DNA from: an uncultured Chlorobiaceae bacterium
Lineage (GTDB): Bacteria > Bacteroidota > Chlorobiia > Chlorobiales > Chlorobiaceae
DNA: 43,406 bases
Direction of reading: 5' to 3'
Assembly (NCBI GenBank): GCA_903887845.1
Contig: CAISRC010000025.1
Coordinates: forward strand, 1 to 43,406
Within the stretch, counting starts at the first letter, position 1; the number at the start of each line of letters is the position of its first letter. The notes under the pieces are model-generated. The model did no database searches, was not told where the DNA came from, and saw only the letters and a list, made by a program, of their open reading frames with translations. The position numbers were made by a program, and so were the translations under genes. Shown here one piece after another: positions 1 to 43,406 of this stretch.

Positions 1-777
1 CCAGAGATAGTCGCTCTTGATACCATTCGGGTTGGGAGGGTTGCCCGCACCATCGTGATAACCCTTGTTGAAGGGAAGAAACCATGAGCCCTTGCCGCGC
101 AGTTCCGTACACATCTGCACCTCGCTGTCGTCCACGGCAAAGTGCACCACACAGCGGCCAAACTCGAAGAGTTGCTCGCGCGGGCTGCGGTCGCGCCGGT
201 ACTGCTCAACCGCATCGGCCACCGTCTGTTTGGTGAGGCTGTTCTTCAGCTCAAAGGTGGCAATGGGCAGACCATTGATGAAGAGGCAGAGGTCGAGAGA
301 GCGGCGGGTCTCATCAGTGCTGAAGGCCAGTTGGCGCGTGATGGAGAAGCGATTCAGCGCGTGCAACCCGGAAGCCTTCAGGTTGCCTTCAGAGGGCGTG
401 CCGTAGAAAAGATCAAAGTGAAGAGCGCCGTGATCAATGCCCTTGCGCAGCACATCAATCACGCCCCGCTTGCCGATTTCGGTGGAGAGGCGGGCAAGAA
501 ACTTGAGGCGGTTGATATCCCCCGGTTTGTTCGCCTCTGCCATGGCAAGCTTTCCGAATGGTTCCGGCTGCGTGGCACGCAAAAAAGCAACGAGCTGCGA
601 AACATCAAGCGAATAGGCGCGGTCATACTCTTTTGGAGCACCCGCGATATATCCGGTTCCACCGTAGGATGGTGGTGACTGTTCAACCTGACCGGTGGCT
701 AAAACAAGACCGTCCACACCGGTCATGTGGCGCATGATGAGGGTTTCGAGCCCTCTTTCGCTGATATCGGTGATCAT
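1..777 (-). CDS. hsdR: Type I restriction enzyme R subunit, N-terminal part
   Basis: Restriction (ATP-dependent translocase/nuclease) subunit of a type I system. The reading frame is open from an ATG at 777 to the left edge of the window: 259 codons with no stop, so the gene is cut by the window rather than broken. The endonuclease core of the HsdR N-terminal domain is visible: D162, then E176-L-K178 in the stretch LDLCLFINGLPIATFELKN, a PD-(D/E)xK arrangement. It is followed by the HsdR-typical LPFNKG...GAGNPPNPNG segment near residues 234-252. The helicase motor lies outside the window. It is the last gene of the hsdM-rhuM-hsdS-hsdR set. The start codon overlaps the stop of a 29-codon ORF (774-863) as ATGA, which suggests translational coupling. 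Confidence 0.93.
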   Translation of the reverse strand, partial: MITDISERGLETLIMRHMTGVDGLVLATGQVEQSPPSYGGTGYIAGAPKEYDRAYSLDVSQLVAFLRATQPEPFGKLAMAEANKPGDINRLKFLARLSTEIGKRGVIDVLRKGIDHGALHFDLFYGTPSEGNLKASGLHALNRFSITRQLAFSTDETRRSLDLCLFINGLPIATFELKNSLTKQTVADAVEQYRRDRSPREQLFEFGRCVVHFAVDDSEVQMCTELRGKGSWFLPFNKGYHDGAGNPPNPNGIKSDYLW

Positions 778-863
778 AGGATGCCCTTCATCAAGTAACC
801 GTCAAGTAAGATAAAAACTATTAACTCACATAAAAATAAGCTTTTCGTAATCCCTATAGCCAT
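774..863 (-). CDS. Micro-ORF coupled to hsdR (29 aa, hydrophobic)
   Basis: ATG at 863, TGA at 776-774, and the stop overlaps the hsdR start codon (ATGA). The 29-residue product has a hydrophobic middle (SLFLCELIVFILLDGYL), so it could be a small membrane peptide or a leader peptide whose translation feeds hsdR. A 32-bp element found again upstream of hsdM lies 5' of it at almost the same distance from the start codon. There is no convincing Shine-Dalgarno sequence. No homologue is recognised. Its reality rests only on position and overlap. Confidence 0.4.
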   Translation of the reverse strand: MAIGITKSLFLCELIVFILLDGYLMKGIL

Positions 864-873
864 AACGAATACC

Positions 874-905
874 GTTTTAAAGTGCCCGTCAAGTATCGAA
901 ATACT
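874..905 (-). promoter_or_regulatory. Repeated upstream element, hsdR copy
   Basis: On the minus strand this copy starts AGTATTTCGATACTTGA and continues through GGGCACTTTAAAA. It matches the copy upstream of hsdM (5667-5698) at 25 of 32 positions by direct alignment. It contains a perfect 5-bp inverted repeat AGTAT-TTCG-ATACT. It ends 11 bp before the ATG of the 29-codon ORF coupled to hsdR. It could be an operator or an RNA leader element; no convincing -10 box follows the TTGACG inside it. Confidence 0.5.
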
Positions 906-923
906 GCTCACCCCACTCTTCAG

Positions 924-2324
924 CTATGGTGAGCAATCCACATCCTCTTCCAGAGCAACCAGATCATCCTCAAGTTCAAGAGTCTGTACTTCATCAGGCA
1001 GTTTTGCTGCCACATCACGCACATCAAGCTTGCCAGTCACTACATCAGCAACAAGACGGGTGCGGTATTCGCGGAGCAGTTCTATTTCACGCTCGAAGCG
1101 GGAGATGGCTGTATCAATTGAATTGGACTCCCTGTTTACCCATTCAGTTATTAACTTTTGCTCATCTAAAGGCGGCATCGGGATTGTGACACCAAGTATT
1201 GCACCATGCGACAAACCGTAGCGGGTGACACCATTGGCTTCGACGTGAAACTGTGAAGCAATCACTCGGCATTGCAACGCGCGTAGCAAGAACTCCCCCA
1301 GTAAGTCGAACCTCGGCCGAAGGATCGCAAGATGATAACCGCAAACTAAATCGTGCGCATCATACTCGACCAAAGCTGGCACTCCTATGTCATCCCATTG
1401 CTCAGAGTCTTTGGTAATCAGAACGTCACCGTTTACTAATCTAAACTGCTTCTTCTCATCCTCAGTAGCCGTTGCCAGCATAAAACGGGTATCCTCTCGA
1501 ATGCGTTCCTGCTTATAAACCTCGACGTAGTTGCACAGCCGAACCGAGACTTCGCTTGGCTTTATATGTTTGTCGACATTGCTTACGCGCATCTCGCAAG
1601 CATGCCTCAACCTCCTCATCTCCCAATGCTCTGGAATGTCGCCAAGCCAGGGAACACCTGACGGCTTGAGGAGCATGGAGGAGTCGAGACCACGGGTAAC
1701 GGCACGGTGGATGATGACCTGCTTCTGTTCGTTGAGCAGTGTAATCACCTTGCGCTTTGCCCGGATGGCTTTTTCCAGTTGCCCGTTTGCCCAGTTCAGA
1801 AAGCGCACAATCGACGCCTGTTCGTCGGGTGGTGGAAGAGAGATTGGAATCGAACCAAATCTATCAGTGTAAAGTCTATTGAATCCTGAACCAATCCCTT
1901 TTGATTCAAGGGCAAACTGACCAACAAGATCCTGTGTTTTAAGGCGCTCAAGAATAAACTTCTCTACATGGCCTCCAAGAATACCGAAGACTGCATAGTC
2001 AGGACTGACAAGACCGCCAACTGCTCCAGAACCAAACATGCCACTCCAGGCTTGCATTCGATTCATGACAATTTGCCCGGATTTATAGCACTTGTAGCCA
2101 ATAAGTGTTTTGGCGCTATGCTGTTTTTCGGTCATATCTCTGCGAGGAATCAAACCCCGATTTCGTGTCAAAGACAACAGTACCCCTGTTCCATCTGTGG
2201 ATCGGCTATCAGATTCCCGAAGTACCGTCTTGATGCGCACCAAATCCCAATGCTCCGGCACTTTCCCGAGCCACAGCAGACCGGACTCCCTGTTGTTCGA
2301 GTATGGTTTGAGATCGGCAATCAT
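924..2324 (-). CDS. hsdS: Type I restriction-modification specificity subunit
   Basis: DNA-recognition subunit of the type I complex; it sets the bipartite target for both methylation and cleavage. The 466 residues show the expected duplicated layout. Each half opens with an LGxxPEHW signature (residues 19-26 and 227-234). A target-recognition domain follows (about 27-160 and 235-385), then PPPDEQ/PPLDEQ and a long spacer helix (164-212 and 386-435). The two recognition domains differ, as expected for an asymmetric bipartite target. The ATG at 2324 overlaps the TGA of the RhuM gene (ATGA). The C-terminal 30 residues are acidic. The downstream gap to hsdR (146 bp) holds the repeated element and a micro-ORF. 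Confidence 0.95.
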   Translation of the reverse strand: MIADLKPYSNNRESGLLWLGKVPEHWDLVRIKTVLRESDSRSTDGTGVLLSLTRNRGLIPRRDMTEKQHSAKTLIGYKCYKSGQIVMNRMQAWSGMFGSGAVGGLVSPDYAVFGILGGHVEKFILERLKTQDLVGQFALESKGIGSGFNRLYTDRFGSIPISLPPPDEQASIVRFLNWANGQLEKAIRAKRKVITLLNEQKQVIIHRAVTRGLDSSMLLKPSGVPWLGDIPEHWEMRRLRHACEMRVSNVDKHIKPSEVSVRLCNYVEVYKQERIREDTRFMLATATEDEKKQFRLVNGDVLITKDSEQWDDIGVPALVEYDAHDLVCGYHLAILRPRFDLLGEFLLRALQCRVIASQFHVEANGVTRYGLSHGAILGVTIPMPPLDEQKLITEWVNRESNSIDTAISRFEREIELLREYRTRLVADVVTGKLDVRDVAAKLPDEVQTLELEDDLVALEEDVDCSP

Positions 2325-3358
2325 GGCTGGCCTCCCTTCTTTTTGCGAACAGGCCGGGCTTCAGGCAAATGCTGCATGACCTGATCAAAGTCGTCCGGCT
2401 GTTGTACCTGTTCGGCCAAGCGCTGGCGGTGGAATGCGTCGTACTCGTTTCCGGCATGGACAGTAGCAGCATCATGGGAGATGCGCCCGGCGTGCGTGAG
2501 AATGTCGCGCTCGTTGAGTTGCAGGAAGCCGTCGAGCTTGGTTACCCAGTCAACCATGCGCATCGGAATGCGCCGCATAGCCTGACCTTCGGCGAAAATA
2601 AGGTATTGCTCAACCAGATTGTTCAAAACGGCCAGTTCCTGTTCGTTCAGGTAGTTTTTGGCAATAGCAACGTCTTCTTTGCGCGGCTTCGCGCCTCGCC
2701 AGTTGGTTAGCCCCATATTAGGCTGATTTCGATCGGCTCGGGTATGGATGATTTCAGCAGCGGTCTGGCCGGTGATGGCCCAGTGCACCTTGTTCTGCAC
2801 GGTCTTGAAAAAGACAAGGCTGGTTTCAGTTGTCGGATCGTAGTCAATACTGGTGGCGTAGATATCGGTAATCTTTTTGTAAAAGCGACGCTCGGAGGTG
2901 CGGATATCCTGAATCCGCCGCGAGAGTTCTTCAAAGTAATCGAAGGGCAGATCTGGGTTTTTGAGACGTTCGTCGTCGAGTACAAAGCCTTTGACAATAT
3001 ATTCGCGCAAACGCTGGGTTGCCCAGATGCGAAACCGGGTGGCAACAACAGATTTTATGCGGTAACCTACGGAAATAATGGCATCAAGGTTATAGAAGTC
3101 AATGGTTCGATTGACCTGCCGGGTACCTTCCTGGCGAACTGTTAAGAAATTCTTAACAGTTGCTTCCTGCCGCAGTTCTCCTTCCTCGAAGATATTGCGC
3201 AGGTGCATACTGATATTAGGCACCGTAGTCTGAAACAGCTCGGCCATGTGCTGCTGGGTCAACCAGACGGTCTCTTCCTCAAAGCGGACGTCGATCTTGA
3301 TGACGCCGTTTTCGGCCTGATAGATGAGGAAACGGGATTGTTGCGGCAGATCGTTCAT
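2321..3358 (-). CDS. rhuM: RhuM-family protein embedded in the type I RM operon
   Basis: A 345-residue member of the virulence RhuM family, named from a Salmonella pathogenicity-island gene; its biochemical role is not established. The family-typical N-terminus is present (WLTQQHMAELFQTT near residues 32-45, then IxMHLRNIFEEGEL), which reads as a helix-turn-helix-like segment. The RYFYKKITDIYATSIDYDP-type region lies mid-protein and a YLIFAEGQAMRR-type segment follows. Both ends overlap neighbours by 4 bp (hsdM upstream, hsdS downstream), so it is co-translated with the methylase and specificity subunits. RhuM genes are repeatedly found inside type I RM operons, so this looks like a regular accessory. 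A regulatory role is my inference. Confidence 0.88.
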   Translation of the reverse strand: MNDLPQQSRFLIYQAENGVIKIDVRFEEETVWLTQQHMAELFQTTVPNISMHLRNIFEEGELRQEATVKNFLTVRQEGTRQVNRTIDFYNLDAIISVGYRIKSVVATRFRIWATQRLREYIVKGFVLDDERLKNPDLPFDYFEELSRRIQDIRTSERRFYKKITDIYATSIDYDPTTETSLVFFKTVQNKVHWAITGQTAAEIIHTRADRNQPNMGLTNWRGAKPRKEDVAIAKNYLNEQELAVLNNLVEQYLIFAEGQAMRRIPMRMVDWVTKLDGFLQLNERDILTHAGRISHDAATVHAGNEYDAFHRQRLAEQVQQPDDFDQVMQHLPEARPVRKKKGGQP

Positions 3359-5658
3359 CGTGCACCTCCCTTCAGCAGTCCGTCGAGCAGCCCTTCGGCC
3401 TCCTGCTCAATGGCGAAAATGTCGGCTGTGATCTCTTCGAGTGTGCGGAGCGGCTGTGGTTTGTAGAAGTGGCGGGTGAAGCTGACTTCGTAGCCGATTT
3501 TGGTGGCGCTCTCCTTTATCCATGCGTCAGGGGTATAGGGCAGCACTTCGCGACGGATGAAGGCTTCAATACCTCCCTCTTCAAGAAGCGGCACCTGTTC
3601 GGTATCGCGCAGGTCGGGGTCGGGTTCGTATTCGACAATCACGGGCTTTCCTGTAGGGGTCACCGTATCGTAAAGACCGTAGAGCGGTTCAGCTTCGTTC
3701 TTGCCGGGCTTGTGCATTTTGGCAATGACGGGGGGAGCGGTTTCTACCCTCCAGCTTACTGCTTTCAGTATTTTGTTCAGGTCGGCTGCGGGTAGCTTGA
3801 TACTTCCCTGCATGAGTGCTGCGCTGACGTTTTGGCGGAAGATATTATGGTCTTCGAAAAGCTGTTCACCAAGTATGGTACGCAAGGCATAAGCGCTTTC
3901 AACAAGTCTGCCGTCGCGTTCCCAGCTCTTTGGGTCGAGCAGCTTCTTTTTCTTTTTTTCGGGGAGCCCTTTTTTGCTGCCACTCTCTTCGTCGTCACTC
4001 TCCTCTTCGTCACTCCCCCACTCGGCAAGGCGCTTTTCGAGCGCTGGAGCAATGATGCTGAAGCTGTTAAAGAGGTCGTCGCCGAACTCTTCGTAAAGGG
4101 TGGAACGAATCGCTTCATCACCGGAGGCAAAGCGCAGGCTCTCTATGGCTTTGATGGTGAGCTGGCTGTGGAGCCGAAGGGGGCGTTCAACCATTACTTT
4201 CCAGTAGCCAAACTCTTCATTGGGGAAAATTCTTGATTCAGGGGTCTCTTCGAACTCAAGAAAGGTGTTGAGGATGCGGTCAATGTCTTCCTGGGAGAGT
4301 TCGCAGTTCTTTTTGCCGAGGTTTTTGCGGAGCGGCTTGAACCACTGGGTGGCGTCGATAAGCTGCAGAAAGCCCTCGCGGTGTGCAGGTTTGCGGTTGG
4401 TGAGCACCCAGATGTAGGTGGCAATGCCGGTGTTGTAAAAGAGGTTGAGCGGCAGGGCTACAATGGCTTCGACCCAATCGTTTTCGATGAGCCAGCGGCG
4501 GATGTTGCTTTCGCCCTGTCCGGCATCGCCAGTAAAGAGCGAACTGCCGTTATGGACTTCGGCGATGCGGCTGCCGAGCGCGGAGCTCTGGTTCATTTTG
4601 GAGGCCAGATTGGCTAAAAAGAGCAACTGACCGTCGCTGGAACGGGTGACGAGTGAGAGCTCTTCGCCTTGGTGCATCACCCTGAAGCGGGGGTCGCGCA
4701 TCCCCTCTTTGCCGCCCATTGCTTCGAGATCTTTTTTCCAGCTCTTGCCGTAGGGGGGGTTGGAGAGCATGAAGTCGAAAACGCGGGAGGGAAAGGCATC
4801 GTGCGAGAGGGTTGACCATTCAGCGCCGCCAACGATGTGGTCGGCGTTTTCGCCCTCCCCTTTGAGCAGCATGTCGGCTTTGCAAATGGCGTAGGTTTCG
4901 GGGTTAATTTCCTGCCCGTAGAGATGGCATTGGATATCCTGCTGATGCTTTGCGGCTATGGATAAAACGGTCTCTTCGGCAACAGTGAGCATACCGCCGG
5001 TTCCGCAGGTGCAGTCGCAGAGCAGGTAGGTGCCCGACTTGAGTTTCTCCTCAATCGGTAAAAAGACAAGGTTGGCCATCAGGCGCACGGCGTCGCGGGG
5101 TGTCCAGTGTTCACCGGCCTCTTCGTTGTTCTCCTCATTGAATTTGCGGACGAGTTCTTCGAATACGGTGCCCATTGCATGGTTGTCGATACCTGCGGGG
5201 GTGAGGTCGATTTCAGGGTCAAGGAACTTGTTGATGAGTGTGCCGAGGGCATCAGCTTTGGAGAGTGTGGAGAGCTGGTTGCGGAACTTGAAGTTTTCGA
5301 GAATGTCCTGGACGTTGGGTGAATAGCCGTTGAGGTAGTCTTCGAAATCGGCAAGGAGGTGCTGCTGGCTGCCGCGTGATTTGAGGTCGCGCAGGGTAAA
5401 TTGGGAGGTGTTGTAGAATGCCTGCCCTGACGCTTCACAGAGCGCTGCACGCTGTTCGGTGATTCCTGCATCGTCGAGCAGTTTATTTATGTCGAGCACG
5501 GCTTGTTTGGTCGGTTCGAGCACGGCGTCCATGCGGCGGATGACACATAGGGGAAGAATAACGTCGGGATATTTGCCCCGTTTGAAGAGGTCACGGAGGA
5601 CATCGTCGGCTATGCCCCAGATAAAGGATACAATTTTGTTATGTGTGACCTCATTCAT
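3355..5658 (-). CDS. hsdM: Type I DNA N6-adenine methyltransferase subunit
   Basis: Modification subunit (767 aa) using S-adenosylmethionine to methylate adenine in the target set by HsdS. The N-terminal helical HsdM_N domain is followed by GEHWTPR (about 182-188), the SAM-binding motif I DCTCGTGG (215-222) and the catalytic motif IV NPPY (300-303). Longer than the classic 500-530 aa HsdM, as in the larger family variants with a C-terminal extension. Residues 547-574 form an unusual charged linker: a run of Glu/Asp followed by a lysine cluster including five consecutive Lys. First gene of the operon; the TGA overlaps the RhuM ATG. ATG at 5658 sits 8 bp downstream of the repeated element. Confidence 0.96.
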   Translation of the reverse strand: MNEVTHNKIVSFIWGIADDVLRDLFKRGKYPDVILPLCVIRRMDAVLEPTKQAVLDINKLLDDAGITEQRAALCEASGQAFYNTSQFTLRDLKSRGSQQHLLADFEDYLNGYSPNVQDILENFKFRNQLSTLSKADALGTLINKFLDPEIDLTPAGIDNHAMGTVFEELVRKFNEENNEEAGEHWTPRDAVRLMANLVFLPIEEKLKSGTYLLCDCTCGTGGMLTVAEETVLSIAAKHQQDIQCHLYGQEINPETYAICKADMLLKGEGENADHIVGGAEWSTLSHDAFPSRVFDFMLSNPPYGKSWKKDLEAMGGKEGMRDPRFRVMHQGEELSLVTRSSDGQLLFLANLASKMNQSSALGSRIAEVHNGSSLFTGDAGQGESNIRRWLIENDWVEAIVALPLNLFYNTGIATYIWVLTNRKPAHREGFLQLIDATQWFKPLRKNLGKKNCELSQEDIDRILNTFLEFEETPESRIFPNEEFGYWKVMVERPLRLHSQLTIKAIESLRFASGDEAIRSTLYEEFGDDLFNSFSIIAPALEKRLAEWGSDEEESDDEESGSKKGLPEKKKKKLLDPKSWERDGRLVESAYALRTILGEQLFEDHNIFRQNVSAALMQGSIKLPAADLNKILKAVSWRVETAPPVIAKMHKPGKNEAEPLYGLYDTVTPTGKPVIVEYEPDPDLRDTEQVPLLEEGGIEAFIRREVLPYTPDAWIKESATKIGYEVSFTRHFYKPQPLRTLEEITADIFAIEQEAEGLLDGLLKGGAR

Positions 5659-5666
5659 TGCTCTGC

Positions 5667-5698
5667 TTTTTTAAATGCCTCTCAACTATCGAAGTACT
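5667..5698 (-). promoter_or_regulatory. Repeated upstream element, hsdM copy
   Basis: Second copy of the element at 874-905. On the minus strand it reads AGTACTTCGATAGTTGA, then GAGGCATTTAAAAAA, matching at 25 of 32 positions. It ends 8 bp before the hsdM ATG. The inverted repeat that is perfect in the hsdR copy is imperfect here. Position just ahead of the first gene of each of the two hsd blocks suggests shared control, for example by RhuM or by the methylase itself; this is inference. Confidence 0.5.
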
Positions 5699-5744
5699 TT
5701 CGCAGCAAAATGCATAAGAGGGTATCAATAAATCAAATTTCATT

Positions 5745-5840
5745 TTACTCAACAGCTATCATGCTGTCCCTGTGATGATCGTACTGATTACGAGAAATGA
5801 AAGTGTTAATATAGGTAAGCGTTTCGGAAATTTGTGGCAT
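5745..5840 (-). CDS. Candidate small ORF upstream of hsdM (31 aa)
   Basis: ATG at 5840, TAA at 5747-5745. The 31-residue product is polar (MPQISETLTYINTFISRN at the start, then a QYDHHRDS stretch) and does not look like random low-complexity translation. It lies 86 bp upstream of hsdM in the same direction. There is no clear Shine-Dalgarno sequence and no recognised homologue. It could be a leader ORF, the fragment of a lost gene, or chance. Confidence 0.25.
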   Translation of the reverse strand: MPQISETLTYINTFISRNQYDHHRDSMIAVE

Positions 5841-6003
5841 CAATAATCGCGACGTTCATTCTGCCGTCCCCGTTCCCTTATACTCAGTCAGAATCATACA
5901 CTCTCCTTATGAATTGATATGAATTTTGCTTTCACCGAGATAACGTATACATTGCATAATACACTGTAAAATAATCCTTTACTACACAGAAACCCATACG
6001 GCA

Positions 6004-7479
6004 ATGCCAAAAAAGTCAAGTTTCATTCTACTGATATGGATGCTTTTTCTGTATCCGGTTACTGTTCATGCAAAAGAAAAAGCAATTAGCCCGTACAATG
6101 CGACAAAGACATGGTATAGCACACTGATAGCAACGCCAAGACCGGATATCGCGAAATTACGTCTTTTCTTTACCCTTATGCCTAAAGGCGGGGATATTCA
6201 TCAACACTTTACCGGATCATTGTATGCGGAGAATTACCTGGACTGGATCAATAAGGAAGGGTACTGGATCAGTAAAAACGACTTTACGGTTATCACCCCG
6301 AAAGACACTGACAAGTTAAAAGATACCGTTTCAGTTAAAAACCTGAGAAGTAACAAGGTGATGTACAGTGATTTTTTCAGTCACTGGTCCGATAAAGATT
6401 ATGCAAATCATTATCATGACGCGCCTGCACCAGACGTACAGTTTTTCAATACCTTTTCATATTTCTCGAAAATCTTTAACGGCAACCAGAAATATTATGC
6501 AGAAGGTATTCAGTTGCTGAAAAATCGGGCTAAAAACGAGAATGTTCAGTACCTCGAAACCATGTTTGTCTCTCCGGGTTATCAGAAGGCTGATCCGCAA
6601 TTTGACTCACTTGTCCGAAAAGGTGAGATCAATATCGAGAACAAGGCTTTTCGTGCTGCTCTGGATGGCTTCATATCCGGCGTCAGTAAAGACACACTAT
6701 TTTACAGCAAGGTCAACCAGTATCGTGATCTCGTAGATTTATGCACGAAGGGGATTGATGATGAGAGCTTTACGTTGCGCTTTCAAAGCTATGTGTCCAG
6801 AAATACCACACCATCTCAGTTCTTCTCCGGCCTCTATGCCGCATTTTATGAGGCAGATAAAAACGCCAAAGTTGTCGGTGTCAACATCGTAAGTTCGGAG
6901 AATGATGCCATTGCACTTTCTGATTACAACCTCCACATGCAAATGTTCAGGTACCTGAAAAAAAAATATCCTCATATCAAAACATCCATGCATGCGGGAG
7001 AGTTAACGACAGGAATGGTGTTGCCTGAAGAGCTGAAATACCATATTTCAGATGCCGTCTCTGTTGCAGGAGCCAACAGGATTGGCCATGGTGTTGATAT
7101 CGCTTACGAAACAAATGCCCTGCAAACGCTGAACCGCATGAAGGTTAATAATATTCCTGTAGAGATCAACCTTACCAGTAATGACTTTATACTTGGCGTA
7201 AAAGATGAAGCACATCCAATAAGGCTCTATTCTGATTTTGGTGTACCGATTGTCATATCTTCTGATGATTCTGGCGTTTCGAGGGGCAGTTTGACAGAAG
7301 AGTATGTGCTTCTTGCAAGCAGATACAGATATTCTTATGATGAAATAAAACAATTTGTTTCAAACAGCATCAACTACTCATTCATGACTAAAAATGAAAA
7401 AGAGCAAGGCATAAAACTATTGCAGCAGAAATTTGATGAATTTGAACATAAAATATTGACACTAATGGGCAAAAGGTAA
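6004..7479 (+). CDS. Secreted adenosine deaminase family protein
   Basis: Zinc-dependent deaminase of the adenosine/AMP deaminase superfamily (adenosine to inosine), probably periplasmic. The 491 residues start with a signal peptide (KK, hydrophobic core, VHA-K near residue 23). The metal and catalytic motifs are in order: MPKGGDIHQHFTGS (H66, H68), HAGE (330-333, catalytic Glu 333), NRIGHG (H362) and SSDDSG (D421/D422). The extra N-terminal region and secretion resemble the longer extracellular adenosine-deaminase-related group rather than the roughly 340-residue cytosolic Add. No operon partner upstream; a pentapeptide-repeat gene follows 147 bp later. Likely role: salvage of exogenous purine nucleosides. 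Confidence 0.88.
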   Translation: MPKKSSFILLIWMLFLYPVTVHAKEKAISPYNATKTWYSTLIATPRPDIAKLRLFFTLMPKGGDIHQHFTGSLYAENYLDWINKEGYWISKNDFTVITPKDTDKLKDTVSVKNLRSNKVMYSDFFSHWSDKDYANHYHDAPAPDVQFFNTFSYFSKIFNGNQKYYAEGIQLLKNRAKNENVQYLETMFVSPGYQKADPQFDSLVRKGEINIENKAFRAALDGFISGVSKDTLFYSKVNQYRDLVDLCTKGIDDESFTLRFQSYVSRNTTPSQFFSGLYAAFYEADKNAKVVGVNIVSSENDAIALSDYNLHMQMFRYLKKKYPHIKTSMHAGELTTGMVLPEELKYHISDAVSVAGANRIGHGVDIAYETNALQTLNRMKVNNIPVEINLTSNDFILGVKDEAHPIRLYSDFGVPIVISSDDSGVSRGSLTEEYVLLASRYRYSYDEIKQFVSNSINYSFMTKNEKEQGIKLLQQKFDEFEHKILTLMGKR

Positions 7480-7569
7480 AACAATATAACATTACTCTCC
7501 CGTACGCTCAGCTCCGAAACAGAAGCCAACTAACCTTTTTCGAACAGATCAAGAGAAAATACAATTTCT

Positions 7570-7603
7570 CCCCGGAATTCTTTTCCAGCAAAGGGTTCCG
7601 GGG
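7570..7603 (+). terminator. Inverted repeat between ada-like gene and pentapeptide gene
   Basis: Perfect 8-bp inverted repeat CCCCGGAA (7570-7577) and TTCCGGGG (7596-7603) with an 18-nt loop, 90 bp after the deaminase stop and 23 bp before the next ATG. No T-run follows, so it is either a weak terminator or a structured leader of the pentapeptide gene. Confidence 0.35.
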
Positions 7604-7626
7604 TTGATGCAAACAAATAAACGATA

Positions 7627-8169
7627 ATGGAAGAAATAAGAGAAATCAGAACACTTGAAAAAGAGGGCTATTATGAACAGTGTGCGTTCATCCACTGCAA
7701 CTTTAACAGCGCTGATCTCTCCGGTGTAAGATTTGTCAATTGCCGGTTTGACGGGTGCGATCTCAGCCTGGCTAAACTTAAAAACAGCAGCCTCCAGGAA
7801 GTGAAGTTTGTGAACTGCAAATTGCTTGGTGTACTGTTCAGTGATTGCCGGAAATTTATGCTGGAACTTGAGTTTGATGCTTGCCTCCTGAAGCTTTCGC
7901 TCTTTTCAGGGTTGAAGCTCAAAAACACAAAATTCAAAAATTGCAATATGCAGGAAGCTGATTTCAGTGAAGCGGACTTGACCGGAGCAATATTTGAGAA
8001 CTGTGACCTCTTACAAACCACATTCTTTCACACCAACCTCGAACAGGCAAATTTCACTTCCGCCTTCAACTACTTGATCAATCCAGAAACAAACCGTCTC
8101 AGAAAAGCCAGATTCTCACTCCCCGGGGTCATTGGTTTGCTGGATACCTACGGCATTGAGATAGAATAA
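7627..8169 (+). CDS. Pentapeptide-repeat protein
   Basis: A 180-residue cytosolic protein made almost entirely of pentapeptide repeats, A(D/N)LXX-like units with F/L at the centre every five residues (for example SADLSGVRFVNCRFDGCDLS near residue 28, and MQEADFSEADLTGAIFENCD near 116). Such chains fold as a right-handed quadrilateral beta-helix. The size matches small Qnr/McbG-like family members, some of which mimic DNA and protect gyrase, but family membership alone does not give a function. Cysteine recurs at the position before many turns (VNC, DGC, NC, SDC), giving a cysteine-rich face. A strong hairpin follows 6 bp after the stop. Confidence 0.88.
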   Translation: MEEIREIRTLEKEGYYEQCAFIHCNFNSADLSGVRFVNCRFDGCDLSLAKLKNSSLQEVKFVNCKLLGVLFSDCRKFMLELEFDACLLKLSLFSGLKLKNTKFKNCNMQEADFSEADLTGAIFENCDLLQTTFFHTNLEQANFTSAFNYLINPETNRLRKARFSLPGVIGLLDTYGIEIE

Positions 8170-8175
8170 ATGCAA

Positions 8176-8207
8176 ACAAGAGAGCCGCATTGCTGCGGCT
8201 CTCTTGT
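8176..8207 (+). terminator. Bidirectional hairpin between convergent genes
   Basis: Perfect 14-bp stem (ACAAGAGAGCCGCA, loop TTGC, then its complement), placed between the end of the pentapeptide gene (8169) and the end of the minus-strand pyrophosphatase gene (8246). AT-rich flanks on both sides. It can serve both transcripts. Confidence 0.8.
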
Positions 8208-8245
8208 GCATGAATCCTGCTGATCAGCAGGAAACAAACTGACGT

Positions 8246-10732
8246 TTAGTGTTCGTCCGCCTTGATTCTCATGGAGAAGAAGGAACGGTGTACAAAAACC
8301 AATGAGAGTGCAAAGAACACTGCTGCGAGAGTAAGTGCAACCTGTGGAGCAAGCTCAATGGCGAGTTCAATTGCAAGCAGACCAAAGAGTGTGGTGAACT
8401 TGATGATCGGGTTCAGGGCAACCGAAGAGGTGTCCTTGAAAGGATCGCCGACGGTATCACCAACAATCGAGGCATCATGAAGGGGAGTGCCTTTTGCATT
8501 AAGCTCGGTTTCAACAATCTTCTTGGCGTTGTCCCATGCACCACCGGCATTGGCCATGAAGATGGCCTGGTAGAGACCGAAAAGCGCAATGGAGATAAGG
8601 TAACCGATAAAGAAGAATGAGTTAAGACACGCAAAGGCAAGGGTGGTAAAGAAAACGGTAAGAAAGATATTGATCATACCTTTCTGCGCAAACTTCGTGC
8701 AGATTTCCACAACCTTCTTGCTGTCCTCAATCGATGCTTTTTCAACGGAGCTGTCGAGCTTGATATTCTTCTTGATGAATTCAACGGCAAAGTAGGCGCC
8801 TGTGGTCACGGCATTCATCGATGCTCCGGTAAACCAGTAGATAATAGCGCCGCCCATCATCAGTCCAAGCAGGAATGGAGGGGACAGAATCGAAAGCTTT
8901 GCAATGGCAGCAGTGTCTGCAAGGCCATTGGTAAGGATCATGATAATCGAGAAGATCATCGTTGTGGAACCAACCACAGCGGTACCGATCAGCACTGGTT
9001 TAGCCGTTGCCTTGAAGGTGTTGCCTGCGCCGTCGTTAGCTTCAAGGTACCTTTTAGCATTGGTAAAGTCAGGCTGGAAGCCAAACTCACTCTGGATGTT
9101 CTGCTTGATATTCGGAATCGACTCAATAAGCGATAGCTCATAGACAGACTGGGCATTGTCAGTAACCGGTCCGTATGAGTCAACCGCGATGGTCACCGGA
9201 CCCATGCTCAGGAAGCCAAAAGCAACAAGACCGAAAGCAAACACCGAAGGAGCCAGCATGATTACTTTGTCAAGTCCGACAGTGAGGAGTCCTTGTGAGG
9301 CAATCAGCTCAGGAGTCAAACCGAGAGTGGTTATTCCAAGAGTACTGAGGCCATAAGCGGCACCCATCAAACTGACAATGGCAAGGCCCATCCAGTATGC
9401 ACTGAAGTTACCGGCAACAAGACCTGCAAGAATGTTCAGGGCTGCGCCTCCCTCCTTGGAGCATTGTACGACGTTACGCACATGGGCACACTCAGTAGAG
9501 GTAAAGCGGTTTACCAGTTCAGGAATAAGTGCACCGGCAATCGTTCCGCAAGTGATGATCGAAGCAAGCTTCCACCACATGGTGCCGTCACCGAGGGTGC
9601 TGATCAGATACCAGGATGCGATGTAGGTAAGGATAATCGAAACAATTGAGGTAAGCCAGACAAGCGTGATGAGAGGCTTCTCAAAGTTCATCTCGTCAGC
9701 ATTGCTGTACTTCATCTTGGCCAAAGCTGCATTCGCCCAGTAGGAGAAGGCACTGGCAAGAATCATCACAAGACGCATGGCGAAGATCCAGACAAGCAGC
9801 ATGATCTGTACTTCAGGAGCTTTGATGGCAAGCAAAATAAAGGAGATAAGAGCAACACCGGTAACACCGTAGGTTTCAAAACCGTCAGCGGTAGGACCAA
9901 CCGAGTCGCCAGCATTATCACCGGCACAGTCAGCAATAACGCCAGGATTACGGGCGTCATCTTCCTTGATCTTGAAAACAATCTTCATGAGATCGGAACC
10001 GATGTCGGCAATCTTGGTAAAGATACCGCCAGCGATACGAAGCACTGAAGCGCCAAGCGACTCACCGATGGCAAAACCGATAAAGCATGGACCGGCAAAA
10101 TCTTTAGGCACAAAAAGAAGAATGCAGAGCATGACGAAAAGCTCAATGCTGATCAGCAGCATACCAATACTCATGCCTGCCCTGAGGGGGATAGCATAGG
10201 TTGGAAAGGGTTTTCCTCCTAGACTTGCAAATGCTGTCCTTGAGTTGGCAAAGGTGTTGATTCTCATGCCAAACCATGCAACGGTATAGCTTCCGAGAAT
10301 ACCGATAAGACTGGCAACAAGAATGAAAACAACCTTGATTGTTTCAAGGTGGCGAAGCCATCCAAAGTAAGCAACAATAATCGCACCGATAAGAACCCAA
10401 AGAACAAGAATGAATTTACCCTGCGTCACAAGGTAGGTTTTGCAGGTCTCATAAATCAGTTCACTGATCTCGCGCATGGCGTTGTGAACCGGAAGATTAC
10501 GGATACCCATGTACTGTACGACACCAAAAATCATCCCGAACAAACAGATTGCAAGACCCCACATAAGGAGCGTGTCACCTGGTATTCCTCCGAGGAATGA
10601 TACAGCGTGTAAATCCGGCAATACCAAATCGGCCTCGCTTGCCAGCGCATTGGGCGCCTGTAACAAAACGCCAAGGCCTCCCAGAACTGACACAGCTCTG
10701 GCCCACCATGTTACGTTAAACGGTTTTTTCAT
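8246..10732 (-). CDS. hppA: Membrane proton-translocating pyrophosphatase, divergent type
   Basis: Integral membrane pump that couples pyrophosphate hydrolysis to ion transport. All active-site signatures are present but altered: ADIGSDL (242-248; canonical DVGADLVGK), EDDARNPGVIADCAGDNAGD (257-276), VDSYGPVTDNA (517-527), GGAWDNAKK (730-738) and GDTVGDPFKDTS (758-769). The GNTFK stretch has Lys (574) where potassium-dependent enzymes have Ala, predicting potassium independence. At 828 aa it is longer than canonical enzymes (about 700). A divergent, potassium-independent, sodium-regulated proton-pumping group has been described with Chlorobium limicola among the characterised members; this protein fits it. 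The N-terminus looks like a cleavable signal (about residues 1-32). Start is the ATG at 10732. Confidence 0.93.
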   Translation of the reverse strand: MKKPFNVTWWARAVSVLGGLGVLLQAPNALASEADLVLPDLHAVSFLGGIPGDTLLMWGLAICLFGMIFGVVQYMGIRNLPVHNAMREISELIYETCKTYLVTQGKFILVLWVLIGAIIVAYFGWLRHLETIKVVFILVASLIGILGSYTVAWFGMRINTFANSRTAFASLGGKPFPTYAIPLRAGMSIGMLLISIELFVMLCILLFVPKDFAGPCFIGFAIGESLGASVLRIAGGIFTKIADIGSDLMKIVFKIKEDDARNPGVIADCAGDNAGDSVGPTADGFETYGVTGVALISFILLAIKAPEVQIMLLVWIFAMRLVMILASAFSYWANAALAKMKYSNADEMNFEKPLITLVWLTSIVSIILTYIASWYLISTLGDGTMWWKLASIITCGTIAGALIPELVNRFTSTECAHVRNVVQCSKEGGAALNILAGLVAGNFSAYWMGLAIVSLMGAAYGLSTLGITTLGLTPELIASQGLLTVGLDKVIMLAPSVFAFGLVAFGFLSMGPVTIAVDSYGPVTDNAQSVYELSLIESIPNIKQNIQSEFGFQPDFTNAKRYLEANDGAGNTFKATAKPVLIGTAVVGSTTMIFSIIMILTNGLADTAAIAKLSILSPPFLLGLMMGGAIIYWFTGASMNAVTTGAYFAVEFIKKNIKLDSSVEKASIEDSKKVVEICTKFAQKGMINIFLTVFFTTLAFACLNSFFFIGYLISIALFGLYQAIFMANAGGAWDNAKKIVETELNAKGTPLHDASIVGDTVGDPFKDTSSVALNPIIKFTTLFGLLAIELAIELAPQVALTLAAVFFALSLVFVHRSFFSMRIKADEH

Positions 10733-11036
10733 TGTTCTTTTTTTTTCACTGTTTTTCCTGACTCAAGAAAAAAAATATTGTCAACAGCACCCTAAATCGT
10801 CCTGTCAACAACAGTAAGTTCTAATTTGCAACTTTTTTCATGAATCTCAATGCCTTTTTAAATCAGATCACCATGATATTACACTTCTGAAATATGAATA
10901 CTTGATTTTTTTATGGCACGAAATGAACGGTGTTTATTCATTTTGTCGCACCTCTTTGTATTATTATTCCTTTATCTTTCCTGCTTTTGAAGAGAGAAAC
11001 CCTAAACTACTCCGCTGGATTTATTTTTTTTTATTT
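10733..11036. other. Divergent intergenic region hppA / pth
   Basis: The gap has two copies of TGTCAACA (10779-10786 and 10803-10810), 24 bp apart, which on the hppA strand read TGTTGACA and each contain a TTGACA box. No good -10 box lies 16-18 bp further on. The rest is AT-rich. I see no gene in it; the frame upstream of pth stays open back to 10902 but has no protein-like features. Confidence 0.5.
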
Positions 11037-11609
11037 ATGAAACTTTTAGTGGGTCTTGGGAATCCTGACTCCCAATATGTCGGTACACGGCACAACATCG
11101 GCTTTTGTGCGGCCGAAATAATTGCAGATTCTTTCAATGCTGGATTCAGTAAAGGAAAAGGAAAATATCTGGGATCTAAAATCAGGCACAGAGGGGAGAG
11201 CGTCATCATCATCAAACCAATGACCTATATGAACCTCTCAGGTCACGCTGTCGTCGCGGCAATGAATTTTCACAAAATTGACAGAAGCGAAATTCTGGTT
11301 CTCTGCGATGATCTTAACCTCCCTTCAGGATCCATACGCATACGTCCAAAAGGATCAGCCGGCGGGCAAAACGGGCTGAAACACATTATCGAATGTCTCG
11401 GAAGTGATGAATTTGCTCGCCTGCGGATAGGCATCAGACCAGATGAACAACCTCTGAGTTCCTTTTCGTCGTTTGTCCTTGGAAAATTCAGTGAGGATGA
11501 AAAAATGGTGATGAATAAGGTACTGCCTGTTTGCAGGGATGCTGCGCTTGATTTCGTCATCAACGGCGTAGAACATGCCATGAACAACTACAACAAGCCT
11601 GTTACTTAA
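11037..11609 (+). CDS. pth: Peptidyl-tRNA hydrolase
   Basis: Releases peptides from peptidyl-tRNAs that drop off the ribosome. The 190-residue product begins MKLLVGLGNP, which sets the start at 11037 although the frame is open further upstream. Residues matching the E. coli active site are all present: N9 (GLGNP), catalytic H19 (TRHNIGF), N66 (MTYMNLSG), D91 (CDDLNLPSG) and N112 (GGQNGLKHI). Length is typical of bacterial Pth. No clear Shine-Dalgarno sequence precedes the start. Its stop overlaps the stop of the convergent hydrolase gene within one hairpin. Confidence 0.97.
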   Translation: MKLLVGLGNPDSQYVGTRHNIGFCAAEIIADSFNAGFSKGKGKYLGSKIRHRGESVIIIKPMTYMNLSGHAVVAAMNFHKIDRSEILVLCDDLNLPSGSIRIRPKGSAGGQNGLKHIIECLGSDEFARLRIGIRPDEQPLSSFSSFVLGKFSEDEKMVMNKVLPVCRDAALDFVINGVEHAMNNYNKPVT

Positions 11610-11615
11610 CAGGCT
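11596..11615 (+). terminator. Hairpin containing both stop codons of a convergent pair
   Basis: AGCCTGTT / AACAGGCT, 8-bp perfect stem with loop ACTT. The TAA of pth (11607-11609) and the TAA of the opposing hydrolase (11608-11606) both sit in the loop and the right arm. There is no long T-run on either side, so termination strength is uncertain. Confidence 0.5.
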
Positions 11616-12442
11616 GCAAGCCGGACACCGTCGTTTTCAGTGGACGCAGAACGGGATGGGGTGTTTTTTTTCAAAAAACGTATAGCGCGGGTATTGAACT
11701 CTCTCGGTTGGTCGACGTTACAGACATGACCGGAATTTTGTATCACCTCAAGCCATGAATTGGTATGCTTGGTGATGATATAACGAACCGCAGGCAAAAA
11801 CATGTGATCTTCCTCTCCCATAAGGTAAAGGGTAGGAATTGCGGTATCTTTCTCCTCAAAGTATTTTAACAGCGGAGTGACTTCGTACGTCAGAGTAAAC
11901 CACCGCAGAAACTCTTTCTGCGCGACCTTTTTGGCCTCATTGACAAACAGCAGCCTTGACTTTTTATGGCGCTCGCTGGGCATAATAATCCATGCAAAAA
12001 AGGTATAGAGCCACACGAATGGCACAAGGCTTTTGAAAATATTTCCAAGGGCAACAAGAACCTTTGCCCGGATGTTAAGTCTTATGATCGCGCCTCCCAT
12101 TATCATTGAAGTAACCCTATCCGGGGCTATTTCACTGAGATTACGGATGAGAATGGTTCCAAGTGATATGCCGATGAAGTTAGCCTTCTCGATTTTCAGG
12201 GAGTCAAGCACTTCGAGAATATCACGGGTTATATCCTCAAAATCGTAATGACGCACTTCCTTTGGAACAGCCATACCCTTCGACTTTCCGTGCCCCCTGA
12301 GATCAACAAGCAGCACATTAAAATGCTTGATAAACTCCTTTATCTGGAGAAACCATATCGAAGAACTGCCGCCAGCTCCGTGAACAAACACAACCCAGGG
12401 AGCTTCGGGATCATCCAACTCGTATGTCTTGTAATGAAGCAT
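11606..12442 (-). CDS. Alpha/beta-hydrolase fold protein
   Basis: A 278-residue alpha/beta hydrolase of unknown substrate. It has the oxyanion-hole motif HGAGGSSSIW (about 20-29), the nucleophile elbow GISLGT (serine about residue 95) and the C-terminal catalytic histidine in SGHVCNVDQP. A cap region lies between about 130 and 200. No signal peptide, so cytosolic. The gene converges on pth with a 4-bp overlap. The TrmH-type methylase gene lies 64 bp upstream on the opposite end of the same strand. Esterase, lipase or haloperoxidase-like activities are all possible; the sequence does not decide. Confidence 0.82.
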   Translation of the reverse strand: MLHYKTYELDDPEAPWVVFVHGAGGSSSIWFLQIKEFIKHFNVLLVDLRGHGKSKGMAVPKEVRHYDFEDITRDILEVLDSLKIEKANFIGISLGTILIRNLSEIAPDRVTSMIMGGAIIRLNIRAKVLVALGNIFKSLVPFVWLYTFFAWIIMPSERHKKSRLLFVNEAKKVAQKEFLRWFTLTYEVTPLLKYFEEKDTAIPTLYLMGEEDHMFLPAVRYIITKHTNSWLEVIQNSGHVCNVDQPREFNTRAIRFLKKNTPSRSASTENDGVRLAAC

Positions 12443-12506
12443 TGAAGAGGACAGTTATATATCATTGAAATTATATGTAATCAAAACAACGTCAAAAACC
12501 AAAAAG

Positions 12507-13049
12507 TTACATCCCACTGCGAAGAACACGCACAAGTTCAAACATGGCTATACCCGTTGCAACAGCAACGTTTAACGAATGTTTGGTACCGTACTGAGGA
12601 ATTTCGAGCACATCGTCACACAAGTTGAGCACATCATTTTCAAGGCCGTCAACTTCATTACCGACGACAAGGCACAGGGGAAAATCACCCGGATTTACTG
12701 TCGTATAGGAACGGCTTCCTGATGCAATCTCCAGTCCGCAGATTCGTACGCCCTGTTGCTTCAACATTCCAAGGGTCTCCAACGGGTCGGAATGATACTC
12801 CCATACAACAGTTTCCTGGGCACCTAATGCTGTTTTTGCAATCTCTTTTCTTGGTGGTATTGCCGTATAGCCGGAAAGAATCATTTTTTCAATGCCTGCA
12901 GCATCAGCCGTGCGAAACATTGCTCCAACATTCCACATACTGCGAATATTATGGAGCATCAGATAAAGAGGGTGTTTCAGCGCAAGCGAATACTGCTCAG
13001 CATTCAGCCGATTCATTTCTGTTCCATGTAACTTTCTGAACTCCTGCAT
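12507..13049 (-). CDS. TrmH/SpoU-family RNA 2'-O-methyltransferase
   Basis: SAM-dependent 2'-O-ribose methyltransferase with the SPOUT knot fold, acting on tRNA or rRNA. Motif 1 NIRSMWNVGAMFRTAD, motif 2 LVVGNEVDGL and motif 3 IPQYGTKHSLNVAVA are complete; the Arg in motif 1 and Asn in motif 3 are the family's functional residues. I chose the ATG at 13049 (180 aa); the frame extends upstream to 13103 but that part overlaps hisC and adds a non-conserved basic tail. The start is 1 nt after the hisC stop, so the two are probably translationally coupled. Exact target nucleotide is unknown. Confidence 0.9.
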   Translation of the reverse strand: MQEFRKLHGTEMNRLNAEQYSLALKHPLYLMLHNIRSMWNVGAMFRTADAAGIEKMILSGYTAIPPRKEIAKTALGAQETVVWEYHSDPLETLGMLKQQGVRICGLEIASGSRSYTTVNPGDFPLCLVVGNEVDGLENDVLNLCDDVLEIPQYGTKHSLNVAVATGIAMFELVRVLRSGM

Positions 13050-13050
13050 A

Positions 13051-14118
13051 TTAAAGCGACCTGAGCTTTTCGATGATCTGCCGATTTTCCTCAACCAGCC
13101 CAATATTGAATCTCAGACAGTTCTCCATCAGATGGTAACCGGAAACATTTCGAACCAGAATGCCAGCGCTACGAAGGCTATTGAACACAGCCCCTGAGTC
13201 ACTGACCCTGATAATCAAAAAATTGGTATCACTCAAGAACGGTTCCACGCCGTCAATGAAAAGCAGCTCATTAAAGAGCTTATCCCGCTCATGAAGAATA
13301 TATGATACAGCATCAGTAACCAGTGAGTAATTCGCCAACACCTTTGTGAGGGTTATTTCGGCAAGCCTGCTGGAAGCAAACGGTATTTTCGGCTTGGCAA
13401 GCTCGGCCATCAGCAAGGGATTGGCAACAGCAAAGCCAATCCGTATACCTGCAAGCGCAAGCGCTTTGGACATGGTACGGAGCACAACAAGATTGGGGAG
13501 TTCGTCAATGAGCTCAAGAATGGATCGCTGACTTGAAAACTCAATGTACGCTTCGTCAACCAGCACAATGGCATCAGAAGATTCCACAATCAGCCGAACT
13601 TCGTCAAATGTCAATGATTTTGATGTCGGATTATTCGGCGTAGAGATGACAATAACATCTACTGCCTCATCATGCGCCGCCCGAAGAATTGCATCCACAT
13701 CGAAATCAAGGGTTGAATGCATAGGTACGCTGACAATCCGGGACTGCAACAAGAGAGCTATTTTTTCGTAAAGGGAAAACGAGGGGTCAGGAATAAGCAC
13801 CTTTCTGCCAGGACCAAGACATGCGAGAAATATCGTATAGAGCATTTCATTTGAGCCGTTGCTCATCATCACAGAATCAGGCGAAATGCCCAGAAAATCG
13901 GCATAAGCCTGCATACCCCGGTATGGCAGAATATCCGGATAACGGTTCCAGGGTTCCTTGATGAACTCTCCGATAATCTCCTCTTTAAGCCACAACGGCA
14001 CATCAAAAGGGCTTTCATTCTGATTCAGCTTGATCTCTGCATGCTGTCCTCCTTCAACCTTGTATGTCGCAATATTCTTTAATGCCGGATTAAGAAGACG
14101 CCCTATCTCTCTTTTCAT
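13051..14118 (-). CDS. hisC: Histidinol-phosphate aminotransferase
   Basis: PLP enzyme of histidine biosynthesis (imidazole acetol phosphate plus glutamate to histidinol phosphate). The 355-residue product has LNQNESP near the start (31-37), STPNNPTS (159-166), VDEAY (188-192) and the Schiff-base lysine K218 in SKALALAGIRIG, all in family order; FNIGLVEEN closes the protein. I chose the ATG at 14118 (preceded by AAAGGG) rather than the in-frame TTG at 14166 because family length and the conserved N-terminus fit. Immediately followed by the RNA methylase gene. It is not in a his operon here. Confidence 0.93.
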   Translation of the reverse strand: MKREIGRLLNPALKNIATYKVEGGQHAEIKLNQNESPFDVPLWLKEEIIGEFIKEPWNRYPDILPYRGMQAYADFLGISPDSVMMSNGSNEMLYTIFLACLGPGRKVLIPDPSFSLYEKIALLLQSRIVSVPMHSTLDFDVDAILRAAHDEAVDVIVISTPNNPTSKSLTFDEVRLIVESSDAIVLVDEAYIEFSSQRSILELIDELPNLVVLRTMSKALALAGIRIGFAVANPLLMAELAKPKIPFASSRLAEITLTKVLANYSLVTDAVSYILHERDKLFNELLFIDGVEPFLSDTNFLIIRVSDSGAVFNSLRSAGILVRNVSGYHLMENCLRFNIGLVEENRQIIEKLRSL

Positions 14119-14305
14119 GGTAACCCTTTTCGTCGTTGCTGAAAATTGCTCCAACACTTTGTCCAAGCCGGATAGACCCGTCCTGGCAATTGTTCTTCTT
14201 AAAAAAACATCTTTTTATGACAATTCATGAAAAAAGTCTGGACAATCCTCAATTATTTTATACATTAAAACAGGACAAAAAGAATCCAAATTAATAGGGG
14301 GCGAA

Positions 14306-14728
14306 ATGACAAGCACAAAAAAAACACCTCTTGATCTTCTCAACGATATCTACAGTATTGCATGGTGGATGACCTGCAACGAGCACGATTCTGAAGATTT
14401 AGTCTACAAGACATATCTTTATGCGGATAAAAACATAAAAGAAATTGATCTCTTGAAAGCCTTCAGAGAGTGTTATATTAAACAGTTTGGACAATACACC
14501 GATTTCTGTATCAGCGAAAACAAATGCCAGCCACACCTTCAGCTTCTTGATTCACTGAAGCATTGTGCGGCAGACATAAAGTTCTCTGTTCTGTTGAAAG
14601 AAATATCAGGACTACAACACCGGCAGATTTCAGATATTATTGGAACACCGATTGACACCATAAGAACATGGCTGCTCCGGGGAAGGCAACTTCTGGTCAA
14701 TACCAGCCAGCTTAAAGCTTCCGCTTGA
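14306..14728 (+). CDS. Minimal ECF sigma-factor-like protein
   Basis: A 140-residue protein that reads like a shrunken extracytoplasmic-function sigma factor. Residues 8-40 (LLNDIYSIAWWMTCN, then HDSEDLVYKTYLYA) align by pattern with sigma region 2, where ECF factors have a D/E-DLVQETF core. Residues about 85-132 (LLKEISGLQHRQISDIIGTP, then TIRTWLLRGRQLL) match the helix-turn-helix of region 4.2. ECF factors are usually 160-200 aa; the linker and parts of region 2 are shortened. GGGG just upstream of the ATG is a good ribosome binding site and a strong terminator follows, so it is its own transcription unit. No anti-sigma gene is adjacent. It could also be a sigma-derived regulator without promoter melting activity. 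Confidence 0.62.
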   Translation: MTSTKKTPLDLLNDIYSIAWWMTCNEHDSEDLVYKTYLYADKNIKEIDLLKAFRECYIKQFGQYTDFCISENKCQPHLQLLDSLKHCAADIKFSVLLKEISGLQHRQISDIIGTPIDTIRTWLLRGRQLLVNTSQLKASA

Positions 14729-14744
14729 ATACACTCTTTTTCTG

Positions 14745-14774
14745 AAAGGCCACTTCTCTATCAAAGTGGCCTTT
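14745..14774 (+). terminator. Rho-independent terminator
   Basis: 11-bp stem AAAGGCCACTT / AAGTGGCCTTT with a loop of 8 nt, followed by a T-rich run. It lies 17 bp after the sigma-like gene and isolates it from hldD. Confidence 0.9.
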
Positions 14775-14834
14775 TGTTCTTTATACCCGCCTCTTTATAT
14801 TTGATCTGAGCACATAAAATTTAAACTTTTTTAC

Positions 14835-15827
14835 ATGATCATTATCACCGGCGGGGCAGGATTTATTGGCAGTGCCATGCTTTGGGAACTTAACCGCAGG
14901 GGTGAAGAAAACATCATAATCATTGATGATCTTGGATCGACAACTACTGAAAAATGGCGGAACCTGTCCGGACTTCATTTTGCTGATGTTATCCCAATAG
15001 CTCTTTTTCCCGACCTGCTTGAGAAAGGTGCATTGACGGGTATATCAGCCATCATCCACATGGGAGCGAACAGTTCTACAACAGAAACCGATGCTGATCA
15101 CCTTCTGAGGAACAATTTTGGCTACTCAAAAAAAATTGCCTCTTTCTGTATAGAGCATGATGTCCGGCTTATCTATGCATCAAGTGCTGCAACGTACGGA
15201 GATGGATCAAACGGATACAGTGATGATATTCAGCAACTCGACAAGCTCAGGCCACTCAATATGTACGGGTACTCGAAGCAATTGTTTGACCGCTGGGCTA
15301 TCAAAAACAGCATTCTCGACAAGGCTGTTGGCCTGAAATTTTTCAACGTCTACGGCCCAAACGAGTATCATAAAGGCGATATGAGCAGTGTCGTCTACAA
15401 AGCATTCCATCAAATTCAGGATAAAGGCTCCGTGAAACTTTTTCAGTCGCACAGACCAGACTATAAGAACGGCGAACAATTGCGAGATTTTATCTCGGTG
15501 AAAGATTGCACAAGAATAATGTTGTGGCTGCTTGAAAACCCCGCAGCAGGCATTTTTAATGTCGGCAGTGGAGAGGCAAGAAGTTTCAAGGAATTGGCGA
15601 CCGCTACCTTTTCGGCTCTTGGCAAGCAGCCTCTCATTGACTACGTTCCAATGCCGGAAACCCTGCGCGACAAATACCAGTATTACACCTGTGCCGAAAT
15701 GACAAAGCTTAGGGCAGCAGGATTCAGTGAGCCTCTCACCTCAATTGAAGATGGAATACGTGATTATGTGCAACACTACCTTTCCACCGAAAGCCCTTAT
15801 CTTGAGTACAGGAATCCCTCTTTATAA
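14835..15827 (+). CDS. hldD: ADP-L-glycero-D-manno-heptose 6-epimerase
   Basis: Short-chain dehydrogenase-type epimerase making ADP-L-glycero-D-manno-heptose for the lipopolysaccharide inner core. The 330-residue sequence has the NAD(P)-binding GGAGFIG (6-12), the family-specific HMGANSSTTETD segment (75-86), SSAATYG (116-122) and the catalytic pair Y144/K148 in YGYSK. LKFFNVYGPNEYHKG and a substrate-binding C-terminal domain follow. Length matches HldD. It is free-standing; other heptose genes are not in the window. phoH starts 21 bp after its stop, so the two may be co-transcribed. Confidence 0.95.
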   Translation: MIIITGGAGFIGSAMLWELNRRGEENIIIIDDLGSTTTEKWRNLSGLHFADVIPIALFPDLLEKGALTGISAIIHMGANSSTTETDADHLLRNNFGYSKKIASFCIEHDVRLIYASSAATYGDGSNGYSDDIQQLDKLRPLNMYGYSKQLFDRWAIKNSILDKAVGLKFFNVYGPNEYHKGDMSSVVYKAFHQIQDKGSVKLFQSHRPDYKNGEQLRDFISVKDCTRIMLWLLENPAAGIFNVGSGEARSFKELATATFSALGKQPLIDYVPMPETLRDKYQYYTCAEMTKLRAAGFSEPLTSIEDGIRDYVQHYLSTESPYLEYRNPSL

Positions 15828-15848
15828 TTGCAATAATCCTCAATAATT

Positions 15849-16808
15849 TTGACGACAGAAAAAACCATCGATATTCAGGGCATTGAACCTGTCATTCTTT
15901 TCGGGCCTTACGATTCTCTCCTGAAAAAAATCAGAGCTGAGTTTTCTGATATACAGATAACTGCACGAGGCACACAAATCATCCTCCGGGGAGGAGCCCA
16001 AGAGGTAGCGCTCCTCGAACGGATTTTCAGCGAGATGATTTTACTTGCCGGCAAGCATGGCGAGGTGCTCGACAATGACCTTAACACGCTCATCAATCTT
16101 GGTCTTTCCCAATCTCCTGCTCCAAAACTCACCCATTACGGCGACGGAGATGTTATCCTATCGACACAGGACTATACCGTAAGAGCCAAAACAGATGGCC
16201 AGAGACGGATGGTAGCTGAAGCAAAGAAAAATGATATTATGTTTGCCATAGGCCCGGCAGGTACCGGAAAGACCTATACGGCTGTTGCCATAGCCGTCGC
16301 GGCATGGAAAGCCAAAAGCGTCAAACGAATTGTGCTTGCCAGACCGGCAGTCGAAGCTGGCGAAAGCCTGGGGTTTCTGCCAGGCGATCTTGCACAGAAA
16401 ATAGATCCCTACCTGCGCCCCCTTTACGATGCACTTCAGGACATGTTAACGGTTGAAAAGCTTAAGCTCCTTACAGAACAGCGGGTTATTGAGATTGTCC
16501 CGCTTGCATACATGCGGGGCAGGACAATGAACAATTCTTTTATTATTCTCGATGAAGCACAGAACGCATCGAACAAGCAGATGAAAATGTGCCTGACAAG
16601 ACTTGGCATCAACTCCAAAGCGATCATTACCGGCGATGTAACCCAGATTGATCTTCCAAAAGAGTTCGATTCCGGACTTACCAATTCACCGAAAATCCTT
16701 AAAGATATCAAGGGCATAAGCTTTGTCTATCTTGACAAATCCGATGTTGTCCGCCACAAGCTTGTCCGCGACATTATAAACGCTTATGAAATCCATGAGC
16801 AACAGTAA
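15849..16808 (+). CDS. phoH: PhoH-family ATPase
   Basis: P-loop NTPase of the PhoH/PhoL family (319 aa), linked in bacteria to RNA metabolism and phosphate-starvation responses. An N-terminal KH-like domain (residues 6-60) precedes the ATPase core with Walker A GPAGTGKT (135-142) and Walker B FIILDEAQNAS (231-241). No ATG fits: the conserved N-terminus is only reached from the TTG at 15849, so I take that as the start; there is no obvious Shine-Dalgarno sequence. A ybeY gene often lies next to phoH but is not seen here. Cytosolic. Confidence 0.93.
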   Translation: MTTEKTIDIQGIEPVILFGPYDSLLKKIRAEFSDIQITARGTQIILRGGAQEVALLERIFSEMILLAGKHGEVLDNDLNTLINLGLSQSPAPKLTHYGDGDVILSTQDYTVRAKTDGQRRMVAEAKKNDIMFAIGPAGTGKTYTAVAIAVAAWKAKSVKRIVLARPAVEAGESLGFLPGDLAQKIDPYLRPLYDALQDMLTVEKLKLLTEQRVIEIVPLAYMRGRTMNNSFIILDEAQNASNKQMKMCLTRLGINSKAIITGDVTQIDLPKEFDSGLTNSPKILKDIKGISFVYLDKSDVVRHKLVRDIINAYEIHEQQ

Positions 16809-16948
16809 CTGCGAAAAAATTCATGGCGGAACTTTGTTATTAACTGAGTCAACGTTTTTTTTGAGCTAAAAAAAAATCTTATATTTACCGCAATTAGATT
16901 CGAATTGTTCTTTCTTTTTTTTTACAACTTTTAAGCGAGGAAATTAAT

Positions 16949-17137
16949 ATGGCACTCTTCATTACCGACGAATGCACCTACTGCGGAGCTTGTGAACCAG
17001 AATGTCCAGTTACGGCAATTACTGCCGGCGACGATGCTTATATCATTGATGCCGGCTCCTGTACCGAGTGCGAAGGATACGCTGACGCTCCAGCCTGCGT
17101 TGCTGTTTGCCCTGCAGAGTGCATCGTTCAGGGATAA
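16949..17137 (+). CDS. 2[4Fe-4S] ferredoxin, Chlorobium type
   Basis: Small acidic electron carrier (62 aa). In green sulfur bacteria such ferredoxins accept electrons from the type I reaction centre and drive pyruvate synthase, 2-oxoglutarate synthase and NADP reduction. First cluster motif CTYCGACEPECP and second CTECEGYADAPACVAVCP; the longer spacing in the second motif is the Allochromatium/Chlorobium-type insertion. ATG at 16949 is preceded by GCGAGG. Monocistronic, with an AT-rich upstream region (16850-16948) and a terminator after the stop. The sequence begins MALFITDECTYCGACEPECP, very close to known Chlorobium ferredoxins. Confidence 0.96.
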   Translation: MALFITDECTYCGACEPECPVTAITAGDDAYIIDAGSCTECEGYADAPACVAVCPAECIVQG

Positions 17138-17159
17138 CAAAAAAAGAAACCAATTCAGT

Positions 17160-17192
17160 AAAAAGCGGAAGGCTTAAATCCATCCGCTTTTT
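17160..17192 (+). terminator. Bidirectional terminator after ferredoxin
   Basis: AAAAAGCGGA / TCCGCTTTTT stem with a 13-nt loop, giving a T-run on both strands. It ends the ferredoxin transcript and, read the other way, the carboxypeptidase-Dabb transcript (stop at 17202). Confidence 0.88.
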
Positions 17193-17201
17193 ATTGTTAC
17201 C

Positions 17202-17504
17202 TCATACCTCGTAATCGATAATTCTCCGTTCTTCACTGGCGTCCCCGGTAAACGGCTTTATTATTTCATGTTCTGGATTTACCTGATACTCTGCGAGAGC
17301 TTTCCTGTCAATAAATTCACTATACAATACCACATCAGCAGAACTATCAGTAAGGCTGAAATCTAATCCCACTTCAATAGCCGTCATCCCGGGAATTCTT
17401 CCCTTGAGTCCCAACAGCTTTTCCTTGATAAGAGAAGCATTAGTTTGCTTGTCATTGCCATGAGCAACATCCTTAAGCCGCCACATCACGATATGCTTGA
17501 TCAT
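17202..17504 (-). CDS. Dabb (stress-responsive alpha/beta barrel) domain protein
   Basis: A 100-residue single-domain protein beginning MIKHIVMWRLKD, the signature of the dimeric alpha/beta barrel (Dabb) family, with the later AEYQVNPEHEIIKPF segment also typical. Family members are found in plants and bacteria; most bacterial ones have no known substrate. I place the start at the ATG at 17504; the upstream in-frame extension lies inside the carboxypeptidase gene. The start overlaps the carboxypeptidase C-terminus by 32 bp in another frame, so the two are likely coupled. Confidence 0.85.
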   Translation of the reverse strand: MIKHIVMWRLKDVAHGNDKQTNASLIKEKLLGLKGRIPGMTAIEVGLDFSLTDSSADVVLYSEFIDRKALAEYQVNPEHEIIKPFTGDASEERRIIDYEV

Positions 17505-18747
17505 TATTGCAAATTTGGTTAGAGGGTACAATGGGTTTTAAGAACAGAGTCAGGGCAATTTTCTTTTTTGTTTTCCTGGCCGGTTTTGATGCAACAAGTT
17601 CATGCTTTTTCGACTTCCGGCTGTTCTTTTGATCAGCGATCACCTGCTTCTTCGTCTTGCTGCTGTTCTTCTGCCCGGCAATTTCCTGCTTCTTCGACTT
17701 GCTGCTGTTCTTCTGCCCGGCAATTACCTGCTTCTTCGTCTTGCTGCTGTTCTTCTGCCCGGCAATTTCCTGCTTCTTCGACTTGCAGCTGCTCTTCTGC
17801 CCGGCAATTTCCTGCTTCTTCGACTTATGAATTGCTGTTGCCGGAGCAAATGTTTCTGATCGACTTTGTGCCTGAGCAACAAGACGCCCGGAAAGAGCTG
17901 ATTCGGGATTTAGTACTCGGTTAGTAAATGCCATGTCGAACAAGTTCGCAGCAACATTCCATCGGTCGGTTTTAGCATTCAGCATCACGAGGAGAATATC
18001 CTTGTCATCTTTTATCGCTCTGGCAATCAAACACCCGCCAGCCCTGGTTGTATAACCGGTCTTGATACCAACAGCATAAGGATATTTATCAAGAAGCTTG
18101 TTGTGTGTTCTCAGACAATATACTTTATGAGTCGTCTGCTCCATAAAAACGGCTTTCTCAAGGCGGGCGACCTGGTTAAACACGGGATTCTTTACTGCAT
18201 ATTCCGTAAGCCGTAAAAGATCCTCTGCTGTCGATATATTGCCCGCATAAATGCCTTTATCAAAACCGGCCGGGTTGGTAAACCGGGAATTTTTCATTCC
18301 AATCATCTTTGCCTTATAGTTCATGGAGGCAACAAACGAATCAATATTACCTGAAAGATATATCGCTATGGCAAATGCCGCATCGTTGCTTGAATTGACC
18401 ATAGCCGCCTTAACAAGATCGACAAGCTTGATTTTATCACCCTGTCTAAATCCTGCTTTAGAGGGCTCAACCATCGTCGACTCTTTTGTAATAAGCACAT
18501 CCTGATCCATTCGGCCACTTTCAATCGCCATGATACAGGTTAGTATCTTGGTCAGACTGGCCGGAGAAACTGGTCTGTCGATATCTTTGGCCATCAATAC
18601 TTTGGAACTTCCTGTTTCCTTGACGATATAGGAGTTTATTTGAACCTGAGACTGTAGTGAATCATCTCTTGTTTGCGCATGCAGGAAGAGAGGAACGATC
18701 ATGGCCGTAATGACGACAAGAACAGCGATGAGCGTTGATTTTTGCAT
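17473..18747 (-). CDS. D-alanyl-D-alanine carboxypeptidase (S11) with repeat tail
   Basis: Low-molecular-weight penicillin-binding protein that trims the terminal D-Ala from peptidoglycan stem peptides in the periplasm. With the ATG at 18747 (424 aa) it starts with a signal peptide (MQKSTLIAVLVVITAM, cleavage near LHA-Q at 24). Active-site motifs: SLTK (S64-K67), SSN (119-121) and KTG (229-231). The PBP5-type C-terminal domain is missing. From residue 308 it has five tandem 14-residue lysine-rich units (KSKKQEIAGQKNSS type), a degenerate sixth and a basic end. The tail has no amphipathic anchor of the PBP5 kind; a strongly cationic tail could bind teichoic-like, nucleic or lipopolysaccharide anions (inference). 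The upstream in-frame extension to 18831 is basic and unlikely. Confidence 0.92.
   Translation of the reverse strand: MQKSTLIAVLVVITAMIVPLFLHAQTRDDSLQSQVQINSYIVKETGSSKVLMAKDIDRPVSPASLTKILTCIMAIESGRMDQDVLITKESTMVEPSKAGFRQGDKIKLVDLVKAAMVNSSNDAAFAIAIYLSGNIDSFVASMNYKAKMIGMKNSRFTNPAGFDKGIYAGNISTAEDLLRLTEYAVKNPVFNQVARLEKAVFMEQTTHKVYCLRTHNKLLDKYPYAVGIKTGYTTRAGGCLIARAIKDDKDILLVMLNAKTDRWNVAANLFDMAFTNRVLNPESALSGRLVAQAQSRSETFAPATAIHKSKKQEIAGQKSSCKSKKQEIAGQKNSSKTKKQVIAGQKNSSKSKKQEIAGQKNSSKTKKQVIADQKNSRKSKKHELVASKPARKTKKKIALTLFLKPIVPSNQICNNDQAYRDVAA
17617..17826 (-). repeat. Five 42-bp tandem repeats inside the carboxypeptidase gene
   Basis: Units at 17826-17785, 17784-17743, 17742-17701, 17700-17659 and 17658-17617, each encoding 14 residues. 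Units 2 and 4 encode the same S...E form, units 3 and 5 a T...V form, so the array also shows an 84-bp higher-order period. A degenerate sixth copy (17616-17575) and a partial seventh follow. In-frame unit number changes would lengthen or shorten the tail without a frameshift. Confidence 0.95.
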
Positions 18748-18985
18748 AATCAAATCAGTGAGCTTCCTTTTTGTACGGAAGACCTGTTTCCGTGAACGGG
18801 AAATCGCGGATATCAGGATGTGATGTGGCATGGGTGGAATATAACTGTTCTTTTATTTCAAGATATAAGATAATGACTTACCTCATTCTCAATAAAGGAA
18901 TCCCAAAGAACAAATTGAAACCTTTCTTAATCTTTTTTAAAAAAAAATGTCATGCAAAGGTTTTTGAACTTCGAGCATAGCCTCT

Positions 18986-19612
18986 TTAACGTTCAGAGAA
19001 TGCCAGTTTCACAGCAAGCCCTATAAACACCAAAGCAGCAATCCTGTTAACCGTTTTCTGTACCTGGGGGGAGGTGCGAAATCTGTCGCCAAGTCCACCT
19101 GCAAAAAGGCTGATAACCCCAAATACCAGTAACGTTGCCATGATGAAAACACCCCCGAGTTGAAAAAACTGCACCATCATGGAGCCATGACGAGGATCGG
19201 CAAACTGCGGCAAAAAAGCCAAAAAAAAGAACGAAACCTTGGGATTGGTCAAATTCATGATAATCCCTCTCCGGTAAAGACTTCCTCCGGAAAGCACTTG
19301 AACCGACCGATGCTGAAAAGTTGTTGCTGTTGCCCGGAGCGCCTGCCATGCAAGATAAAGCAGATATGCCGCACCCGTAAACTTAATAACACCAAAAGCA
19401 AGCACAGATGAGTGCACAATGGCGGCAAGGCCAAAAGCCACAGCAACAGTATGCCCTATAAGCCCTGTAGCCAGACCGAGTGTTACATAGAAGCCTGCCG
19501 TACGTCCATTCTGGGCTGACTGTGCCATGACGAAAAGGTTATCGGGACCGGGAGAGAGAGCAAGAATGACTGATGTTGAAAAAAATGCAATTAATACATT
19601 ACTGTCAATCAT
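18986..19612 (-). CDS. LysE/RhtB-family amino-acid exporter
   Basis: A 208-residue inner-membrane exporter with the LysE superfamily signature LSPGPDNLFV near the N-terminus (residues 18-28), the AYLLYLAWQALR segment and about six hydrophobic helices. The size is exact for RhtB-type homoserine/threonine/leucine efflux proteins. The substrate cannot be told from sequence. Free-standing; the 5' region faces the promoter region of the small exported protein at 19907. Confidence 0.9.
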   Translation of the reverse strand: MIDSNVLIAFFSTSVILALSPGPDNLFVMAQSAQNGRTAGFYVTLGLATGLIGHTVAVAFGLAAIVHSSVLAFGVIKFTGAAYLLYLAWQALRATATTFQHRSVQVLSGGSLYRRGIIMNLTNPKVSFFFLAFLPQFADPRHGSMMVQFFQLGGVFIMATLLVFGVISLFAGGLGDRFRTSPQVQKTVNRIAALVFIGLAVKLAFSER

Positions 19613-19868
19613 AAAAAAATATTGTTATTGTCTGTTTTACTGGACAGAAAGCATAGTGCCATTATGAATGGAGTAACATCATAACCGGCAGCATGGGAAA
19701 AAAGAGTACCCTTAATTCTCTCTATAATCAAAAGATAAACCTAAAAATCTATTTGTGAAATTAGCAACTCACCAAGTATCGTTATAACTTGTTCGGTGTA
19801 TCGATTTGCTGAGCTGTTTCAAGGATCATCGAACGCAAATCATAATCGAATCAAGAATCAAATATCAC
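19613..19868. other. Divergent intergenic region, lysE-family gene / exported protein
   Basis: AT-rich, with no protein-like frame and no clear repeats. The right end carries the consensus promoter listed separately. Confidence 0.5.
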
Positions 19869-19897
19869 TTGACTGAGGCGCCCTTAATTGATATATT
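19869..19897 (+). promoter_or_regulatory. Consensus sigma-70-type promoter for the small exported protein
   Basis: TTGACT (19869-19874), 17-bp spacer, TATATT (19892-19897). The expected start of transcription near 19903-19905 falls 2-4 nt before the ATG at 19907, which predicts a leaderless or nearly leaderless mRNA. Confidence 0.7.
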
Positions 19898-19906
19898 TAT
19901 AACAAT

Positions 19907-20236
19907 ATGCTAAAGTTATGGATGACTGTTGTGATGGTTGCTGCATGCAGTTTTTTCGGTTCCACAGGAAAAGTAATGGCTGTTGAGAATTTTTCATCAC
20001 CCCAACCGGTAAAGGTTTTACTGCATGGTGAAATCACAACCGGAGGTGTAATCTGCCCTCTTTTACGTGGTCCAGATGGACAAACAATTGCGCTTGTTGG
20101 TGTGAGGATGGGGCAGTTTGAAACAGGAACCCGACTCGAACTTGAAGGCGTGATGGTGAGTCGTTCACCCTGTCAGCAAGGAAAAGAGGCCTTTCGAGTT
20201 GATCGGATTGTTTCCATAGATGGAGTGATCCAATGA
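19907..20236 (+). CDS. Small exported protein, possible OB-fold domain
   Basis: A 109-residue protein with an N-terminal signal peptide (MLKLWMTVVMVAACSFFG, cleavage probably near VMA-V at 25). The mature part of about 84 residues has two cysteines (CPLL and SPCQQG) that could form a disulfide, and a GEITTGGVICPLLRGPDGQT-type strand pattern similar to small periplasmic OB-fold domains such as DUF5818; this family call is tentative. There is almost no room for a 5' leader after its promoter. The subtilase-RTX gene follows 64 bp downstream in the same direction and may share the transcript. Confidence 0.6.
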   Translation: MLKLWMTVVMVAACSFFGSTGKVMAVENFSSPQPVKVLLHGEITTGGVICPLLRGPDGQTIALVGVRMGQFETGTRLELEGVMVSRSPCQQGKEAFRVDRIVSIDGVIQ

Positions 20237-20300
20237 GGTTCGTGTCTCTCAGACCAGTACCGCTTGTTGTACTGAAATCTTACCAGAGAAAATCAATATT

Positions 20301-23129
20301 ATGATTGATTCATTCAAGCCCGATGATCCGCTTTATGCCAGCCAATGGCATCTGTCGATGATTGGCCAGTTGGGTTATGGAACCGGAAGCACACCTTTTT
20401 TGGGGCTCGAAAGGGTGTGGACTGACTACCGTGGACAGGGGATCAAGGTCGGGATATGGGACTCCGGAGTACAGAAAACCCACTGGGATCTTAATGCTAA
20501 CTACGACTCCAGCCGCCAAGTAACAATTTCCGGCACACTGAATGATGGCCAGCCGCTGACATCTTCAGATGGTCATGGAACATCAGTCGCCGGTCTTATT
20601 GCCGCTGAAAATAACGGTCTGGGCGGTGTTGGTATTGCATTTGAGACCAAAATTACCGCTATTCGTATTTTTGGAGGCAAAGATGACATCAACTCGGCAT
20701 GGTCGCGCTACCTGCTGACGCTTGATAGTCTTGGTCAATTTGATGTCACCAACCACAGTTATGGCGGATACCCTGATTTTACATCATCTGGCGATATTGT
20801 AAAGTTTGCCAATGCTTCGGTTAACGGCCGGAATGGACTTGGCACAATCAATATCAAATCGGCTGGCAACAACAATATTGACGGCAACGGAGATGCGCTG
20901 GATGCTTCCCGTTACACGGTAACTGTCGCAGCTCTTGACAGCACCGGAAAAGTCGCTTCGTATTCAACATACGGTGCCCATATCCTTGTGGCAGCACCAG
21001 CAGGTTCAGTGACAACCGACCTGCTGGGCACAGGAAAGGGCTATGACGGCCTGTTGAACAACGATTACACTGATCAATTTGGCGGCACCTCTGCGGCAGG
21101 CCCTGTAACTGTTGGTGTGGTAACACTGATGCTCAGCGCCAACAATACACTCGGCTGGAGAGATGTGCAAAACATACTTTCCTACTCTTCAGTCGGTGCC
21201 GGAAGCCTTTACGGCGGCCCAAAGACAAACGAAAATTTGTCATGGAAATGGAGCGGCGCCGACAACTGGAACGGTGGCGGACTGCATTACAGCGAAGACT
21301 ATGGATACGGCTTGATCAATGCGTTCAATGCTGTACGAATGGCTGAGATATGGAATATTCTGAATCCGAACGCAGCTACCTCGAAAAATGAATCCGTTGC
21401 CACGGGCACCTTTCAGACAGCTAAACCTATAGCAGATCTGGCGACAACAACCTATTCATTCAGTGTCTCACAGAATGTCAGTCTTGAACACGTTGACCTG
21501 ACACTCAATCTGACCCACTCGAATTTCACCAATCTTCGAATAAGCCTGATGTCGCCTGATGGCACAACAATGAGTCTCTATAACGGCAGCACAGGTACCG
21601 CTTCAACATCAGACTACGGCCTGAGCTACACCTTCGGTATTGATGGACTGCGTGGCGAGTCAAGTTTTGGCACTTGGACATTGCAGATTCAGGATGTCGT
21701 AAAGAGAGATTCCGGCACACTGAATTCTGTTGCTTTCAACGGCTATGGATCGACCGTCACGAACAATGATGTTTATCACTACACTGACGAAGTACTGACC
21801 GTTCTGGCTGCATCAGGTCAATCATCACGCTTGACACTTTCAGACACCAATGGGGGAACAGACTGGATTGACGCCGCAGCGATGTATCGTAATCTTGATC
21901 TTAACCTTAATGAAAACCATTCGTCAACACTGGCCGGAACAACCTTTCTCACCATTGCTTCAGGGACGCAGATTGAGAACGCAATCGCCGGTGATGGCAA
22001 CGATCAATTGACCGGCAATGCCGCAGACAATATACTGGACGGCATGCGTGGTGATGATATCATCTACGGCATGCTCGGCAACGATACACTGGACGGAGGC
22101 AGCGGTTCAGATACGGCTGTTTTTGCAGGTTCTAAGGAGGCTTACACGTTCACTGCGAGCAACGGCATAACTCTTGTATCAGGTCCTGACGGTAACGACC
22201 AGCTAACCAACTTTGAATACCTCCAATTCGCTGACCGCACAATTCCCGACCCATCAGTGAGCGTGACACCAGTCGACACGACTCATCCCATGCTGTTGAG
22301 CTTTTCACCGACAGACAATACCTCGGCCGTTGCGGTCAGCTCAAACATCGTGCTGACCTTCAATGAATCGGTACAAGCTGGCTCCGGCGCTTTCAATATT
22401 TACGATGCCAAAGGCATACTCTGGAAATCAATCAGCGCATCTGACACGACACAGGTAACTATCTCACACGATACGGTCGCCATCAACCCTGCCGATAATC
22501 TTGCCGATGGCAGTAACTACTATGTGTTGGTCGAAAGTACTGCTATCAAAGACCTTGCGAGCAATAATTTTGATGGCATATCGGATAAAACAACCTTTAA
22601 TTTTGAGACAGCTTTCAACTTCACCACGATCAACGGTACGAACAGAACCGACAAATTGAATGGAACTGCCGGTGATGACCACATCTACGGTCTTTCCGGC
22701 AATGACACGCTGAACGGCAACGCCGGAAATGACCTCCTCGACGGAGGAATCGGCAACGACACGCTCAACGGTGGAACTGGCAACGATACGCTCATTGGCG
22801 GTATCGGTTCAGACCACTTCCGATTTGATAGCGTGCTGAATGGCTCAACAAATGTCGACGCGATCAACGATTTCACGCTAAACACTGATAAAATTGAGCT
22901 CGAAAACGCTATTTTCAAACTATTGAATAAAACAGGTGCGCTGTCTGCAGCAAACTTCCATGAAAGTGCCGATGGGACAGCCACTCATCCAAATGACTAC
23001 ATCCTCCACAACACCACAACCGGCGCGCTACTCTATGATGCCGACGGAAGCGGCCCCGGTTTAGCTGTACAGTTTGCAACATTGATTGGTGTACAATCGG
23101 TTACGGCAGCCGATTTAATAGTGACCTGA
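20301..23129 (+). CDS. Subtilase with P-domain, Ig-like and RTX repeats
   Basis: A 942-residue serine protease of the kexin/proprotein-convertase-like S8 group, predicted to be exported by type I secretion: no N-terminal signal, calcium-binding RTX repeats at the C-terminal half. Catalytic residues D54 (GIWDSGV), H92 (DGHGTSVAG), oxyanion N190 (AGNN) and S264 (GGTSAAGP) are intact. A P-domain follows (about 365-482; NLRISLMSPDGT). A first RTX block (about 563-604), an SbsA/Big_5-type Ig-like domain (about 658-770; TFNESVQAGSGAFNIYDA) and a second RTX block (790-838) come next. A serralysin-like end (DHFRFDS...INDFTLNTDKIEL) closes it. No transporter genes are adjacent. The ATG at 20301 has only a weak AGAGAAAA site. 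Confidence 0.92.
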   Translation: MIDSFKPDDPLYASQWHLSMIGQLGYGTGSTPFLGLERVWTDYRGQGIKVGIWDSGVQKTHWDLNANYDSSRQVTISGTLNDGQPLTSSDGHGTSVAGLIAAENNGLGGVGIAFETKITAIRIFGGKDDINSAWSRYLLTLDSLGQFDVTNHSYGGYPDFTSSGDIVKFANASVNGRNGLGTINIKSAGNNNIDGNGDALDASRYTVTVAALDSTGKVASYSTYGAHILVAAPAGSVTTDLLGTGKGYDGLLNNDYTDQFGGTSAAGPVTVGVVTLMLSANNTLGWRDVQNILSYSSVGAGSLYGGPKTNENLSWKWSGADNWNGGGLHYSEDYGYGLINAFNAVRMAEIWNILNPNAATSKNESVATGTFQTAKPIADLATTTYSFSVSQNVSLEHVDLTLNLTHSNFTNLRISLMSPDGTTMSLYNGSTGTASTSDYGLSYTFGIDGLRGESSFGTWTLQIQDVVKRDSGTLNSVAFNGYGSTVTNNDVYHYTDEVLTVLAASGQSSRLTLSDTNGGTDWIDAAAMYRNLDLNLNENHSSTLAGTTFLTIASGTQIENAIAGDGNDQLTGNAADNILDGMRGDDIIYGMLGNDTLDGGSGSDTAVFAGSKEAYTFTASNGITLVSGPDGNDQLTNFEYLQFADRTIPDPSVSVTPVDTTHPMLLSFSPTDNTSAVAVSSNIVLTFNESVQAGSGAFNIYDAKGILWKSISASDTTQVTISHDTVAINPADNLADGSNYYVLVESTAIKDLASNNFDGISDKTTFNFETAFNFTTINGTNRTDKLNGTAGDDHIYGLSGNDTLNGNAGNDLLDGGIGNDTLNGGTGNDTLIGGIGSDHFRFDSVLNGSTNVDAINDFTLNTDKIELENAIFKLLNKTGALSAANFHESADGTATHPNDYILHNTTTGALLYDADGSGPGLAVQFATLIGVQSVTAADLIVT
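21987..22110 (+). repeat. First RTX nonapeptide block
   Basis: Encodes GDGNDQLTG-, ADNILDGMRGDD- and LGNDTLDGGSGSD-type nonapeptides (residues about 563-604). These bind calcium in the parallel beta-roll of secreted RTX proteins. Confidence 0.85.
22665..22815 (+). repeat. Second RTX nonapeptide block
   Basis: About five consecutive GGxGxDxLx nonapeptides (residues 789-838, such as GNDTLNGGTGNDTLIGG). The underlying DNA repeats a cggcaatgacacgct-like core with drift, so the repeats are old. Confidence 0.9.
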
Positions 23130-23161
23130 TGTAGCGGTTAATAAAACATAAGCAAGTAAGG

Positions 23162-24160
23162 GTGAGTGATTTTCGTTCCATCAAGGATTCAGAACAGCAG
23201 CCGGATAACGGTGAGTTCAGTACGCCATTAAGTGTCCGTAAGCTGGTTCATTCCAGACCGATGCCTCCCGAAAATCTATCAAGGCTTGCATTGGTTATAC
23301 GATTTCTCAAACCGGTTACATGGATTCCGGTTATGTGGAGCTTTCTCTGCGGTGCTGTGGCAAGCGGCTCTTTTGGATGGAAGGAGATTTTCAACATAAA
23401 GTTTATGCTCGGCATGTTACTTACCGGCCCTCTGGCCAGCGGAACCTGCCAGATGCTGAACGACTATTTTGACCGTGATCTTGATGAAATCAATGAACCA
23501 AACCGCCCGATACCCGGCGGGGCCATATCGCTTAAAAATGCCACGATCCTGATTGCCGTCTGGTCGGTTCTTTCGGTCATCACCGGCTATCTGATTCACC
23601 CCCTGATCGGGTTTTACGTTGTCATCGGCATCATTAATGCACACCTCTATAGCGCCAACCCCATCAAGTTGAAGAAAAGACTTTGGGCAGGCAATGTCAT
23701 TGTGGCGCTTTCCTACCTTATTATTCCCTGGATAGCCGGAGAAATCGCATATAACAAAGGCGTTACACTCTCATCGCTTCAGCCGTCGCTGATTATTGCC
23801 GCTCTTTTCACTCTCTCCAGCACAGGCACCATGACCATCAACGATTTCAAATCGATTGAAGGCGACAGACAGGTTGGAATCAGAACGCTGCCAGTGGTTT
23901 TCGGAGAGACCAATGCCGCCAAAATTGCAGCAATACTCATCAATACCGGCCAGTTTCTTGCATCATGCTATCTGTTAATGATCGGACAAACTACCTATGG
24001 AATAATTGTTGCCGCCCTCGTCATCCCCCAGTTTTTTCTGCAGTTTGCCTTGGTAAGGTCTCCTGGAACGATGGATGTGCGCTATAACGCCATTGCGCAA
24101 AACTTTCTGGTTGCCGGCATGCTGATCTGCGCCTTTGCCATCAGAGCTGCAAGGCTATGA
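23162..24160 (+). CDS. bchG: (Bacterio)chlorophyll synthase, UbiA family
   Basis: Membrane prenyltransferase that esterifies a (bacterio)chlorophyllide with a polyprenyl diphosphate, last step of pigment synthesis. The 332 residues show the prenyl-diphosphate motif NDYFDRDLDE (100-109, N/D-rich, Mg-binding) and the following INEPNRPIPGGAIS, specific to chlorophyll synthases among UbiA proteins. The second motif NDFKSIEGDRQVGIRTLP is also diagnostic, and there are eight or nine hydrophobic helices. Green sulfur bacteria carry separate synthases for BChl a, Chl a and BChl c; the sequence alone does not tell me which this is, so the symbol marks the family. Start is GTG at 23162. Its stop overlaps the ATG of a glycosyltransferase (ATGA). 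Confidence 0.88.
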   Translation: MSDFRSIKDSEQQPDNGEFSTPLSVRKLVHSRPMPPENLSRLALVIRFLKPVTWIPVMWSFLCGAVASGSFGWKEIFNIKFMLGMLLTGPLASGTCQMLNDYFDRDLDEINEPNRPIPGGAISLKNATILIAVWSVLSVITGYLIHPLIGFYVVIGIINAHLYSANPIKLKKRLWAGNVIVALSYLIIPWIAGEIAYNKGVTLSSLQPSLIIAALFTLSSTGTMTINDFKSIEGDRQVGIRTLPVVFGETNAAKIAAILINTGQFLASCYLLMIGQTTYGIIVAALVIPQFFLQFALVRSPGTMDVRYNAIAQNFLVAGMLICAFAIRAARL

Positions 24161-24786
24161 GATTCAGCTACAAACCGGACATCTCAATTATTATGCCCAC
24201 CCGTAACCGAGCTCATCTTCTCGAGAACGCGGTGCAAAGCGTTATTTCTCAGTCATTCAAAAGCTGGGAGCTCATTATTGTTGATGACGGCAGCACGGAC
24301 AACACCTTTGAAACTCTTGATCCCTATTTAGGCCGATTTTCCAATATCCGGTACATGAAGCACAAGAATCGTAAAGCGGCGCTTTCCCGTAATGCGGGCA
24401 TTCAGGCATCTTTCGGCCGCTACATCACCTTTCTTGACAGTGACGACCATTATCTGGAAAACCATCTTGAAACAAGAATTGCGCTCATCAAGAAAATGCC
24501 CGAAGTCTCGTTGCTTTCCGGCGGCTTTCTATGCGATGACCCGATTATGGTCAAAGACTGTTACAGTCCCGACCAACTTATAAGCATCCGTCAATGCATC
24601 CTTTGCGGAACACTGTTTGGAACAAGAGAGCTCTTTATGGCACTCGAAGGGTTCAGAGATTTGGAGTACGCTGAGGATACAGACCTATGGGAACGGGCAT
24701 CGAAGCTCTTTACAGTAAAAAAGATAGAAAACCCGAAAAGCTATGTCTATCAGCGTGCCAATGACAGCACTACCCTCAATTACTGA
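24157..24786 (+). CDS. Family 2 glycosyltransferase coupled to chlorophyll synthase
   Basis: A 209-residue inverting glycosyltransferase with GT-A fold. It has the N-terminal DISIIMPTRNRAHLLENAV (8-26), the nucleotide-binding IIVDDGSTDNT (39-49), the DSDD metal motif (94-97) and a C-terminal EDTDLWERASK acceptor-side segment with the general-base Asp. There is no membrane helix. It overlaps the upstream chlorophyll synthase by 4 bp, so the two are made together. Acceptor unknown; in this setting a carotenoid, lipid or cell-surface glycan is possible, but that is inference. Its 3' end overlaps the convergent Rap1a/Tai-like gene by 11 bp. Confidence 0.88.
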   Translation: MRFSYKPDISIIMPTRNRAHLLENAVQSVISQSFKSWELIIVDDGSTDNTFETLDPYLGRFSNIRYMKHKNRKAALSRNAGIQASFGRYITFLDSDDHYLENHLETRIALIKKMPEVSLLSGGFLCDDPIMVKDCYSPDQLISIRQCILCGTLFGTRELFMALEGFRDLEYAEDTDLWERASKLFTVKKIENPKSYVYQRANDSTTLNY

Positions 24787-25126
24787 CGCTGATGGTTTTT
24801 AACTTTACAACCCAAAAGAAAATCAGCCTCATTCGTCTCCGTTTTTTTTGATAATAGGGGAAGGCTTCCTGAAGAGCCTGTATTACAAGACCCATTGCAG
24901 GTTTATGCCATCTCCCTGGATTCTCCTCAAGCCATTTCCCTACAACAGCACAGACCTGACCCTGAGTTGTTCCCTCGGGAGTTGTAAATAACCAGCGGTT
25001 ACACACATCGCACACTCCCGCTACATATCCCCTGTAATCACCAATATTGAGATCGGCTGCTACTTGACCACTTTCCAGCTTCCTGTACTCCCGCCAAACA
25101 GCAACAAGATCATATCCGCTTATCAT
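24776..25126 (-). CDS. Rap1a/Tai-like domain protein
   Basis: A 116-residue protein with the pattern of the Rap1a/Tai family, in which some members are immunity proteins against type VI amidase effectors. GYVAGVCDV (34-42), then EGTTQGQVCAVVGKWLEENP (51-70) and KPAMGLVIQALQEAFP (75-90) match the family's conserved blocks, including the terminal AFP just before where a cysteine usually sits. Known family members are exported; this one has no signal peptide and an in-frame stop lies just upstream, so it would be cytosolic or its leader has been lost. The C-terminal tail is basic and hydrophobic. No effector or T6SS gene is nearby. Confidence 0.55.
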   Translation of the reverse strand: MISGYDLVAVWREYRKLESGQVAADLNIGDYRGYVAGVCDVCNRWLFTTPEGTTQGQVCAVVGKWLEENPGRWHKPAMGLVIQALQEAFPYYQKKRRRMRLIFFWVVKLKTISVSN

Positions 25127-25185
25127 ATTAAAACATTAGAAAAAAGGACGCAGGTGATTTTTACACTTACGAAAAAACAATGAGC

Positions 25186-26037
25186 CTAAAAACGTTTCTG
25201 ATAAATATGGCAATAGGGCTGATGGCCTGTTTTTTGGTAATAGTCCTGATGGTACTCTTCAGCATACCAGAATATCCCGGCCTTTTCAACACTGGTCACA
25301 ACTTGAAATCCTTTGCTTCTCAACTCATCAATAAGCTTTTCTGCTACCCTCTTCTGCTCTTCATCAGTATAAAATATTGCAGAACGGTACTGTGTTCCAA
25401 TATCAGGTCCCTGTCGATTACGCTGAGTGGGATCATGAATCTCAAAAAAGAGTTTTGCAAGGATTTCATAGCTGACCTGCGCGGCATCGAACTCAACCTC
25501 GACAGCCTCAGCATGTCCTGTTTTTCCAGTACAAACCTGTTTGTAGGAGGGATCATCAATGACACCGCCAGTATAGCCTGATGTTACGGAAAGCACACCC
25601 TTAACTTTTTTGAAATGGTACTCAACACCCCAGAAACATCCGCCGGCAAAAATCGCCTTTTGCGTCACCGCCGAGATATTTTCCGGCAGAAAACTCAATG
25701 ATATTGAATTAACACAGTGACGAACATTTTTCCCAGTCAATCCCTCCCTGAAAAAAACATGGCCGAGATGAGCGCCGCAATTCGCACATACTATTTCCGT
25801 ACGCCGTCCATCAGCATCAGGAATCTGCCTGACTGCGCCTTCTATTGCGTCATCAAAACTTGGCCATCCAGTTCCTGAATCAAACTTGTCAGATGATCTG
25901 AAAAGCGGTGTATCACAACGGCGACAGAGATAAGTCCCCGACTCTTTGTTCAGGTAATACTTGCCACTCCCTGGCATTTCAGTTCCTTTCTGGACAATTA
26001 CCCGCTCTTCTTCGGGAGTCAACTGATAATAGCTCAT
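25186..26037 (-). CDS. msrBA: Methionine sulfoxide reductase MsrB-MsrA fusion
   Basis: Bifunctional repair enzyme (283 aa) reducing both epimers of methionine sulfoxide. The N-terminal MsrB domain (1-120) has the zinc cysteines C38, C41, C84 and C87 and catalytic C108 (RHCVNSISLSF). The C-terminal MsrA domain (about 126-283) starts at KAIFAGGCFWGVEYHF with catalytic C134 and has the GHAEAVEV and GTQYRS segments. The order MsrB-MsrA is the reverse of the commoner A-B fusion. No signal peptide, so cytosolic. A separate lipoprotein MsrB is encoded at 34016-34552. Confidence 0.95.
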   Translation of the reverse strand: MSYYQLTPEEERVIVQKGTEMPGSGKYYLNKESGTYLCRRCDTPLFRSSDKFDSGTGWPSFDDAIEGAVRQIPDADGRRTEIVCANCGAHLGHVFFREGLTGKNVRHCVNSISLSFLPENISAVTQKAIFAGGCFWGVEYHFKKVKGVLSVTSGYTGGVIDDPSYKQVCTGKTGHAEAVEVEFDAAQVSYEILAKLFFEIHDPTQRNRQGPDIGTQYRSAIFYTDEEQKRVAEKLIDELRSKGFQVVTSVEKAGIFWYAEEYHQDYYQKTGHQPYCHIYQKRF

Positions 26038-26067
26038 AGAATCCTTTTTTTTTGTGCAACAGTCAAC

Positions 26068-26286
26068 TTAACAAGCGCCATTATTTTCTTTCGTCGGATT
26101 CGGCCCGCCTGTCAGTGCGCTTACTGTCTTGACGACAACAGTTCCTGCAGCAAAGAGTCCGAGCCCAGCCACGGCAACACCGGTTAACGCATGGAGAACA
26201 GGAAAGCTGATCGGAGCAAGTAACACTGCGCCTCCAGCCATCCCGACTGCATTTTTAATTGTTTTTACCGGATCAGTTTGTTCCAT
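26068..26286 (-). CDS. Small hypothetical membrane protein
   Basis: A 72-residue protein with two hydrophobic stretches (AVGMAGGAVLLAPISFPVLH and GVAVAGLGLFAAGTVVVKTV) separated by a short turn, and a polar C-terminus ending in GAC. I take the ATG at 26286; an in-frame TTG at 26310 would add eight residues. It lies 30 bp upstream of the MsrB-MsrA gene on the same strand, so they may be co-transcribed. Not recognised. Confidence 0.6.
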   Translation of the reverse strand: MEQTDPVKTIKNAVGMAGGAVLLAPISFPVLHALTGVAVAGLGLFAAGTVVVKTVSALTGGPNPTKENNGAC

Positions 26287-26330
26287 GATATCAGTGTTAG
26301 AATTTTGCAAAAAAATAATGCTTTATAACG

Positions 26331-26359
26331 TTGCAAAAATGGCAGTCGAATCCTATACT
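26331..26359 (+). promoter_or_regulatory. tRNA-Val promoter
   Basis: TTGCAA (26331-26336), 17-bp spacer, TATACT (26354-26359). The expected start of transcription is close to 26366, about 9 nt before the tRNA. Confidence 0.75.
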
Positions 26360-26374
26360 ACGGCTGAGTTTTAA

Positions 26375-26448
26375 GGACAATTAGCTCAGTTGGTTAGAGC
26401 GTTCGCTTCACACGCGAAAGGTCATCGGTTCGAATCCGCTATTGTCCA
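26375..26448 (+). tRNA. tRNA-Val (anticodon CAC)
   Basis: Full cloverleaf: acceptor stem GGACAAT / ATTGTCC with discriminator A, D-arm GCTCAGTTGGTTAGAGC, anticodon stem TTCGC / GCGAA around loop TTCACAC (anticodon CAC at 26409-26411, reads GTG), and T-loop TTCGAAT. The T-stem has one mismatch (ATCGG against CCGCT). CCA is not encoded. Confidence 0.96.
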
Positions 26449-26524
26449 CTCTGCTATTCATCCGTACCTGCTCATAGCTTCGCGTCATCTTAAGACAGAA
26501 GCCCGGCATTTTTTCTGCGCAGCT

Positions 26525-27325
26525 TCAGAACTCTTCAACATACAACTCACCGGGATCATCCGGATGATGCCTTGTATAGCCAAAATCATAAAGCCATTCT
26601 GAAACATGACTGACCATTTCCGGTTTCCCGCTGACAAAAAAGTGCGTCCGTTCAGGATCAGGTGTTATGTTAAACTCATTCTGCAAGGTATCATTTCTGA
26701 GGAGATCCTCTATACATAATCGAAAACCATCCCAGCGATCGTCCGCATCGGTCAGTGTCGGAACGTAAAAAAAGTTTGCATAGGTTTTTTCGAGAAAGGT
26801 CAATTCACTGTAATAACCAAGATCCCAGCGATGGGCAGCGCCCTGAACGACGACCATTTTGCTTTCCGGCCTTTCAACAATATGGGAACGCAAAAAACTG
26901 ATATAGGGAGCAATACCTGTTCCTGTTGCGACCATGACAATATCACTGCCGTCAGGCGTTTCATCAAGTCGAAAGAGTCCGCTTATCTTTGAACCGGCAT
27001 AAACCCTGTCTCCAATATTCAGGTTGAACAGTCTGGAGGTTAACTGACCTGACTTGACCTGTGAAATGTAAAACTCCATCTGCCGGGTCTCAGTCTTCGC
27101 TGAAGCGATTGAGTATGGCCTCTTGATAAGCTTGTCGGGTTCAGCAGGTACCGACTCTGGTTCCGAATTGGATGAGCGCATTTCATAACCGTAAAGCCCG
27201 AGCAGAATATTTTGTCCTGCCTCAAACTCTTCTCTGGCTTCATCGGTATCGATTCTGAAAATCATGATGTCTGGAGTAACCATGATTTTACCGATAACCG
27301 TAGCATTATATAATGGGGTATCCAT
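26525..27325 (-). CDS. Ferredoxin/flavodoxin-NADP reductase family protein
   Basis: FAD enzyme (266 aa) moving electrons between NADPH and a ferredoxin or flavodoxin. FAD-binding RPYSIAS (about 69-75), a second FAD contact, and NADP-binding VATGTGIAPYISFLR (about 132-146) are present. The C-terminus ends GELYVEEF, like the Fpr-type bacterial enzymes. Note that green sulfur bacteria also use a different, thioredoxin-reductase-like ferredoxin-NADP reductase, so this protein may serve another redox partner. A loop (residues 50-65, SSNSEPESVPAEP) is longer than usual. It stands alone; an inverted repeat at 27388-27409 separates it from the efflux operon upstream. Confidence 0.88.
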   Translation of the reverse strand: MDTPLYNATVIGKIMVTPDIMIFRIDTDEAREEFEAGQNILLGLYGYEMRSSNSEPESVPAEPDKLIKRPYSIASAKTETRQMEFYISQVKSGQLTSRLFNLNIGDRVYAGSKISGLFRLDETPDGSDIVMVATGTGIAPYISFLRSHIVERPESKMVVVQGAAHRWDLGYYSELTFLEKTYANFFYVPTLTDADDRWDGFRLCIEDLLRNDTLQNEFNITPDPERTHFFVSGKPEMVSHVSEWLYDFGYTRHHPDDPGELYVEEF

Positions 27326-27387
27326 AAATGATCAAACGTCCTTGTCCTGTAATTTATAAGAGCAATACCATAAGAGAGAAAAATAAT

Positions 27388-27409
27388 ACTTGTTATCACT
27401 ATAACAAGT
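27388..27409 (-). terminator. Hairpin at the end of the RND operon
   Basis: ACTTGTTAT / ATAACAAGT, 9-bp perfect stem with a 4-nt loop. On the minus strand it is followed by ATTATTTTTCTC. It lies between the efflux outer-membrane gene (ending at 27468) and the reductase gene; it could also be an operator of the latter. Confidence 0.55.
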
Positions 27410-27467
27410 TATGACAACAATCAACGCCTGGGCAAAAATAACTTCTTATTGCATGATACCCGTAACT

Positions 27468-28886
27468 CTACAAAGCTTGTCTCCATCCACCACCAAGTGA
27501 ACGGTAAAGCTCTGCCATAGCAGTAAGGTGCTGTCGCCGTATATCAGCAAGAGCGAGTTCCGCTCCAAGCGCATTGGCCTGAACAACAATAACTTCAAGA
27601 TAGTTTGCCATCCCGCTATTAAAAAGCATTCCGGCGTTGATAACAGCTTTCTGCAAGGTAACCACACGTTCCTGTGCAATAACTTCCTGCTCCTTTATCT
27701 TCTCAAGTCGTACCAGTGCATCAGAGACCTCCTCTACTGCCTTTACCATCGATAGCTTGAAGGCAAGTTCGGTTTGATCCCGTTTTATTTTTGACTGCTC
27801 AACATTCGCTTTCAACTGACCCCGCTGAAACAGCGGCTGAAGCAACGAGCCCTGCAGCACACTAAAGAGGGAGCCCGGAACATTAAACCACTCACTCGAT
27901 CTCAGTGCACTCACTCCACCTTGTGCCGTAACAATTATCGAAGGATAAAACATTGCTTTTGCTTCATCCACATCAGCATTTGCCCCCCTGACAGCAAGTT
28001 CGGCAGCACGAACATCAGGACGGTTCTGCAACATGGAAGCAGGAATCCCTACCGAAAGATCATCAGTGACTTTTTCTTTAAAAAGAAATTGGTTTCGACG
28101 GATTGGTCCCGGCATTCTCCCGCAAAGAGTACTCAACGCATTTTCCTGCAACGTAATGTTTTGTTCGATAAGAGGAATTGAACCGGCGATTGACTGTCTT
28201 GATGCTTCCTGCTGCCTGATGGCAAGATATGTGACCTGCCCGGCCGTATACTGAAGCTGTATCATCTTCAGTGTGGTATCGGCAAAAGCAAGATTTTTTC
28301 TTGTAACAGCAAGCTGTTCGTCCAGCATAAGAAGATTATAATAGCCTGCTGCCACATCCGCCACCAATCTGGTACGAACCGCTTTGGCTGCTTCCTGCGT
28401 TTTCAGATACGAGGCAAGTGCTGATTGGCTCCGACTGCGAATCTTTCCCCAGATATCGACTTCCCATGAAGCAGATGCCGAGGCAATATACTCTTGAGGA
28501 GTTTTCCTTGCCCCATTATCAGATGATTTATTATGAATATCCTGAACTCCGAGAGTCAGAGAAGGAAGAATTCCAAGCTTTGCAGAATGAAGCGTTTGTT
28601 GTGCATAATCGATATTTTTCAAGGCTATCTGAAGGTCAATATTGTTCACCACAGCCGTATCAATCAGCGCTTTTAAGTCTGGATCTGCAAAAAAACTGTT
28701 ATAAGGGAGCCGGGCTATAACAGTGTCAGCAGCTACAGCCGGGCCTACCGGTAATGCACCTCGATAACTTGCCGGAAATACTCCCTCACGCCGCACTGAC
28801 TCACGACTGCCACTGCACCCGGCCACACTGAAAACGACAAGAAACAGCATCCCTGCCAATAAAAAAATATCCCTCTTTTTTTTCAT
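27468..28886 (-). CDS. RND efflux outer-membrane channel lipoprotein
   Basis: TolC/OprM/NodT-type trimeric channel through the outer membrane. Lipoprotein signal with lipobox (FSVAGC, lipidated Cys about residue 24), then the duplicated outer-membrane efflux domain: long coiled-coil helices such as TRLVADVAAGYYNLLMLDEQ and VEEVSDALVRLEKIKEQEV, and the RPDVRAAE signature (about 290). I take the ATG at 28886; an ATG at 28895 would add three residues, and GGAGG lies between the two. Third gene of the adaptor-pump-channel operon; the pump stop is at 28903. Confidence 0.9.
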   Translation of the reverse strand: MKKKRDIFLLAGMLFLVVFSVAGCSGSRESVRREGVFPASYRGALPVGPAVAADTVIARLPYNSFFADPDLKALIDTAVVNNIDLQIALKNIDYAQQTLHSAKLGILPSLTLGVQDIHNKSSDNGARKTPQEYIASASASWEVDIWGKIRSRSQSALASYLKTQEAAKAVRTRLVADVAAGYYNLLMLDEQLAVTRKNLAFADTTLKMIQLQYTAGQVTYLAIRQQEASRQSIAGSIPLIEQNITLQENALSTLCGRMPGPIRRNQFLFKEKVTDDLSVGIPASMLQNRPDVRAAELAVRGANADVDEAKAMFYPSIIVTAQGGVSALRSSEWFNVPGSLFSVLQGSLLQPLFQRGQLKANVEQSKIKRDQTELAFKLSMVKAVEEVSDALVRLEKIKEQEVIAQERVVTLQKAVINAGMLFNSGMANYLEVIVVQANALGAELALADIRRQHLTAMAELYRSLGGGWRQAL

Positions 28887-28902
28887 AACCTCCATTTACA
28901 CA

Positions 28903-31900
28903 TCAAGATAGTTTCCGTGAGCCTGCTTTTTCTTCAATGAGAACCTCTTCAAGCAGCTCCCCTGCTTCAACAATTGGAGATGCCGCTCCGGTAATGCGTT
29001 CCTGCAGATACTGGAAGGTGATAAACAGTACCGGAACAACTAAAATACCGAGTACCATACCAATCAGCATCCCTCCAATGGCCGCTGCTCCGATTGAGTG
29101 GTTCCCCTGAGCCGCTGGCCCGGTAACAAAGAGAAGAGGCAACAAACCCGCAATAAAGGCAAGAGAGGTCATCAGAATAGGTCGAAGCCTAGCTTTTGCG
29201 CCTTCAATGGCCGCAGCGGAGAGGGTGCTCCCGGCAACTCTGCGCTGAAGGGCAAACTCGACAATCAGAATGGCATTTTTTGCCAGAAGCCCGATCAGCA
29301 TAATAACAGCAACCTGGACATAGATATTATTTTCAATACCGGCAAGCTTGATACCAAGAAAAACACCGAGCAGTCCTGTCGGTATCGAAAACATGACCGC
29401 AAGAGGAAGCAGATAGCTTTCGTAAAGAGCCGCCAACAGGAAGTAGACAAACAAGATCGAGAGCAGAAAAATAAAGAGAAGTCCGCCGGTTGACTCAATC
29501 TCCTCACGGCTCTGCCCTTTCCAGTCGTAGCTGTAGCCTGAGGGCAACGTACTCACGGAGACCTCTTCAACCGCCTTGATTGCCTGACCGGTACTGAATC
29601 CCGGCTTGACAACCGCATTGATTGAAATGGCGTTAAAAAGGTTGAAATGGTCAACAGACTCTGTGCCATACACCTTTTTAAGAGTAATTACTGATGAAAC
29701 CGGCACCATATCACTTCTGGAGTTTTTGATAAAAACCCCGTTCAGTGACGATGGCTCAGTGCGATCCGAAGACTCCGCCTGCATCACCACACGATAATAT
29801 TTGCCGAAACGATTGAAATCCGACGCCTGCATACTGCCATAATAAGCCTGCAAAACGGTCATGATATCTTTGACATTCACCCCAAGCTGAGCAGCCTTGA
29901 CATTATCAACCTCAAGCTCATACTGAGGATAGGTGGCTTTGAAGTTTGTAAAGGCAAATCCGATTTCCGGACGCTTCATCAATGCGTTAAGAAACCCCTT
30001 CGATATCCCGCTGAACTTGTCGAGCGAACCACCACTGCGATCCTGCAGAACAAACTCAAGACCTCCGACCGTACTGAAGCCGGGCACTGTGGGCTGGGCA
30101 AGAGCAAAGAACGAGCCATCCCGGTTGCTCAACTTCATTGACATAGTGGAAAGAATCTTCTTGATATCGCCCTGGGCTCCCCTCTCCTGATGATCACGCA
30201 GTTGCACAAAAAGCAGACCGGATGAGGGCGAAGAGCTTCGGGTGAGAATGTTAATGCCAGCCACAGCAATCACCTTGCGCACGGACGGCATGGATTGCAG
30301 GGTTGTGGTTGCGTTGTCAAGCGTCTTCTGGGTACGCTGCAACGAAGCGCCCGGGGGCATAGTGACGGAAACAATCACGAAGCCGTTATCCTCATCAGGA
30401 ATAAAGCCTGTCGGCATAATTTTGAAGAGCCAGAACGAGAGCGCGATCACCACACCGAGTGCGCCAAAGGTGATGCGCTTGTTGCGGATAAGAAAAACAA
30501 GTGCGCCAAGATATTTCCGCTTCATCGCCTCAAAACTGGCGTTAAAGCTGGTGAAAAAGCGCTGTCCGAAGCCGCCGAATCTCTTGAGTTTGTGATGGTG
30601 ACCACCGCCATCAGGATCGTGCAGATTGGTCAAAAAGAGGGCGCAAAGCGCGGGACTCAGCGTCAGGGCGTTGACGGCTGAAATAAGAATGGCAATGGCC
30701 AGCGTAAAGGCAAACTGCCGGTAAAAGACACCCGTCGAGCCTTCCAGAAAACCGACTGGCAAAAACACGGACGACATCACCAGCGTAATGGTGACAATGG
30801 CTTTCGTAATATCGCGCATCGCCGAGACTGTGGCAACTTTGGCAGGATAACGTTTCTGTTCCATTTTTGCATGAACCGCCTCCACAACAACAATCGCATC
30901 ATCCACCACAATCCCGATTGCCAGCACAAGACCGAAAAGCGTCAGGACGTTGATGGAAAAACCAAAGAGGTTCATAAAGAAAAAGGTGCCAATAATGGCG
31001 ACCGGAACGGCAATAGCAGGAATAAGCGTGGAACGCAAATCCTGCAGGAAGATAAATACCACAAGAAAGACCAGCAGAAAAGCTTCAATGAGCGTATGAA
31101 TCACCTGATTAATGGACTCATCAACCACCTTTTTAGAGCTGTAGGGAATCGAATAGGAGATGCCTGCCGGGAAAGAGACGGAAACCTTTTCGAGGGCCTT
31201 GCGAAGGCCGATTTCAACCTTGTTGGCATTTGAACCCGGAGCCTGAAAAACCGCAAGAACCACTGCAGGATCGCCATTAGCTTTAGTGTTGACCGTATAG
31301 CGGTAAGCGCCAAACTCCACTCGGGCAATATCGCCAAGCTTGAGCAGTGAGCCGTCCGGATTTGAGCGAATCACCATATTTTCATACTCGCCGGGATAGC
31401 GATTCTTCCCCTTGTACTTCATCACATACTGCAGGGCCTGGGTGCTGTTCTCACCAAACGATCCGGGAGCAGCCTCCAGATTCTGGTTCTGAATCGCCGC
31501 AGCGACCTCTTGCGGCGTAACCTTGTAAGCTGCCATCTGCTTCGGTCTCAGCCAGATACGCATGGAATAGTCAAGGTTGCCGTACACCGACACCTGGCCA
31601 ACACCCGGCACCCTCGACAAATCATCAACAATATTGATTTTGGCATAGTTCTGCAGAAAGATCGTATCGTACTGCGGAATCTTGCTGGCCAGATTGATCA
31701 GCATAATCTGGCTGTTCTGGCGCTTGACAGTCGTCACGCCAATTTGGTTCACCTCGGCTGGCAAACGGCTTGTCGCCTGCGACACACGATTCTGCACATT
31801 CACCGCCGCCTGATCGGGGTTGGTGCCCTGCTTGAAAAAGACGGTAATGGAGAGGGAACCATCATTGGCGGAGGTGGAGGTCATATAGGTCATGTTTTCC

Positions 31901-32115
31901 ACGCCATTGATGGCCTCTTCGAGAGGAGGCGCCACAGAGCGGCCAACCGTCTCAGCGCTTGCGCCGGGATAGCTTGCCGTCACCGACACACTTGGCGGGG
32001 CAATATCAGGAAACCGTGTAATTGCCAACTGATTCATCCCGACAAGGCCGAGAATCACCAGAATCACCGATATGACCGTTGCGAGAACCGGTCTGGAAAT
32101 AAATCGTTCAAACAT
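28903..32115 (-). CDS. RND multidrug efflux pump, HAE1 family (AcrB/MexB-like)
   Basis: Proton-driven inner-membrane exporter of 1070 residues, the usual length. MFERFISRPV opening, 12 helices with two large periplasmic loops, FFKQGTNPDQAAVNVQNR in the porter domain, and the proton-relay Asp pair D405/D406 in GLVLAIGIVVDDAIVVVEAVH. GVFLGIKLAGIENNIYVQVA near the end is typical for HAE1. It sits between the adaptor gene (61 bp upstream) and the channel gene (16 bp downstream). Substrates cannot be told from sequence; hydrophobic drugs, bile-salt-like compounds or pigment intermediates are possible. Confidence 0.95.
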   Translation of the reverse strand: MFERFISRPVLATVISVILVILGLVGMNQLAITRFPDIAPPSVSVTASYPGASAETVGRSVAPPLEEAINGVENMTYMTSTSANDGSLSITVFFKQGTNPDQAAVNVQNRVSQATSRLPAEVNQIGVTTVKRQNSQIMLINLASKIPQYDTIFLQNYAKINIVDDLSRVPGVGQVSVYGNLDYSMRIWLRPKQMAAYKVTPQEVAAAIQNQNLEAAPGSFGENSTQALQYVMKYKGKNRYPGEYENMVIRSNPDGSLLKLGDIARVEFGAYRYTVNTKANGDPAVVLAVFQAPGSNANKVEIGLRKALEKVSVSFPAGISYSIPYSSKKVVDESINQVIHTLIEAFLLVFLVVFIFLQDLRSTLIPAIAVPVAIIGTFFFMNLFGFSINVLTLFGLVLAIGIVVDDAIVVVEAVHAKMEQKRYPAKVATVSAMRDITKAIVTITLVMSSVFLPVGFLEGSTGVFYRQFAFTLAIAILISAVNALTLSPALCALFLTNLHDPDGGGHHHKLKRFGGFGQRFFTSFNASFEAMKRKYLGALVFLIRNKRITFGALGVVIALSFWLFKIMPTGFIPDEDNGFVIVSVTMPPGASLQRTQKTLDNATTTLQSMPSVRKVIAVAGINILTRSSSPSSGLLFVQLRDHQERGAQGDIKKILSTMSMKLSNRDGSFFALAQPTVPGFSTVGGLEFVLQDRSGGSLDKFSGISKGFLNALMKRPEIGFAFTNFKATYPQYELEVDNVKAAQLGVNVKDIMTVLQAYYGSMQASDFNRFGKYYRVVMQAESSDRTEPSSLNGVFIKNSRSDMVPVSSVITLKKVYGTESVDHFNLFNAISINAVVKPGFSTGQAIKAVEEVSVSTLPSGYSYDWKGQSREEIESTGGLLFIFLLSILFVYFLLAALYESYLLPLAVMFSIPTGLLGVFLGIKLAGIENNIYVQVAVIMLIGLLAKNAILIVEFALQRRVAGSTLSAAAIEGAKARLRPILMTSLAFIAGLLPLLFVTGPAAQGNHSIGAAAIGGMLIGMVLGILVVPVLFITFQYLQERITGAASPIVEAGELLEEVLIEEKAGSRKLS

Positions 32116-32176
32116 CAGCTCAATACGTTTAGCTCATCCGCACACTGCGGAAAAAATTTCTCCATCAGCGGCACTC

Positions 32177-33349
32177 TTATTTTTTTGGCTCCCCTGCAGC
32201 AGGAATACTCCTGACCGGCGTAATCACAGCGCCATCCTGCAATTTGTCAACACCTACCATCACAAAGGTATCGCCTTCGTTCAGGCCGGAACTCACCACA
32301 TAGCTGTCTGTATTTCTGGCCGCCACGGTAATTACCTGTTTCCTGACCTTGTTTCCCTTGTCGAGCAGAAAAACAAAGACCTTGTCCTGCAGTTCAACTG
32401 TCGAAGCCTGCGGCACCATAAGCGCCTGATGATACACCGATTCCATCACCACCGTACCGGTATTTCCTGAGCGCAACATACCCTGACGATTGGGAAATAC
32501 TGCCCTTACCCTGACCGACCCCGTTGCCTGATCAAACTGACCGCTGACCGTTGTGATAGATCCTTTTTCGCTGAAGCGGCTGCCATCAGCCAGAAGGAGC
32601 GAAACCGGAGGAACCTGACTCAGTGTCTGCTGCATGGACGAGCCTGTAAACTGCTTCTTGAAGAGGATATAGTCGAGTTCACTCATGCTGAAACAGGCAT
32701 ACACATCGCTGACATCACTGAGCATCGTCAACCATCCAGCCTGATTTTTTGTAACAAGGCTCCCGATTCTAAAGGGGATTTTTCCGATATAGCCGCTGAC
32801 AGGAGCCTTGATATCCGTATAGGCAAGATTAACCGAGGCCGAACGCAGAGCCGCCTTCGCCTGTTCCAGAGTCGCTTGAGCCACCTGATAATTAGCTTTC
32901 GCACCTTTAAGCTGAATATCCGATACCACGTTGCTCTGAACCAGCGGCACAAGTTTATCCATATCCAGCTTTGCAGCAGCAAGGCGCGCCTCAGCCGCAT
33001 GTTGGGCCGCCAATGCGCCATTATATTGTTCGCGGTAAACCTGATCATCAATCTTGAACAGTGACTGACCCTTTTTGACAAATGTTCCTTCATCAACAGA
33101 AATCTGCTGGAGAGTACCATCAACCTGCGGTCGAATTTCAACATTCACCTTGCCCTCAAGCAAGGCGGCATATCCAGTTGTAACAGTTGCATCCGAACGC
33201 TGAACCGTCGCAACCAATAACGCAGGACGCTCCTGCTTCCTGGCATCTTTGCCCCCATTTGCCGGACCGCATCCGTAAAATAATATCGGCAGGCATATTC
33301 CGAGAAGTACCGGAATCCTGAAAAACTTCTGCATCGTCTTATTGCTCAT
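32177..33349 (-). CDS. RND efflux periplasmic adaptor (AcrA/MexA-like)
   Basis: Membrane-fusion lipoprotein (390 aa) linking pump and channel. Lipobox FYGC near residue 27, then VEIRPQVDGTLQQISVDEGT (barrel-sandwich half motif), an alpha-helical hairpin (about 95-165), the second lipoyl half AYTDIKAPVSGYIGK and the beta-barrel domain GSVRVRAVFPN. First gene of the efflux operon; start is ATG at 33349 with AAGAGA upstream. No intact TetR or MarR regulator gene is next to it, only a 51-codon frame. Confidence 0.93.
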   Translation of the reverse strand: MSNKTMQKFFRIPVLLGICLPILFYGCGPANGGKDARKQERPALLVATVQRSDATVTTGYAALLEGKVNVEIRPQVDGTLQQISVDEGTFVKKGQSLFKIDDQVYREQYNGALAAQHAAEARLAAAKLDMDKLVPLVQSNVVSDIQLKGAKANYQVAQATLEQAKAALRSASVNLAYTDIKAPVSGYIGKIPFRIGSLVTKNQAGWLTMLSDVSDVYACFSMSELDYILFKKQFTGSSMQQTLSQVPPVSLLLADGSRFSEKGSITTVSGQFDQATGSVRVRAVFPNRQGMLRSGNTGTVVMESVYHQALMVPQASTVELQDKVFVFLLDKGNKVRKQVITVAARNTDSYVVSSGLNEGDTFVMVGVDKLQDGAVITPVRSIPAAGEPKK

Positions 33350-33658
33350 AATCTCTTCTTATAATTATCCGCTGAAACGCCCGAACAACATTTTACTGAG
33401 GACCGTTCTGACAATCGAAACGTCCTGTTCCTGAAATCTGCCGGTATTTCTTGATTCAATGATCACCTCAGGTGAGTACTTGATTGATGAATCCAGCCTG
33501 TTAACAGCTTCTTTCTTCATATTTGCAGTACCATAACATAACATTTTCAACTTAAATTGCTTCCGCTCAAGCTCCAGTAGATTTTTTTTATAGCCGACCC
33601 ATCTAAAACGTATATTATTGTTATTGAAGAGCATCAAAAGTCGAAAAATAAAACTCCA
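33350..33658. other. Divergent intergenic region upstream of the efflux operon
   Basis: The gap holds a 51-codon minus-strand frame (33365-33520) ending 15 bp before the adaptor gene, and an AT-rich stretch (33571-33650) that may contain promoters in both directions. No complete regulator gene is present. Confidence 0.5.
33365..33520 (-). CDS. Small ORF at the head of the efflux operon (51 aa)
   Basis: ATG at 33520, 51 codons, ending 15 bp before the adaptor start. The product is polar with an amphipathic end (QEQDVSIVRTVLSKMLFGRF). It could be the C-terminal remnant of a regulator, since a TetR-type gene commonly occupies this place, but no family match can be shown. No ribosome binding site is visible. 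Confidence 0.25.
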   Translation of the reverse strand: MKKEAVNRLDSSIKYSPEVIIESRNTGRFQEQDVSIVRTVLSKMLFGRFSG

Positions 33659-34012
33659 ATGACACTTGTCTTTGTCTACAATACCGACAGCAACCCGATC
33701 AGCGGGCTCATCGACCTGGGACACAAGATTGTGAGCCCCGAAACCTACAATTGCAGCCTCTGCAAACTGACCCATGGACCATTCACCGAGAAAGATGCCT
33801 GGAAAACCTTCCGTATCTCCATAGGGGTGCCCGTGGAGTTTCTGCACCGTGATGAATTCGAGAGAAAATATGACCAGCATTTTGAGTACCCTGTTATCCT
33901 GAAAAAGAATACCAATATCAAGGTGCTGTTGTCAAAAAAGGAAATTGACAGCCTTCCTGATCTTGACGCACTCATCGCAGCAGTAAAAAGACATCTTCCG
34001 TCAAAGGAGTGA
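33659..34012 (+). CDS. Conserved hypothetical protein with CxxC
   Basis: A 117-residue cytosolic protein opening MTLVFVYNTDSNPISGLIDL, then an HKIVSPETYNCSLCKLTHG segment with a CxxC pair (residues 32 and 35) and an HRDEFERKYD segment. I recall similar uncharacterised proteins with the same opening and CxxC block, but no function is known to me. A metal- or thiol-based role is possible. It is transcribed away from the efflux operon and converges on the lipoprotein MsrB gene (3 bp between stops). Confidence 0.7.
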   Translation: MTLVFVYNTDSNPISGLIDLGHKIVSPETYNCSLCKLTHGPFTEKDAWKTFRISIGVPVEFLHRDEFERKYDQHFEYPVILKKNTNIKVLLSKKEIDSLPDLDALIAAVKRHLPSKE

Positions 34013-34015
34013 GAA

Positions 34016-34552
34016 TCAGGATTTATCCGGTTCGAACTCGAGTACAATGGAGTTCATGCAGAAGCGTTTTCCCGTAGGGGGCGGTCCGTCGTCGAAAACA
34101 TGGCCAAGATGTGCTTTGCAGCGTCCACACACGACTTCCGTTCTCTCCATCCCGAATGACAGGTCTTTCTGATACAAAACACTGTTCGGGCGTACGGTTT
34201 CAAAAAAACTTGGCCATCCGCATGTACTGGAAAACTTAGCATCGGAGCGGAAGAGCATATTTCCGCAGGCGGCACAAAAATAAGTTCCTCTTCCCTCATA
34301 ATCCCAGTACTTCCCAGTAAATGCCTGCTCAGTTGAGCCATGGCGCGCCACGTCATACACCGCAGGTGAAAGCACCTGTTTCCATACTGCGTCGGAAAGA
34401 TTCAGCCTGGTTGTATCGGTACGCGAGTAGTATGGATTGGCGGATTGCTGCTGTTCAGTCATAGTTTTGCGTATTGCCGTTACTGCTGGAAGCTGCGCGT
34501 CATTGCATCCAGATAATGCAACTATCATCAACAGGAAGAAAAGAAAAACCAT
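34016..34552 (-). CDS. msrB: Lipoprotein methionine-R-sulfoxide reductase
   Basis: MsrB reducing methionine-R-sulfoxide, here anchored outside the cytosol: signal MVFLFFLLMIVALSGC with lipobox LSGC (Cys 16). The mature domain keeps the two CxxC zinc pairs (CAAC and CGRC) and the catalytic Cys in KRFCMNSIVLEF. I chose the ATG at 34552, which has GGAG six bases upstream; a TTG two codons earlier is possible. It would repair periplasmic or outer-membrane proteins, complementing the cytosolic fusion enzyme at 25186-26037. Electron supply to an extracytosolic MsrB is not visible in the window. Confidence 0.92.
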   Translation of the reverse strand: MVFLFFLLMIVALSGCNDAQLPAVTAIRKTMTEQQQSANPYYSRTDTTRLNLSDAVWKQVLSPAVYDVARHGSTEQAFTGKYWDYEGRGTYFCAACGNMLFRSDAKFSSTCGWPSFFETVRPNSVLYQKDLSFGMERTEVVCGRCKAHLGHVFDDGPPPTGKRFCMNSIVLEFEPDKS

Positions 34553-34596
34553 CAGCAACTCCGCATCTATTTAGTTCATTTCACTGTACCAGGAGA

Positions 34597-36765
34597 TTAT
34601 ACTGGTAAGTGACGTCCCCCTAATTTAACTTTGTCAAAGATTTTTTTGATGCTTTCAACACTGAGAATTGATTTTTTGAGTGGTTGAATGGGCGTATCTT
34701 CGCAGGTATCCTCGGCGATGCCGGTCTGAACGGGGTAAATGAGGATATAACTGTTTTTCTGGAAATATCTGTTGAGATAGGCTGGAATCTTGGCCATCTT
34801 CGTGTGATAAGAGGGGTGATTTTTACGGCTCATAACAATAATGAGGTTATCGTCATGTTTTATCTCTCTTGACAATACCAGAAAATCATCCCATTCCTTG
34901 AACACTTTGTACTCGGCATTGGGAATATTCTCAGTATAGGCTTCTTTCAGATAGGCTATGGTTTGTTTTGATGCGTAAACCATCAGTTTGCTGCCGGTAT
35001 TTTTTATTATGTTAATGACCCTTTGCATCCAGAGGACGAAACCGATCTCATTTTCCGCACCCTCAGGAATAACGATAATCGTTCGCCTGATTGTGGCGAG
35101 TGGCTGGACAGGCTTATAAATAAAGGTCGTAACATTACTTCTGCCAAGAATTTTCTCTGATGAACTACCGAGAAAACTGTCTGTGAGATTACTTTTGTGG
35201 TGCAGTCCCAAAATCAGATCGGTGATTTTCTGCTCTCTTATAACACCGGCAATGCCATTGACCACATCATTATCATAACGAAGCAGCCCCGTCAGTACGT
35301 TATCGGTAGAGGATGCTGCAACCGCTGCCATTTCAAGAATTTTCTCTGCATTTTTTTCTGCTGTTTCGTCGGGCAAACTGTTATCGGCAACATGCATGGC
35401 ATAAATACCATTGCGGGTTTTATCTGATTTAACAGTTACACTGAGATTGACCAGTTCTTCAACAGTGCTGATTTCATTCGTGTGAATAAGTATCCGTTTT
35501 TCAGCAACCAGTTGACCGGTTTCGGCAACGTCATCAGCCACATCAGCCAACGCAATATTACGAGCCCCTTTTTCCCCAATAACTGTTGCCAGAGTGCAGG
35601 TAACAAGAATAAAGAGGATGGTACCGTTCAGCACACTTTCATCAAGCAGTCTGACAGGAGTGCCGTTAAGGGCATACCCGGTAATCATGTTGTACCCGAT
35701 CAGTACTGTTGCAAGAGCCAATGCGGCATGTGCACTGATCAGTCCGAAAATCAACCTGCGCTGATCAAGCGAAAACCCGAAAAGTTTCTGGGTAATCCAG
35801 GCTGAAAGATATTTGGCTACTGTCGCGGCTACCGTAATGACGAGTGCTACCTTAATCGTTTCATAACCCTTGAAGAATGCCTGGATATTGATCAGCATAC
35901 CGACACCGATCAAAAAAAACGGAATAAAGATTGCATTGCCGACAAACTTGATTCTGTTCATGAGCGGCGATGTCCTCGGAATCAGGCGGTTCAGAGACAA
36001 GCCTCCGAGAAATGCGCCAATAATAGCCTCAACACCAGCGGCTTCGGCAAGAAACCCGCTGAAAAAGACCATTGCCAGTACAAACAGGTATTGCAAGACA
36101 CTATCATCAAAGCGCTTGAAAAACCATCGTGCAATCACCGGAAAAAGCAGAAGAACAACCAGACCGAAAAGCGTTACTCCAATAACAAGCCTTATCCAGA
36201 ATCCGCTCATCAGCTCCCCTGAGGACATTCCAACCACAACCGCCAGCACCAGCAGCGCAAGGGTATCGGTGATAATGGTACCACCGATGGCAACATTGAC
36301 TGCCTTGTTTTTGGCAATACCAAGCTTGCTTATGACCGGATAGAGAATAAGCGTGTGGGAGGCAAATATACTGCCGATAAGTATTGAGGAAAGCAACGAG
36401 AACTGCAGAATATAGAGCGCCACGACAATACCCAGAGCAATAGAAATAAGAAAGGTATACAGCCCGAACAGAATGCTTTTACTGCTGTTTTTGCGAAAAT
36501 CAGCAACATCAATTTCCAACCCGGCAAGAAACATGATATAGAGCAGGCCTACGGTTCCAAACAGAATAATACTGCTGTCGCGCAGCATCAGGTTCAACCC
36601 GTGCGGACCAATCACCGCACCGGCTATAATGAGGCTGATCAGATTCGGGATTTTCAGACGACGGAGAAGAATTGGAGCAAACAGGATGATAAACAGTATC
36701 AGTGAAAACTGTAATACGGGATTTTTCAAAGGCAACGATAAATCGAGCAGGGTCATCAACAGCAT
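34597..36765 (-). CDS. CPA2-type cation/proton antiporter with C-terminal Usp-like region
   Basis: A 722-residue inner-membrane antiporter. Residues about 15-405 hold 12-13 helices of the Na+/H+ exchanger fold (ISLIIAGAVIGPHGLNL, FLAGLEIDVADF, GAFLGGLSLNRLIPRT). The C-terminal 300 residues are soluble and resemble tandem universal-stress-protein domains (EKRILIHTNEISTVEELVNL, VTTFIYKPVQPLATIRRTII), not a TrkA/RCK domain. Such NhaP/KefB-like proteins move Na+ or K+ for protons; the ion is not decided by sequence. Start ATG at 36765. Divergent from the SMR-proBA operon. Confidence 0.88.
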   Translation of the reverse strand: MLLMTLLDLSLPLKNPVLQFSLILFIILFAPILLRRLKIPNLISLIIAGAVIGPHGLNLMLRDSSIILFGTVGLLYIMFLAGLEIDVADFRKNSSKSILFGLYTFLISIALGIVVALYILQFSLLSSILIGSIFASHTLILYPVISKLGIAKNKAVNVAIGGTIITDTLALLVLAVVVGMSSGELMSGFWIRLVIGVTLFGLVVLLLFPVIARWFFKRFDDSVLQYLFVLAMVFFSGFLAEAAGVEAIIGAFLGGLSLNRLIPRTSPLMNRIKFVGNAIFIPFFLIGVGMLINIQAFFKGYETIKVALVITVAATVAKYLSAWITQKLFGFSLDQRRLIFGLISAHAALALATVLIGYNMITGYALNGTPVRLLDESVLNGTILFILVTCTLATVIGEKGARNIALADVADDVAETGQLVAEKRILIHTNEISTVEELVNLSVTVKSDKTRNGIYAMHVADNSLPDETAEKNAEKILEMAAVAASSTDNVLTGLLRYDNDVVNGIAGVIREQKITDLILGLHHKSNLTDSFLGSSSEKILGRSNVTTFIYKPVQPLATIRRTIIVIPEGAENEIGFVLWMQRVINIIKNTGSKLMVYASKQTIAYLKEAYTENIPNAEYKVFKEWDDFLVLSREIKHDDNLIIVMSRKNHPSYHTKMAKIPAYLNRYFQKNSYILIYPVQTGIAEDTCEDTPIQPLKKSILSVESIKKIFDKVKLGGRHLPV

Positions 36766-36900
36766 GGCGTATATTAAGGCGTATATGAAATTTTATGTCG
36801 CCAGATACCTTCAGAAAAAAAGCTCTAATGATAAAACCCGTCAAGCCAAAACGCAGGGCTGGTTCTCGTTGAAATATGCATATCTTTTAAGCCGAACACA

Positions 36901-36920
36901 AACTGACAATTTCAGTTGTC
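36901..36920 (+). promoter_or_regulatory. Inverted repeat upstream of SMR-proBA
   Basis: Overlapping inverted repeats AACTGA/TCAGTT (36901-36906, 36912-36917) and GACAA/TTGTC (36905-36909, 36916-36920), 41-60 bp before the SMR start. A candidate operator in the divergent region with the antiporter. Confidence 0.3.
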
Positions 36921-36960
36921 TTTACACTCAATCTCCTGTAACTTTTTTACCCGCCTATCA

Positions 36961-37287
36961 ATGCACTGGTTCTATCTTATTATCGCAATCCTGCTTGAGG
37001 TTTCAGGTACAACCTGCATGAAATTTTCTGACGGATTCAGTAAACTTGTGCCAACGCTTTTTATCTTTATTTTCTACGGGCTGAGCTTTACCTTTCTCTC
37101 GCTGGCACTGAAGGTACTGCCCATCGCATTGACTTATGCTATCTGGTCAGGGGTCGGAACAGCGGCAATTACCGTTATCGGCGTCCTCTGGTTCGGAGAG
37201 GGTATCAATGCCATCAAAATTATCTCCCTGCTGCTGATTATTATCGGCGTTGCAGGGCTACACTATGGTCAGGAACAGCTTCACTAA
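36961..37287 (+). CDS. Small multidrug resistance (SMR) transporter, EmrE type
   Basis: A 108-residue four-helix proton-coupled exporter of the SMR family. MHWFYLIIAILLEVSGTT carries the essential membrane glutamate (E13, matching E14 of EmrE), followed by MKFSDGF and AYAIWSGVG-type motifs that place it with EmrE/Qac proteins rather than with guanidinium exporters (Gdx/SugE). The start at 36961 is set by the family N-terminus. proB begins 3 bp after its stop, so it heads a transcript with proB-proA; an EmrE-type protein may also move osmolytes such as betaine or choline, which would fit, but that is inference. Confidence 0.9.
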   Translation: MHWFYLIIAILLEVSGTTCMKFSDGFSKLVPTLFIFIFYGLSFTFLSLALKVLPIALTYAIWSGVGTAAITVIGVLWFGEGINAIKIISLLLIIIGVAGLHYGQEQLH

Positions 37288-37290
37288 CCT

Positions 37291-38373
37291 ATGAAACAAC
37301 AACACCTTTATAAAAAAATTGTCGTCAAGGTCGGCACCAACGTCATTACAGGAATAAACGGAGAGCTCGACCTTGAGATCCTCAGCAGCCTCACCACGCA
37401 GATTGCTACACTGCAAAAACAGGGAATCCAGGTCATTCTCGTCTCATCAGGCGCAGTAGGGGCCGGACGTTCGCTTGTCAAGCTCTCGGGTACCATCGCC
37501 CCCGTTGCCGCCCGGCAGGTGCTCTCCTCCACCGGACAGATCAAGCTGATCAGCACCTATAACGACCTCTTTTTGCAGCACGGACTCATTACCGCACAGA
37601 TTCTGGTCACCAAAAGCGATTTCAGCGACCGCCTGCACTACCTCAACATGCAGACCTGCTTCACCTCCCTGCTCCAGCAGAACATCATTCCCGTCGTCAA
37701 TGAGAACGATGCCGTTTCGGTCACTGAGCTGATGTTTACCGATAATGATGAACTCTCCGGCCTTATCGCCTCCATGATGGATGTTGAGGGATATATCATT
37801 CTCTCCCATGTTGATGGTCTCTTCGACATGAAAACCGGTAACGGCGCGATCATTCCGGTCATTGATCCCTCAACCAAACATTTCCATCAATATATCAATC
37901 CCGGAAAATCGGAGTTTGGCAGAGGCGGTATGCTGACGAAATGCCACATTGCGCAAAAGCTTTCAAAGCTTGGTATCACCGTTCATATCGCCAACGGACG
38001 CAAGCCGGATATTCTCATCTCGATTCTTGAGGGAGAAAAAACCGGCACCACATTTTTGCCGCAAAAGCCGACGCACGGGCCAAAACGGTGGATTGCCAAT
38101 AGCGAAGGAATGGAGAAGGGGGCAGTCACCGTCAACATGGGCGCTGAAATGGCGCTGGTAGCCGGAGATCGAGCCAACAGCCTGCTGCCGGTGGGAATTG
38201 TGTCGGTTGAAGGGCGCTTCCTGAAGGGCGACATTATCAAGGTGTGCGCCACCGACGGAACCATCATCGGCTACGGCATGGCACAGTACGGCTCAGAAAA
38301 AACATTATCACTCATGGGGCAGAAAGATCAGAAGCCCCTTGTTCATTACGATTATCTCTATATAACCACCTGA
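37291..38373 (+). CDS. proB: Glutamate 5-kinase
   Basis: First step of proline biosynthesis, phosphorylating glutamate; usually feedback-inhibited by proline. The 360 residues have the amino-acid kinase fold: KIVVKVGTNV (9-18), LVSSGAVGAG (51-60), NENDAV (about 149-154), SHVDGLF and GRGGMLTK. A PUA domain follows (about 275-355; GAVTVNMGAEMALVAGDRAN). Full length for the PUA-containing type. Starts 3 bp after the SMR gene and is followed by proA after 12 bp. Confidence 0.97.
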   Translation: MKQQHLYKKIVVKVGTNVITGINGELDLEILSSLTTQIATLQKQGIQVILVSSGAVGAGRSLVKLSGTIAPVAARQVLSSTGQIKLISTYNDLFLQHGLITAQILVTKSDFSDRLHYLNMQTCFTSLLQQNIIPVVNENDAVSVTELMFTDNDELSGLIASMMDVEGYIILSHVDGLFDMKTGNGAIIPVIDPSTKHFHQYINPGKSEFGRGGMLTKCHIAQKLSKLGITVHIANGRKPDILISILEGEKTGTTFLPQKPTHGPKRWIANSEGMEKGAVTVNMGAEMALVAGDRANSLLPVGIVSVEGRFLKGDIIKVCATDGTIIGYGMAQYGSEKTLSLMGQKDQKPLVHYDYLYITT

Positions 38374-38385
38374 ACTCCGTTCAAC

Positions 38386-39642
38386 ATGAAGGAAACGATA
38401 ACGAAACAGCTTGGAGCGGTCTTACAGGCAAGCCGCGAGATCATCACCCTGACCGATGAGGCGATCAACCGTCTGCTCTGCGACCTTGCCGAAAGAATAC
38501 CTGCTCACCAGGAGGCCATTCTCACCGCCAACAAAAAAGATGTGGAGCGAATGGATCCGGCAGACCCAATGGTTGACCGGCTGATGCTGAACCAGGCAAG
38601 GCTCGAAGCCATTGCCGCCGACATCCGCAACGTCGCTTCACTCACCTCCCCGCTCGACGTGGTGCTTGAAGAGCGAATGCTTCAGAACGGACTTGGCCTG
38701 AAAAAAGTGACGGTGCCCATCGGCGTCATTGGCATCATTTACGAAGCGAGGCCAAATGTCACTTTCGACGTCTTCGCCCTCTGCCTGAAATCGGGTAACG
38801 CCACCGTGCTGAAGGGCGGCAGCGATGCCATGTACTCCAACATCGCCATTGTCGAGCTTATCCACAGCGTCCTGAAAGAGCACGGCATCAACCCCGATAC
38901 CATTTACCTGCTGCCTGCAGAGCGGGAGGCCGCCGCCATCATGCTCAATGCCGTTGGCTACATCGACATGATCATTCCCAGAGGGAGCCAGAAGCTGATC
39001 GACTTTGTGCGCGACAACGCCAAGGTGCCTGTGATCGAAACCGGAGCAGGCATTGTGCACACCTATTTCGACAAAAGCGGCGACCTTGAGCTTGGCAAAC
39101 AGGTGATCTTCAACGCCAAAACCCGACGCCCCAGTGTCTGCAACGCGCTCGACACCCTCATCATCCACCGCGACCGCCTTGGTGACCTCCATGCCCTTGT
39201 TGCGCCGCTTCTGGAAAAGCAGGTGCTGCTCTTTGCCGATGATTCAGCTTTTACCGCCTTGCACAAACACTACCCTGATGCGCTCCTTCAGTTAGCCGAT
39301 GCGGAACACTTCGGGACAGAGTTCCTCTCACTGAAGATGTCAGTAAAAACCGTCTCATCCCTTGACGAGGCGCTGGAACACATCGCCCACTACAGCTCCC
39401 GCCACAGCGAAGCCATCATCGCCACCGATACTGCAACAACCGCCACCTTCCTGAAACGGGTCGATGCCGCCGTGGTCTATGCCAACACCTCAACCGCCTT
39501 CACCGACGGCGCACAATTCGGCCTTGGCGCCGAGATCGGCATCAGCACCCAGAAGCTCCACGCACGCGGGCCAATGGCACTGAAAGAGCTGACGACGTAT
39601 AAATGGATTATTGAGGGGAATGGGCAGGTGAGGCCGGTGTGA
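38386..39642 (+). CDS. proA: Gamma-glutamyl phosphate reductase
   Basis: Second step of proline biosynthesis, NADPH-dependent reduction of glutamyl phosphate to the semialdehyde. 418 residues, aldehyde-dehydrogenase fold, with [20 protein letters not shown] (110-129), the KGGSDA segment and the catalytic cysteine C252 in [12 protein letters not shown]. The C-terminus ([20 protein letters not shown]) is typical. Together with ProB it forms the operon's core. Its stop codon overlaps a 34-codon ORF (TGATG). Confidence 0.97.
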
Positions 39643-39746
39643 TGAGGGGGGAGAATTGGAAAGTATTTGCATCCTTGCATAGGGAGTGGCAGGATAACTT
39701 GAAACAAACCATTGATGAGAATATGCCTGAAATAGCCAGAGCATGA
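39642..39746 (+). CDS. 34-codon ORF bridging proA and DUF2442 gene
   Basis: ATG overlaps the proA stop (TGATG) and its TGA overlaps the next ATG (ATGA). The product is charged (starts [19 protein letters not shown]). GGGGGG just inside the frame and GAGG near the start may act as ribosome binding site for what follows. Either a tiny real gene, a remnant of a partner gene that often accompanies DUF2442, or chance; no family match. Confidence 0.25.
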   Translation: MRGENWKVFASLHREWQDNLKQTIDENMPEIARA

Positions 39747-39994
39747 TGAATCATCCAAAAATCATAAGCGCAACAGCAATTGATGATCATTCACTTCGCG
39801 TTGAATTCGATAATCATCAAAGGAAAACCTATGAGATTAACCCCTTGCTTGAGAAGGAGATGTTTGCTCCGTTGAGCAATGCAGCATTGTTCAGAGCGGT
39901 AAGAGTGGATGCGGGTGGCTACGCGGTTGTTTGGCGGAAGGATATCGATATTAGTGAGCATGAGTTGTGGGTTCATGGAAAGACAATATCATAA
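39743..39994 (+). CDS. DUF2442 protein
   Basis: An 83-residue protein of the DUF2442 family: KIISATAIDDHSLRVEFDNH at the start, then the TYEINPLLEKEMFAPL block, and YAVVWRKDIDISEHELWVHG at the end. DUF2442 genes often lie next to DUF4160 genes in toxin-antitoxin-like pairs; no intact DUF4160 gene is present here. Function unknown. It marks the start of the accessory strip after proBA. Confidence 0.82.
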   Translation: MMNHPKIISATAIDDHSLRVEFDNHQRKTYEINPLLEKEMFAPLSNAALFRAVRVDAGGYAVVWRKDIDISEHELWVHGKTIS

Positions 39995-40137
39995 TTGTCA
40001 TGGGTACAGGTTTTGAGAACTGAAAAATTCGTATACTACGCTGTTCTTTCAATAATACAGGACGATTTACCCCAAAGAACAAGAGAATATCATAAACCGT
40101 TACGCTGAAAAGCACCAGCAGACAGAGGAAAAACAGC

Positions 40138-40356
40138 ATGACCACATTGCTCACCAAGGCATTTAAAACTGCAGAAAACCTCCCAGAGGTAGAGCAGAAC
40201 GCATTGGCAAAATGGCTTCTTGACGAGCTCCATTCTGAAGCGAAATGGCAAAAAACGTTTGCAGAATCGGAAGACATTCTTGAGATGCTCGCCGATGAGG
40301 CACTGGAAGAGAAACGAAAAGGCAAGACGACTCCCCTTGACCATAGTCGCCTGTGA
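40138..40356 (+). CDS. Antitoxin of a ParE/RelE-type pair
   Basis: A 72-residue acidic, helical protein: LPEVEQNALAKWLLDEL, then a DILEMLADEALEE stretch and a short basic end (KRKGKTT). The helix-rich layout and size fit the small antitoxins that precede RelE/ParE toxins, although the DNA-binding type is not clear. GAGG lies eight bases before the ATG. Its TGA overlaps the GTG start of the toxin (GTGA), the usual coupling of such modules. Confidence 0.75.
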   Translation: MTTLLTKAFKTAENLPEVEQNALAKWLLDELHSEAKWQKTFAESEDILEMLADEALEEKRKGKTTPLDHSRL

Positions 40357-40631
40357 AATCCCTGACAAATGAACGCTTCTGGAAGTACTATGCCGACCTG
40401 CCTCATGAAACCAGGCGACAGGCGAGAATAGCTTACGCTCTCTTTGAGCAAAACCCATACTATCCGAGCCTTCATTTCAAACGCATCCACTCAACACGAC
40501 CAATTTTTTCAGCCCGAATTAACATGGACTATCGAGCTGTATGCATAATGGAGGACGACGAAATCACCTGGTTCTGGATTGGTTCTCATGCTGACTACAA
40601 CAACCTGCTGAAACGACTGAAAAAAGCCTAA
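40353..40631 (+). CDS. ParE/RelE-superfamily toxin
   Basis: A 92-residue basic protein with the RelE/ParE fold pattern. It has NERFWKYYADLPHETRRQAR at the start, LHFKRIHSTRPIFSARIN in the middle (substrate-side basic strand), then DYRAVCIMEDDEITWFWIGS and HADYNNLLKRL at the end. The HADYNNLL terminus is common in this group. Start codon GTG at 40353. RelE-type members cleave mRNA on the ribosome and ParE-type members poison gyrase; the sequence alone does not decide. No mobile element borders the pair. Confidence 0.82.
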   Translation: MKSLTNERFWKYYADLPHETRRQARIAYALFEQNPYYPSLHFKRIHSTRPIFSARINMDYRAVCIMEDDEITWFWIGSHADYNNLLKRLKKA

Positions 40632-40649
40632 CAAGAGGAAATGCCGTTC

Positions 40650-40952
40650 CAAAAAAAATTGCGAGGAGTGCATTAATTCGGAAACTTCCAAGCCATCGGA
40701 TTCATCTATACCCTGCCCGTTTTCCGGCAGAGTTCCCGAGATTTTTAACAGAATTTTCGACGAACCCCTGCGATTTGGTGATTGATCCATTTGCGATCAC
40801 AACACCTCTGGATAGGTCGCTGATGGCCTGAAGCGACAATGCGTGGGGGTAGGACTCAGAAGCGACATGCCGAGGAGAGCAAATTACGCTTTGAGGGTGT
40901 GCCGGAAGAGGTTATTTTGAGTCAAGACCAACAGTCTCTGCAATTTGAATGA
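40650..40952 (+). pseudogene. Decayed DNA methyltransferase, C-terminal remnant
   Basis: Three frames in succession give one recognisable protein end. Frame A (40650-40795): RKLPSHRIHLYPARFPAEFP and RFLTEF, then DLVIDPFA, the motif I start of an N4/N6-type DNA methyltransferase. Frame B (40795-40866): NTSG, an in-frame TAG at 40813-40815, then VADGLKRQCVGVGLRSDM, the continuation of motif I and the acidic strand after it. Frame C (40869-40952): AEESKLRFEGVPEEVILS to a TGA. At least two frameshifts and one stop make it non-functional. Motif I at the C-terminus is the order seen in beta-class enzymes; everything upstream (catalytic motif IV) has been lost or replaced by the toxin-antitoxin pair. 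Confidence 0.75.
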
Positions 40953-41002
40953 ATGTCAGCGCATTGGAGCTATTTTTGGGGTAAATGTGAGTAAAAATAA
41001 CT

Positions 41003-41368
41003 TTGAAAAACTTGTTGAATTTAAGCAAATACCCATTTGAAATTCGTCCCCTCTCAAAAGAAGAGGGTGGTGGTTATATGATTTCATTTACTGACTTTTC
41101 TGAATGTATTTCAGATGGCGAAACAATAGCGGCAGCAATTGAAAATGGCATGGATGCCTTACAGGAAACAATAGCTGCCCTGGAAAGCTTGAACATTCCT
41201 GTTCCAGAACCAGGTAGTGGCGGCACGTATAGTGGCAGGTTTATTCAAAGGGTTCCTGAAAGCATTCATTCCCGTTTGGTTATGAGAGCAAAACAAGAGA
41301 GCGTCAGCATGAACTCTCTTGTAACATCCATGTTGGCAGAGAGCTTGGGAAAACGCGAAACGGTGTAA
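41003..41368 (+). CDS. HicB-family antitoxin-like protein, orphan
   Basis: A 121-residue HicB-type protein: N-terminal partial RNase-H-like fold (YPFEIRPLSKEEGGGYMISF, FSECISDGETIAAAIENG) and a C-terminal ribbon-helix-helix (VPESIHSRLVMRAKQESVSM, NSLVTSMLAESL) for DNA binding. HicB normally neutralises the RNase HicA encoded beside it. No HicA gene is found in the 370 bp upstream (which holds the methylase remnant) or in the 52 bp downstream. Start is TTG at 41003; no ATG precedes the conserved part. Possibly a free-standing regulator. Confidence 0.82.
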   Translation: MKNLLNLSKYPFEIRPLSKEEGGGYMISFTDFSECISDGETIAAAIENGMDALQETIAALESLNIPVPEPGSGGTYSGRFIQRVPESIHSRLVMRAKQESVSMNSLVTSMLAESLGKRETV

Positions 41369-41420
41369 TAAAAATTGACGACGTATTAGTAGAAAACAGC
41401 AAAACCAGACCAAAGGAATA

Positions 41421-42146
41421 ATGCTCATAGCAAAAAATATCAGCAAGTCATACACCATACCGGGCAAACGCACCATACAGATCCTTCGCGGGGTCGATCT
41501 GACCATCGGTGAAGGTGAGATGGTGACCATCATCGGAGCCTCGGGAAGCGGCAAAACAACCTTGCTGAACCTGCTCGGCACCCTCGACACCCCAGACAGT
41601 GGCGAGATCATGTTCGACAAACAGCTTTTGTTCAAGGATACCAAATACACCCTCTCCCAAAAAGCGCTTGCCAGGTTCAGGAACCAGAAAATAGGTTTCG
41701 TCTTTCAGTTCCACCACCTCCTCTCCGACTTCACCGCCCTCGAAAATGTAGCAATGCCCGAATTCATCGCCACCAGCAAACTACCGCCAGCAAAAAAAAG
41801 GGCTGCTGAGCTGCTTGAAAGCCTGGGCCTCTCGGAGCGGCTCGACCACCTCCCATCAGAGCTCTCCGGCGGGGAACAGCAACGAGTCGCCATTGCCCGA
41901 GCCCTAATGAACAACCCTAAACTGGTGCTTGCCGACGAACCAAGCGGTAACCTCGACAACCAGAACAGCGGCATCCTCTATGAGCTGATGGCAAAGCTGA
42001 GCAAAGAGCGACGCACCTCCTTCATTATCGTCACCCATAACGAAGAGTATGCCGCCCTCGCCGACCGCTGCCTGCGCATGGCGGATGGGCATTTGCATCC
42101 CAGCCTTAGCTTAACTCTCCAACAACATTCTCGCAAATGTCATTAA
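41421..42146 (+). CDS. lolD: LolD-type lipoprotein-releasing ABC transporter ATPase
   Basis: ATP-binding subunit driving lipoprotein extraction from the inner membrane by LolCDE. 241 residues with Walker A GASGSGKT (about 39-46), the LolD/MacB-type [18 protein letters not shown] (Q-loop region), signature LSGGEQQR, Walker [13 protein letters not shown] and H-loop VTHN. AAAGGA lies before the ATG. No lolC/lolE permease gene is adjacent; related MacB/FtsE-type ATPases are the alternative, but the [12 protein letters not shown] segment favours LolD. The last 12 codons overlap the convergent patatin gene by 36 bp. Confidence 0.9.
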
Positions 42147-43115
42147 TTGATCTTCCGAATCATGAGCCAACGTTTGGCCTGCTTTCTCCAATGCACTCAT
42201 ATTACCTTTTGAAGCATTATCCATTTCGCTGTCTACACCCGGAAAATCCTTGAAGTCAAGCTGCAGCCTCAGGTATTGAGAGGAACATCCTGCGCTTTTA
42301 AAGAGCTGTTGCAGTTGAAAATCGACAGTTTCTGAAACACCTGACATCATAATATCAAGCACAGGAATAGCCCAGGAAATTTTCCCCCAGTTTTTTGCTT
42401 CAGAATACTGATAAGGCTTCTCAACATTTCCCGTACCAAGTGAAAGCACTTTCAGATCAGTCAATTTCAAATCCGGGCGAAGGCTGAACGCTTCAATGCA
42501 GGCACACATGGTCGGGTTGTTCGCAAAAACTCCACCATCAATAAGTGGATAGACTTCGTGGTCACTGGCTGAAATATTTGCAGGTTCAAAATAGGTCGGT
42601 GCTGCAGAGGTCGCTCGTGCAACATCACGAAGATAAAAGTCCCATCCACTCCCATTTTTATCAACATTGGCACCGTTGAAAAAGTGGGCCTGACGTCGGG
42701 TTATATCATAAGCTGTAATCAGACAGGGTTTACAAAGATCGCTTAACTTTAAATCGCCAAGGTAATTTGTCAACACTTTTTCAATGGCATCTGCTGAGTA
42801 TTTTTCGTCACTAAATCCCGCAAGAGATTGAAAACGCCTGGCAGTTGGAAGATCAAAAATCTTGCTCCCGTCCTGCAGATACATGCCTACAGCCTCTTTT
42901 GCGGAATATTTTGGCCTGCCGCTCTTCTTGTCAGGACAAAGATAGAGACAAGTAAGGATACCGCCTGTGCTGGTTCCTGCAATCAAATCAAACGCATCGG
43001 CAATACGCATGTCTGGCTTTCCTGAAATTTCCTTTAACTTCTGTTCAAGTACAACCAGTACTTCTCCGGGAATTATCCCTCGGATACCACCACCGTCAAT
43101 AGAGAGAATTCGCAT
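42111..43115 (-). CDS. Patatin-like phospholipase
   Basis: A 334-residue patatin-domain lipid acyl hydrolase. Ser-Asp dyad: nucleophile S49 in GTSTG and D193 in DGG; oxyanion loop DGGGIRG (7-13). SAAPTYFEPA (170-179) is also typical. No signal peptide, so cytosolic. It resembles stand-alone bacterial patatins, including the type used as CBASS effector (CapV), but no CD-NTase, E1/E2 or JAB gene is next to it in the window. The upstream region (43116-43192) has two GTTATAA copies in an AT-rich stretch and may hold its promoter. Tail-to-tail with lolD. Confidence 0.9.
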   Translation of the reverse strand: MRILSIDGGGIRGIIPGEVLVVLEQKLKEISGKPDMRIADAFDLIAGTSTGGILTCLYLCPDKKSGRPKYSAKEAVGMYLQDGSKIFDLPTARRFQSLAGFSDEKYSADAIEKVLTNYLGDLKLSDLCKPCLITAYDITRRQAHFFNGANVDKNGSGWDFYLRDVARATSAAPTYFEPANISASDHEVYPLIDGGVFANNPTMCACIEAFSLRPDLKLTDLKVLSLGTGNVEKPYQYSEAKNWGKISWAIPVLDIMMSGVSETVDFQLQQLFKSAGCSSQYLRLQLDFKDFPGVDSEMDNASKGNMSALEKAGQTLAHDSEDQLMTFARMLLES

Positions 43116-43192
43116 AGTTCACAGTATTTATGTTATAACTTATTCGTTTATAACGCTCCACGGACAACACCTCAAATTACTTCTCGAACGGT

Positions 43193-43406
43193 TCAGGCCA
43201 GGAGATGGATGCGGGAAAAAACATATTCGAGTGAGTCTTCGTTCAGAACAACCCTCGAAAAACCCGTCGTACCAAGATCCATGGGCCTGTTGTCCCTGTC
43301 ACTGGTGAACTTGCGGCTCTGCTTGCCGTTATACCAGTAAACAAGTCTGATTTTGTTTCCTTCAATTTCAAGGGCCGTAATCCCACGTTTTCCAATGGTG
43401 CATCCG
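43193..43406 (-). CDS. Unidentified protein, C-terminal part
   Basis: Open from the right edge to a TGA at 43195-43193, about 70 codons. The translation reads as real protein (GKRGITALEIEGNKIRLVYW, then KFTSDRDNRPMDLGTTGFSR, ending VFSRIHLLA) with alternating strand-like segments. I do not recognise the family. The start lies beyond the window. Confidence 0.55.
   Translation of the reverse strand, partial: GCTIGKRGITALEIEGNKIRLVYWYNGKQSRKFTSDRDNRPMDLGTTGFSRVVLNEDSLEYVFSRIHLLA

Follow-up and report, generated by a model that had tools for sequence, protein, structure and literature searches.

The window, that is, the whole stretch of DNA analysed here (43,406 nucleotides), comes from a genome of the genus Chlorobium and carries on its minus strand, at 17473-18747, a gene for a protein of 424 residues predicted to be a D,D-carboxypeptidase or endopeptidase of family S11. 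The Peptidase_S11 profile (PF00768) matches residues 32-260 with an E-value of 1.9e-48 and 165.5 bits against a curated cut-off of 27.6, and the active-site motifs SxxK (S64-K67), SxN (S119-N121) and KTG (K229-G231) are invariant in 25 aligned sequences. The top Foldseek match of the structural model is Bacillus subtilis DacB (PDB 3mfd, E-value 7.7e-22), which is also its nearest relative among solved structures, with 153.5 bits in the sequence comparison and 38-39% identity when the folds are aligned; sequence homology to it ends near residue 275. All NCBIfam equivalogs score far below their cut-offs, the best being that of the PbpG/PBP7-type D,D-endopeptidases (PRK11669, 99.7 bits against 294), while the DacA equivalog reaches 76.7 bits against 694.

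The protein opens with an export-type hydrophobic segment (residues 1-24, MQKSTLIAVLVVITAMIVPLFLHA, 18676-18747) which is kept in relatives and is a putative signal, of presumed type, by which the enzyme is probably exported. An in-frame ATG upstream, at 18831, adds 28 residues (MPHHILISAISRSRKQ...) to give a product of 452 residues; since these residues resemble the N-termini of L034, L050 and L051, the true start may lie at 18831 rather than 18747. The catalytic domain (residues 32-275, 17923-18654), modelled mostly with confidence up to residue 277, is followed by a non-repetitive linker of low model confidence, delimited on the translation (residues 276-307, 17827-17922). No PBP5 C-terminal domain was found in the protein by Pfam, and residues 278-424 are without confident structure, in agreement with an earlier note on this DNA, which had described a D,D-carboxypeptidase from which that domain is absent. 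The PbpG/PBP7 family also lacks the PBP5 C-terminal domain, and we know of no basic repeat tail in it.

Comparison with the relatives indicates that the last part of the frame (17473-17532) is an extension beyond the usual stop. Its final 32 bases (17473-17504) lie within the downstream neighbour, a gene on the same strand for a Dabb-domain (stress-responsive A/B barrel) protein (17202-17504, PF07876, E-value 1.8e-21), whose ATG precedes by 29 bases the end of the final sense codon in the S11 gene. Six species, including the source of the window, share this overrun; where the Dabb start can be recognised in other relatives, the S11 stop lies upstream of the Dabb gene and a gap separates the two. 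The overlap with the Dabb gene thus shapes the final residues of the S11 protein. Elsewhere in the window, 20301-23129 encodes a large subtilase, probably a protease secreted by a type I system, which carries a proprotein-convertase P-domain, Big_5, RTX calcium-binding repeats and a serralysin-type C-terminus.

The 42-bp array within the S11 gene

TRF places a period-42 array at 17595-17826 (5.5 copies, score 345), the top tandem repeat of the window. Its identity at lag 42 is 0.905 against a maximum of 0.417 among 200 shuffled windows, by which a chance repeat is ruled out as its origin. The copies stand head to tail inside the coding frame and the unit length is divisible by three, as expected of an in-frame minisatellite. 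Five units of 42 bp, each encoding 14 residues, occupy 17617-17826 and read on the minus strand, in order, KSKKQEIAGQKSSC (17785-17826), KSKKQEIAGQKNSS (17743-17784), KTKKQVIAGQKNSS (17701-17742), KSKKQEIAGQKNSS (17659-17700) and KTKKQVIADQKNSR (17617-17658); the source genome being a draft assembly of 144 contigs, a miscount of units is possible, though an array of 210 bp is within the span of paired short reads. Two antisense Cys-rich open reading frames on the plus strand (17568-17924 and 17602-17859) mirror the repeat in different reading frames and were rejected as genes.

The units had been described as five near-perfect in-frame copies with alternating S..E and T..V forms and an 84-bp higher-order duplication. 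All five are in frame and the first four are near-identical (0-4 base differences, units 2 and 4 being identical), but unit 5 differs from them at 8-11 of 42 bases (74-81% identity). The alternation is found in units 2-5 and not across all five, the order being E,E,V,E,V. The identity of units 2 and 4 makes an 84-bp duplication plausible, though weakly supported, because identity at lag 84 (0.905) is no higher than at lag 42. The description of the tail as strongly cationic is borne out by 21 K/R against 4 D/E in the 70 residues of the five units. In the protein the repeats extend beyond the interval 17617-17826 first assigned to them, because two degenerate units follow at 17533-17616 with the genus-wide C-terminal cap KKHELVASKPARKTKKKIAL; K388 and K392 of this segment fall in invariant columns.

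Occurrence and conservation of the tail in the Chlorobiaceae

The source genome contains a single S11 gene, as do 80 of the 86 Chlorobiaceae genomes, while the gene was detected in none of 12 genomes of other Chlorobia families and gave only weak matches elsewhere in the Bacteroidota sample. Since the gene is single-copy in the family and undetected in the other Chlorobia families, its acquisition at the base of the Chlorobiaceae is suggested. The comparison across phyla was confined to the Bacteroidota, and Prosthecochloris genomes were not recognised in the sample.

Orthologous S11 frames were read to the stop codon in 76 species, one genome per species, and a tail of more than 60 residues was taken to define a tail-bearing enzyme. 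A tail of 89-214 residues is present in 64 of the 76 orthologues and is strongly basic in 60 of these; L070 and L072, missed by the motif filter and hence outside the 64, have basic tails too. A strain-specific oddity is thereby ruled out. All matches of the repeat motif in the 31 genomes searched lie at the S11 gene and none on other proteins, and the tail from the window has no other good match within its own genome. The DacB sequence likewise has no match to it, and a search of the open-access literature yielded nothing on such a tail.

The tails are conserved in charge and in spacing. The K+R fraction is 0.253 +/- 0.032 (SD) and is uncorrelated with GC content (rho -0.10, p 0.43) over a range of 39-61%, while the Lys share of the basic residues drops as GC rises (rho -0.39, p 0.0015), with Arg taking over; therefore it is the charge that is kept and not the residue. 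When the six species with clear DNA arrays are set aside, 39 Chlorobium tails, which share ancestry and so are not independent, have a K/R autocorrelation maximum at lag 14 (0.377, z 25) with a further peak at lag 28, and their hydrophobic residues also recur at lag 14 (z 19 against composition shuffles); the lag-14 K/R peak is weaker in 19 Chlorobaculum-type tails (z 7). Genus-wide, the consensus of the unit is about L-K-S-(S/G)-R-K-S-K-K-H-x-(L/I/V)-A-x, and the pooled unit consists of a basic cluster followed by a hydrophobic patch of three residues (positions 12-14, 54-85% hydrophobic); the units are accompanied by a conserved cap, SKPVRKNKKxV. Most of these non-array tails retain little DNA identity at lag 42. 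Simulated neutral decay to equal DNA identity leaves a periodicity of 0.07 (K/R) and 0.09 (hydrophobic) against the observed 0.42 and 0.35, a margin which is indicative, as the simulation assumed uniform mutation and a single starting unit.

Selection, unit turnover and loss of the tail

The median dN/dS over 18 pairs of related species is 0.33 for the tail and 0.07 for the catalytic domain, and dN is higher in the tail, the tail values being drawn from alignments of repetitive sequence in which unit turnover inflates both rates. K/R sites of the tail stay basic in 90% of comparisons, the highest value of all residue classes. Tail lengths change by whole units: the source species of the window and its 93%-identical relative L003 differ by exactly four units of 14 residues, and the pairs L021/L027 and L014/L029 by exactly one each. 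The proposal that copy number varies without frameshift thus holds between species, where the constant copy number named by the earlier note as evidence against its reading is not found. In each of the six array-bearing species the units are homogenised to a form particular to that species.

The tail is absent from 12 species (L079, L080, L081, L083, L084, L087-L092 and L097), which form one clade in the catalytic-domain tree (100/100 support) nested among tail-bearing Chlorobium, and thus represent one clean loss. An absence of the tail from orthologues, which the earlier note had also named as evidence against its reading, is seen in this one clade. The branch leading to it in that tree is long (0.47 changes per site), which suggests that the constraint on the enzyme changed along with the loss of the tail. 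In four Chlorobaculum-type species (L093, L099, L101 and L104) most of the basic repeats are gone and the tail has a low net charge (+9 to +12), and a segment like YARRAxALEALRLKV is retained. Since 12 species are without the tail and four have a weakly charged one, the tail is evidently dispensable in some settings.

These observations bear on the possibility that the tail is a neutral minisatellite, a low-complexity product of slippage after the catalytic domain tolerated as harmless. The homogenisation of units by lineage, the variable unit number, the elevated dN and the complete loss in one clade would all fit such an origin. However, the charge is held over a 22-point range of GC, the 14-residue period lies far above the level left by neutral decay, dN/dS is about 0.33 with the K/R sites best kept, and most species have kept the tail, all of which make the neutral explanation unlikely. 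The tail, which the earlier note had described as given by the minisatellite, is no local oddity of that origin and is, on the comparison of the orthologues, an old and selected feature of the Chlorobiaceae S11 enzyme. Since the tail of 14-residue units is old and its units are homogenised separately in the species that bear arrays, the 42-bp minisatellite is the latest local re-amplification inside it.

Probable role of the tail

The reading preferred here, with a probability of about 0.5, is that the tail is an exported, disordered and polycationic electrostatic tether which would hold the S11 enzyme to anionic surfaces of the wall or membrane. The suggestion of the earlier note that the tail could tune binding to anionic wall or outer-membrane components is in line with this reading. 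The Escherichia coli enzymes PBP5 (DacA) and PBP6 share with the Chlorobiaceae enzyme the S11 fold, the SxxK, SxN and KTG motifs and an extension at the C-terminus with a possible role in localisation. They differ in having a beta-rich C-terminal domain and an amphipathic membrane anchor, whereas the Chlorobiaceae enzyme is without the beta domain and its extension, a polycation built of repeats, has no predicted structure and is probably not an amphipathic helix. Once deprived of the C-terminal anchor, E. coli PBP5 is still active on sacculi but is mislocalised and does not correct cell shape (PMC2909392). Because the anchor is needed for placement and not for activity, and because the tail is basic and without confident structure in the model, the tail is read as a tether that may serve the same end. 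A mechanistic parallel is offered by the mycobacterial surface protein HBHA, the lysine-rich C-terminal repeats of which bind the polyanion heparin (PMC3293801); protein and repeat are unrelated to the Chlorobiaceae tail, and the likeness is one of mechanism only.

In the AlphaFold model, built on a 25-sequence alignment, the S11 domain is confident, while from residue 278 onward no confident structure is predicted, with pLDDT of about 33-48, values below 50 from such an alignment being weak evidence for disorder. The tail might alternatively be a peripheral membrane anchor, the hydrophobic patches and basic clusters entering the interface of the inner membrane as a structural analogue of the PBP5 amphipathic helix. 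PBP5 and its relatives do use a C-terminal membrane anchor, and in each unit the hydrophobic patch adjoins the K/R clusters, but the patches are only three residues long, the model contains essentially no helix in the tail, and the helical hydrophobic moment is near the shuffled level (mean z 0.73, with z>2 in just 20% of tails), a helix-based comparison beyond the reach of which a non-helical interfacial anchor would lie. An anchor of this kind is accordingly judged improbable. Recruitment of a protein partner, in which the units would be short linear motifs docking a specific protein of the divisome, elongasome or outer membrane, could account for the regular motif, its positional pattern and the conserved cap; yet conservation is mainly of charge class and spacing, and unit sequences turn over freely between close species, so that this explanation is given little credence. 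That the tail is a propeptide or is trimmed after export, leaving a tail-free mature enzyme, is very unlikely too, for although dense K/R sites would be cleavable by trypsin-like proteases and tail-less orthologues exist, a discarded tail would hardly be expected to show selection on charge along its entire length.

As a tether, the 14-residue units would build a long, intrinsically disordered, polycationic C-terminal tail on the exported enzyme, and its multivalent electrostatic contacts would keep the otherwise soluble catalytic domain near anionic envelope surfaces, with peptidoglycan carboxylates, anionic membrane lipids and lipopolysaccharide as candidate polyanions. The tail would thus do by charge the job of the C-terminal amphipathic anchor of E. 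coli PBP5. Slippage or unequal exchange at the 42-bp period would add or remove units, changing length and net charge stepwise without frameshift, and unit turnover would re-homogenise the units within each lineage.

One tail-less genome, G025, is tentatively taken by us to be Chlorobium (Pelodictyon) luteolum DSM 273. According to a review, C. luteolum DSM 273 belongs with vibrio-shaped species that require about 1% NaCl, and C. ferrooxidans with the freshwater rods (PMC8232776); the latter bears a tail here (L052/L062). Tail loss, itself a single event, may thus be associated with salt or cell curvature. Neither of two osmolyte markers separates tail-less from tail-bearing species, because the OtsA-type trehalose synthase (PF00982) is absent from the Chlorobiaceae and the only two genomes with BCCT transporters are from another family; nor is there a relation between tail loss and how acidic the catalytic domain is. 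A more speculative and rather doubtful extension of the tether reading is that the tail is a new envelope-tethering module replacing the S11 amphipathic anchor, in which the number of units acts as a charge dial open to evolution, and that it was lost in the clade that seems to include the salt-requiring, vibrio-shaped Chlorobium species as salt weakens tethering or as enzyme placement shapes the cell.

In E. coli, what S11 enzymes do to cell shape depends on where they are placed. If the tether reading is true, a polycationic repeat tail would be another way of placing an S11 enzyme, found on the only one that the green sulfur bacteria possess. The tail may also serve as an example of a minisatellite renewing a functional disordered tail with spacing and charge kept. 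The natural occurrence of tail-bearing and tail-less relatives makes the role of the tail directly testable, including the link of its loss to salt or cell curvature.

Follow-up and report, generated by a model that had tools for sequence, protein, structure and literature searches.

The stretch between a ParE-like toxin gene and an orphan hicB gene is very probably a scar left by a Type II restriction-modification (R-M) operon of two genes, a statement that covers both its relic nature and its origin. It lies in a Chlorobiaceae contig analysed here over its whole length of 43,406 nucleotides (the window), which is one complete contig (C25) of a 2.65-Mb genome in 144 contigs (G000), 98.8% complete according to the tool's estimate. 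The window ProA displayed 68-97% identity to ProA proteins of the same genus. The scar and its surroundings are composed as follows:

40138-40356, forward strand: intact antitoxin-like small gene of a toxin-antitoxin (TA) pair, 72 aa, no Pfam family
40353-40631, forward strand: intact ParE-like toxin gene, 92 aa (Pfam ParE_like, E=5.9e-14)
40656-40706, forward strand: 3' remnant (codons ~130-144) of a 177-aa partner gene, a putative PD-(D/E)XK restriction endonuclease
40704-40711, forward strand: deletion junction between the end of the partner remnant and the start of the methyltransferase remnant, identical in G078 (L083)
40707-40952, forward strand: degenerate 3' quarter (codons ~230-310; motifs X, I and II) of an M.PvuII-family N4-cytosine methyltransferase gene
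40794-40800, forward strand: frameshift near 40797, in the DPFAGSNTTG (motif I) region, placed by alignment with intact copies
40813-40815, forward strand: in-frame TAG nonsense codon
40866-40870, forward strand: second frameshift, near 40868, placed by alignment with intact copies
40953-40978, forward strand: native 3' flank of the methyltransferase gene, followed by a second junction to hicB (the L027 match reaches 40978, that of G078 reaches 40965)
41003-41368, forward strand: orphan hicB, 121 aa, hicA missing (Pfam HicB, E=7e-9)

Methyltransferase peptides are spread over three forward frames and, on reading the frames of 40500-41100, all those quoted in the initial annotation for the C-terminal end of the enzyme were recovered. 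The stitched three-frame peptide matched Pfam N6_N4_Mtase (E=1e-6, 29.3 bits, above the curated cut-off of 26.7), and the first frame of the remnant alone gave E=1.5e-4; close homologues of the stitched peptide occurred in six genomes of the same genus (67-78% protein identity). Comparison with the relatives' intact gene, a check already suggested, gave 78-90% DNA identity between 40707-40956 and the 3' end of intact methyltransferase genes of the genus, with an alignment score of 380 against 34 for the best shuffle. The native stop is the TGA at 40950-40952. The 5' three quarters of the gene are absent from the window. Intact homologues have a catalytic SPPY motif and a target-recognition region; with both deleted, the remnant could not be an enzyme even before its later lesions. 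A search of the own genome for the missing parts recovered no intact methyltransferase or partner gene elsewhere. G000:C90 (L105:11891-12748) encodes an intact N6_N4 methyltransferase of a different type (285 aa, 35% identity), whose gene adjoins those of a DUF4143 ATPase and a BipA/TypA-like GTPase. The earlier proposal of a lost second R-M system was retained as to the loss but not as to the word second, since no further R-M gene appeared when ten of the larger window proteins were scanned against Pfam.

Intact counterparts were found in relatives, where a 177-aa gene lies directly upstream of a 310-aa methyltransferase gene, with a 17-bp overlap in most loci. Within the genus such pairs occurred in G002, G013, G023, G027, G085 and G063, mostly at or beside the proA-lolD locus. 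When 84,980 species genomes were scanned, the 177-aa gene appeared in 17 loci, and at every one of them the methyltransferase was adjacent, overlapping or nearly so; pair-bearing MAGs were labelled Chlorobiaceae, Nitrospira, Geothrix, Acidobacteria, Betaproteobacteria, Competibacteraceae and Lentisphaeria, among others. The intact methyltransferase matched M.PvuII (1boo) with E=3.6e-102 over residues 6-292, target-recognition region aligned, a full-length match that places it among the M.PvuII-family N4-cytosine (beta-class) methyltransferases.

Among 16 partner sequences, E40, E79 and K81 were invariant (an E79-x-K81 pattern) and D65 was nearly so, the sole exception being that of L028, whose own methyltransferase is broken. 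A Methanothrix plasmid and a Dolichospermum phage (cyanophage) carry distant homologues (29-30% identity), also beside M.PvuII-family methyltransferases (52-55% identity), and the phage protein passed the Pfam PDDEXK_5 cut-off. The Chlorobiaceae 177-aa protein gave no Pfam match above cut-off and no credible match to solved structures in sequence and profile comparisons with PDB chains, R.PvuII included. A fold search with its AlphaFold model (pLDDT 87) returned no significant match, PvuII and EcoRV appearing at ranks 16-22 with E~0.7. Judging by linkage and motif, not by fold or assay, the 177-aa protein is very probably a restriction enzyme, referred to here as putative. On sequence grounds, the intact relatives represent an uncharacterised R-M family that associates an M.PvuII-type methyltransferase with a putative non-PvuII nuclease.

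In the PvuII system, the M gene diverges from the C and R genes. The present pairs resemble PvuII R-M (M.PvuII, PDB 1boo; R.PvuII, PDB 2pvi) in their methyltransferase, whose full length, including the target-recognition region, is of the M.PvuII family, and a CAGCTG target would agree with the site depletion described below. They differ from it in the putative partner nuclease, from another, uncharacterised PD-(D/E)XK-like family, and in their organization, where R is upstream of M, overlapping, on one strand and with no C regulator. The window system further differs in being dead.

The partner gene also left a trace in the window. Positions 40670-40706 (ALIRKLPSHRIH) match the 3' part of this gene (ALVRELPGHRNH) with 81-89% DNA identity (81% over 37 bp to L030, 89% over 28 bp to L029), a score reached by none of 2000 dinucleotide shuffles. 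This part of the remnant is certain and 40656-40669 is weak. The stretch from ~40656 to 40706 had previously been read as methyltransferase, an assignment that was rejected since the sequence matches the partner gene instead; the restriction-enzyme remnant that was to be looked for was thus located, as a putative one, inside the same feature. Past ~40707 the sequence is that of the methyltransferase from codon ~230. The alignments indicate that a single internal deletion fused the remainders of the nuclease and methyltransferase genes, removing the last ~30 codons of the former and the first ~230 of the latter. A few bases are common to both sides of the junction, which makes the exact breakpoint ambiguous.

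CAGCTG is the recognition site of the prototype PvuII. The own genome contains 33 such sites in 2.65 Mb, ~20-fold below expectation, and the window a single one (17786-17791) versus 11 expected. In a 421-kb sample of the genome, 7 sites were counted where a Markov model predicted 136.5 (ratio 0.05); every other palindrome with an expected count above 1 had a higher observed/expected ratio. Within the genus, counts were nearly bimodal, with less than 40 sites per Mb in 25 of the 59 genomes of the proBA tree. Depletion was observed in 16 of the 17 same-genus genomes having an intact, broken or relic M.PvuII-like methyltransferase; the only undepleted carrier, G063, has its pair away from the hotspot, as expected for a recent gain. 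Outside the main clade, G027 displayed 18 CAGCTG per Mb with the pair and its sisters ~200 without it. Site depletion makes CAGCTG the most likely specificity of the intact pair, still a putative one, and we infer, less firmly than the relic itself, that the depletion is a footprint of the lost pair's activity.

A real relic would also be compatible with a depletion caused by another CAGCTG-directed system, past or present, or by mutational bias, and this is a serious possibility, if short of an even chance. The clade commonly carries a second family of M.PvuII-like methyltransferases, encoded next to a ~490-aa repeat protein (L074, L072, L015 and L017, from G010, G028, G014 and G024), and the target-recognition region of this family is closer to M.PvuII than that of the pair methyltransferase. 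The repeat protein precedes the methyltransferase and displays no obvious nuclease motif; together they are possibly an unusual PvuII-type system. This family may share responsibility for the CAGCTG footprint, perhaps equally. CATATG (3 observed, 47.5 expected) and CCGCGG (7 and 35.5) were depleted too in the 421-kb sample, and CTAG was rare, which hints at other past or present R-M systems. Nine depleted genomes of the tree gave no methyltransferase match, several depleted genomes have neither family, and depletion was largely confined to a single clade, with G027 and G075 in addition. An independent-pairs test that set depletion against the presence of a methyltransferase was not significant and, with only 4-5 pairs, underpowered. 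Against another cause stand the depletion of nearly all carriers and the contrast between G027 and its sisters. Moreover, no member of the second family was found in the own genome, and the R.PvuII family (Pfam PF09225) gave no match there or in the genus, in a search whose positive controls also failed, so that its absence is not proven. Strong as it looks, but dominated by one clade, the association of methyltransferase presence with depletion is graded as suggestive because independent pairs are too few. In the literature searched, nothing was found on palindrome avoidance in Chlorobium, or on R-M combined with defence.

The relic of the R-M operon could further be placed in an order of decay. 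The two frameshifts and the stop to which the initial annotation ascribed inactivation were all found, but the breakage began with the deletion. Over 1412 bp, genome G078 from another species aligns collinearly with the window (93% identity); it shares the deletion junction and keeps an open frame from there through the native stop, which establishes that the deletion came first and is real, not an assembly error. The frameshifts and the stop arose afterwards, in the window lineage only. The window remnant has 15 private substitutions, distributed 7/5/3 over codon positions and mostly nonsynonymous (13 of 15, with 2 synonymous); the intact G027 methyltransferase copy displayed 5/1/18. The three lesions and the missing third-position bias denote relaxed selection. 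All 15 substitutions fall within the first 162 bp (40707-40868) and none in the last 88 (40869-40956). The TA genes directly upstream share 98-99% identity with G078, and proA only 93%. Together with the clustered substitutions, these identities make a mosaic or a recent exchange around the relic possible. Other routes of decay of the same R-M system were recorded in G003, where the partner nuclease gene is lost and the methyltransferase frameshifted, and in G019, where the methyltransferase is broken.

A sequencing or assembly error, with a methyltransferase still intact in the living organism, is very improbable: the draft state of the genome (144 contigs) and the clustering of private substitutions would fit it, yet 15 such substitutions are unlike typical assembly noise, other long window genes are open, the 5' three quarters of the gene are missing, and the same junction occurs in the assembly of another species. 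Such an error is excluded for the deletion and merely unlikely for the frameshifts and the stop. Domestication of the fragment as a small gene (e.g. for an RNA, or for a fragment that binds DNA or SAM) is equally improbable, since the fused G078 frame, although open from junction to native stop, has no ATG, GTG or TTG start ahead of it, the catalytic motif and target-recognition region are gone, and the window copy, with its three lesions and no third-position bias, displays no constraint.

The location between a TA pair and an orphan HicB had been correctly described: the ParE-like pair is upstream, and hicB without hicA downstream. The usual ATG of the window hicB is replaced, the best candidate start being a TTG with a small N-terminal extension; complete hicA and hicB pairs are present in L026 and L031. 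In the window, the TA pair, the relic and hicB all lie between proA and lolD. Of 51 genus genomes, 32 have these two conserved genes separated by 7-17 bp; in the other 19 the distance is 0.3-18.9 kb. Inserts at this site comprise Septu-like PtuA/PtuB, DUF2442, ParE-like and other TA pairs, hicAB, an SF1 helicase and the R-M pair; in G002, G027 and G085 the latter occurred just past lolD rather than between proA and lolD. The window insert (1.78 kb, interval 39643-41420) is one state of this cargo hotspot, which resembles defence-island hotspots in its variable cargo (R-M, Septu-like PtuA/PtuB, SF1 helicase and TA pairs) between two conserved genes and in the empty sites of relatives. No description of the proA-lolD site of the genus was found in the literature searched.

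Several other genes of this kind were recorded. Septu-like PtuA (AAA ATPase) and PtuB (HNH) occurred at the hotspot in L026:6505-8528, L027:1944-3967 and L028:10712-12765, and not in the window. In L028:3130-8952, by the R-M pair, a 1534-aa SF1 helicase-type protein adjoins a 387-aa SduA/DUF4263-like protein, in a region with weak matches to several defence families. On the minus strand of the window, 42111-43115 encodes a patatin-like phospholipase that matches CBASS phospholipase effector models (E=4e-71); no cyclase was identified near it in the short stretch up to the contig end.

The proposed history would start with an operon in which a 177-aa restriction enzyme gene overlapped a 310-aa methyltransferase gene by 17 bp, with CAGCTG as probable target; between proA and lolD, it would have been surrounded by mobile defence and toxin-antitoxin cargo. 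A single deletion would then have taken the last part of the nuclease gene together with the first ~230 methyltransferase codons, ending both activities together, and such simultaneous loss would have avoided the lethal state of a nuclease without protection. The leftover, no longer under selection, would subsequently have gained its two frameshifts and stop in the window lineage. More speculatively, and with considerable doubt, the loss of a long-resident CAGCTG system might be readable as a clock, from intact pair to in-frame scar (G078), decayed scar (window) and disappearance of the scar, with CAGCTG refilling from ~5-20 to 85-200 and then at least 300 per Mb.

Lost R-M systems leave traces, in that recognition sites remain avoided after the loss (Rusinov et al. 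2015, PMC4687349). Here, as in the cases of that study, the site is depleted in a genome from which the system itself is gone, while relatives still encode it; unlike them, a physical relic persists in the same genome, and a sister species shows it at an earlier stage of decay. Both the loss of R-M systems and persistent site avoidance are known phenomena, of which the window relic is a well-resolved further case.

The sequence of steps by which an R-M system dies is rarely observed. Here, one deletion that knocked out both genes, an in-frame sister copy and a genome-wide shortage of the probable target site occur together, so that site avoidance can be linked to a relic physically present in the same genome. 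If the low CAGCTG count of the window outlasts the neutral expectation after loss, an unrecognised CAGCTG-directed activity would still be acting in the clade. The intact pairs of its relatives constitute an R-M family open to laboratory testing.
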